Source of the DNA: a virus
Direction: 5' to 3' (one strand)
Length of the DNA stretch: 35,015 bases
Virus record (IMG/VR): IMGVR_UViG_3300025162_000110
Location: 1-35,015 of that record
Made by a program: the position numbers and the translations under genes
Shown: in pieces, positions 1 to 35,015 of the stretch
Layout: the number at the start of each line of letters is the position of its first letter
Numbering within the stretch: position 1 is the first letter of the stretch
The notes under the pieces: model-generated
Database searches by the model: none
The model's input: the letters and a program-made list of their open reading frames with translations, nothing else
What the model was told of the DNA's origin: nothing

Positions 1-164
1 TCATCATTGTCATCAAGCTCCTTGAGTTCCTCCTTGGTGACTCTGCCGCTGTCTTCCAGAACGGAGTAGCAGTCACTGAGGCTGGCGCCGGAGTTGTCCC
101 ACCGCTCTCCCCCAAAGGCCTCATCTAAAATGTCTGAAAGCTCTTCTTTGCGTTCCTGTGTCAT
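1..164 (-). CDS. Small acidic protein, 3' end cut by window edge
   Basis: An open frame reads leftward from ATG at 164 off the window edge, giving at least 54 residues. It begins MTQERKEELSDIL and is rich in Asp and Glu. The start abuts the stop codon of the upstream gene (TAA directly followed by ATG), and its ribosome binding site GGAGG lies inside the last codons of that gene, so the two are probably translationally coupled. The N-terminus resembles that of the acidic protein at 34667-34933 (MTQERWKDI), and both contain a T-x-EEL-x-EL segment, so they look like paralogues. No domain was recognised and the function is unknown. Its place in a leftward block of small genes suggests early, host-directed expression, which is inference only. 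Confidence 0.7.
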   Translation of the reverse strand, partial: MTQERKEELSDILDEAFGGERWDNSGASLSDCYSVLEDSGRVTKEELKELDDND

Positions 165-413
165 TTACTTTGCCTCCTTCGTGACCTTATAGCCCATAGA
201 CTCCACGGCCCCGATGAAGGTCCGATTGAGCAGGTCCTGATAGTCCCACTCAACGGCAGCAGCGTCTTCGTCGTCCACTCCCAGTTCGTTGATAGCCTCC
301 CGAAGAGAGTCTTCCAGAGGGTCCGTAGCGAACTCCGAGGAAGCGAAGAGGCCCGCGAGCTTCTCTACGGTCAACTCCCTTACCTGCTTGATTGCCTTTT
401 GCGTCATTTTCAT
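165..413 (-). CDS. Small acidic protein of unknown function (82 aa)
   Basis: The protein starts MKMTQKAIKQVREL and ends TKEAK. ATG at 413 is chosen because GGAG lies six bases upstream; an internal ATG at 407 (MTQKAIK) would line up with the MTQ start of its neighbours. It is acidic and probably helical, with a run of Asp, Glu and Ala near residues 50-60 and no transmembrane segment. Its last codons (GAG GCA AAG TAA) double as the ribosome binding site of the next gene. The upstream membrane-protein gene ends ten bases before its start. No known family was recognised. Confidence 0.7.
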   Translation of the reverse strand: MKMTQKAIKQVRELTVEKLAGLFASSEFATDPLEDSLREAINELGVDDEDAAAVEWDYQDLLNRTFIGAVESMGYKVTKEAK

Positions 414-495
414 TTGTGACTCCTTACGCAAAGATTTTGATGATGACCAGAACTGTGAAGACTATCCACGCCACTAGGGAAATAAGGACGTTGAA
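410..495. repeat. 86-nt direct repeat, left copy
   Basis: Bases 410-495 match 34930-35015 at 85 of 86 positions (A473 versus G34993). The repeat covers the C-terminal half of the 46-aa membrane protein gene, the intergenic ribosome binding site and the start codon of the following gene. The right copy is cut by the window edge, so the true repeat may be longer. Confidence 0.9.
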
Positions 496-564
496 ATCGT
501 TCTCAGTGCGCGCGTCCCAGAAGGCAAAACCTGCGAGCCCTGACAACACAATCGCTATTATCAT
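424..564 (-). CDS. Very small two-helix membrane protein (46 aa)
   Basis: The frame runs from ATG at 564, preceded by an AAGGGGG ribosome binding site, to TAA at 424-426. Two hydrophobic stretches can be read: residues 2-16 (MIIAIVLSGLAGFAFW) and about residues 26-45 (VLISLVAWIVFTVLVIIKIF). A short charged linker (DARTEND) joins them, so this is a likely helical hairpin in the inner membrane. A near-identical copy lies at the right window edge (34944-35015), with a single Val/Ala difference in the shared part. In both places it sits just upstream of an acidic MTQ-type protein and the same GCGTAAGGAGTCACAAATG junction. The function is unknown; superinfection exclusion or a lysis accessory role is possible but unsupported. 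Confidence 0.72.
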   Translation of the reverse strand: MIIAIVLSGLAGFAFWDARTENDFNVLISLVAWIVFTVLVIIKIFA

Positions 565-699
565 GATTGCCCCCTTGTATAAGTATTATCCTTTTAGATA
601 GCAGAAAGGCAATTATAATAAGTAGAAATCAGATGGTTGTTGTAGTATAAGGAATTAAGCTCACTTTGAGGGATTTTTGAGCGAGAATCTTCCATTATA

Positions 700-747
700 G
701 ACGGGTTCTCTTCGCCTCCGGCGGCTGGATATCCGTCCCCGAAGGGG
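700..747. other. GC-rich structured segment in divergent intergenic region
   Basis: The stretch 565-933 has no supported gene. Within it, 700-747 stands out as GC-rich in an AT-rich setting. GACGG at 700-704 pairs with CCGTC at 733-737, enclosing a small CGCC/GGCG hairpin at 713-723. CCCC at 737-740 pairs with GGGG at 744-747; read on the - strand this closes a UUCG tetraloop. No T-tract follows on either strand, so it is not a standard terminator. It could be a structured leader, a protein-binding site or a remnant of another element. Confidence 0.4.
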
Positions 748-796
748 CGGCATCAAACATCTGGAAATCCTGATAGAGTATCTTCACATAGCCTTC

Positions 797-880
797 AAGA
801 ATTATTGCTCTGTAATATATATGTATCTTCTCTCTTTGGATGAGGAACTGGTATAATACTATTACAGAGCAATAATTCTT
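797..880. promoter_or_regulatory. 21-bp perfect inverted repeat around a promoter-like core
   Basis: Bases 797-817 and 860-880 are exact reverse complements of each other (21 of 21), separated by 42 bases. The spacer carries the extended -10 box at 849-857. The element lies between the divergent leftward and rightward gene blocks, where a repressor with two operator half-sites or a looping regulator would be expected. The spacer is short for a recombinase-driven invertible promoter. The operator role is inference. Confidence 0.6.
849..857 (+). promoter_or_regulatory. Extended -10 promoter element (TGGTATAAT)
   Basis: TG-n-TATAAT at 849-857 is a consensus extended -10 box facing the rightward genes. 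No good -35 hexamer is found 17 bases upstream, which extended -10 promoters tolerate. Transcription would start within the right arm of the inverted repeat, about 70 bases before the gene at 934. Confidence 0.45.
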
Positions 881-933
881 TGCTGCTAGAATGAGATTCC
901 TGCGGTATACTAATTAGAGAAGGAGAGCAATAG

Positions 934-1821
934 ATGCAATTTGAGCCCAATAAGAACTTCCTGCTCATCATTGAGAACAAGTTCAAGGCGTGGGAGTTCT
1001 ACTTACGCACCCGTTGGTTCTACACGGGGGAGACGCTCCGCTTCTTAAAGATGGCGCAGCCGCAAGACGGGTGTCATTTGATTATTGAAGGGGGCGACCC
1101 CGCATTCCTCAAAGTCAAATCTACAACCGTCTGTAAGTTTATGCCTCACTACTCAGAGCTCACGGCAAAGCCGGAGAAGATTCTCTGTTTGCATCTTCCC
1201 CGTAGCATTGCAGAATACAAAGCAACCTGGGGCAACGTTCATTACGTCATAGCGGATTACGTCAATCCAATTGATGGCAATCTTACTTTGTGGTATCTAA
1301 ACGCTCAGGACATGCTACGCATGATGGATGATATGTATAAAGCAAAGTCTGTTATTCTTTCAGACGGCAGAGAGGAGACTTGGTGTCAGCAAGATTTGAT
1401 TTCAGGCGTGCCCATGGATAAGTGGGTTGATTGGGGCATAGCAGAGATTGTTGATACCGTCTGCCTCAAAGAATCTTGGTTTGAGATTCAGATTCATAGG
1501 AAGGGGGCACTTCTCCCTATGCCTCATTGGCTTGAAGGAAAGAAGAAGATGGTATTCTTCAACAAGTGGGATACGGCATCAGAGGAGCAGAAGACAGCGT
1601 ATTGGACTAAGTGGCGTCTTCATCCCCGCAAGGACCAATCTAAACCGGTCATCATCTCTAACGGCGCTAAAGAGATAACTTACCCCTCTTTAGATGTTGC
1701 CGCCAAATCTTTGTCCACCCTCGGCAAGCCCGTCTCACGCCAATCTTTGTCTCAGTGTCTGAGAGGCAAATCCAAATCCGTCAGAACAGGCTTAGGCAAA
1801 GTTTCCGTTAGAGAAGCGTAG
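934..1821 (+). CDS. Unknown protein with C-terminal NUMOD1-like domain (295 aa)
   Basis: ATG at 934 follows GAAGGAGAG. Residues 1 to about 230 match nothing I recognise; they form a Trp- and Tyr-rich alpha/beta region. Residues about 238-295 look like a NUMOD1-type DNA-binding module of homing endonucleases: a beta strand (KPVIISNGAKEITYPS), then a helix-turn-helix-like stretch (LDVAAKSLSTLGKPVSRQSLSQCLRGK) with the usual pattern of a Ser before an Ala-Ala pair. No HNH or GIY-YIG catalytic motif was found in the N-terminal part, so either the nuclease domain is of an unrecognised type or the protein is a DNA-binding regulator. The C-terminus KVSVREA is identical to that of the next gene. Confidence 0.75.
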   Translation: MQFEPNKNFLLIIENKFKAWEFYLRTRWFYTGETLRFLKMAQPQDGCHLIIEGGDPAFLKVKSTTVCKFMPHYSELTAKPEKILCLHLPRSIAEYKATWGNVHYVIADYVNPIDGNLTLWYLNAQDMLRMMDDMYKAKSVILSDGREETWCQQDLISGVPMDKWVDWGIAEIVDTVCLKESWFEIQIHRKGALLPMPHWLEGKKKMVFFNKWDTASEEQKTAYWTKWRLHPRKDQSKPVIISNGAKEITYPSLDVAAKSLSTLGKPVSRQSLSQCLRGKSKSVRTGLGKVSVREA

Positions 1822-1829
1822 GCGCGGTA
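1797..1829. repeat. 33-nt direct repeat at gene 3' end, copy 1
   Basis: Identical over 33 bases to 2550-2582. It covers the codons for KVSVREA, the TAG stop and eleven following bases. It is the 3' end of the gene at 934-1821. The second copy ends the next gene, giving a 753-bp repeat-to-repeat unit that contains the whole DUF6884-like gene. Confidence 0.93.
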
Positions 1830-1851
1830 AATAATTAAATAACGGAGACAA

Positions 1852-2574
1852 ATGAAATTAGCAATAGTAAACTGCGCAAAGCGCAAACAAGAGTATCCGT
1901 GCGGGCCGAGAGAGATGTATTATGGGAGCACTTTATTCCGCCGTAAACTTGCGTTCGTAGAAACTCACTACGATAATTGGATTCTTATGTCGTCTAAATA
2001 CGGAATAGTGACGCAGGATCAAGTTATAGAGCCCTATGATGCTGTAATGTCTGGTCCCGCGTATTCGCTCCGCTCAGAGAATACTGAGCCTGTATCAACT
2101 CTCCAACAGAAGAAAGAATGGGGTTTACACGTAGTAGAGCAATTGAGGACTATGATTGTCGGTTATGATGAGATAGACGCATATGTGTCTGAGGTCTACT
2201 TTATCCCCCTCCCGCATCCCTTTCCGCTGCCTATCAGATTCCTGAAGGCTAATTCTCGTGGGAAAGGACTATTCAAGTCATTACAGAAGTGGGGCGAGAT
2301 AGTTGATTCAGGACAAGATACTGAGACCTTACTTAGGCAGCAATTATTAGTTCCTGTGACAGCTCGCAATATGGAATATGTTGAGGGCCACTACAAAGAA
2401 GATGTCACCAAAGTAGTCAATTGGATACACCCAGAATACGGAACCTTCACAGGATGTGCCCGTGACATAGCAAAGAAGTATCACAAAGATGAGAGCAACT
2501 TAAAGAACGTAGCAATAGGAAAGACTAAGAGCAGTTATGGGTGGAGGCTCAAAGTTTCCGTTAGAGAAGCGTAG
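1852..2574 (+). CDS. DUF6884-like protein with NUMOD-type C-terminus (240 aa)
   Basis: ATG at 1852 follows ACGGAG. Residues 1-75 show the DUF6884/YaaA-like signature of phage proteins: LAIVNCAKRKQ, then MYYGSTLFRRK, WILMSSKYGIV and VIEPYD, where family members typically read C-x-x-x-K, LY-S-LF, WYILSAKYGL and I-PYD. The reaction is not established for this family. Residues about 190-233 (VVNWIHPEYGTFTGCARDIAKKY through YGWRLK) resemble the W-x-x-x-x-x-G...GW DNA-binding module found at the end of homing-type phage proteins. The last seven residues and 33 nucleotides are the same as in the upstream gene, suggesting insertion of this gene as a mobile cassette. Confidence 0.75.
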   Translation: MKLAIVNCAKRKQEYPCGPREMYYGSTLFRRKLAFVETHYDNWILMSSKYGIVTQDQVIEPYDAVMSGPAYSLRSENTEPVSTLQQKKEWGLHVVEQLRTMIVGYDEIDAYVSEVYFIPLPHPFPLPIRFLKANSRGKGLFKSLQKWGEIVDSGQDTETLLRQQLLVPVTARNMEYVEGHYKEDVTKVVNWIHPEYGTFTGCARDIAKKYHKDESNLKNVAIGKTKSSYGWRLKVSVREA

Positions 2575-2582
2575 GCGCGGTA
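2550..2582. repeat. 33-nt direct repeat at gene 3' end, copy 2
   Basis: Exact copy of 1797-1829, forming the end of the DUF6884-like gene. It is followed by TACTACTAATTAATAAC, which resembles the GGTATACTAATTAG segment just upstream of the first gene of the pair (904-917). Confidence 0.93.
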
Positions 2583-2649
2583 TACTACTAATTAATAACA
2601 ACCAAGGTCAGACTTCTTAAGGCCATTAGATTCTCCTACCTTGATTGGG

Positions 2650-2679
2650 ACTACCCGGTTCTCCACGGGTAGTTTTTTT
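2650..2679 (+). terminator. Rho-independent terminator
   Basis: ACTACCCG (2650-2657) pairs perfectly with CGGGTAGT (2666-2673) around an 8-base loop, and the T-run extends to 2679. It closes the 934-2574 pair. The next gene at 2729 therefore probably has its own promoter in the AT-rich 2680-2720 stretch, although no convincing -35/-10 pair was seen. Confidence 0.9.
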
Positions 2680-2728
2680 GTGCTTATTATAAGTTCCACT
2701 AAGTATATTAGAAGGAGGAGGAATCATA

Positions 2729-3202
2729 ATGGCTGAGTTGAGAATGGAAGATTGCACCATAGTATTCATGTCCGCGGAAGAGGTAGTGGGGTATAATGAA
2801 ACAAATCCCTTCAAACGGATTCAACTCCCCTGTAACAACCATCTGAACCCTGATTGGATAAAGAAATTCTGTTTAGGCCCAATGGGCTACATGGTGCTGA
2901 TGGATGACAAGAGGAAACTTCCGCCTGAGAGGAAATTCCACAAACCGGTTATGATGCTGTATAGCGAGCTTATCAGTCTCATCTTAGAATCAGAAATCAG
3001 AGAACAGCCTTTTGACCAAAAGTCGCTTCACTTTTCAAATACTTGCGGAGCAGTATTGATGGAGTGGTTCGTCAAGCGCCCTACCGCAATACCACCATTC
3101 TTCTGCCATAGCCTGTACGAGACTCAATACATAATCAGCGAGGCAGGTGGGTTAGCGGCCTTCCTTAGAGTTCACTGCAACAAGGAGTTTTTCTATGAGT
3201 AA
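2729..3202 (+). CDS. Hypothetical protein (157 aa)
   Basis: ATG at 2729 is preceded by GAAGGAGGAGGAATCATA, a strong ribosome binding site. The protein starts MAELRMEDCTIVFMS and is a mixed alpha/beta, probably soluble protein with several Cys residues; no family was recognised. It is the first gene after the terminator and its stop overlaps the start of the next small gene (ATGAGTAA), indicating translational coupling. The function is unknown. Confidence 0.65.
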   Translation: MAELRMEDCTIVFMSAEEVVGYNETNPFKRIQLPCNNHLNPDWIKKFCLGPMGYMVLMDDKRKLPPERKFHKPVMMLYSELISLILESEIREQPFDQKSLHFSNTCGAVLMEWFVKRPTAIPPFFCHSLYETQYIISEAGGLAAFLRVHCNKEFFYE

Positions 3203-3374
3203 TGATGAAGTAGGAGATCAGAGCATAGTGTCCTTAGCCCAATGGTGTGCCAAGTTACAAGGGCAGCAGATTATGCTTAGCGACAGGATGAATCGCCTTG
3301 AAAAGAGAATCGCCAATCTCACGGTGGATGGCGGTGACATGGATGAGAAGAGCACAAGACATCCCAAGGGCTGA
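3195..3374 (+). CDS. Small hypothetical protein (59 aa)
   Basis: The frame starts at ATG 3195, overlapping the end of the upstream gene by eight bases, and ends with TGA at 3372-3374. It reads MSNDEVGDQSIVSLAQW and has a heptad-like helix around residues 15-41 (LAQWCAKLQGQQIMLSDRM, then NRLEKRI), suggestive of a short coiled coil. It overlaps the start of the following gene. It is supported by position and coupling only; the function is unknown. Confidence 0.5.
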   Translation: MSNDEVGDQSIVSLAQWCAKLQGQQIMLSDRMNRLEKRIANLTVDGGDMDEKSTRHPKG

Positions 3375-3945
3375 TATTATAGGCATGGCAGATAGGAAGA
3401 GAGATCTTAGTTGGCTGATCGTCCAGCAGCAGTATTGGTCAGATGGGACAAGGATGAAACATCCCAAAGCCCACAAGGAACCAATAGAAGAGTATGGGCC
3501 TACACAACCAGTAAAGAAGGAAGAGTGGTATGGGATGTTGGATGACTATCTAACCAAGATGCTGCCGTCGGTCTTAGATCACTCCTTAGGCAGGTCATTG
3601 ATGGATTGGCGGGCTGACATACTTAGAACAGAAGGGCTTGTCCAAGAGACCCTAATCAAGAAAGAAAAGCCAAAGAAAGAGAAAGAGAAGAAGGCAACTC
3701 GGCGAGCAGCACGGCCGTATAAACCGGTCATATGTATAGAAACGGGGGCCATCTATCCTTCAAGGAAAGATGCTGCGATAGCAGTAGATAGATCCTTTTG
3801 GGCTTTGTGTTATGCCGCCAGAGCGGGAACAAAATGTGCTGGCGGTCATTGGGCGTATGTCAGCGAACTACCACAATCCCCAAAGCACGACAATACCCCA
3901 GCATATATTCCAAGCCGAGCTTCTGAGGAGCTTCAGCAGGAGTAG
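3343..3945 (+). CDS. NUMOD1-like C-terminal domain protein (200 aa)
   Basis: The open frame extends upstream of 3343, but ATG at 3343 (MRRAQDIPRAD) is the first plausible start, with GGTG six bases before it; ATG at 3385 (MADRKRD) is an alternative. The N-terminal part is helical and of unknown family. A Lys/Glu-rich linker (about residues 105-122) leads to a C-terminal module of about 50 residues (KPVICIETGAIYPSRKDAAIA through GGHWAYV). That module matches the layout of NUMOD1-type domains: a strand, Ser before a double-Ala helix, then a G-G-x-W strand. No nuclease motif was seen. The last 86 bases overlap the convergent gene on the other strand. Confidence 0.6.
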   Translation: MRRAQDIPRADIIGMADRKRDLSWLIVQQQYWSDGTRMKHPKAHKEPIEEYGPTQPVKKEEWYGMLDDYLTKMLPSVLDHSLGRSLMDWRADILRTEGLVQETLIKKEKPKKEKEKKATRRAARPYKPVICIETGAIYPSRKDAAIAVDRSFWALCYAARAGTKCAGGHWAYVSELPQSPKHDNTPAYIPSRASEELQQE

Positions 3946-4246
3946 AGAGGGATACTCCCACTAGCCGGATCTCTTTGAATTCTCCATCAATAGCTTCTGA
4001 AATCATATAATCAAAAGTAGAGGTGTAGGTGCGGCCTTCAATCTCAACAAAGTCTTGAGCCAGCTTGCCTTCCCTCAACGCCTTCCAAGTCCCTAGACAC
4101 CAATCCTTATGGACCTCAAATACTCGTGTAGCCTCTTTACAATTAGGGTAGATAGAGGCCGAGCACCATATGTCAGAGGACTCTTTGAGATAGTAGGGGT
4201 ATTTGTAAAACCCTACACCACCACCAATAATGAGAAGTTTTTTCAT
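3860..4246 (-). CDS. Phage Rossmann-like protein of unknown function (128 aa)
   Basis: This is a lone leftward gene inside a rightward block. It starts MKKLLIIGGGVGF, a glycine-rich first strand-loop as in nucleotide-binding folds. Residues IWCSASIYPN and TRVFEVHKDW, then TSTFDYMISEAI and EIRLVGVSL, match in order the pattern of a widespread phage family in which a W-x-x-N, R-x-F-E-x-H, TSS-x-x-x-M and L-x-G-V-D series recurs. The family is sometimes described as MptE/DUF115-like; its role is not established. No clear ribosome binding site precedes the ATG. Its 3' end overlaps the convergent gene by 86 bases, so the two transcripts would be antisense there. Confidence 0.65.
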   Translation of the reverse strand: MKKLLIIGGGVGFYKYPYYLKESSDIWCSASIYPNCKEATRVFEVHKDWCLGTWKALREGKLAQDFVEIEGRTYTSTFDYMISEAIDGEFKEIRLVGVSLSTPAEAPQKLGLEYMLGYCRALGIVVVR

Positions 4247-4277
4247 TATATTAAGTTAGTTCTACTAATTAGGAAAT

Positions 4278-4445
4278 ATGAATAAGATTACATTGAGCAT
4301 AAGCATTGATGAAGATCTCAAAAATGAGATGTTTGATGTTTGCGAGGACTTAGGGTGGAAACACAGCGTATTTATCAGAGAGGCTATAAAGTTGCTGTTG
4401 GCGGCTTTGGAGGAGGATGACAATGATTCGCACGGAAGAGCATAG
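4278..4445 (+). CDS. Ribbon-helix-helix DNA-binding protein (55 aa)
   Basis: The frame starts at ATG 4278 (preceded by TTAGGAAAT) and ends at TAG 4443-4445. Residues 3-10 (KITLSISI) form the expected beta strand, followed by DEDLKNEMFDVCEDLG (helix 1) and HSVFIREAIKLLLAAL (helix 2). This is the Arc/MetJ/CopG ribbon-helix-helix layout, which binds operator DNA as dimers through the strand. It is therefore a likely small transcriptional regulator of the phage. It overlaps the next gene in a different frame by 23 bases. The target operator is not known; the inverted repeat at 797-880 is one candidate. Confidence 0.75.
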   Translation: MNKITLSISIDEDLKNEMFDVCEDLGWKHSVFIREAIKLLLAALEEDDNDSHGRA

Positions 4446-4626
4446 AGAGAGGATATCTAGAGGATACAAATCAAAACATTACACAAGAACAAAAGAACAT
4501 AAGGAAGCACTGCGCCTAGGACAATTGAAAAGATGGCACCAATGGAGGGTAGATCATGACAAGCTTGACGAGAGGGATACAGAAGATGGCGGTAAAGGTA
4601 TTACAAGGCCCTCTAAACCCAAGTGA
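4423..4626 (+). CDS. Small NUMOD3-like basic protein (67 aa)
   Basis: ATG at 4423 has GGAGG six bases upstream and is preferred over ATG at 4417. Residues about 3-36 (TEEHRERISRGYKS then TKEHKEALRLGQLKRW) repeat the T-x-E-H-x-x-x-x-x-x-x-G pattern of NUMOD3 motifs, which wrap DNA in HNH and GIY-YIG homing enzymes. No nuclease domain is attached, so it may be a degraded homing endonuclease tail or a stand-alone DNA-binding peptide. It overlaps genes on both sides. Confidence 0.55.
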   Translation: MIRTEEHRERISRGYKSKHYTRTKEHKEALRLGQLKRWHQWRVDHDKLDERDTEDGGKGITRPSKPK

Positions 4627-4804
4627 GGGAGATCCCAAGATCTTGGTAGTTCCTGTTGAAGAATTTGAGAAGCAGTATCCGGGCAGCACACAGGAGTTGT
4701 TGGCTAGGGGTAGCATAGAGTTTTATAGCAAAGAGCCTGATGGTCTAGCAATTACAAGAATCAGAGCAGAGGCTGTAAAGAGCTATGGGATAGCGCCCGA
4801 CTAA
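4556..4804 (+). CDS. Hypothetical protein (82 aa)
   Basis: ATG at 4556 has GGAGGG six bases upstream; a second ATG at 4586 (MAVKVL) is possible. The gene overlaps the preceding one by 71 bases in another frame. It reads MTSLTRGIQKMAVKVL, then a short domain with VVPVEEFEKQYPGSTQELL. It is small and probably soluble, with no family recognised. It sits directly upstream of the sigma-like gene. Confidence 0.55.
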   Translation: MTSLTRGIQKMAVKVLQGPLNPSEGDPKILVVPVEEFEKQYPGSTQELLARGSIEFYSKEPDGLAITRIRAEAVKSYGIAPD

Positions 4805-4809
4805 TTAGA

Positions 4810-5373
4810 ATGATGGGAAATACCGAAGCACTTGGGCATCAGGCGCTGTATAGATTTACTGGCCAGGTGCTTTGGTATCAGGCGCTATTCAGTGAAGTAT
4901 TGTTATTGTCTAAGATCTCCGTCAAGTCTATCTTAGGGAAAAATGGCGTGTGGTTAGGGGATATAGATGACATCGCGCTTGATGTGACTATCAGGCTGAT
5001 GCAGAGATTCAAGGATCAGCCGCTTTATAGAGTGAGAAACTTCATATCAGCCGTATACTTTGAAAGCCAATATCGGCTGTATAATAAGAATCAACAACAG
5101 GTAGATAAAACAATAGAAGTTCCTGAGACTATTCCTTGCGGTAAACAAGAGGAGTCAGAATCCGGGGATTTTTTTTTACTTGACATACTGGCAGAGCCTT
5201 GGGGTAAGCAAGCAGTCTTGATTTTATACCGCTCATCAAGCTATAGGCAGGGCGTACTTAAATTGGCTGAGTTCATTCCAAAGAGAACGCTGTATGACTT
5301 TGCCCTCAGATTGAATAAGTTATACAAGAGCAGCCGTATGGGCCGGTGGAGTAGAAGGAGAAAGGCGCTATGA
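4810..5373 (+). CDS. Putative sigma-factor-like regulator (187 aa)
   Basis: The start ATG-ATG at 4810 lacks a strong ribosome binding site. Residues about 50-93 (LGDIDDIALDVTIRLMQRF, then VRNFISAVYFESQYRLYNK) resemble sigma-70 region 2, in which a D-D-x-x-x-x-V-x-x-R helix and a W/F-x-x-x-I/V...R-x helix contact the core polymerase and the -10 element. A C-terminal helical part (LKLAEFIPKRTLYDFALRLNKLY) could be the region 4-like helix-turn-helix. Its position right before the packaging genes fits a late-transcription activator. The similarity is weak and read by eye; an unrelated helical DNA-binding protein is the main alternative. Confidence 0.45.
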   Translation: MMGNTEALGHQALYRFTGQVLWYQALFSEVLLLSKISVKSILGKNGVWLGDIDDIALDVTIRLMQRFKDQPLYRVRNFISAVYFESQYRLYNKNQQQVDKTIEVPETIPCGKQEESESGDFFLLDILAEPWGKQAVLILYRSSSYRQGVLKLAEFIPKRTLYDFALRLNKLYKSSRMGRWSRRRKAL

Positions 5374-5621
5374 CTAAGGAAGATCTGGGTCAAGAGATAG
5401 CCGACTGGATGTGTTTTGACCCGGGCTATTGTAAAATGTTGGTGCTCTTGGCTTTTCAAGAAGGGCTCATCTCATTAGAAGAGAAGGAATATGTCCAAGA
5501 GGATTTGGAGTTGTTTTGGGGGTCATTGAAAGAGATTAAGGGGGATTTCAGGCCTTGCAAAATTCCTAAAAAGTATCTAGTTGATCATCAAAGGAGATAC
5601 AATGTTTCAGAAAGGGACTAG
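5370..5621 (+). CDS. Hypothetical acidic protein (83 aa)
   Basis: ATG at 5370 overlaps the previous stop codon (ATGA) and follows GAAGGAGAAAGG. It is an acidic helical protein starting MTKEDLGQEIADWM, with a central run LISLEEKEYVQEDLELFW. It overlaps the terminase start by 20 bases. The position just ahead of the large terminase is where a separate small terminase often lies, but no DNA-binding motif was seen and the terminase carries its own small-subunit-like N-terminus. The function is unknown. Confidence 0.6.
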   Translation: MTKEDLGQEIADWMCFDPGYCKMLVLLAFQEGLISLEEKEYVQEDLELFWGSLKEIKGDFRPCKIPKKYLVDHQRRYNVSERD

Positions 5622-7245
5622 TGGAAACCCTGCAGGCCGTCCAGCGGGAAGCGTTGCGTATAAGACAGCAGTGCAAGAAGCGTTTATTACTCTCCTATCC
5701 CAGAAGGAGAAAGGCAAGGGTGGCAGAACATACTTCACACGTTATCTTGAGAGCTTTATGGATGAGGCTCTCTCCAATCCAAATTCTCAAGCTTCACGGC
5801 TTATAGCGGAAAGACTTCTCTCCGGTGAGATTCTTAATGAAATAGACGCTACTCTACAAAGGGATAGGCGTGCAGATTTGGCCTTCTTGAAGTATAGAAT
5901 CAGAGAGAGCTGCTTTGATATTCAGCAACAAGTGCTAGATACTAAGCAGAAAGTAATTATGCTAATGGCGGGCAGGCGTGCCGGTAAGACTGAAGTGGAC
6001 ATTAGGAAAGCGCTGCAAACCGCCCTCACGCCGCACAGCATAGTGTTGTTCATAGGCCTCACCTATACTAGGTGTATGGATTTATTCTGGAACCCTCTCA
6101 ATGACCTAGTCAAAGAATACAGTATAGGTATTGCGCGTGAAGCCCGTAATGAGGGCATACTTGTTCTTGACAATGATAGTGAGTTCCACTTTGTAGGTAA
6201 CAGCACAGTCACAGAGAGAGATAAGCTGCGTGGCGGTAAGTATGATTTGATCATTATAGATGAGGCGCAGTCCCAGCCGGCATTAGCCTATCTCATTGAA
6301 TCTGTATTAGAACCAACACTCAAAGATAAACAAGGCACAATGATGATCTCCGGAACAGGCCCTCGGGTCAGAGGCACCAGATGGGGGTTTTTATGGAATG
6401 AGAGAGAGAAGTTTCCCGGATTGAGGCTGAACTGGAACTTGTCAGAAAACCCTTATATGCCGGACTATAAATCCATATTAGCAACCCTCAGGGAGGAGAA
6501 AGGGTGGACAGAGGATAATGCGGTTTATGTATCAGAGTATCTTGGCGTAGAGTGTTTTGATGATGATGCCTTATGCTTTCGCCTTACAGAGAATAATTTC
6601 TTTACTAAGGTTCAGCTTGAAGAGTGGGTTAAAGGCCAGCCGCCAAGTGACATTAAGTTTGTTGTTGGTATTGACTACGGGTTCGTGGACAGCACGGCTA
6701 TCTCTTTGTTATGCTTTAGTTTGCACAAGGCAGAAGTGTTTTTAGTGTATGAGAGTAAGTTCAATCGTTCCGGTGTGACAGAGATAGTCAAGGCATTAGA
6801 TGAGTGTGTGTTCGCTATGCACGAGGCTCCATTCAAACAAGTGCCCGAGCAGAATAAGAAATTGATAGGTTTTGCGGACACAGCAGGAGGAATGCAATCT
6901 GTCACCTATGAGATGGTTAAGCACGGGTATAACATATTGCCCGCTATGAAAGACAATAAAGCATTTGCTATTGAGATGCTACAGGAAGAGTGTCGTAAAC
7001 ATACTCTTAAGGTTGAGCAGACAGGCCCCTTTGCGGACGAAGCATTGCGCATCATCTTTGCACGTGATGAAGCCTCAGGAAATCTTACAAGAGAGATGGA
7101 TGATACTTATCACCCAGATTCTATGGACTCGTTATTGTATGCATTCCGTTTTATATGGAGCAGTTATCCCAAGAGGAATGCTGTCAATGAGGAACCGGCG
7201 TTTGATAGTTTCTTTCCTTTTCCAGCGAAACTACTGACAAATTAG
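5602..7245 (+). CDS. terL: Terminase large subunit with small-terminase-like N-terminus (547 aa)
   Basis: This is the ATP-driven DNA packaging motor and head-filling nuclease. ATG at 5602 follows AAAGGAGATACA. Residues 1-17 (FQKGTSGNPAGRPAGS) are the SGNP-x-GRP-x-G signature of DUF5681, usually found in small-terminase-type proteins, so this looks like a fusion. The ATPase domain has Walker A AGRRAGKT at 123-130 and Walker B LIIIDEAQ at 216-223. The RNase H-like nuclease domain has acidic residues at D358 (GIDYG), D426 (FADTAGG) and D506/D509 (HPDSMDSLLYAFR). Length is usual for TerL plus a short extension. It heads the packaging module and is followed by a short gene and the portal. Confidence 0.95.
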   Translation: MFQKGTSGNPAGRPAGSVAYKTAVQEAFITLLSQKEKGKGGRTYFTRYLESFMDEALSNPNSQASRLIAERLLSGEILNEIDATLQRDRRADLAFLKYRIRESCFDIQQQVLDTKQKVIMLMAGRRAGKTEVDIRKALQTALTPHSIVLFIGLTYTRCMDLFWNPLNDLVKEYSIGIAREARNEGILVLDNDSEFHFVGNSTVTERDKLRGGKYDLIIIDEAQSQPALAYLIESVLEPTLKDKQGTMMISGTGPRVRGTRWGFLWNEREKFPGLRLNWNLSENPYMPDYKSILATLREEKGWTEDNAVYVSEYLGVECFDDDALCFRLTENNFFTKVQLEEWVKGQPPSDIKFVVGIDYGFVDSTAISLLCFSLHKAEVFLVYESKFNRSGVTEIVKALDECVFAMHEAPFKQVPEQNKKLIGFADTAGGMQSVTYEMVKHGYNILPAMKDNKAFAIEMLQEECRKHTLKVEQTGPFADEALRIIFARDEASGNLTREMDDTYHPDSMDSLLYAFRFIWSSYPKRNAVNEEPAFDSFFPFPAKLLTN

Positions 7246-7266
7246 GAACTATATAAAGGAGAGAGA

Positions 7267-7506
7267 ATGATAGACTTTAAGTTGTTAATGAAAACTTATA
7301 AGGCCATTGCCGAGGAAGAAAAGAAGCAAGAAGACTATAAAAAGTTCCTCAAAAGGTCTTTTACTTATGGAATGGCAGAAGAACTCGCCAGATCGGTTCG
7401 GTCAATAGGCGTGAAGATGAGTGTGAAATTGGCGGATGGAACAGAGGTTAACTTTGAGCCCTTGCCGGTAAAAGAACAATTCCCTGATTTCTTGGGAGGG
7501 GTCTAA
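7267..7506 (+). CDS. Hypothetical protein between terminase and portal (79 aa)
   Basis: ATG at 7267 follows AAGGAGAGAGA. The N-terminal half is a Lys/Glu-rich helix (LMKTYKAIAEEEKKQEDY) and the C-terminal half is a short beta-rich segment (VKMSVKLADGTEVNFEPLPV). The stop codon overlaps the portal start (TAATG), so translation is coupled. It is probably a minor head-assembly or packaging accessory protein by position; no family was recognised. Confidence 0.65.
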   Translation: MIDFKLLMKTYKAIAEEEKKQEDYKKFLKRSFTYGMAEELARSVRSIGVKMSVKLADGTEVNFEPLPVKEQFPDFLGGV

Positions 7507-9404
7507 TGGTTAAAGATGATGAAGTGACCTATGAGAGAAATGAGCAGTATGTAAGGACTGACCTCTCTCAGATGAAGTCATTCACTACGGCGCGCAATGA
7601 AAAGTATAGAGAGAATTTCAGCACCTTTTATAGCACTATGGCAATGAGCCAATCACTCACATCCAATTATAGTTATGTGTTGACGCTGCGTAATAGACAG
7701 AGAGATGAGAACGCCGGGATGATACCAGTAATGAATATCATCAGATCCTGTATAGACACTTTGGTATCTAAGATCAGCCAAAACAAAGTCAGGAAGTTCT
7801 TCAATCCCGTGTTAGGGACTTGGAGCACTATGAAAGTGTGTAGGGCTGCGCAAGTGTTCTTTGATCTGTATTATGATATGCAGCGGGTAAATAAAAAATC
7901 AGAAGAGGCATTGTATGACGCCCTCATCTTTGATATGGGTGTTATATGGATCAACGATGAAGACGCAACAGTAAATACAATCAGTCCGTGGGAGTTTGTT
8001 TGGGACGCTGCTGAGATGTCCAATGGAACATTGACGCGCTGCGGCTTTACAAGACAAGAGTATCCCCTAACGCTCCTGTTGAAAATCATTCCGAAAGACA
8101 GCCAGTGGTTCCACAAGCTTGAAACTACCCCTAATGCCAGTTGCACCTATGAAATCTACTATGACCTGATTAATAAGAAGGCTTGGGATTTTATAGATGG
8201 CAAGCTCGTCAGGACACGAGACATAGAGTATACTCGCCCGCCATTTGTATGGATGTATTTCAAAACACCAGTGAAGGGCCCATGGAGTGATAGCGTAGTA
8301 GATATACTATTCAGACTCCAAAAGTTCTATGATGGCGTTGTATATAAGATTGGCGCAGCAGTCAATAGATCTCACGCTCAAACTACCTTCATACCTACGG
8401 GCAGCGACTTGGAGAAAAGCGTATATGCTTCAAGCAAGATTGGTGATGTATTTGAGTTCAACGCCGGAGCAGCAGGCGGATTGACCAATCCAATTGTCAC
8501 AATAACTCCGCCGGTAATTGATAATCAATACTTAGCCATTCTTAATTTGATTGAAGAGAAATGCTACAACCTGATCGGTGTAAGCCAGCTCAGCGCACAA
8601 TCTAAGAAGCCTACGGGTATCAATAGCGGCGTAGCATTAGACACGCTGCAAGATGTAGAGAGTGAGAAGTTCAATAGCCTTCAAATGGCATACACGCGGC
8701 TTCAATCAGACTTGGCAGAAGTGCTTATAGATGTTCTTCCTGAGAGTGCTGATGTGCTGCCTAAGGGAGCATTCCGCAGCAATGTGAAGTGGCGGGACAT
8801 AAAGAAAGAGCGTAAGATGTTCCGCATTCAGTTCAGTGACGCAAGCACGCTTAGTAAAGATCCTAAGACTAAGATGGAGCAAGTAGAGAAACTGATCGCT
8901 ATGAAGGTAATAGATCCTACGCTCGCAGCTACCTTGTTAGAGTTTCCTGATCTTGAAACTGCCTATGGCATTCAGACTGCGGCGTATGATGAGAATGAGA
9001 AGACTATTGAACGAGCAATAGAGGACGGGCCTGAGAACACTATGGATCCTGTCACCGGTGCTGTAATACAACGCTTCAACTACTATGAGATCACCAATAC
9101 AGCTCAGTTGTATAGCCAGGCTTGTAGCACACTGATGAGGCTGGATGCTAATGATGAGGATCCTAAGTCTCTATTGAACTTGGTCAACCTCATTAAACAA
9201 GTGAAGGGCGCTATTGACATAACCAATCAAGCCTTGATGCCACCTCCACCGCCCGCTCCTCCAATGCCACCTCCGTTGCCGCCTGCTCCTCCACCAGTAA
9301 CAATCAATAACAATGGTCCGCCAATGTCTCCGGTTGACGCTCCCTTAGTGCCAGGGCCAACGGGGCCGCTGCCAATGGACTTATCTCAAAACCAGCCAAT
9401 TTAA
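7506..9404 (+). CDS. Portal protein (632 aa)
   Basis: The protein forms the ring at the unique capsid vertex through which DNA enters and leaves. Identification rests on size, on its place between terminase and scaffold, and on portal-like features: an N-terminal helical region with YRENFSTFYS and NIIRSCIDTLVSKISQNK, a wing segment (ISPWEFVWDA), and a long C-terminal helical crown with repeated QVEKLIAMKVIDP-type helices. The C-terminus (about residues 575-632) is unusually proline-rich, with runs of PPPPPAPP type, probably a flexible tail inside the head. The start overlaps the previous stop, and a 47-base gap separates it from the scaffold gene. Confidence 0.85.
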   Translation: MVKDDEVTYERNEQYVRTDLSQMKSFTTARNEKYRENFSTFYSTMAMSQSLTSNYSYVLTLRNRQRDENAGMIPVMNIIRSCIDTLVSKISQNKVRKFFNPVLGTWSTMKVCRAAQVFFDLYYDMQRVNKKSEEALYDALIFDMGVIWINDEDATVNTISPWEFVWDAAEMSNGTLTRCGFTRQEYPLTLLLKIIPKDSQWFHKLETTPNASCTYEIYYDLINKKAWDFIDGKLVRTRDIEYTRPPFVWMYFKTPVKGPWSDSVVDILFRLQKFYDGVVYKIGAAVNRSHAQTTFIPTGSDLEKSVYASSKIGDVFEFNAGAAGGLTNPIVTITPPVIDNQYLAILNLIEEKCYNLIGVSQLSAQSKKPTGINSGVALDTLQDVESEKFNSLQMAYTRLQSDLAEVLIDVLPESADVLPKGAFRSNVKWRDIKKERKMFRIQFSDASTLSKDPKTKMEQVEKLIAMKVIDPTLAATLLEFPDLETAYGIQTAAYDENEKTIERAIEDGPENTMDPVTGAVIQRFNYYEITNTAQLYSQACSTLMRLDANDEDPKSLLNLVNLIKQVKGAIDITNQALMPPPPPAPPMPPPLPPAPPPVTINNNGPPMSPVDAPLVPGPTGPLPMDLSQNQPI

Positions 9405-9451
9405 GGGACAAGGGAATACACCGCGTAAAATTTGAACTATTTAGGAGTACA

Positions 9452-10081
9452 ATGATGGGCGATTTTAACACATCCGGGCTTACCCCGGAAGAGAAACAGC
9501 AACTGATAGCTTTGCTACAAGAGGAAGGATCAGAGTCACCAGCACAGGAGCAAACAGAGATGATGGGTAATGATGATGCCGGAGCAGATGAGGATCTAAT
9601 CAGACGAATCATTGCGGAGACTGTTGGGCCCTATATGCAGAAGCTTGACCTGCTGGTAGAGGTCGTCAATGACGAGATCATTGGCGGAGTCACACAACTT
9701 GTTCAACAGAAAGAGAAGATGGCTGAGATTGAACGGCTCAAAACATCTTATGGCACCAATGACTACTTTCCTGAGGAAACACAGTCATTCTACCGAGATG
9801 CTACTGATGGAGCGGATCTCTTTGATAAGCTCTACGAAGAGATTAGCGGAGCTAAGGGAGAAGGTTCGGACTGGGGTGAAGAGAAAGAAGTCCCTATGGT
9901 CCAAGGTCTTGCATCTGGTCTCAAAGAGAAAATGATGAAGCTTAGGGGGCCCGTTGCGGAGGCTCCGGTCGCGGTCAAAGAGACTACGGTGGAATCCAAT
10001 AGTCCTGAGTTGGAGAAGCAATTGAAGCGTATCAAGGATATGAAGAAGTCAGGAAAAGCAAACGTTAAGTTAGGATATTGA
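9452..10081 (+). CDS. Putative scaffolding protein (209 aa)
   Basis: An acidic, strongly helical, low-aromatic protein lying between portal and capsid genes, the classic position and composition of a phage scaffold. It has Gln/Glu-rich stretches (EEKQQLIALLQEEGSESPAQ), a coiled-coil candidate near residues 65-100 and a basic C-terminus (KQLKRIKDMKKSGKANVKLGY), as capsid-binding scaffold tails have. ATG at 9452 or 9455 may start it; GGAG is four or seven bases upstream respectively. The last codons lie in a 24-nt repeat whose second copy, 477 bases downstream, would encode the same C-terminus, so the end of this gene was rebuilt when the HNH gene inserted. Confidence 0.75.
   Translation: MMGDFNTSGLTPEEKQQLIALLQEEGSESPAQEQTEMMGNDDAGADEDLIRRIIAETVGPYMQKLDLLVEVVNDEIIGGVTQLVQQKEKMAEIERLKTSYGTNDYFPEETQSFYRDATDGADLFDKLYEEISGAKGEGSDWGEEKEVPMVQGLASGLKEKMMKLRGPVAEAPVAVKETTVESNSPELEKQLKRIKDMKKSGKANVKLGY
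10054..10077. repeat. 24-nt direct repeat, copy 1 (current scaffold 3' end)
   Basis: Identical over 24 bases to 10531-10554. In the scaffold frame it encodes KANVKLGY, with the Tyr codon completed by the next base, followed by TGA. It marks the left boundary of the inserted HNH gene. Confidence 0.92.
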
Positions 10082-10094
10082 TTGGTAGGTAATC

Positions 10095-10124
10095 TTATAT
10101 TAGATTCATAAGGAGTCTAATATG
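10095..10124 (+). promoter_or_regulatory. Conserved leader of an HNH gene
   Basis: The segment reading TTATATTAGATT, then AAGGAG, then CTAATATG precedes this HNH gene and recurs at 12292-12322 before the second one. It contains the ribosome binding site. The shared upstream TTATATTAGATT may be a promoter or sequence carried with the element. Confidence 0.5.
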
Positions 10125-10550
10125 CATCCGGAACTGACGATTAAGCGGTTTAAGTATTGGGACTATGCCCGGATAAAATATCAGGGCAAGTGGCGCCCCT
10201 ATCACAACTATCTGTGGGAGCAGGCAAACGGACCAATCCCCAAAGGAAGTGTGATACACCACAAAGATGGGGATAAAGCCCACAACGCATTGGAGAACTT
10301 GGAGTGCTTGACTCGTGGTGAGCACTGTAAATTACATACTAAAGGCCGTCATTTGAGCGCTGAGCATAAAGCAAAGATGTTAACGGCTTTAATGGGACAC
10401 GAGGTTACTGATGAGACGAGAGCAAAGATGTCTCAGTCTCATATGGGTAAACAAGTGTCTGACGAGACTAAGGCACGAATGAAAGCCGCACAGGCTGCTC
10501 GTCGTGCGAGAGAGCAAGAGGCTCTCACGAAAAAGCAAACGTTAAGTTAG
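10122..10550 (+). CDS. Free-standing HNH homing endonuclease with NUMOD3 repeats (142 aa)
   Basis: The N-terminal HNH domain contains VIHHKDGDKAHNALENLECL (residues 45-64), with His46/His47, Asn55 and Asn59, and then EHCKLH (68-72). This is the HNH_3-type beta-beta-alpha metal nuclease. Residues about 73-130 carry NUMOD3-type repeats (LSAEHKAKMLTALMG, VTDETRAKMSQSHMG, VSDETKARMKAAQ) that bind DNA. It is inserted between scaffold and capsid genes and flanked by a duplicated scaffold 3' end, whose second copy supplies its stop codon. It lies 29 bases upstream of the intron-containing capsid gene, so it may promote its own spread and that of the intron. Confidence 0.9.
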   Translation: MHPELTIKRFKYWDYARIKYQGKWRPYHNYLWEQANGPIPKGSVIHHKDGDKAHNALENLECLTRGEHCKLHTKGRHLSAEHKAKMLTALMGHEVTDETRAKMSQSHMGKQVSDETKARMKAAQAARRAREQEALTKKQTLS

Positions 10551-10554
10551 GATA
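10531..10554. repeat. 24-nt direct repeat, copy 2 (displaced scaffold 3' end)
   Basis: Read in the scaffold frame this copy also gives KANVKLGY, followed by TAA, and it lies just before the capsid gene leader. It is therefore probably the original scaffold end. In another frame it supplies the HNH gene's last residues (KQTLS) and its TAG stop. Confidence 0.92.
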
Positions 10555-10579
10555 CTAAAAAACCTGAGGAGGTTTGATT

Positions 10580-12229
10580 ATGCCGAATGCAGTTACATCG
10601 GATCCGGGGCTCCTTCCCATCTATAAGGAATGGTAAACATACGTGCCACTCTACGGAGTAATTCGTAGATGAGAACCGGGGAATGAAGCGGGAAGGCTTA
10701 ACTGCTAATCCGACACTGAAGACTGGATGTAATAGTTCAGTCAAGGGCAACGCATAGAGGGTGAAACCGGAAACGGAATATAATCCCTCCACGAGGCCCC
10801 GGCATCCTACCAAGGATGAAAAGATATGCTAAGCTGCTCTGGATAACCAGAGGATGAAAATGGGCGAAAGCCCCAGAGCTTAGGGTAAAAAACCTAAGGA
10901 TAATAACTACCTGACGACGACAAGAAAATGGCGGATGTCCTTTGGGCAGCGTCAAGCGTTCTTCGTGATACACAGATGACACTCGCGGGTGGAAAGTCTT
11001 ATAACTTCTCCACGAATTATAGTGCTGGTGGTGCTGCTTCCGGTAGTGCTCTCACAGCCGCAGCCAACGCTGCCAATGGTCAGGGAAAGAACGTCCAATG
11101 GGCAGTAACTCCTGGCCGTCTCTTCTCTATCTTCAACATCAATCCTCAGGAGATTATGTCTTCTGAGAACGTGCGCGGAGCATTCGTTCCGGTCCCCGTC
11201 ATCCGAATGGGTGATGGACTTGCAAGTCTTCGTCGCCTCTGGGCCATTGCGCTCTACGGCACAGGCTATGGTGAGATTGGACAGACTGGTGTAGTCCACG
11301 TGGCAAGTGATAGCGCTCCTACCACAATAGATCTTGGCAGTTATGATAAGATCGTCAAACTTGATCTTGGCGTCACCTTCCAAGTAACCAATGGTGATAC
11401 TCCTGCTGACACGCTTCGTGTCGGCGTTCACACCGTAACTCATATTGCAGGAACTCAGGTAACCATTACCTCTACTGCTGATGAGACTTGGGCTGATGAT
11501 GATTGGATCTGCATTGAGGGCTGTCGTGAAGGTTCTTCGCCGACACTCCCTGCTGGCCTTCCTTCTTGGCTTCCACTTGACAGCACCGCTGCGGCTACTA
11601 CGCTGTATGGTGTAGATCGTTCCACGTGGGTAGATCGTCTGTCAGGTAATAGACTTACCCGTCTCCACGCAGAGCCTCTCAGTGACTTCTGGGTCCGCTG
11701 TATCCTCCAGGCCCGTATTGCAGGTCAGGGCAATGAGATGATTCTCATTGCGAATCCCTTTGACTACAATGAGTTCATCACGGAGAGTAGCAACGCCACG
11801 GCACTTATGCAGCAAACGAATATGAGCGGTGCCAAGGGCAGTTCTAACTTCGTGACTCGCGGTTTGGCAGAGTCTAACTTTATGTTCCAGAATTCCTGGC
11901 TCACAAAGGTCTATGCTGATACTTATTGTCCACAAGGGACCTTCTGGATCGTAGACAAAGACACGCTTGAATTCGTGTTGCTTGGTGGTGAGAAAGTCCT
12001 CAATGACGGCATTGCTTCCAATGATCCCGGAGTCCAGAACCCCGCAGACGCGTCTCCCCCAGATTACAAGATGTTCCAGTTTATGTTGGATAGATACATC
12101 ACTATTCAGCAAGGGACAATGACTGCTGGTGGCCCTGTTGCTCAGACGGTCTTCCAGATCTACGGAAATTTCTTAATTCGTCAGCCGGGCCATTGCGTGG
12201 TCGGTAACTGCGTCGCCGCAGGCACTTAA
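10580..12229 (+). CDS. Major capsid protein gene, split by a group I intron (456 aa spliced)
   Basis: Exon 1 is 10580-10634 and exon 2 about 10914-12229. ATG at 10580 has AGGAGG seven bases upstream. Exon 1 encodes MPNAVTSDPGLLPIYKEW plus the first base of a codon; the unspliced message stops immediately (TGG TAA). Joining at a G-flanked ACG site gives KEWYDDKKMADVLWAASS and restores one frame of 456 residues. The ATG at 10928 has no ribosome binding site, so it is not the start. Identification as major capsid rests on size, position after the scaffold and a following terminator; the fold (probably HK97-like) is not provable by eye. The 3' junction could shift by three bases (G10913 or G10916). 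Confidence 0.85.
10635..10913 (+). ncRNA. Group I self-splicing intron, IA-like, in the capsid gene
   Basis: Helices readable in the sequence: P1, exon UGGU (10631-10634) with GCCA (10645-10648), giving the U-G wobble at the splice site; P2, TCTACG/CGTAGA (10650-10669); P3, CCGGGG (10676-10681) with CCCCGG (10797-10802); P6, ACTGAA/TTCAGT (10715-10741); P7, GCATA (10752-10756) with TATGC (10825-10829) in the typical AAGATATGC context; P7.1, GAGGG/CCCTC (10757-10789); P7.2, CCG-GAAA-CGG (10767-10776); P8, CATCC/GGATG (10803-10818); P9, CTCTGG-ATAA-CCAGAG (10837-10852). P10 can form between exon ACG (10914-10916) and CGT (10642-10644). P7.1/P7.2 place it in the IA group common in phages. At about 279 nt there is no room for an internal endonuclease gene. 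Confidence 0.88.
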
Positions 12230-12253
12230 TCCGTTATAATATAACAAAATAAC

Positions 12254-12284
12254 AAGGTCCACAGAAATGTGGACCTTTATTTAT
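12254..12284 (+). terminator. Terminator hairpin after the capsid gene
   Basis: AAGGTCCACA (12254-12263) pairs perfectly with TGTGGACCTT (12268-12277) around a GAAA loop and is followed by TATTTAT. It lies 24 bases after the capsid stop codon, where a partial terminator is common; the interrupted T-tract suggests some read-through to downstream genes. Confidence 0.75.
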
Positions 12285-12291
12285 GCTGAAG

Positions 12292-12322
12292 TTATATTAG
12301 ATTTCAAAGGAGAACTAATATG
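12292..12322 (+). promoter_or_regulatory. Conserved leader of the second HNH gene
   Basis: Shares TTATATTAGATT, AAGGAG and CTAATATG, with small spacing changes, with the leader at 10095-10124. It lies just after the capsid terminator, so it may supply a promoter for the HNH gene as well as its ribosome binding site. Confidence 0.5.
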
Positions 12323-12814
12323 ACAATCAAAAGTAAATGGAGAAGCCCCCAGAGTCAACACCACTGGATGTGCCTAACAGATGAGGGGCAGATGCCGCTG
12401 GCCCGGGCAATATGGATTATAGCCTACGGCCCTATCCCAGAAGGGTTGGTTCTCCATCATCGCGACGAGGATGTGGATAACAATTGTCTGAACAACTTTG
12501 AACTTATGACTAGCGCTGCACACCAGCGACATCACCACACCGGTAAACATCAGACGGAAGAAACTAAGCGTAAAATAGGCGAAGCCAATGCTGGTAGATC
12601 TCACACTGAGGAGTGTAAACAGAAGATTTCCGAAACTACCAAGCGTGATTGGGATATGTGGCATTCTCGCACTCAATCTAAGGAAACGATAGAGCGTAAG
12701 AAACATCCTTATAGAGAGCGAACGCCGGAGGAGAAGGAAAAGTTACGTAAACATCTTTCCTCTCTTAGGGCAGGAGTAAAAAGAGGCCCATATAAGCCTC
12801 GGCAATCCGCATAG
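12320..12814 (+). CDS. Free-standing HNH homing endonuclease (164 aa)
   Basis: ATG at 12320 follows AAAGGAGAACTAAT. The HNH core is LVLHHRDEDVDNNCLNNFEL (residues 43-62), with His46/47, Asn54/55 and Asn58/59, then HQRHHH (68-73). NUMOD3-type repeats follow (QTEETKRKIGEANAG, HTEECKQKISETT), then a basic tail (RERTPEEKEKLRKHL). Its N-terminal layout (short beta region, then Y-G-P-I-P-E-G before HH) matches the HNH genes at 10122 and 18384, so the three are relatives. It sits between the capsid terminator and the adaptor gene, on the opposite side of the intron-bearing gene from the first HNH. No duplicated host-gene end was seen here. Confidence 0.88.
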   Translation: MTIKSKWRSPQSQHHWMCLTDEGQMPLARAIWIIAYGPIPEGLVLHHRDEDVDNNCLNNFELMTSAAHQRHHHTGKHQTEETKRKIGEANAGRSHTEECKQKISETTKRDWDMWHSRTQSKETIERKKHPYRERTPEEKEKLRKHLSSLRAGVKRGPYKPRQSA

Positions 12815-12881
12815 TTTCCGTAACCAAACTAACTATATTACAAATGCCGTGGGAAAAGAAATGCCCAAGGAGTAATAGTTT

Positions 12882-14279
12882 ATGACAACCTATGCATCAG
12901 AACTGGTAAAGTATGCGCGTTCATTAGCCAATATTCCCTCCGCACAATATGTTTCTCATAATGATGAAGTCCAATCACTCAGCCACAGCTACAAAGATGT
13001 CTACACTAAGATAGCCTTCGCCAAAGCAGCATATGATTATATGACTATTGGCCCTGTGTCATTAGATATGACCACAGCAGTGCAGATTGGCAATGGTGAG
13101 TGGGAGATTGCCCTTCCTGATAATGTCTATTCTCTCCGCTATGTAGATTACCGCTACAATGGATACTGGAATCCTATGCTCACCTTCAATATCAACCAAC
13201 GCAATAAACTTGGTGGTCAATCAATGTATAGGTGGCTGGGAGAGAAACTATGGGTAATAGGGATCCTTCCTTCTGAGATACGCATTAGATATTTTCCTCC
13301 TCCTAGTCTGATTAGCACGCCGGATGTATCTTATCAATACGCATTGCAATATCAGATCTACGAGTTGCCAGGAGTATCACAACCTCAGTATTTCAGTTTG
13401 CCGGATCCCGTAAATGAGGGTGACAATGACTATTGCCTGTATACCTATAATGGCACCACAATCACTCTTGAATCATACAGTCTAAATACCGTTCAAGTCT
13501 TGTATACGGGCACTTCTATTAGCCAAGCACTATACTGGCTGGGCTACATTTATTTCCTTGAAGGCGGAGATATCTGGCGTGTAACAACTAACCTTGTCTC
13601 AACGGGTGTTCCTGTCAACCTTACAGCAAGCACTAACGCCATCACCAATTTTTCTATTACCGCAGACAATAAATTAGCCTACTCCACATCCACAGATACC
13701 TATTTCAATACGCTGAGTGGGTCTTCTGAGGCCCTCATCTATCCCTATGCTACCAAGGATCTGTGTTTATATACTACGGGCAACTACGCTTATATCAAAA
13801 GCAGTTCTGATGCTGTGTATATCAATAACACGATTGTGGGAACTGCGGTAGTCCAGAACTTAGCCTCAGACGGTATCTATTTATACTACCTCAACCAAAA
13901 CGGGGCTATACATAGAATGACATTAGATAACACAGCCGGCTATGCTGTATTAGGAGATTACCTTTTATATACTGGGATGGACTATATGGGCCCGTGGTGG
14001 GATAACAGACTCCCCATTGTTGACTTGCAGTATAATGTCAAAGCAGTATCTTCATTAGAAGATAGTGAACTTAAATACCCGCTTAATGAGGCGTGGGAGA
14101 TTATGGCGTATCAGTCAGCAATAGACTACAAGAGAAAGGCTGAGGGTGATATCAATGCATTGCAACAAAGATTGAATGAGATATGGGCCCGCTTTGAAAT
14201 AGCCTTACAGCGGGATAGCGGTCAAGCAGAACATAGTGTTCCTGAGACTGAGTTCTATGGCACTTGGGGTGGATACTAA
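12882..14279 (+). CDS. Head-tail adaptor-like protein with large inserted beta domain (465 aa)
   Basis: Residues 1 to about 145 (helical MTTYASELVKYARSLANI, then a beta region with EIALPDNVYSLRYVDY) and residues about 390-445 (LEDSELKYPLNEAWEIM, then helical YQSAIDYKRKAEGDINALQQ) resemble the two halves of a podovirus tail adaptor (P22 gp4 or T7 gp11 type), which binds under the portal. Between them, residues about 150-385 form a beta-rich insertion with repeated short strands around I/Y-W-L, Y-Y-L and IYFLEGGDIWRV motifs, like beta-propeller blades. Usual adaptors are 150-250 residues, so this one is doubled by the insertion. The stop overlaps the next start (TAATG). Confidence 0.6.
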   Translation: MTTYASELVKYARSLANIPSAQYVSHNDEVQSLSHSYKDVYTKIAFAKAAYDYMTIGPVSLDMTTAVQIGNGEWEIALPDNVYSLRYVDYRYNGYWNPMLTFNINQRNKLGGQSMYRWLGEKLWVIGILPSEIRIRYFPPPSLISTPDVSYQYALQYQIYELPGVSQPQYFSLPDPVNEGDNDYCLYTYNGTTITLESYSLNTVQVLYTGTSISQALYWLGYIYFLEGGDIWRVTTNLVSTGVPVNLTASTNAITNFSITADNKLAYSTSTDTYFNTLSGSSEALIYPYATKDLCLYTTGNYAYIKSSSDAVYINNTIVGTAVVQNLASDGIYLYYLNQNGAIHRMTLDNTAGYAVLGDYLLYTGMDYMGPWWDNRLPIVDLQYNVKAVSSLEDSELKYPLNEAWEIMAYQSAIDYKRKAEGDINALQQRLNEIWARFEIALQRDSGQAEHSVPETEFYGTWGGY

Positions 14280-17134
14280 TGGCGCCACAAACACAGAGAC
14301 AAGAACTTAATGTCAAGGCCTCTATAAATACTGATAGCATCCAAGAGGATACTCGGGCATTCAATGATGGCGCTGCTCCGCTGTTACAACAAACAGGGAT
14401 AGAACGAAACGGAGGGGTCACAAATCTTTATGAGACTGAGATAGCAATGCCAGCCAATTCTGTAAACTATGTAGCACCTAACGGGCAACTGATAAGCCGT
14501 CTTGCTGCTGGTGATGTATTGGTGGATAACTTAGCAATAGGATTGGTGAGTCCCTACGGCGTTCAAATAAGAGATGTAGTTCCTAATGTAGATGATGTCA
14601 TTGCTTCAACTATCGCCAAGACATACATCACCTGCACTATTCAAGGCAACGCGATTACCGTGTCTGAGTATTGGACTAAGAATAACCTCATAGTCACACA
14701 AAACATACCAACTGACCCTTTATTTCCTTCCCTGGGACTTAAACCTGATGTGGCTTTATTGCCTTCGGGAGTAGCAAGTCTTCCTATTCACAGGCGAGTA
14801 ATCACCTTCCCCGGCTTATCTACTACACTATACACCAGTTTATCCTTTGTCAGATCTTCCTCAGTGAATTGGTATAATACGAACTTTAAGTTTGCTCTGC
14901 GGCAAGGTGATAGTGTAAAGATACTACAAGAGCAATTCCCCGCAACTATTCTTACTATTCCTGATTTGCTGGCCGGCTATAATGAATTGAATTATCTGAT
15001 GGCGTATCAGTTTGAGAACAGCGCATACTTTATAAACTTAGCGGGCAATAGCAACAACCAATCATTTATTTGTGATAGCGGCTTCACCGCCATTACACAA
15101 ACCCTGTATTGTAAGTATGCTGTGCCTCAGGTTTCTTTGGGCAAGAGTAGAATGCTGATTAGTTGTGATCCTATTCTACATACTACCGGCGTCTATTCTT
15201 TGGGCTATGTAGGATACTATAACTTTGTTAACTTCATAGCCACGGTCCAATGGGTAGGAACCACTAATGGATCCGTCGCGGGCTATGCTCAGCCGCTTGT
15301 TTACAATACAGGCTATGGGTATTCGGAGTATACTCAGGAAGGTCCTGCTGGAAACTATTACAATTTCAATAGTCCGGCCTACGATTATAATAGTTCTATT
15401 CAGTATAATTTTAGAGAAACTCAGAATACCAATACTTTGTATAATTACTATGGGAAATTCACTAACATTTACACGCTCGCTCCATCAGTCCCCTTTGAAT
15501 TCCGTGTGTGCTGGGTAAATGGAGTGCAATCCTATCTGTCTGTTGCGCTATATGATAACTTTCCTTCTGATCATTTAGGCGTGATGCTCACAGAATTAGG
15601 CTCATTTGACGATACTTACACGCCGCTTATAGCGTATGATAATACAATTATTTACAAATATGGAAATAATTATTACATTATTGTGGTAGATGTCTATACT
15701 GAGTCTACAATTCCACAGATACAACAGATTAGCAGCAGCGCCTTCAAGATAAATACCATCTCCCCTACCAATATTGTAGACTTGCCCTCTAAAACATTGC
15801 TGATTGGCAGTTGTGATTACAATGGGCGGATGGGTTTCAATTCAACAGGCGCATTATCAGTGGTAAAGACACGCTTGGTCTCATCATACTCAGGCAAATA
15901 CTCAAATGGTATTGATGGTGGTGAGAAACTTGTAGACATAACATCACCGACGCTGCTGAATATGGAAGTGATTGGGTATAGGGTTGATGGCTTGCAGTCA
16001 TTTCAAATAGATACCTACATAGCGCCTACAACTAATCCCTCAGGCACACCAATATACTCTTTCAGCACCACGGCTACTGGCGCAGAACTGACAGATCCAC
16101 AGAAGACAGATACGCTATATATTCAGAATGTAGTAATTCCCTTAGCGTTGGGAGATACTTACAATTTGAATGTAGCCTCAACTTTTGATTCAACCGTATT
16201 TTATAATACAACCAATCCAGTTTCTGTTGGTAGCGCGGTTGTTGCTGGGACTTCAATTGGCTATGATGGATATACCTTAGGCAATGACATCCCCGGCATC
16301 TACGCGGCATTTAGATTACAAGGTCAACAATACTTACAGGATGATGTGGCTATCTATAAGGTAGATCTATTCAATAATAACTACCAAGGGAAGACTACAT
16401 TCTGTCCTTCTAACGGGGCTAAATACATAGCCTCATCACCCACTACCATCTATTTCCTATCCACCTTTGACAATAGTTTATACACTTTTACTGGTGGATC
16501 CGTGCTTGATAAGGCTAAACGGATGAACAGTTTAGAGAATATACTGAATGGTATTTGGTCTATTAGAGAGAATAGCCTTCTATTGAACACCGCGAACACC
16601 TTCATATGGGTCAGAGATGGCGTGATCAGTCTCAATAATAAGAAGAGCAATCAGTTGGGCACTATCTTTTTATATGAGACTGCCAAAGGCCTTATCATCA
16701 CCAATAATAGTTATAGTTGGCAGTATTCCTATACTGATCCTACCATAGTGCCGGTGCCAGCCAACACAGCATATAATTTGGTGCCTATGCATTTGCAAAC
16801 GGCGTTCTTTGGATTAGAAAATAATCTCAGATGTATAATTCCGGAATGGGTAGTGACCATCTATAATCCGGATAGAACTAAGGCTTCGCTGATTTTCAAT
16901 AACTATGTTCAGGACAGCGATGGTGGCACTAAGACTGATCAGAGATACATAAATATCAATCCGCAAGATTACACGGAGGGCGGTTACTCGCGCCAGTCAT
17001 TCAAACCTAAGTATCCAGCAGCAATCAGGTCTTCGTTCAGTATAGACACAGCAGAAAAAATTCAGATTCAAAGTATAGTAGTTTCATATCAAGCAGCAGA
17101 TGAGGCCGTTGTTGGGGCCAGAAGAAGCCGTTGA
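14279..17134 (+). CDS. Large beta-rich tail hub/tubular protein (951 aa)
   Basis: ATG at 14279 (MAPQTQRQEL) overlaps the previous stop codon. The N-terminal section (VKASINTDSIQEDTRAFNDG, then QQTGIERNGGVTNLY) resembles the opening of podovirus nozzle/tubular proteins (T7 gp12 or P22 gp10 type), in which early residues list the fluxed sequences and a conserved R-N-G-G-V. The rest is Tyr-, Asn- and Ser-rich beta structure, consistent with propeller-like domains of a tail nozzle, and ends with a short basic tail (GARRSR). The order adaptor then nozzle supports the call. A specific fold is inferred, not shown. Confidence 0.65.
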   Translation: MAPQTQRQELNVKASINTDSIQEDTRAFNDGAAPLLQQTGIERNGGVTNLYETEIAMPANSVNYVAPNGQLISRLAAGDVLVDNLAIGLVSPYGVQIRDVVPNVDDVIASTIAKTYITCTIQGNAITVSEYWTKNNLIVTQNIPTDPLFPSLGLKPDVALLPSGVASLPIHRRVITFPGLSTTLYTSLSFVRSSSVNWYNTNFKFALRQGDSVKILQEQFPATILTIPDLLAGYNELNYLMAYQFENSAYFINLAGNSNNQSFICDSGFTAITQTLYCKYAVPQVSLGKSRMLISCDPILHTTGVYSLGYVGYYNFVNFIATVQWVGTTNGSVAGYAQPLVYNTGYGYSEYTQEGPAGNYYNFNSPAYDYNSSIQYNFRETQNTNTLYNYYGKFTNIYTLAPSVPFEFRVCWVNGVQSYLSVALYDNFPSDHLGVMLTELGSFDDTYTPLIAYDNTIIYKYGNNYYIIVVDVYTESTIPQIQQISSSAFKINTISPTNIVDLPSKTLLIGSCDYNGRMGFNSTGALSVVKTRLVSSYSGKYSNGIDGGEKLVDITSPTLLNMEVIGYRVDGLQSFQIDTYIAPTTNPSGTPIYSFSTTATGAELTDPQKTDTLYIQNVVIPLALGDTYNLNVASTFDSTVFYNTTNPVSVGSAVVAGTSIGYDGYTLGNDIPGIYAAFRLQGQQYLQDDVAIYKVDLFNNNYQGKTTFCPSNGAKYIASSPTTIYFLSTFDNSLYTFTGGSVLDKAKRMNSLENILNGIWSIRENSLLLNTANTFIWVRDGVISLNNKKSNQLGTIFLYETAKGLIITNNSYSWQYSYTDPTIVPVPANTAYNLVPMHLQTAFFGLENNLRCIIPEWVVTIYNPDRTKASLIFNNYVQDSDGGTKTDQRYININPQDYTEGGYSRQSFKPKYPAAIRSSFSIDTAEKIQIQSIVVSYQAADEAVVGARRSR

Positions 17135-17164
17135 TGCGGCGATCTTAATTAAAGGAGAGATAAT

Positions 17165-18391
17165 ATGGGTGGCGGATTCTTGGGTAGTATATCGGATGCC
17201 TTCTCGGGTGCGAATGTGGATGCGGCTAACGCAAAAGCGGATGCTGCTGCTAAACAGGCTGCGGCTGAGGCTGCTGCTGCTCAATCTGGGCTTACTGCTG
17301 CAACTGCAAAGGCTGGTGCTGAGGCTGCAACTGCTCAGGGCAACTTGGCAACAGGAACGCAGTATACACAGAACCAAGCAGCGCAAGCGCAAGGTCAGTT
17401 AGGTGCGGCATCAGCCAATCTTGGTGGACTCAACGCCAATCAGTTGGTAGCACAGAACATAGCAGCACAGCAACAAGCCAAGATGACTGGTGGTGCTAAT
17501 GCTTCTATGGGCTCTAATGCTGCTGAGATGCAAGCCAACGCTCAGAGAGCATCACAGGGCTTAGCGGCACGGCAAGGGGAGCAAGCAGCAAGTGGTGCAG
17601 CGGCCGCAGGTGTTCAAGCAGCACGGACTTCGGGGCTGAACAAAGGTATGGCTGCATTGGCTGGTGGTGCTGCCGGAGGCAATGCTTACGGTAGTGCTTA
17701 CACAAGCGGTGTCAACACAGGAATGAATCAGTATGGACAAAATACATCTCAGTTTGCTAATCAAGGCAATGCGGCTGCGGGCCAAGCCAATCAGGCTGCT
17801 GCTAATCAGTATGGCGGTGTTGGTGCACAGGGCAGTCTTGCTGGTCAAGCAGGTTCTTTAGGTCTACAGGCAGGAGCACAGACAAGTCAGAATGCTGCTA
17901 CTGGCGGGACATTAGGATTGAATGCTTCTGGCCAAGCAGGGACTAATGCGAATGCTGGTGGAACATTAGGATTGGCTGCAACAGGTCAAGCAGCACAGAA
18001 CGCACAGGCACAGGCTGCTGCCGCTGCCGCTTCTAATGCTGGTGTTATGTCTGGTATAGGACAAGCCGCTGGTGCTGCGGGTAGTTTGATTATGTCGGAT
18101 GAAAATCAAAAAAAGAATATTACTTCCTCAAAGGGGAATCTTGATGAGTTGCTTCGGAAAATTAGGCCTGTGGATTTCAAATATAGAGAATCAAGCGGGG
18201 AGAATCCAGAACCAGAACATACCGGTGTGATAGCGCAGGACTTAGAGAAGACTCCATTAGCCAGCACCGTGGTAGACACTCCTCAAGGAAAGCAGATTGA
18301 TTCTGCCGCTCTAAATCCCGCATTGCTCAATCTTATATTAGAATTAGCCGGAGAGGTCCGAGATATAAGAAGGGGTAAGAAAGATGCATAG
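17165..18391 (+). CDS. Ala/Gln-rich structural protein with S74 chaperone C-terminus (408 aa)
   Basis: ATG at 17165 follows AAAGGAGAGATAAT. Residues 1 to about 310 are low-complexity Ala/Gly/Gln/Asn with helical heptads (AAAKQAAAEAAAAQ) and repeated GTLGLNASGQAGTNANAGGTL units. Residues about 311-408 are a peptidase S74-type intramolecular chaperone: MSDENQKKNI, LLRKIRPVDFKYRE, HTGVIAQDLEKT, then a final helix LLNLILELAGEVRDI. This domain usually trimerises fibre or neck proteins and then self-cleaves at the Ser of S-D-x-x-x-K-x-N-I. It is probably a tail or ejection-channel component. The C-terminal codons overlap the start of an HNH gene. Confidence 0.75.
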   Translation: MGGGFLGSISDAFSGANVDAANAKADAAAKQAAAEAAAAQSGLTAATAKAGAEAATAQGNLATGTQYTQNQAAQAQGQLGAASANLGGLNANQLVAQNIAAQQQAKMTGGANASMGSNAAEMQANAQRASQGLAARQGEQAASGAAAAGVQAARTSGLNKGMAALAGGAAGGNAYGSAYTSGVNTGMNQYGQNTSQFANQGNAAAGQANQAAANQYGGVGAQGSLAGQAGSLGLQAGAQTSQNAATGGTLGLNASGQAGTNANAGGTLGLAATGQAAQNAQAQAAAAAASNAGVMSGIGQAAGAAGSLIMSDENQKKNITSSKGNLDELLRKIRPVDFKYRESSGENPEPEHTGVIAQDLEKTPLASTVVDTPQGKQIDSAALNPALLNLILELAGEVRDIRRGKKDA

Positions 18392-18938
18392 CGCCACAAC
18401 AAATCAGACAGTAGATGCCAACGGGTATGCTCGTTTGGGTAAGGAGTATGTACACATAATGGTGTGGACTTCTACCAACGGCCCAGTACCAACAGGGTAT
18501 CTTATTCATCATTGGGACTGGAATAAATTGAACAACTCCTTGGATAATTTGGTTTGTGTAACTCCCGCAGAGCACATAAAGATACACCGTGGGGGCATGC
18601 CCCATTCAGCGGAGTGGAATGCAAACATTTCTGCTTCTCTTAAAGGCAAGAAGCGCCGCCCACACACTGAGGAGTGGAAGAAGATGATGTCAGAAAGAAA
18701 TTTTGGTGAGAAGAACGGCTTCTATGGTAAGCATCATACAGAAGAATCAAAGAAGGCTTGTGCCTCCGTACACATTGGAGTTCCTGAGACAGAGGGATCT
18801 AATAGGAAGCGTAGTGAAGCCCTGAAAGGAAAGAAGAAGGGCCCGCAATCAGAGGCTCACAAGGCAAACCTTTCCCTTTCTCATAAGGGAAAGCCTTGGA
18901 GTGAAGCCCGCAGAGCAGCGTGCAAAGGAAGTAAATAA
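18384..18938 (+). CDS. Free-standing HNH homing endonuclease (184 aa)
   Basis: ATG at 18384 overlaps the end of the S74 protein gene by eight bases, with AAGGGG upstream. The HNH core is YLIHHWDWNKLNNSLDNLVCV (residues 39-59; His42/43, Asn50/51, Asn55), followed by EHIKIH (63-68). Four to five NUMOD3-type repeats make up the rest (HTEEWKKMMSERNFG, HTEESKKACASVHIG, QSEAHKANLSLSHKG). Its stop codon nearly abuts the next start (TAA then TAATG), so it is inserted seamlessly between two structural genes. It is related to the other two HNH proteins in the window. Confidence 0.88.
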   Translation: MHSATTNQTVDANGYARLGKEYVHIMVWTSTNGPVPTGYLIHHWDWNKLNNSLDNLVCVTPAEHIKIHRGGMPHSAEWNANISASLKGKKRRPHTEEWKKMMSERNFGEKNGFYGKHHTEESKKACASVHIGVPETEGSNRKRSEALKGKKKGPQSEAHKANLSLSHKGKPWSEARRAACKGSK

Positions 18939-20347
18939 TGGCACCTAAATCTAAAGCACTACAAGCCATAGCGGACAAAGCAATTGCTGATCAATTGGTT
19001 GAAGGAGATCCTGCGGTCAAAACTACGGGATTGCTTCAAGAAGCAAAGGATGCTAAGCCAAAGCCAGTGGCGGCAGTCACACCTACCGAAGCGGGAGTGG
19101 CCGCATTGGTTCCTAAGCCGGCAGACCCAATTATTCCTGCTGTGGCTGCTCCTGCTGCTGCTGTTGTTTCTCCGCCAAAGCCATCACCTCTATTAGATGC
19201 TATCAAAGCACCGGTAGTGTCTCCCTTCAAGGAATACTTGAAGAAGGCTAACCCTGCTGCGGATCCTTCTAAGATAGACGCACTGGATGATGAGAAGTTG
19301 AAGGCCTTGAACCCTAAGGGATGGACGGAATTCTCCGGCGCTAAGCCCGCAGTAGCAAAACCTTCTCCTTATCCTACCACATCAAGTTTAGCACCAGGTA
19401 GCAACATCCTTGCTCCCGCTTACACAGCCCATAGTGATTTAGCACCGGGAAGCAATGTATTAGCGCCGGCAATTCCTGCAAGTGCTCCTAAGGTTCCTAT
19501 TGGTATGGGAACAAATCCAGACGGCACAGTTCCTCCTCCCTCTCCCTTGATTGCTAAACCTGCTCCTGCTCCTGCTCCTGTAATTCCTCAACCGGATGTC
19601 ATAGCGCCTGAGGCAGGTCAATTAGAAGGTGATGTGGGTCAAGGTGCTGCTGTTCCAACTGCCGGACAAGTTGAGGGTGATGTAGGTGCGGGCGAAGCAA
19701 TACTGCCAACACCTCCAGAGCCTCATAGTGGGTCCTCAGAGAATCCTGGTTCAGATGCTCCTTCCATAAGCCCAGAGGATGTCAAAATAGCAGAAAAGCC
19801 TAAGAGTCCCAGTGACTTCGGCAAGAATATGAAAGATCTGGCAGTCAAATATGGTGTTCCTTTGTTAGATATTCTACAAGCATTTTCTTATGGAAGATCA
19901 GGTAATACAAGTGCTACGCGCTTACAGACACAAACAAGTGCGGCTACTGCTGAGGCTGCCAGGAAAATGGAGGCCGAGTATGCGGGTAAACTTCAAGAGT
20001 CTGGTGCTAAACTTACTGCAACTAATCAAGCCGCCAGTCAGAAGTCACAACAGGACTTCTTGGCTGAGCAGAATAAAGCCAGAGAGGACTTTGAGAAGGG
20101 TCAGACATCTAAGCAACAAGAATGGCAGTCAACTCAGGAAGGTAAGAAACAAGACTGGGAAGATGCAAAGGCTCTTACCGCTCAGAAAGCAGAAAAGATT
20201 ATGCACGATGAGAGTTTATCAATGACAGAGAAGGTTGCAAGAATACAGGCAGAGACTTCTAAGGCTATGGTGGATCTTCAAAATGCCAGGATAGCAGAAC
20301 GCCAAAAAAGAGTTGGTGATGCTGACATAACCAGCTACTTCCAATAA
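18938..20347 (+). CDS. Pro/Ala-rich internal virion protein (469 aa)
   Basis: ATG at 18938 follows AAAGGAAGTAAATA. Residues 1-280 are Pro/Ala-rich and probably unfolded, with short duplications (LAPGSN-I/V-LAPA twice, near 150 and 170; Q-L/V-EGDVG twice, near 225-250). Residues about 285-469 are helical and coiled-coil-like, rich in Gln, Lys and Glu (KARKMEAEYAGKLQ-type helices; AEQNKAREDFEKGQTSKQQE). Such proteins between tail and fibre genes in podoviruses are usually ejection or core proteins that leave the head with the DNA. No enzymatic motif was seen. Confidence 0.6.
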   Translation: MAPKSKALQAIADKAIADQLVEGDPAVKTTGLLQEAKDAKPKPVAAVTPTEAGVAALVPKPADPIIPAVAAPAAAVVSPPKPSPLLDAIKAPVVSPFKEYLKKANPAADPSKIDALDDEKLKALNPKGWTEFSGAKPAVAKPSPYPTTSSLAPGSNILAPAYTAHSDLAPGSNVLAPAIPASAPKVPIGMGTNPDGTVPPPSPLIAKPAPAPAPVIPQPDVIAPEAGQLEGDVGQGAAVPTAGQVEGDVGAGEAILPTPPEPHSGSSENPGSDAPSISPEDVKIAEKPKSPSDFGKNMKDLAVKYGVPLLDILQAFSYGRSGNTSATRLQTQTSAATAEAARKMEAEYAGKLQESGAKLTATNQAASQKSQQDFLAEQNKAREDFEKGQTSKQQEWQSTQEGKKQDWEDAKALTAQKAEKIMHDESLSMTEKVARIQAETSKAMVDLQNARIAERQKRVGDADITSYFQ

Positions 20348-20358
20348 AAGGATAAAGT

Positions 20359-22968
20359 ATGGCTTCAACAATGACACCGGAAGAGTTAGCAGCAGCCACA
20401 GCAGTAGTCAGCGGTGATACCGCAACTAAGACTGCCGCGAATGATGCCGCAATGAGAGATCCCAATTACTGGGAAGGTATGAAAGCCCGTGCGCGCGCTT
20501 TGCCTGCTAAACTTCTGGCTGGTGGTAGCGCAGGTTTGAATACTATGTTTTATGGAATACCTGATGTATTTTTGAAAACATTCCATAGCGATGCTTATAA
20601 AAACTTACAAGATATTCGGGCTGCTAATCCTGGCGCTACTTCTCTTGGTACTGGGGCAGGTCTTGCGCTTGGCTTAGGTACCGGAGCAACAGAAGCAAAA
20701 GGTGCTGGTATGGTATCAGGTGGATTGCTTAGAGGTGCTGGTAGTTTAGCAGAAGGAGCTGGGCTTAAAACTATTGGTGGAGCATTAGGTAAAGCCGGTG
20801 ATTTCTTAGCAACAGGCGGTGCTAAACTTGGTGATACCTTAGGAACAAAGATTCTCAAAGGCGCAGGTCAAGGCGCCGGCTTAGCCGCAGAACAAAACAT
20901 AGTTCCTGTAATAGGTGGGACGGTTACACCAGGAGAAGCGGCTGCTGGCGTAGGCTTAGGCACAGTCGCTGGTGGGGCTATTCCCGTAGTTCAGAAACTT
21001 GGGGGTGCTTTGGCAAGATCAACAGGGTTTGGAAATGCGTCATTTAAGTATACCCCAATAGAATCAGGCAAGGCCGCCACAAGTACTATAGGAGCCAATA
21101 TTGATGGAATAGATTATGCGGATCCTTTGTCAAAGAAACAAATAGATAACATATTAAGTAGCCTTGGTATCAGACTTAAAGATATTAGGCAGACCGCTGG
21201 TGGCGGTTTATCCGGATCTGCTAAAATAGGGTCTATGGGTAGCAATGCAGAGGATACTAAGAAGGGTATTGTTGATTTTCTTCTCAGGCAAGCAAAAGCA
21301 AATGACGGAAAAATGCCGAGGAACTCAGATGAAATCCAATCTCTGTTGGATAGTGTGAGAGATAGATGGCAGGCTTTAATGCCCGCCGCTGAGGAAGCAG
21401 GAGTATCCGCAACAGCCCCAGCAATCAGATCGGAAATTGAGGCACTGCCTGAGGTATTGGCTCTAAAGGCTGGTACGGGAGGTGAAAAAATGTATTCATC
21501 TCTTATGGCAAATATAGACAACGCGCCTGACCTACCCGCTCAACGCGCCGTTCTTAGGAATGCTATACAACGCACAATGCAGCCAGGGCCCTCCCTTAAC
21601 ATTGAAAATCAAGCAAATGCGGCGCACGCTATTGATGAGGTATTGGGTAGAAAAATTGGTGAGATAGATCCCAGCTGGCAACAAATGAAACAGGATTGGC
21701 ACGATCTACAAGGTCTTCGTTATGCGCAGGCCAGAAATATGGCTACTATTGGTAAATTGGAAGCAGGATCTCCCACGGCAGCAAGGACTGAAATAGGTAA
21801 AATGATGGGGCTTGGTGTTGGTGCAACCGGAGGTGTTGGTGGAGCCGCAGCGGAATTTGATCCTAATGACCAAAGCACTTGGCTGCCAGCGGCTGCCATA
21901 TTGGCTGGGTCTACTGTTGCAGGCACTATAGCAGGTAAAGCGGCTACGGGTGCGTTCTCTATGGCTGCAGGGGATCTTTCTAAATTGATTTATCAGGCTA
22001 TGGAAAACCCTAAGATCCAAGCCTTCATGGAGAAAGTACAACCAGCACTTAAAAAGGTATTTGCCAGTCCGCAATCCTTTATAGATCGCTATGCATCAAT
22101 GGTTCCGGCCGCAGGCGGGGGTATTCCTAATGTCTCACCTGAGGCGGCTCAGCGAGTCATTGAAAGGGATTCTGTGGACAATGCTGCTAACCCCGGCGCA
22201 GGGGAATTCTTCAAGAATCTTACAGCAGGGAGAACAGATATGAATGTGCCTTCAACTACACCAGCAACTACTCCAACTTCAACTACACCAGCAACTACTC
22301 CAACAACAGCAATAGGTCCCCCTGCTCCTGCCGGATCTGAACCTGTTTCTACTACTCCTCAGGCAAGTCAAGTCCAAGCCCAAGAGGCCGCTACTCCTGA
22401 GCCGGTAAAACAAGAGGCTGTCTGGACTACCAATAAAAAGTATCAATCAGCGCTTGAAAAAAGATTACAAACCATTTACGGGTCTAATGACAACATCGCT
22501 TCTGCTTATACTTATGATGAGTTCAAACAGAAACTCGCATCAGGAACAGACAATTTCAATCCTCTGAAAGTCTCTAAAATCTTATTCAGCAATGCCGCAG
22601 ATCAGAAAGCCTATTTGAAAGATTATAATACAGCATTGCAAATGGGAGAAATAAATCCTTCTAAGGCTTATGATACTTGGAAAGGCACACAGGGGCTTCT
22701 GGCGGGGATAGGTGGAGATACCTTTGATCCTACTCGTAGGATTAAACAAAAAGGTTACAACAATCTCATTGACATCATAGCAGCACAAGTTTCCGGCCCT
22801 GATAAACTACCCTCTAAGCAGATCCTAAGCAAAGTCAAAGCAGATGTGGATAGCATAATGAAACTGCCAATTTCAGCAGAGAAGAAAAATCAAGAGTTGT
22901 ATAAAATGATGGCGACATCCTATGGTTTAGGGCAAGCACAATTACAAAACTTAGGCTTAATGGATTAA
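20359..22968 (+). CDS. Putative DNA-ejection protein with glycine-rich membrane-active region (869 aa)
   Basis: ATG at 20359 follows AAAAGGATAAAGT. Residues about 90-215 form a long Gly/Ala/Leu-rich region (GTGAGLALGLGTGATEAKG, LKTIGGALGKAGDFLATGG, VGLGTVAGGAIPVV) like the membrane-active segments of podovirus ejection proteins. A second one lies near 490-535. Residues about 265-470 are mostly helical with conserved-looking charged positions. A Pro/Thr-rich linker near 630-680 contains a 27-nt tandem repeat. The C-terminal part (about 695-869) is a compact helical region (TNKKYQSALEKRLQTIYG). No lytic transglycosylase motif was recognised. Position and composition suggest ejection or pore formation; this is inference. 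Confidence 0.6.
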   Translation: MASTMTPEELAAATAVVSGDTATKTAANDAAMRDPNYWEGMKARARALPAKLLAGGSAGLNTMFYGIPDVFLKTFHSDAYKNLQDIRAANPGATSLGTGAGLALGLGTGATEAKGAGMVSGGLLRGAGSLAEGAGLKTIGGALGKAGDFLATGGAKLGDTLGTKILKGAGQGAGLAAEQNIVPVIGGTVTPGEAAAGVGLGTVAGGAIPVVQKLGGALARSTGFGNASFKYTPIESGKAATSTIGANIDGIDYADPLSKKQIDNILSSLGIRLKDIRQTAGGGLSGSAKIGSMGSNAEDTKKGIVDFLLRQAKANDGKMPRNSDEIQSLLDSVRDRWQALMPAAEEAGVSATAPAIRSEIEALPEVLALKAGTGGEKMYSSLMANIDNAPDLPAQRAVLRNAIQRTMQPGPSLNIENQANAAHAIDEVLGRKIGEIDPSWQQMKQDWHDLQGLRYAQARNMATIGKLEAGSPTAARTEIGKMMGLGVGATGGVGGAAAEFDPNDQSTWLPAAAILAGSTVAGTIAGKAATGAFSMAAGDLSKLIYQAMENPKIQAFMEKVQPALKKVFASPQSFIDRYASMVPAAGGGIPNVSPEAAQRVIERDSVDNAANPGAGEFFKNLTAGRTDMNVPSTTPATTPTSTTPATTPTTAIGPPAPAGSEPVSTTPQASQVQAQEAATPEPVKQEAVWTTNKKYQSALEKRLQTIYGSNDNIASAYTYDEFKQKLASGTDNFNPLKVSKILFSNAADQKAYLKDYNTALQMGEINPSKAYDTWKGTQGLLAGIGGDTFDPTRRIKQKGYNNLIDIIAAQVSGPDKLPSKQILSKVKADVDSIMKLPISAEKKNQELYKMMATSYGLGQAQLQNLGLMD
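22251..22304. repeat. 27-nt tandem repeat (two exact copies)
   Basis: Two exact 27-base units at 22251-22277 and 22278-22304 encode a TTPATTPTS-type linker inside the ejection-like protein. Length variation between relatives would be expected here. Confidence 0.9.
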
Positions 22969-22978
22969 GGAGCAATTA

Positions 22979-23311
22979 ATGGGTGCAGTGAAAGATACCT
23001 TTCTGAAATTGGCTGAGTTTGATACGCCAAAGAAACCACAAGATCCCAAACCTGTCGCTCCTGGCATTGCACAAAAGCCATTGCCATTCGTCAGGACTAT
23101 GGGTCAAGATCCTATTGGGGTAGCATCCTCAGCAGAAGCACAAAGGATTTACAATCCCAATCTTCCACCTATGGCGCCTATGCCTGCCGGCCCTCCTATC
23201 CCGGCTCCTATGGCCCCTCCTCAACAACTTAAAAACCCGCCAGCACCTATGCAGAATAGCGGGACTTCATCTGTTCTCTCTAAGACAGATGGCGGTTGGG
23301 GCCAAGTATAG
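22979..23311 (+). CDS. Small proline-rich protein (110 aa)
   Basis: ATG at 22979 follows AAGGAGCAATTA. The protein is rich in Pro, Met and Ala (PMPAGPPIPAPMAPP) with a short N-terminal helix (VKDTFLKLAEFD). It is probably disordered. It closes the ejection-protein group and may be a minor internal protein; no family was recognised. Confidence 0.6.
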   Translation: MGAVKDTFLKLAEFDTPKKPQDPKPVAPGIAQKPLPFVRTMGQDPIGVASSAEAQRIYNPNLPPMAPMPAGPPIPAPMAPPQQLKNPPAPMQNSGTSSVLSKTDGGWGQV

Positions 23312-23351
23312 AATTTACTTGTGGCTATAACTATATAAACAAAGGTAGTAT

Positions 23352-24314
23352 ATGAGATATTCTGCTACAACGCTTCCTGTGTCTAAGACATTTGATATAA
23401 CGGAAGCACAGGTATGCCTGAATGATCTACTCTTAAAGATCAATCAAGTCTATGAGCAGAGTAATCAGTCTCCTCCTTTGGCAACATCAGTAATACCGGG
23501 TATAGTGAAAGTAGGAGCCAACATACTTCTTGCATCAGATGGAACAATTTCTGTGCAGTCACCCGTGACATATAGCGCAAATGTAGTGCAAGCAACAGGA
23601 ATTATTATGCCTCTGTATGTATATCCTTCTAATGTATTCACCAACGCTACTTATAACGCCGTAATAGACGCAATGAAAACCTATAAGCGTGTACCTACTA
23701 TGATAATTCTTAATCCAAGCAATGGTGCCGGAGATCCTTCAATAGGCCCAGATGGTAATTACCGAGTTGCTATTGATAGGCTACACGGCGCGGGAGGAAA
23801 AGTTATAGGGTATGTCCACGCATCTTATACCGCGCGGCCATTAGCAGATGTGGAAGAAGATGTTCTCATTTGGTATCAGATGTATCCAGCCATAGACGGT
23901 ATTTTTGTGGATGAAATGACCTATGCCAACGATCCAGCAGCCATTCTTTACTTCCAAAATCTCAATTCTTACATAAAATCATTGGGATTTAAGTACACGG
24001 TATGCAATCCCGGTAGTCCGTTTGTGGGGCAATACCAAGAAGCGGATGTGGCGGATATTATTATTGGTTGGGAGACAAGTTCTTATCCAACACTGGTCCA
24101 AGAAAAGGAAGATTGGGATAACGGCGCAGTAGCGTACTCATTGTATAAGCGCGGAGCCTTAGTTTACAATCAGCCCACCTTAGATGGAACCGCGGCTACT
24201 CAACTTGCTAAGTTTTTCGGATGGATTTATGTTACGAGTGATAATCTACCTAATCCTTGGGACAGCACGCCAAGTTATTTGGCTTCACTATACGCTTTGT
24301 TAAGCACTTTATAA
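23352..24314 (+). CDS. Tail-associated spherulin-4/GH135-like putative glycosidase (320 aa)
   Basis: Residues 43-70 (LATSVIPGIVKVGANILLAS) match the short collar repeat used in the large fibre downstream, linking it to the tail. Residues about 84-320 show the spherulin-4 family pattern: IMPLYVYPSN, MIILNPSNGAGDP, GGKVIGYVHASYTARPLADV, GIFVDEMTY and IIIGWETSSYP. Fungal Sph3 (GH135), a TIM barrel that cleaves galactosaminogalactan, uses an adjacent Asp-Glu pair plus a later Glu; D187, E188 and E241 here sit at the same relative places. A capsule or biofilm depolymerase is therefore plausible, but the substrate is unknown. The start has only a weak AAAGG ribosome binding site. Confidence 0.75.
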   Translation: MRYSATTLPVSKTFDITEAQVCLNDLLLKINQVYEQSNQSPPLATSVIPGIVKVGANILLASDGTISVQSPVTYSANVVQATGIIMPLYVYPSNVFTNATYNAVIDAMKTYKRVPTMIILNPSNGAGDPSIGPDGNYRVAIDRLHGAGGKVIGYVHASYTARPLADVEEDVLIWYQMYPAIDGIFVDEMTYANDPAAILYFQNLNSYIKSLGFKYTVCNPGSPFVGQYQEADVADIIIGWETSSYPTLVQEKEDWDNGAVAYSLYKRGALVYNQPTLDGTAATQLAKFFGWIYVTSDNLPNPWDSTPSYLASLYALLSTL

Positions 24315-24324
24315 GGAGACTGCT

Positions 24325-25014
24325 ATGACTTATGTGCCTACTGCCTGGCAAAATGATTCGCTTCCCGCAATTGACGCGGGCAATCTGAGCAATGTAGAAA
24401 ATTTTAATACGGCCGTTGCTGCTGGTGGAAGAACTGGCGTTCAGGCCGGATCATTAGCAAGTGAGCACGCGGGACTGCCAATAGGAGTTCAACTGCCGCT
24501 CAATGCGACATTGATCTGGACTGACTCTAATATGGGAACAGGCTCAGGGCTTGATGCGGATAAACTTGATGGACAACACGGCTCTTGGTATATGCCTATT
24601 ACCGGCACATCAGGTGCAGTCACTTTCAGCGGCACTTCAATTTTCAGTGACACAGCAACATTCAATGGGGGAGTCAATGTCACCGGGGGCTCACTTAGCG
24701 GACTGACATCATTGGGCTGCTCAGGAACAATCACAGCCGGTGCGTTCAATGTGTCTTCCACTAGGGCAATTAAAGAGAACATCACTCCGCTAAAATTGGA
24801 TGCCACTACCGTAGTGAATGCTACGCCGGTGTATAGTTATTCTCTGAAATCAGATGAGATGAAATACATCCATCTTGGATTTATGACCGAAGACTCACCG
24901 AGTTGTATAGTGCACGCGGATGGTCACGCAATAGATTTATACGCTTCATTGGCAATCGCCTATAAATCAATTCAGGAACTCACTGCCAGGATTGAAACCC
25001 TGGAAAGGAAATAG
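24325..25014 (+). CDS. Tail fibre with S74 intramolecular chaperone (229 aa)
   Basis: ATG at 24325 follows AAGGAGACTGCT. The N-terminal part (TAWQNDSLPAIDAGNLSNVE) is the usual fibre start. The motif LDADKLDGQHGSWYM near residue 75 is common in phage fibres. Beta-helix-like T/S/G-rich repeats follow (SGTSIFSDTATFNGG). Residues about 147-229 form the S74 chaperone: SSTRAIKENI with the cleavage-site Ser, HLGFMTEDSP, and a final coiled-coil helix AIAYKSIQELTARIETLER. The chaperone drives trimerisation and is then released. The gene is packed between the glycosidase-like gene and a small protein, four bases before the next start. Confidence 0.82.
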   Translation: MTYVPTAWQNDSLPAIDAGNLSNVENFNTAVAAGGRTGVQAGSLASEHAGLPIGVQLPLNATLIWTDSNMGTGSGLDADKLDGQHGSWYMPITGTSGAVTFSGTSIFSDTATFNGGVNVTGGSLSGLTSLGCSGTITAGAFNVSSTRAIKENITPLKLDATTVVNATPVYSYSLKSDEMKYIHLGFMTEDSPSCIVHADGHAIDLYASLAIAYKSIQELTARIETLERK

Positions 25015-25017
25015 ACT

Positions 25018-25470
25018 ATGGCTTTACAGGTCACAAGCAATCGCCTTCCTATGTCTCCCACAATCAATATCAATAATGTGTATGTGATGATTCCAAAAGA
25101 CTCTGTGGCTTACCTGCCAGGAGATGCTAGTTGGGGTTTTAAGACATTTTATTACCTTAACCGAGACACGCGCAATTTAGCAAAGGTATTAGCCTACTTT
25201 GTGTCGCTCAGTGAAAAACCATCTGAATGGTCAGACACAAGATGGGCCGCGGTACAGAATATCAAGAATATACAAGTGGGCTTGGTATTTGCTATTGAAA
25301 CTCATACAGCGGATGATATGGGAGTAGCAGATCCAACAAATATTGATGCCGCATTAGCAGCAATTTATACTTGGGTGAAGGCTAATAACGAGCCAACAGC
25401 GCAAGACATATTGGATGATAGCACTCTTGAAGATTTAGTAAGCGCATACTTCTTATCACAGGGGATCTAA
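25018..25470 (+). CDS. Hypothetical protein in fibre cluster (150 aa)
   Basis: ATG at 25018 follows GGAAATAGACT. The protein (MALQVTSNRLPMSPTININ, then YVMIPKDSVAYLPG) has a beta-rich N-terminus and a helical C-terminus (NIDAALAAIYTWVKANNEP, then LEDLVSAYFLSQGI). It lies within the tail-fibre operon, three bases before the next gene, so it is probably a fibre accessory or chaperone. No family was recognised. Confidence 0.65.
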   Translation: MALQVTSNRLPMSPTININNVYVMIPKDSVAYLPGDASWGFKTFYYLNRDTRNLAKVLAYFVSLSEKPSEWSDTRWAAVQNIKNIQVGLVFAIETHTADDMGVADPTNIDAALAAIYTWVKANNEPTAQDILDDSTLEDLVSAYFLSQGI

Positions 25471-25473
25471 ACT

Positions 25474-26487
25474 ATGCCAGCACCTAGCGGTTATTTTCTC
25501 GTAAGTGGTAGTGAACTCAGAGGTAATCTGAGAGCAAAGCCTACTGGTGCTTATGGGCCGGGCACCGTCAATTATCAATACGCCACGGTAGATATGGGCG
25601 GTAGTTATCTTAGAAAAGCATCATCTAATCTTTCTAGTGCAGATGGTGATGCCTTCGCCGGCGGACAATACTTTGATGGTGGGGCTGTCCAACTTAATTC
25701 TAAGTTTGCACATAAACAATACCGCCCAATAGGTGCTGCAAGCGGCGGCACTACTCAGATTATATACGGGGTAGAGAATGACTCCATTGTTGGAGGTCCT
25801 CCTGATTACATAGGCGTGATGCCAAGTGTAACAGGAGTGTTCTACTCAGCCAATTACGGCTCTTCTGGATTATATAACTTAATTCTTGTGGGGTCAGGCG
25901 GCTCTGGTTGGCACGGCGTGGGACTCTCGGGCGGCTTAGGTGGTTGTGGTGGTGGTGGCGGTGGAACAATTGCTATTTCCGGACTTAATATTAATGGCCT
26001 TGCATATTCAGTCGGCTGCACAGCCGTAAATAATACAGCGTCTACCAACACAACGGTAGGTGCTGCCGTGGCATATACCGGCGGTATACCGGCCGGCAGT
26101 TCCGCATCCGCCGGTGGATACTCGTCAAGAGGGATTGTCAACGGCGCTGCGGGCGGTGCAGGAAAAACAACAACGGCAACAGGAGATCCAGGGGGGAATG
26201 TTGCCGCCTCTGATTTTTATGTAGATTGGACAAGTGTAAGTATACAGCATTTGGCAGGTGGAACCGGGGGGCCAGGGATACCCGGAAGCAACTCAGGCTC
26301 ACCTTGGTTTATAATAACAACCGGAGCAGGTGGTGGTGGCGCAAGTGCAATTGGCAATGGTCAAGGCCCAAGCGCAGGCCCTGGTTATGGTGGTGGTGGG
26401 TGTGGTCAAGGCGGCGATAATGTGTATATGTTTATATATACATCTGGTGGCGCCGGAGCGGTTTATATAATGTGGAATAATAGTTAA
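25474..26487 (+). CDS. Glycine-rich tail fibre adhesin (337 aa)
   Basis: ATG at 25474 follows AGGGGATCTAAACT. Residues 1 to about 125 are a beta-rich attachment part (YFLVSGSELRGNLRAKPTG). Residues about 130-337 are a glycine-rich domain (LVGSGGSGWHGVGL, GGCGGGGGGTIAIS, AGGGGASAIGNG, PGYGGGGCGQGG) ending GAGAVYIMWNNS. Such domains pack as polyglycine-type sandwiches in phage receptor-binding tips and in adhesins of the T4-type gp38 kind. It is a likely receptor-binding protein. It precedes the very large fibre gene by 12 bases. Confidence 0.72.
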   Translation: MPAPSGYFLVSGSELRGNLRAKPTGAYGPGTVNYQYATVDMGGSYLRKASSNLSSADGDAFAGGQYFDGGAVQLNSKFAHKQYRPIGAASGGTTQIIYGVENDSIVGGPPDYIGVMPSVTGVFYSANYGSSGLYNLILVGSGGSGWHGVGLSGGLGGCGGGGGGTIAISGLNINGLAYSVGCTAVNNTASTNTTVGAAVAYTGGIPAGSSASAGGYSSRGIVNGAAGGAGKTTTATGDPGGNVAASDFYVDWTSVSIQHLAGGTGGPGIPGSNSGSPWFIITTGAGGGGASAIGNGQGPSAGPGYGGGGCGQGGDNVYMFIYTSGGAGAVYIMWNNS

Positions 26488-26499
26488 GGAGAAAATCAA

Positions 26500-29400
26500 G
26501 TGCCTAAACGAATTGAATCTAAGGTCGGCCCGAATCAAGATAACGCAACTCAGGCCGTAGCAGGGCAAACCGGATATGTTCTCCCCATAGCAACCAGTGT
26601 AATACTTGGCGGTGTGAAGATTGGCAGTGGATTGCTGATAGATCCAACAACTGGTGTCTTGTCATCTAATGCCGCCCTCTACCCCGCAACCACAACTACG
26701 CTTGGTGGTATCATAGTAGGGGCTACACTCACAGTCGCTGCTAATGGCTTGCTCAATTACAATAATCCTAATCCAACTCCGTATGTTCTTCCCACAGCAA
26801 CTACACTGATTCTTGGTGGTGTCAAGGTTGACGGTACAACAATCACCATAACAAATGGCGTCATTACTGGTGCAAATACCTACGCGCTTCCTATTGCTTC
26901 CAATAGTATCCTCGGTGGATTCAAAGTAGGAAATAACCTCGCCATCAATAGCACAACAGGCGTGTTGGATGCTCAGAATAGTTATGTTCTCCCCGCCGCG
27001 ACCAACGCTGTCTTAGGTGGAATTATAGTAGGTGATGGCTTAGCAGTAGCAGTCAATGGATTGGTTACTGCGAATGCGCCTACTCCGTATAGCCTGCCCG
27101 CTGCTACCAACCTGATTTTGGGTGGAATCAAGGTAGGAACTACGCTGAATATGACAGCGAATGTATTAAACTATGACAACCCCAATCCTACTCCCTATGC
27201 ATTACCCATAGCAAACAACACAACTCTGGGAGGAGTGAAATCCGGTGCAAACATTTCTGTCAACGCTACTACAGGCGTTATGGATTATTCTAATCCTAAC
27301 CCTACTCCGTACTCTCTTCCTGTAGCAACCAACCTGATTCTTGGTGGAGTCAAAGTCGGCACTACACTGAATATGACTGCCAATGTGCTCAACTATGACA
27401 ACCCAAATCCAACCCCCTATTCACTACCCATAGCAACTAATCTTGCATTGGGCGGAATCATAGTAGGAGATGGACTTGCAGTAGCAGTCAATGGATTGGT
27501 CACGGCTAATGCGCCTACTCCTTATAGCCTACCCGCTGCTACCAACCTGATTTTGGGTGGGATTAAAGTAGGCACTACACTCAATATGACTGCCAATGTT
27601 CTTAACTATGACAACCCTAACCCAACTCCGTATGTTCTTAATAGCGCCGGAATCAATACCGCATTAGGGTTTAGCCCGCTTGATCCTATACTGCTTGCTA
27701 ATGCAAACGGCATAGCAACACTGGGTATCAACGGACAACTTACCATCTCACAGATACCGGCTTCTATCTTAGGCGCGCTAATCTATCAAGGCACCTGGAA
27801 TGCCGCTACCAATATTCCTCCACTGGTATCAAGCACAGGAACAAAAGGTCATTACTATATTGTCAGTGTCCCTGGAACCACCAACCTTGATGGTATTAAT
27901 GTTTGGACCGTGGGCGATTGGGCTATCTTTGATGGCTCTGTCTGGGGTAAAGTAGACGCCGTAGAATCTGTGACTTCTGTATTCGGGCGGACTGGTGAAG
28001 TGGTGATGTCCGCTTTGGATGTCAGCAATGCTCTGACCTATACTCCGTATAGCGCAACCAATCCAAATTCATTCATTAACGCAAGCACTCTTCCGGTAGC
28101 AACCAATTTGATTCTTGGTGGAATTAAAGTCGGCACTACGCTAAATATGACTGCCAATGTATTGAATTACGATAATCCCAATCCAACCCCGTATTCACTC
28201 CCTGCCGCGACAAACTTGGTCTTGGGTGGAATTAAGATTGGCACTACGCTGAATAGCACAGCCAATGTATTGAATTATGATAACCCAAACCCAACTCCGT
28301 ATAGTCTTCCTACTGCAACTAATGTCATTAAAGGTGGCGTCATAGTAGGAAATAATCTTACTGTTGCTGTTAATGGAATGGTTGATGCTAATCCTCCCTA
28401 TAGTCTTCCTACTGCTACAAACTTGGTCTTAGGTGGAATCAAAGTTGGCACTACGCTTAACATGACCGCCAACGTTCTCAATTATGATAACCCAAACCCC
28501 ACTCCGTATAGTCTTCCTACTGCTACCAACCTGGTCAAGGGCGGAATCATAGTAGGTAATAATCTTACCGTAGCCGCTAATGGAATGGTTGATGCTGGCG
28601 CCCCGTATAGTCTTCCTACTGCTACAAACTTGGTCTTAGGTGGAATTAAAGTTGGCACTACACTCAATATGACTGCCAATGTATTGAATTACGATAACCC
28701 CAATCCAACCCCGTATAGTCTTCCTACTGCTACCAACCTGGTCAAGGGCGGTGTGATTGCAGGAAATGGACTTACCGTAGCCGTGAATGGAATGTTGGAT
28801 GCCACTGCAACCGGAGCCTCACTTACAAATACGTATGTTGGCGTTGGTAATGCTGCTGGTGGGTTGAGTGGATCAACTGCTCTTACCTTTGATGGTGCTA
28901 CCCTTGCATCTACAGGATCGGTATTACGATTAGCCGGAGCGCAGGCTACTACTACAGCAAATGCACTAGTGATGGGTGTCAACTCCATCAGCAACTCAAT
29001 TAACTCTGTTGTCATCGGTTTGAATGCTCAGTCGCCTAATGCTATTGCAACAAATAATGTCGTCATAGGAACAAATGCGTTCTCTAATGTGGGTGAGTCT
29101 ATTGCGATTGGCCAGATTGCTCAAACAACTGGATTTGGTGGAATCTCAATAGGCGCTGGTGCTTCGGCAGCGGGGGGCCCTTCTATTTCTGTTGGAATAA
29201 GTTCAAACGCATCGGGCCCAGGAGCAATAGCAATAGGAACTACTAACGCTTTGGGTGGTCCTTTATGTCCAACGAATGCATCAGGGGCGAACTCTTTAGC
29301 AATGATACAAGGTTCCTCAGCCGTCGGCACTAACAGCATTTCCATAGGTATCAACTCTATAGCCTCAGGAATAGATGCTATTGTATTGGGGGCTATATCC

Positions 29401-32169
29401 AACGCAACTGGCAACGGGGCCATTGCTATCGGCTTGAGCGCCAAAGCAGGCACTGGAGTTGCAATCGGTAATGGTGCTACTGCCACAGCCGGAGTTGCAA
29501 TTGGTTCAGAGGCGCTCGCTAGTGGTGGTGGAATTGCTCTCGGTTCAGCCGCAGAAGCAAACGGGGCGGGCTCTATGGCTATTTGGGGGAAGGCGTTGGC
29601 TACTGGTTCTCTCACCCTTGGCGGCACCGCTTTAGTTCAAGTTAATGCTAATGGAGCAATGGCGATAGGGGGAGCGGCTGAGGCCCACACAGGCGCTGAT
29701 TATTCTCTGGCTCTGGGTTTTGGGGTCACAGTGAATGTCGCAAATACCTATGTGATAGGCAGGACCGGAACTAACACCGTTATTCCTGGCACGCTATATG
29801 TCAACGGGGTCAACATCAATGGTGCTACTGGTGGTGGTGGTGCTCTAACCAATACCTACATAGGTGTGGGCGACGCTGGTGGGGCAATGACCGGTACAGC
29901 CAACTTATCCTACGATGGTTCTTTACTGCGCTCAAATGGTCTTAGTGTTGCTCTTGCTGGAGCTAACATACCTAGTGGCCCCGACATAGCCAATGGTTGT
30001 CTTGCAATAGGTTATATTGCTAACGCGACGGGGAAAGCCGCTATTGCAGTGGGCTCTATGGCTAAGGCATTAGCCTATGATTCTATTGCCATAGGTAACA
30101 CTTCTACATCATCTTATGCTAACTCAATTTCTATTGGACGAAATGCAGGAGTCTCAGGCTCTCAAGTTGGTTCAGTCTCAATTGGCCACGGGGCTTATTC
30201 CAGTGGCACAGAGAGCGTAGCATTAGGCCCTTTAGCGGGAGCGGGGTATGCGAATAGCGTTGCAATAGGAAGAGGCGCGGCAGCATCAGCAGCAGAGAGG
30301 ATTGCTTTGGGGGTTGCGACTCATACTGTTGAGATTCCTGGCCAATTGTTTGTCAACGGGGTCAACATAAATGGTGCAGGCGCCATAGCAACGGTCTCAA
30401 CATTAGGCGGAATCATAGTAGGAAACAATCTTACCGTAGCCGCTAATGGAATGTTGAATGCGGCCGCTCCATATAGCCTACCAATAGCAACAACCTCAGT
30501 AGTAGGTGGAGTCAAAGTAGGAAACGGTCTTACCGTAGCCGCGAATGGAATGTTGGATGCTACTGCAACCGGGGCCTCACTTACAAACACCTATGTTGGA
30601 GTTGGTAATGCTGCTGGTGGGTTGAGTGGCTCTGCTGATTTAACCTTTACACAAGCCAAGTTCTACGCTAACTCAGTTCAAGTTCTTCTAGGAACAAGTG
30701 CTGCTGCTACCAATGCTGCGAACGCTATTGGAATAGGCTCTGGCGTAGTGGTTGGTGCGGCTCTTGCTAATACAAACGCAATTGATGCAATTGTTATAGG
30801 TACTGGCGCTGGTGCTTCTACTGTAGCCAATACCTCTGCCAACGGTGCTATAGTTATTGGTAAGTATGCCCAGGCCGGAACGGGGAACAATCAGCAGCCT
30901 ATCAACAGTATAGCTATTGGTGTAAGCAGTATAGCTATAGGTACTAGCACAATTGCAATAGGCAGGGGAGCAAATGCTTGGAGTGTAAATGGTATTGCTA
31001 TTGGTCCATCCTCAAGCGGTGGGTCAGAAAGTATTGCTATTGGAGTTCAAGTTTCCGGTCCCGGCGGCATTGGCACAAAGGCTATTTGTATAGGCTCTGC
31101 AATTCTATCTACAACATCAAGCAACTACATAGCAATAGGCACAAGCGCTGCGCCTGCGTCAAGCTCACCCAACTCCATAATGATAGGAACAGTTTCCCAG
31201 GCAATAGGTGATTCCGCAATAGCCGTTGGTAATGCCGCCTACGCAGGATCAATCAACGGTATAGCAATAGGCTCCGGGGCTAATGCAGCTGGTATAGGTG
31301 GAATTGTAATAGGAGCATCTGCGGCGCGCACGGCGGGGGTGGGTACAATAGCAATTGGATATGGTTCCAACGCTAATGGAGCCGGAGCTGGTGACCCCGG
31401 TTCTGTAGTAATAGGAGCCAATACTGTCGGATCCGTTAACTCAGTTGTGATAGGCAATCTTGCAGCACATAGTAACCTTTCTTATGGAAACGCTGTTCTT
31501 ATTGGATATACAGCTAAGGCAGGTAGAGACTCTGTAGCTATTGGATACAAAGCCAATGGTGGCGCAGCATCATATGCAGTATCAATAGGTAGCGGAGCCT
31601 ATGCTAATAGTGGTCTTGGTGCAATTGCAATTGGAATGAATGCAAGCAGTCAAGGTGCTAATGCAATACATGTTGGGCCGTGGGGCAGTTCAGCTGGAGC
31701 AGCAGCAGTAGGTATTGGTTACTTGACTGTGGCCGTTAGTGCAAATAGCATAGCACTTGGCACTAGTGCAAATACTAATTCTGCTGTTAATGGAATAGCA
31801 ATAGGTCTTTCTTCTTTAGCTGACGCAGAAGATGCAATAGCAATAGGCTCTAGTTCCAAAGCAATAGGAGCAGACTCAATTGCTATTGGAGAAACCGCTA
31901 ACGCATCCGCTGCCAACTCAGTAGCAATAGGATTTGCTGCTGCATCAAGCACCGCAAATATGATTACGCTGGGAACTGCTGCTCATAGCGTAAATGTCCC
32001 CGGCACTCTTAAAGTAAATGCCGCTCCTGTCTTGGGCGTCTTAAATGGAGCTGCAGCCCCGGGCACAACGCCTACAGCTGTTGGTCAAATCTACATAGAT
32101 ACAGGCAATGGAACTATTTACATAGCTAACGGAACCGCATCATCCGCCAACTGGCATTTGATAGCGTAA
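26500..32169 (+). CDS. Giant repetitive tail fibre with YadA-like head repeats (1889 aa)
   Basis: The start is GTG at 26500 (VPKRIESKVGPNQD), preceded by AAGGAGAAAATCAA. Residues about 25-380 and 525-770 contain a unit of about 37 residues, S-L-P-x-A-T-N-L-x-L-GGIKVG followed by TTLNMTANVLNYDNPNPT, seen seven times (one variant). Between them, residues about 380-520 hold a fibre domain with YQGTWNAATN, GDWAIFDGSVW and SVFGRTGEV motifs. From about residue 775 three blocks begin with LTNTYVGVG-type segments and continue in dozens of 14-residue S/A-I-A-I-G-x-x-A repeats, the Hep_Hag/YadA head motif of trimeric adhesins. Each block ends in a P-G-x-L-x-V-N clip. It is probably a long trimeric host-binding fibre and is the last gene of the rightward late block. 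Confidence 0.85.
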   Translation: MPKRIESKVGPNQDNATQAVAGQTGYVLPIATSVILGGVKIGSGLLIDPTTGVLSSNAALYPATTTTLGGIIVGATLTVAANGLLNYNNPNPTPYVLPTATTLILGGVKVDGTTITITNGVITGANTYALPIASNSILGGFKVGNNLAINSTTGVLDAQNSYVLPAATNAVLGGIIVGDGLAVAVNGLVTANAPTPYSLPAATNLILGGIKVGTTLNMTANVLNYDNPNPTPYALPIANNTTLGGVKSGANISVNATTGVMDYSNPNPTPYSLPVATNLILGGVKVGTTLNMTANVLNYDNPNPTPYSLPIATNLALGGIIVGDGLAVAVNGLVTANAPTPYSLPAATNLILGGIKVGTTLNMTANVLNYDNPNPTPYVLNSAGINTALGFSPLDPILLANANGIATLGINGQLTISQIPASILGALIYQGTWNAATNIPPLVSSTGTKGHYYIVSVPGTTNLDGINVWTVGDWAIFDGSVWGKVDAVESVTSVFGRTGEVVMSALDVSNALTYTPYSATNPNSFINASTLPVATNLILGGIKVGTTLNMTANVLNYDNPNPTPYSLPAATNLVLGGIKIGTTLNSTANVLNYDNPNPTPYSLPTATNVIKGGVIVGNNLTVAVNGMVDANPPYSLPTATNLVLGGIKVGTTLNMTANVLNYDNPNPTPYSLPTATNLVKGGIIVGNNLTVAANGMVDAGAPYSLPTATNLVLGGIKVGTTLNMTANVLNYDNPNPTPYSLPTATNLVKGGVIAGNGLTVAVNGMLDATATGASLTNTYVGVGNAAGGLSGSTALTFDGATLASTGSVLRLAGAQATTTANALVMGVNSISNSINSVVIGLNAQSPNAIATNNVVIGTNAFSNVGESIAIGQIAQTTGFGGISIGAGASAAGGPSISVGISSNASGPGAIAIGTTNALGGPLCPTNASGANSLAMIQGSSAVGTNSISIGINSIASGIDAIVLGAISNATGNGAIAIGLSAKAGTGVAIGNGATATAGVAIGSEALASGGGIALGSAAEANGAGSMAIWGKALATGSLTLGGTALVQVNANGAMAIGGAAEAHTGADYSLALGFGVTVNVANTYVIGRTGTNTVIPGTLYVNGVNINGATGGGGALTNTYIGVGDAGGAMTGTANLSYDGSLLRSNGLSVALAGANIPSGPDIANGCLAIGYIANATGKAAIAVGSMAKALAYDSIAIGNTSTSSYANSISIGRNAGVSGSQVGSVSIGHGAYSSGTESVALGPLAGAGYANSVAIGRGAAASAAERIALGVATHTVEIPGQLFVNGVNINGAGAIATVSTLGGIIVGNNLTVAANGMLNAAAPYSLPIATTSVVGGVKVGNGLTVAANGMLDATATGASLTNTYVGVGNAAGGLSGSADLTFTQAKFYANSVQVLLGTSAAATNAANAIGIGSGVVVGAALANTNAIDAIVIGTGAGASTVANTSANGAIVIGKYAQAGTGNNQQPINSIAIGVSSIAIGTSTIAIGRGANAWSVNGIAIGPSSSGGSESIAIGVQVSGPGGIGTKAICIGSAILSTTSSNYIAIGTSAAPASSSPNSIMIGTVSQAIGDSAIAVGNAAYAGSINGIAIGSGANAAGIGGIVIGASAARTAGVGTIAIGYGSNANGAGAGDPGSVVIGANTVGSVNSVVIGNLAAHSNLSYGNAVLIGYTAKAGRDSVAIGYKANGGAASYAVSIGSGAYANSGLGAIAIGMNASSQGANAIHVGPWGSSAGAAAVGIGYLTVAVSANSIALGTSANTNSAVNGIAIGLSSLADAEDAIAIGSSSKAIGADSIAIGETANASAANSVAIGFAAASSTANMITLGTAAHSVNVPGTLKVNAAPVLGVLNGAAAPGTTPTAVGQIYIDTGNGTIYIANGTASSANWHLIA
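27077..28800. repeat. Protein-coding repeat region in the giant fibre gene
   Basis: Units of roughly 100-230 bases encode nearly identical SLP...GGIKVGTTLNMTANVLNYD segments. Copies start near 27080, 27318, 27520, 28085, 28195, 28395 and 28605. Many codons differ synonymously between copies while the amino acids are kept. Confidence 0.85.
28812..31990. repeat. Three YadA-like head blocks in the giant fibre gene
   Basis: Blocks begin near 28812, 29840 and 30572, each with an LTNTYxGVG segment. The lead-ins of blocks 1 and 3 (about 28785-28880 and 30545-30640) are almost identical in DNA. Repeats of about 42 bases encode S-I-A-I-G-type coils throughout. Confidence 0.8.
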
Positions 32170-32181
32170 TTTAAGCAAACA

Positions 32182-32210
32182 AAAACCCCTCAATCACGAG
32201 GGGTTTTCTT
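32182..32210. terminator. Bidirectional rho-independent terminator
   Basis: AAAACCCCTC (32182-32191) and GAGGGGTTTT (32198-32207) form a 10-bp stem with a 6-base loop. The stem ends supply T-runs on both strands. It separates the rightward fibre gene from the convergent leftward Tad2-like gene. Confidence 0.92.
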
Positions 32211-32215
32211 TACTC

Positions 32216-32500
32216 TCAATCCTTCCACATCACATCGCCACCATCCAGTCTAGGCCCTTGATTCTGTCCGGACTCAACCACAGCCCATCCCACAGAGAAT
32301 ACATCCCCTTGGCTAATCAACCACGGGACTCTGTGCTTGCCGGTGACTAAAAAAAGATAGGGATCTGTATTCATTGAATGCGCATCAGGCATTTGTTTGC
32401 CAACATACATAGTCAGCCCCAGCCTAACCCCATTCCAATCCCTGCGATAGATTTTTACATCATCATCAATTACTAGTTTTAGTGCTTGGTAGAGTGTCAT
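32216..32500 (-). CDS. Tad2-like (DUF2829) anti-Thoeris candidate (94 aa)
   Basis: ATG at 32500 has GGAG six bases upstream. The sequence follows the DUF2829/Tad2 pattern in order: an N-terminal helix (MTLYQALKLVIDD), a strand with a basic pair and Trp (VKIYRRDWNGVRLGLTMYV, residues 15-33), a loop, PYLFLVTGKHRVPW (47-60), then SQGDVFSVGWAVVE (63-76). The family's usual ending is V-x-W-x-x-S-x-x-D-x-x-x-x-D-W. Characterised Tad2 proteins bind cyclic ADP-ribose-type signals and so block Thoeris immunity. Length is normal. The last-step Asp-Trp is Gly-Trp here. It overlaps the glycosyltransferase gene by 35 bases and is cotranscribed with it. Binding activity is inferred from family membership only. 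Confidence 0.78.
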   Translation of the reverse strand: MTLYQALKLVIDDDVKIYRRDWNGVRLGLTMYVGKQMPDAHSMNTDPYLFLVTGKHRVPWLISQGDVFSVGWAVVESGQNQGPRLDGGDVMWKD

Positions 32501-33632
32501 TTGATTTCTCCTTTACATGAATGTTGCTTTGTAGACTATTGATTGCATTTGTTCTCCCTATTTGGTCCGCGAACATAGACTCCGTCAGGACTTCAGCCCT
32601 GACGCCTTGAATAGCGCCATTCTCTAGTTGTTTGATAGATAGATTAAAGTGTTTATTAAGCCAGCTATTAAATGATTCACTTTCTATCATGTAGGGGTCT
32701 TGCGCATAAGCGCCCATTCTACCGGTTTGTAGAACTTGCTTGAATGCGTTATAATAGCGCTCATCCTTATTAATTAAATCAATAAGTTTACTACCTTCAA
32801 GGGATTCTTTGAGAACTTTGTAGGTCTCTACAATTTCAGGGGAATCAGCAGGGAAACGTCTTTCAAGGCCTTGTGTATAGAAGTAACACATGACCTGCTG
32901 GCTAATAATTAAATCTATAACATTATCTCTTCCTTTCAAAGGCTCAAGAGTCTGATAATTTAACCAGAATGCTAAGGCGTAGTACTTTAACATGCGAAGA
33001 ATATATTCTGGACTTCTGACAATTGAATTTGCTGTAGCTGTCCAGAAATACATTATGTCAGGAATAGCAATTTGAAATTGGGCTAGGCGTGAGGCCCAAG
33101 TTACAAAGAAACCATCTTCCCACAATTTCACCCTAGGATCAAATCCAATTTTATTATCTTTAATGAACTTCATCCTGAATGCCTTTCCGTGCACCCAGCT
33201 GCCCTCAAGTGGCTGATGAGGATTTCTGACCCCAGATAAATGAGCTTCAACGAACTGGCCGTGGAGAATATCCGGTATTCTACCTTGTTGAGCTTGTACA
33301 TCAATATTCTTCTTGTAGGTCATTAGCGTCTCACAATGATACTCCATATCATCGTCGTCAATCATAATGACGTAATCACCATCCACGTGATCAAGAATCC
33401 GTTGTCTCTGAACAGCAATACCTTCATTTGAGAAACGTAAATAATGAATAGGCTCTGGCATAAACTCTGAGAATTGTTTGGCTAATGCTTCATAGCGTTC
33501 TCCGTGAGGTGAGCCATCATCAAGCATCCACACATTGAACCCGCGATAGGTTTGGATAGCTACGCTCATTAATGTCATTGCTATGTGATCAGGGTGTCCA
33601 TAGCAAGGTATTCCTATACTGAAAGTGGGCAT
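32466..33632 (-). CDS. Family 2 glycosyltransferase (388 aa)
   Basis: ATG at 33632 (MPTFSIGIPCYG) is preferred over the adjacent ATG at 33635 because GGAG is five bases upstream. The GT-A fold is clear: IGIPCYGHPDHI at the nucleotide-binding start, VWMLDDGSP (D38, D39), GIAVQRQRILDHVDGDYVIM and the metal-binding IDDDD at 91-95. The C-terminal 200 residues are helical and of unknown family. The enzyme should transfer a sugar from a nucleotide sugar to an acceptor. In phages this may alter host surface glycan, phage DNA or a virion protein; the acceptor is unknown. It heads a two-gene unit with the Tad2-like gene, after a terminator. Confidence 0.88.
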   Translation of the reverse strand: MPTFSIGIPCYGHPDHIAMTLMSVAIQTYRGFNVWMLDDGSPHGERYEALAKQFSEFMPEPIHYLRFSNEGIAVQRQRILDHVDGDYVIMIDDDDMEYHCETLMTYKKNIDVQAQQGRIPDILHGQFVEAHLSGVRNPHQPLEGSWVHGKAFRMKFIKDNKIGFDPRVKLWEDGFFVTWASRLAQFQIAIPDIMYFWTATANSIVRSPEYILRMLKYYALAFWLNYQTLEPLKGRDNVIDLIISQQVMCYFYTQGLERRFPADSPEIVETYKVLKESLEGSKLIDLINKDERYYNAFKQVLQTGRMGAYAQDPYMIESESFNSWLNKHFNLSIKQLENGAIQGVRAEVLTESMFADQIGRTNAINSLQSNIHVKEKSNDTLPSTKTSN

Positions 33633-33666
33633 CATTACTCCTTGCAACTTATAATATAATTAGTAA

Positions 33667-33700
33667 ATTATAAAAAAACCTGTCCTTTCAGACAGGTTTT
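33667..33700 (-). terminator. Rho-independent terminator (leftward)
   Basis: AAAACCTGTC (33675-33684) and GACAGGTTTT (33691-33700) pair perfectly around a 6-base loop. On the - strand a T-run of seven follows. It ends the leftward block that includes 33706-34933, so the glycosyltransferase gene needs a promoter in the AT-rich 33636-33670 stretch or read-through. Confidence 0.9.
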
Positions 33701-33705
33701 GGCTC

Positions 33706-33810
33706 TTACTGCCACTCTGGCAGACTACAAATAAAGTCCCTCTCTCTCCACGTCAGGTGCCTCCCTTCCATCCGCTTCTTCCACATTTTCACTTTACGTC
33801 TATGACTCAC
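33706..33810 (-). CDS. Very small basic protein (34 aa)
   Basis: A GTG start at 33810 overlaps the stop codon of the transglutaminase-like gene, with GGAGG five bases upstream. The frame reads MSHRRKVKMWKKRMEGRHLT and ends SLPEWQ, then TAA, just before the terminator stem. It is highly basic. The coupled start, good ribosome binding site and terminator placement support it being real, but no homologue was recognised and the call rests on context. Confidence 0.5.
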   Translation of the reverse strand: MSHRRKVKMWKKRMEGRHLTWRERDFICSLPEWQ

Positions 33811-34184
33811 AATTTCCTCCATCCGCTTGGCAATTTCTCATACACATCACCCGTGACTGGATCTAGGTATTCTCCTAATAAACAGGTATACACAATGGCG
33901 TGATTCCCCTTAGGCGTAGAAACCAGCATAATCTCCGCTGAGCAAATGTTGTACTTATCTAAGATATCCAGTAGTAGCAGCGCCATCCCTCCACAATTGG
34001 CGGTGCGAGTTCTTAGCGTGACATCCGGCTTTTGGGATTCAGCAAGGGTCGTGTAGTAGTGGGCGTATTTTATGTGGCTGTGAACCCATTGGGTGGCGTC
34101 TTCTTTGGACATAGCGGAGAAGTTCTGCGCGAAGACAGCCGTGATGCCGGCCATCAGAATGAACACTATCACGGCTTTACGCAT
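33807..34184 (-). CDS. Exported transglutaminase-like protein (125 aa)
   Basis: ATG at 34184 follows GGGAGGCAAAGTAA. Residues 1-19 are a signal peptide (MRKAVIVFILMAGITAVFA) with a likely cut before Gln20; the cut site is AxA-like only in part. The mature part has the transglutaminase-like catalytic order: TANCGGMALLLLDIL (C64 at the start of a helix), GNHAIVY (H95) and EYLDPVTG (D108). This Cys-His-Asp arrangement serves proteases, amidases or transamidases. An exported phage protein of this kind would act in the periplasm or cell envelope. At about 105 mature residues it is a minimal version of the fold. The substrate is unknown. Confidence 0.7.
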   Translation of the reverse strand: MRKAVIVFILMAGITAVFAQNFSAMSKEDATQWVHSHIKYAHYYTTLAESQKPDVTLRTRTANCGGMALLLLDILDKYNICSAEIMLVSTPKGNHAIVYTCLLGEYLDPVTGDVYEKLPSGWRKL

Positions 34185-34198
34185 TTACTTTGCCTCCC

Positions 34199-34666
34199 TT
34201 ACGCCGTTACTGGGTGACAGACAACGCTGCCAAAGGCGGAGAACTCATAGCAGATATCCCCAACATCCGGAATCTTGAAGGAAATCTGGAACTTGTCCGT
34301 TTCCTTCTGGTAGGCCGGGAGAAGATTCTTCAGGAACGCCCCAGTGGAGGAGAAGTTGTTCTTCACAATCTCCCTATCAAGGCGGTCAAGAATAGAAGTG
34401 GGGATGACCATCTGCCTTGGGGCGTGTTCCTCATCATCCGTCTCACAGAGAATCTGGGTCATAGGCAATCCCTGAGTTTCCTCATACTGCTTGACCACCA
34501 GATTGCCCATCAGTGTGTTGTCTATGAATGCTATGGTGCGGCTCTCATAGACGGCGTCAAGGAACGCAGAGGCCCCTTCAATATTGAGACTCTTGACGTT
34601 CTCCTGATTGTAGCGCTCCTGATTCCACCCACTTCCCTTGTTCCACTTAGCCTTCTTGGTAGCCAT
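34199..34666 (-). CDS. Hypothetical protein (155 aa)
   Basis: ATG at 34666 abuts the stop of the upstream acidic gene, whose final codons contain its GGAGG. The protein starts MATKKAKWNKGSGWNQERYN and is alpha/beta, with an acidic middle (ETDDEEHAPRQMVIPTSILDR) and a C-terminal beta part (FQISFKIPDVGDICYEF). It resembles no family I can name; a single-stranded-DNA-binding or regulatory role cannot be argued from the sequence. It is translated between the acidic protein and the transglutaminase-like protein. Confidence 0.65.
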   Translation of the reverse strand: MATKKAKWNKGSGWNQERYNQENVKSLNIEGASAFLDAVYESRTIAFIDNTLMGNLVVKQYEETQGLPMTQILCETDDEEHAPRQMVIPTSILDRLDREIVKNNFSSTGAFLKNLLPAYQKETDKFQISFKIPDVGDICYEFSAFGSVVCHPVTA

Positions 34667-34933
34667 TTACTTTGCCTCCTCTTCCTCTTCCTCTTCCTCT
34701 TCTTCGTCTTCCCACCCATACTCACGGGCAACGCCGGAGTCATCATAGATGCTGGCATCAACAAAGTCATACACCTCTTCAAGCTCTTCTTGGGTAGGCT
34801 CTCCGTCATAGAGAGTTGTCAGGATGAAGTCAGTGTCCTCTTCAAGCCACTCCTCAGAGTCACTTTCCGCCGCTATGTCTTCCTGAGCCCCATCCAGTTC
34901 AGAACGGATGTCTTTCCAGCGTTCCTGTGTCAT
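34667..34933 (-). CDS. Highly acidic small protein (88 aa)
   Basis: ATG at 34933 has GGAG six bases upstream; a TTG further upstream is not needed. The protein starts MTQERWKDIRSELDG, is very rich in Asp and Glu, and ends in a run of about ten Glu followed by Ala-Lys. Those last codons give the ribosome binding site for the next gene. It appears paralogous to the partial protein at 1-164. Strongly acidic small phage proteins may mimic DNA or bind basic host proteins; that is only a possibility here. Confidence 0.7.
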   Translation of the reverse strand: MTQERWKDIRSELDGAQEDIAAESDSEEWLEEDTDFILTTLYDGEPTQEELEEVYDFVDASIYDDSGVAREYGWEDEEEEEEEEEEAK

Positions 34934-35015
34934 TTGTGACTCCTTACGCAAAGATTTTGATGATGACCAGAACTGTGAAGACTATCCACGCCGCTAGGGA
35001 AATAAGGACGTTGAA
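34930..35015. repeat. 86-nt direct repeat, right copy (cut by window edge)
   Basis: Second copy of the segment at 410-495, in the same orientation, running off the end of the window. It may reflect tandem duplication of the small membrane-protein gene or the redundancy of a genome end. Confidence 0.9.
34944..35015 (-). CDS. Small membrane protein, second copy, 5' end cut by window edge
   Basis: The last 23 residues of the 46-aa membrane protein at 424-564 are repeated here (ending IVFTVLVIIKIFA), with Ala in place of Val at one position. The start lies beyond the window. It precedes an acidic MTQ-type gene just as the left copy does. Confidence 0.75.
   Translation of the reverse strand, partial: FNVLISLAAWIVFTVLVIIKIFA

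Follow-up and report, generated by a model that had tools for sequence, protein, structure and literature searches.

How can a free-standing endonuclease gene enter a dense phage genome beside a scaffold gene and leave that gene whole? The entry of free-standing homing genes into such genomes is seldom visible, because the junctions erode. We analyzed a case in a single uncultured virus contig (IMG/VR record IMGVR_UViG_3300025162_000110, 35,015 nt, from a gut-type phage), the whole of which is called the window below. Here, both junctions of an inserted HNH gene (HNH1) are readable, and the same genome holds a second insert with the same anatomy. The individual parts are of known kinds; what is unusual is their combination and the presence of another gene that was inserted likewise.

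The scaffold gene end and the HNH1 insertion

The features at the scaffold end are as follows.

9452 to 10081, plus strand: scaffold-protein gene, 209 aa, ending KANVKLGY-TGA on repeat copy 1 (portal gene on one side and capsid gene on the other; aligns weakly with the scaffold of a relative)
10054 to 10077, plus strand: repeat copy 1, the 3' end that the scaffold gene uses (exact repeat compared with shuffles)
10122 to 10550, plus strand: HNH1, a free-standing HNH_3 plus NUMOD3 endonuclease gene, 142 aa (Pfam PF13392, 8e-15, and PF07460, 2e-9; PHROG HNH families)
10531 to 10554, plus strand: repeat copy 2, where HNH1 has its final codons and stop (exact repeat; frame reading)

The sequence AAAAGCAAACGTTAAGTTAGGATA is found at 10054-10077 and again, at an offset of 477 nt, at 10531-10554, with 24/24 identical positions. 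First-order (Markov) shuffling of a 2-kb stretch, repeated 300 times, gave exact repeats of at most 14 nt, which bears out the recurrence reported in the initial annotation, and a search of the whole 35,015-nt record at up to 3 mismatches yielded no third copy. Copy 1 corresponds to the final eight scaffold codons minus the last base. As had also been claimed, both copies read KANVKLGY and then a stop in the scaffold frame (TAT TGA in copy 1 and TAC TAA in copy 2), and HNH1 ends on copy 2 in another frame (...KKQTLS-TAG). Past the exact match, the next four bases differ between the copies at two positions, and both differences (TAT/TAC and TGA/TAA) are synonymous. The scaffold reading frame is whole in the window, and copy 2 is likely the old scaffold end, reused by HNH1; the arrival of HNH1 left the scaffold gene whole because the gene end is present in two copies. 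HNH1 itself has an HNH nuclease domain and a DNA-binding module, both PF13392 and PF07460 scoring above their curated cut-offs.

We then looked for relatives of the phage. Exact 8-residue peptides from the capsid and terminase retrieved none from the viral and genome collections, and phage isolates yielded no tblastn hit to the capsid, the portal, or one tail protein. A degenerate portal motif identified a first relative, and a two-sequence portal alignment identified more, namely, 25 viral loci and 4 loci in bacterial assemblies labeled Treponema (two from horse feces) and Clostridia (yak rectum). Their proteins match portal, terminase, and major-head PHROGs, and their portals are 31 to 38% identical to that of the window phage. 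At about 30% protein identity, the comparison concerns proteins and gene order, the relatives being too distant for a DNA-level empty site or for co-conversion.

The scaffold-capsid junction was visible in 26 relatives. In 24 of these, the scaffold runs directly into the capsid gene, with 14 to 47 nt and no HNH gene between the stop of the ORF in the scaffold position and the capsid ATG; a direct join in HNH-free relatives is among the things that the initial annotation had proposed to look for. Of the two exceptions, L053 carries a 282-aa ORF of no Pfam family between the scaffold and capsid genes (9396-10241), in the slot of HNH1, and L058 has a capsid region broken into two ORFs. The three HNH genes of the window had no match in the 298,530 nt of the relatives' loci and are absent from all 26 relatives. 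Judged from these sequences, HNH1 is an insertion between the scaffold and capsid genes, because 24/26 relatives join the two genes directly and are HNH-free throughout their loci. Deletion of one 477-bp repeat unit in silico leaves 21 nt between the scaffold TAA and the capsid ATG, within the range of the relatives. The presence of HNH1 at this conserved junction is patchy, as for a homing endonuclease gene. A search for close relatives of HNH1 with an informative context found none.

The split capsid gene

Downstream of copy 2, we distinguished the following features.

10580 to 10634, plus strand: exon 1 of the major capsid gene, ATG CCG ... TGG T (the predicted spliced protein aligns from residue 4 with the uninterrupted capsid genes of relatives)
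10635 to 10913, plus strand: probable group I intron, 279 nt, ORF-less, with P3 at 10676-10681/10797-10802 and P7 at 10752-10756/10825-10829 (identity to gyrA introns; covarying helices; splice context of L015)
10914 to 12229, plus strand: exon 2 of the major capsid gene, HK97-type fold (alignment to relatives; PHROGs; structure model)
12254 to 12277, plus strand: terminator-like hairpin 3' of the capsid gene
12320 to 12814, plus strand: HNH2, a second free-standing HNH_3 plus NUMOD3 gene, on the other side of the capsid gene (Pfam domains; no flanking repeat)

The stretch after copy 2 had been taken for a capsid leader; instead, the capsid gene begins there, with its start codon and exon 1, and the probable group I intron comes next, so that the capsid start annotation of the record is corrected accordingly. 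The ATG at 10580 opens MPNAVTSDPGLLPIYKEW and then meets a stop, and the capsid frame resumes at 10914. Splicing is supported by the joined exons, which align with the intact capsid genes of relatives. The intron site is uninterrupted in the capsid ORF of 25/26 relatives (all but L058), and the tyrosine whose codon would be split by the intron is conserved in all 25. Like HNH1, the intron is best read as an insertion in the lineage of the window phage. When modeled (mean pLDDT, 66.6), the capsid protein matched HK97-type capsids, that of phage SU10 first. One candidate relative proposed by an exon-junction peptide pattern (L009) was rejected as an unrelated phage.

We then analyzed the intron sequence, which shows 67 to 73% DNA identity to introns in gyrA (DNA gyrase A) of phages phiR1-37, AR9, and the related Goe21. 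In an alignment of five introns, the helices read as P3, P4, P6, P7, P7.1, P8, and P9 with its extensions pair in 97.5% of the cells, and 18/48 pairs have changes on both sides, compared to 8.6 in shuffles (0/500 shuffles scored as high). P3 covaries, with C-G, U-A, A-U, and G-C at one position among the five introns, and P7 (GCAUA/UAUGC) is invariant across the five sequences. The proposed splice sites are TGGT^AAAC ... ACCTG^ACGA, such that exon 1 ends in U and the intron in G, and by reading, the guide pairs with exon 1 in P1 (GAAUGGU/GCCACUC, with one mismatch) and in P10 (CGU/ACG). These features are those of a group I intron, probably of subgroup IA. Rfam gave no match at the gathering score in the window, and no group I model reached an E value of 1 or lower in the intron region. 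This is no bar to the class, as a database match is not a molecular property and the structural features are present. A related group I intron with the same 5' start (GGT^AAA) occurs in phage L015, whose capsid gene is unrelated; there, it begins inside the 3' end of that gene (13289-13458), and a Vsr-like endonuclease ORF lies downstream.

Introns in phage capsid genes are known from mycobacteriophage LittleE and lactococcal phage Tuc2009 (PMC3706429). The window resembles these in having a splicing intron, here predicted, in a highly expressed capsid gene. The LittleE intron carries its own endonuclease ORF, whereas that of the window is ORF-less and akin to the gyrA introns of phiR1-37 and PBS1-like phages.

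Endonuclease genes around the capsid gene

HNH1 and HNH2 bracket the capsid gene. The window has a third free-standing HNH gene, HNH3 (18384-18938), which lies between two tail-region genes and lacks flanking repeats. The bracketing of an essential gene by homing-endonuclease genes recalls HEG islands (PMC10448857), from which the window differs in that a single gene, the capsid gene, is bracketed and that no near-identical island was found elsewhere. From the stop of HNH1 (10550) to the start of the intron (10635), the spacing is 84 nt, and the intron has no ORF on the coding strand. A free-standing HNH1 beside an ORF-less intron is, in its arrangement, the layout of collaborative homing, which has been described for F-CphI beside the intron-containing psbA of cyanophage S-PM2 and also for T3/T7-like phages and the ICP1 terminase (PMC6083498, PMC10448857). 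As in those systems, the free-standing endonuclease gene adjoins the intron-split gene, and it lies beside the N-terminal exon as in ICP1. Unlike in the described cases, the host gene is that of the major capsid protein, the enzyme is of the HNH_3/NUMOD3 type, the endonuclease gene lies between two copies of its neighbor's end, and homing is predicted from the layout.

We propose, with a probability of roughly 0.6, that HNH1 is a homing gene that entered by break repair with duplication of the gene end and that is paired with the intron in collaborative homing. A break near the scaffold stop would have been repaired from a template carrying HNH1, and repair synthesis returning slightly upstream of the break would have duplicated the scaffold 3' end; selection would keep only the events that leave the essential scaffold gene whole. 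HNH1 or HNH2 would cut intron-free capsid genes, repair would then copy the endonuclease gene and the intron together, and the intron would shield the capsid site of its own host from cutting. The partnership of HNH1 or HNH2 with the intron is what we infer from the layout. An ORF-less intron in the gene adjoining such an endonuclease gene is the situation thought to give rise to a composite mobile intron, and concrete cutting and recombination tests become possible at the HNH1/capsid locus.

HNH1 and the intron might instead be unrelated neighbors, with HNH1 homing elsewhere (for example, to the intergenic slot or the end of the scaffold gene) and the intron being an immobile relic that has lost its endonuclease gene. 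Homing genes gather near capsid and terminase genes generally (PMC10448857), L053 holds another gene in the scaffold-capsid slot, and related introns seem to carry endonuclease genes of their own (the phiR1-37 ORF upstream of the core and the Vsr-like ORF of L015). Against such separate arrivals, the 84-nt spacing, the ORF-less intron, and the two flanking endonuclease genes fit collaborative-homing loci (PMC6083498, PMC10448857), and we consider chance proximity rather unlikely.

Inspection of the HNH1 and HNH2 starts revealed two predicted hairpins.

10096 to 10124, plus strand: hairpin burying the Shine-Dalgarno sequence and AUG of HNH1 (z = -3.2 compared with shuffles)
12293 to 12322, plus strand: hairpin burying the Shine-Dalgarno sequence and AUG of HNH2 (z = -4.6 compared with shuffles)

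The two are predicted to be similar (TATATTAG...AAGGAG...CTAATATG), and their motif has no other occurrence in the window and was absent from all 100 shuffles. Upstream of HNH3, there is a weaker hairpin (z = -1.2). Homing endonuclease genes of T4 and Aeh1, among them mobE, I-TevI, and segB, are controlled by hairpins (PMC2988022). The predicted burial of the ribosome-binding site in the window is of the kind found in this T4-type control; unlike in T4 and Aeh1, no late promoter was identified inside the window hairpins, and the start codon is buried too. The start-codon hairpins probably keep translation of the endonucleases low, as judged from the folding models. A search of viral_contigs with the hairpin and Shine-Dalgarno pattern returned one other match, at the start of a PDDEXK_5 (PD-(D/E)XK) endonuclease gene; this match (L060, 4059-4090, minus strand) lies in an unrelated 180-kb virus contig.

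A second duplicated gene end and the origin of the repeats

A second case of the anatomy seen at HNH1 was found elsewhere in the window.

1797 to 1829, plus strand: copy 1 of the second repeat, the 3' end and stop of gene A (934-1821) (33/33 identical)
1852 to 2574, plus strand: inserted gene B, coding for a DUF6884 protein and ending on copy 2 (2550-2582) (PF21818, 1e-18)

The two 33-nt copies are identical at 33/33 positions and delimit a unit of 753 bp. Genes A and B both end in ...KVSVREA and a stop, in the same frame. Outside the fiber gene, the 24- and 33-nt pairs are the two longest repeats in the window with copies more than 60 nt and less than 3 kb apart. Against phage isolates, gene A had no match and gene B had weak, partial matches only. 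Gene B, which shows the same duplication, is not a known endonuclease, and 3'-end duplication may thus have no tie to endonuclease action. Flanking 3'-end repeats of at least 14 nt were looked for and not found at HNH2 or HNH3, and the other phage HNH or endonuclease loci examined had none either, a single 13-nt repeat being at chance level; 3'-end duplication thus does not regularly accompany such genes.

The duplicated end could have been carried in from another phage, in the way that fungal mitochondrial mobile ORFs displace the old gene end downstream. Such ORFs with duplicated C termini are known from Allomyces atp6 and from Glomus atp6, atp9, cox2, and nad3, and the two gene ends differ there, the new one being foreign (PMC3630166). 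The layout is the same at HNH1, with an endonuclease gene at the 3' end of a gene, an upstream copy that completes the host gene, and another copy that stays downstream; the synonymous-only differences just beyond the exact repeat also speak for a foreign end. The window differs from the fungal cases in that it belongs to a phage, that the enzyme is of the HNH rather than the LAGLIDADG or GIY-YIG type, and that eight codons only are duplicated, too few for assigning an origin. A duplicated end and a whole host ORF are found as in fungi, and a diverged inserted end is not: the copies are identical over 24 nt, compared to 63.5% identity between the Glomus atp6 copies (PMC3630166). Of the initial proposal that the insert had brought or duplicated the scaffold end without damage, the insertion (24/26 relatives without an HNH gene) and the intact scaffold frame hold; a foreign end, given two copies without a difference over 24 nt, we regard as rather unlikely. 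With identical 24-nt copies, the duplicate may have been brought in from another phage or have arisen locally.

A transposase or integrase could also have left the flanking repeats, as a target-site duplication or as a pair of attachment sites, since the genome has two such one-gene units, each enclosed by direct repeats at the 3' ends of genes. The unit ends have no inverted repeats, neither unit encodes such an enzyme (the HNH1 unit holds the HNH ORF only), and the repeat lengths are unequal (24 and 33 nt), which makes this origin improbable. The record is an uncultured virus contig, and an assembly error is nevertheless very improbable, both copies lying in intact, unlike gene contexts with unlike flanks.

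Two cases of the same anatomy in one 35-kb genome hint at a common route, which two cases do not establish. Entry of HNH1 by break repair with end duplication might then be one of two snapshots, the DUF6884 gene being the other, of a lineage that acquires genes singly, through a form of repair that regularly duplicates seven or eight codons at the end of the gene upstream; we regard this broader proposal as doubtful. If true, inserts beside essential genes would be harmless, and the pair of direct repeats would also permit clean loss. Elsewhere in the record, the last 86 nt (34930-35015) repeat positions 410-495 with one mismatch, which represents a duplicated sequence and not a clean terminal overlap, as it covers a leader and the start of minus-strand genes at both places. 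Two minus-strand genes share a 16-nt repeat (34182-34197 and 34664-34679) that forms their ribosome-binding site and start codon.

Follow-up and report, generated by a model that had tools for sequence, protein, structure and literature searches.

Judged from its sequence and from a modelled structure, the 94-residue protein encoded on the right side of the viral DNA analysed here is a genuine but divergent member of the Tad2 family, a family that was known already. The window, i.e. the whole stretch of DNA that was analysed, is a whole virus record of 35,015 bases. With modest confidence we propose that the gene is an accessory counter-defence gene whose product acts as a Tad2-family sponge for a TIR-made signal of the ADP-ribose type, that is, as an anti-Thoeris protein.

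Position and layout of the Tad2-like gene

The Tad2-like gene is the last gene of a leftward block that meets a fibre-like gene. The elements of this region are:

26500-32169, + strand, fibre-like gene of 1889 aa with repeated Phage_head_fibr and YadA-head motifs (trimeric-adhesin-like)
32181..32208, no single strand, bidirectional intrinsic terminator in the interval between the fibre gene and the Tad2-like gene (12-bp stem, z -5.0)
32216..32500, - strand, Tad2-like (PF11195/DUF2829) gene, ATG to TGA, 94 aa
32508..32514, - strand, AAAGGAG, the Shine-Dalgarno sequence of the Tad2-like gene, with 7 nt between it and the ATG
32466..33635, - strand, gene for a family 2 glycosyltransferase (PF00535), sharing 35 nt with the Tad2-like gene
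33675..33700, - strand, intrinsic terminator just upstream of the glycosyltransferase gene (z -4.5)

The open reading frame call and the translation agreed with the original prediction of a 94-residue frame at 32216-32500 on the reverse strand, and the 35-nt overlap with the glycosyltransferase gene (32466-32500) that it described was also found. The glycosyltransferase gene stops with a TGA at 32466, and its start was revised: the most likely start is the ATG at 33635 (or 33632), which has its own AAGGAG, and not the upstream TTG. The placement after the tail-fibre block was likewise correct, since the + strand fibre-like gene extends to 32169 and the Tad2-like gene runs leftward; the glycosyltransferase/Tad2-like pair is therefore convergent with the fibre-like gene. 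The z scores of the two terminators compare their folding with that of shuffled sequence, and both fold far better. The terminator at 33675..33700 sets the glycosyltransferase gene apart from the next leftward genes, and with terminators at both ends the glycosyltransferase and Tad2-like genes look like one bounded, predicted unit. No promoter was identified for this unit.

The original prediction had placed the two genes in one leftward unit, and a functional partnership between them was also considered. Relatives of the window glycosyltransferase were found near Tad2-like genes in none of 135 gathered loci, and the partnership was dropped for this reason. Of the earlier interpretation, the family and the Tad2 fold stood (by profile and structure comparison), while the Tad2-like gene seems to be connected with the glycosyltransferase by adjacency only.

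Several other genes of the window were recorded. The leftward block upstream of the 33675..33700 terminator includes a gene (33807-34184, - strand) for a small protein that has a hydrophobic stretch at its N-terminus and weakly matches a transglutaminase-like domain (DUF553). Inside the structural region lie two homing endonuclease genes of the HNH/NUMOD type (12320-12814 and 18384-18938, + strand). Near the left end of the phage, a DUF6884 protein (1852-2574, + strand) also matches the PADLOC candidate model PDC-M57A; the Tad2-like protein had no match in the PADLOC search.

Family membership and relation to known Tad2 proteins

The protein matched PF11195 (Tad2-like, formerly DUF2829) over the whole profile (1-73 of 73; E = 1.3e-9) with 38.8 bits, above the curated cut-off of 25 bits, as the original prediction of a DUF2829/Tad2 protein would have it, and the match was repeated in a six-frame search. 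The absence of a PF11195 match, which that prediction had named as a refuting outcome, was thereby excluded. The score is low (about 38.5-38.8 bits) compared with the mostly 77-88 bits of genomic members met in passing, and two further genomic members were equally weak (34-38 bits); by this measure the protein is a distant member of PF11195. The family-invariant residues R19, W22, N23, G24, W60, S63, Q64, D66 and W72 are kept, so that the conserved core (R..WNG, W..SQ.D and D-W) is complete except for Asp71, which is Gly.

In a phmmer search of the solved structures with the window protein alone, SPO1 Tad2 was reached only at E 0.29, whereas a profile built from the protein and 41 relatives retrieved SptTad2, AcrIIA7, SPO1 Tad2 and ModTad2 at E 1e-14 to 1e-19. 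The AlphaFold model of the monomer had a mean pLDDT of 80, with most of the core above 90 and residues 79-94 below 50. The domain covers residues 1-75, and the low-confidence tail (residues 79-94) is absent from the relatives. The comparison with Tad2 structures proposed at the outset gave a match of the modelled protein to the Tad2 fold, with Z 10.1-11.2 to all solved members (SPO1 Tad2, ModTad2, SptTad2 and HgmTad2/AcrIIA7) and 5.7 for the best other fold. This fold was predicted only when the relatives' alignment was supplied; from the single sequence the prediction did not reach it (pLDDT 39). The neck protein of phage 812 was rejected as a fold match, its Z of 5.7 being weak and below the trusted level.

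No close relatives turned up in viral contigs in a single-sequence search, nor in searches with the terminase or with the glycosyltransferase, and the right-hand 9 kb of the window had no near neighbour among phage records. A tblastn alignment running to residue 94 suggested that an Omnitrophota relative shares the C-terminal tail, but this likeness was not real, as the Omnitrophota protein stops at the domain end. The PHROG matches, phrog_1048 and phrog_872 (~170-210 positions), were hit at their C-terminal end; in these the Tad2-like domain is part of longer phage proteins with an added N-terminal part.

Among the solved proteins, the model shares its fold with SPO1 Tad2 (gp34.65; PDB 8SME/8SMF/8SMG; Z 11.2, 71 aligned residues, rmsd 2.0), the anti-Thoeris sponge that sequesters gcADPR (PMC11722364, PMC12043709). 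Size and the WNG / W..SQxD / W core are also common to both, at about 28-30% identity. The window protein differs from SPO1 Tad2 in that it is without the long insert after beta2, has a beta1-beta2 loop longer by four residues, carries Gly for Asp71 and ends in a 19-residue tail. Fold (Z 11.1) and size are likewise shared with ModTad2 (PDB 8V3E, 9EIB), a protein of a Myroides prophage that binds His-ADPR (PMC13299392) and is 28% identical to the window protein over 69 aligned residues. AcrIIA7/HgmTad2 (PDB 8KBI-8KBM) and SptTad2 (8WJD) have the same fold (Z 10.1-11.0) and Pfam family, but carry the long insertion credited with cyclic-dinucleotide binding, which the window protein does not have.

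In the alignments, the long stretch after beta2 is present in SPO1 Tad2, AcrIIA7/HgmTad2 and SptTad2 and absent from the window protein and its nearest relatives, which form a short class. The closest proteins by sequence (38-44% identity) are short-class DUF2829 members with a PD-x-HS...T-x-PY motif, for example those of Acinetobacter phage XC38, Pseudomonas phage PaBG and Mycobacterium phage MalagasyRose (PD-x-HSKMT-x-PY), and the window protein has this motif as PDAHSMNTDPY. All of these have 9 residues between WNG and PD and an Asp before the final Trp, whereas the window protein has 13 and Gly. Our literature search found no short-class member with tested activity, and the solved members with a readable alignment carry the long insert.

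A longer loop and a glycine at position 71

Two stretches of the gene encode changes that are atypical of the family:

32405..32440, - strand, codons of residues 21-32 (DWNGVRLGLTMY), the beta1-beta2 loop, in which 4 residues are inserted compared with the sampled relatives
32285..32290, - strand, codons of Gly71-Trp72 (GGA TGG); position 71 is Asp in every sampled relative

The comparison set consisted of 93 distinct Tad2-like cores from the gathered loci (viral contigs, phages and genomes), a sample in which RVPW-type members are over-represented owing to the construction of the search patterns. The spacing from WNG to PD was 13 residues in the window protein and 9 in essentially all of the 93 cores; a lone spacing of 25 residues was an artefact of the pattern, the protein concerned having PG for PD. 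The 4 extra residues after Trp-Asn-Gly, which had been missed earlier, fall in the modelled loop between beta1 and beta2 (strands at residues 17-19 and 32-36). In Tad2 this loop has been described as part of the gcADPR pocket (review, PMC12043709).

The original prediction had pointed to Gly-Trp in place of the usual Asp-Trp near the end of the protein, and GGA TGG was indeed found where all sampled relatives have Asp. In essentially all 93 cores an Asp stands before the last Trp or Tyr, and the entries read as WY or WF also have this D-W, the pattern having been read with a shift of one residue. The divergent phage members, which were picked from a search with SPO1 Tad2 and include insert-bearing ones, all have Asp at that position. 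The codon GGA is two base changes away from an Asp codon, which makes a single read error an unlikely cause. When 2.9 million viral contigs were searched with a DNA pattern for P-W-x-x-S-Q-[T/G/S/A]-D-x4-G-W, no true second case of Gly-Trp was revealed; the sole match lay outside any Tad2-like frame and was discarded. The Gln-Gly-Asp that the window protein has for Gln-Thr-Asp is not unique and occurred in 3 of the 93 cores.

Proposed function and alternatives

If the window protein is an anti-Thoeris sponge, its gene would be a 'moron'-type accessory gene with which a tailed phage counters host defence, presumably cotranscribed with the glycosyltransferase gene in a short unit that lies where the tail-fibre block ends and has a terminator on either side. 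The product would assemble as an oligomer (a tetramer in SPO1 Tad2, and in functional anti-Thoeris Tad2 a homotetramer with two pockets) and bind, without degrading it, an ADP-ribose-derived signal (gcADPR or a related molecule, e.g. His-ADPR) from a host TIR protein. With the signal held away, the Thoeris effector would stay off.

The distribution of the family fits a mobile accessory gene, since Tad2-like genes occur in many unrelated contexts and are sparse in genomes. Such a gene lies beside ribonucleotide reductase and primase genes in Acinetobacter phage XC38, between capsid and tail genes in Klebsiella phage PWKp9B, and immediately upstream of a nicotinamide phosphoribosyltransferase gene in Aeromonas phage Ahp1_CNU-2021 (locus L003, 3983-5911). 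In Pectobacterium phage PP99 (L149, 274-504) it directly follows the tail spike gene, at the end of the genome, a position like that in the window. The PF11195 domain was present in 4 of 249 and 2 of 249 sampled genomes, each count including the centre genome of the sample. The pair in Ahp1_CNU-2021 is possibly a module that mops up NAD-derived signals and rebuilds NAD+. Several records of Klebsiella and Vibrio phages (L150, 265-504; H51, H53) label Tad2-like proteins as methionyl-tRNA synthetase, probably a mis-annotation; the label in L150 is doubtful because the protein, with <80 residues, is far too short for a synthetase.

The main alternative, unlikely but to be taken seriously, is that the protein has drifted to another use, having either lost immune-signal binding through a degenerate pocket or taken on a virion- or glycan-related role with the glycosyltransferase as partner. 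The longer loop and the change of Asp71 to Gly, in or near the presumed pocket, could have abolished ligand binding, and both features, the length of the loop and the Asp that precedes the last Trp, are otherwise invariant in the 93 distinct cores. The low PF11195 score relative to typical members and the occurrence of Tad2-like domains inside longer phage proteins that have no assigned role (phrog_1048, phrog_872) are also consistent with drift. However, the conserved core has otherwise been preserved, the frame is uninterrupted and preceded by a strong Shine-Dalgarno sequence, and the 135 loci speak against a glycosyltransferase partner. Alternatively, the protein might still be a sponge, with its pocket loop and last-strand Asp changed so as to suit a signal not bound by any known Tad2 and produced by an unrecognised TIR- or nucleotide-based defence of the host; we regard this as improbable.

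That the protein is a sponge for a cyclic dinucleotide, directed against CBASS and with no Thoeris signal as its ligand, seems to us a rather poor prospect as well. HgmTad2/AcrIIA7 and SptTad2 do bind cGG and other cyclic dinucleotides (8kbk, 8wjd; PMC12043709), but this binding has been attributed to the long insertion between beta2 and beta5 (PMC12043709), which is missing here and in the nearest relatives. The cyclic-dinucleotide mode is for this reason not expected, and a signal of the ADP-ribose type is the better guess. An AcrIIA7-like anti-CRISPR that targets Cas9 and not a nucleotide is very improbable: AcrIIA7, reported as anti-Cas9, was found by selection for Cas9 inhibitors (PMC6739867), has the same Pfam domain DUF2829 (PMC6739104) and matches the model in its solved structure (8kbi, Z 10.6), but the same protein binds cADPR and cGG (8kbk), so that its main role may be that of a sponge, its homologues are seldom found with type II-A self-targeting spacers (PMC6739104), and no Aca or helix-turn-helix neighbour was recognised in the window by Pfam search.

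Tad2 relatives are common, but those for which we found a known ligand have the insert. A member of the short form whose pocket loop has changed is a good probe of how the fold changes over between signals of the ADPR type and dinucleotides. If the window protein is a plain anti-Thoeris sponge, it would be an ordinary addition to a known family; binding of a new ligand would point to an immune signal that is itself new.
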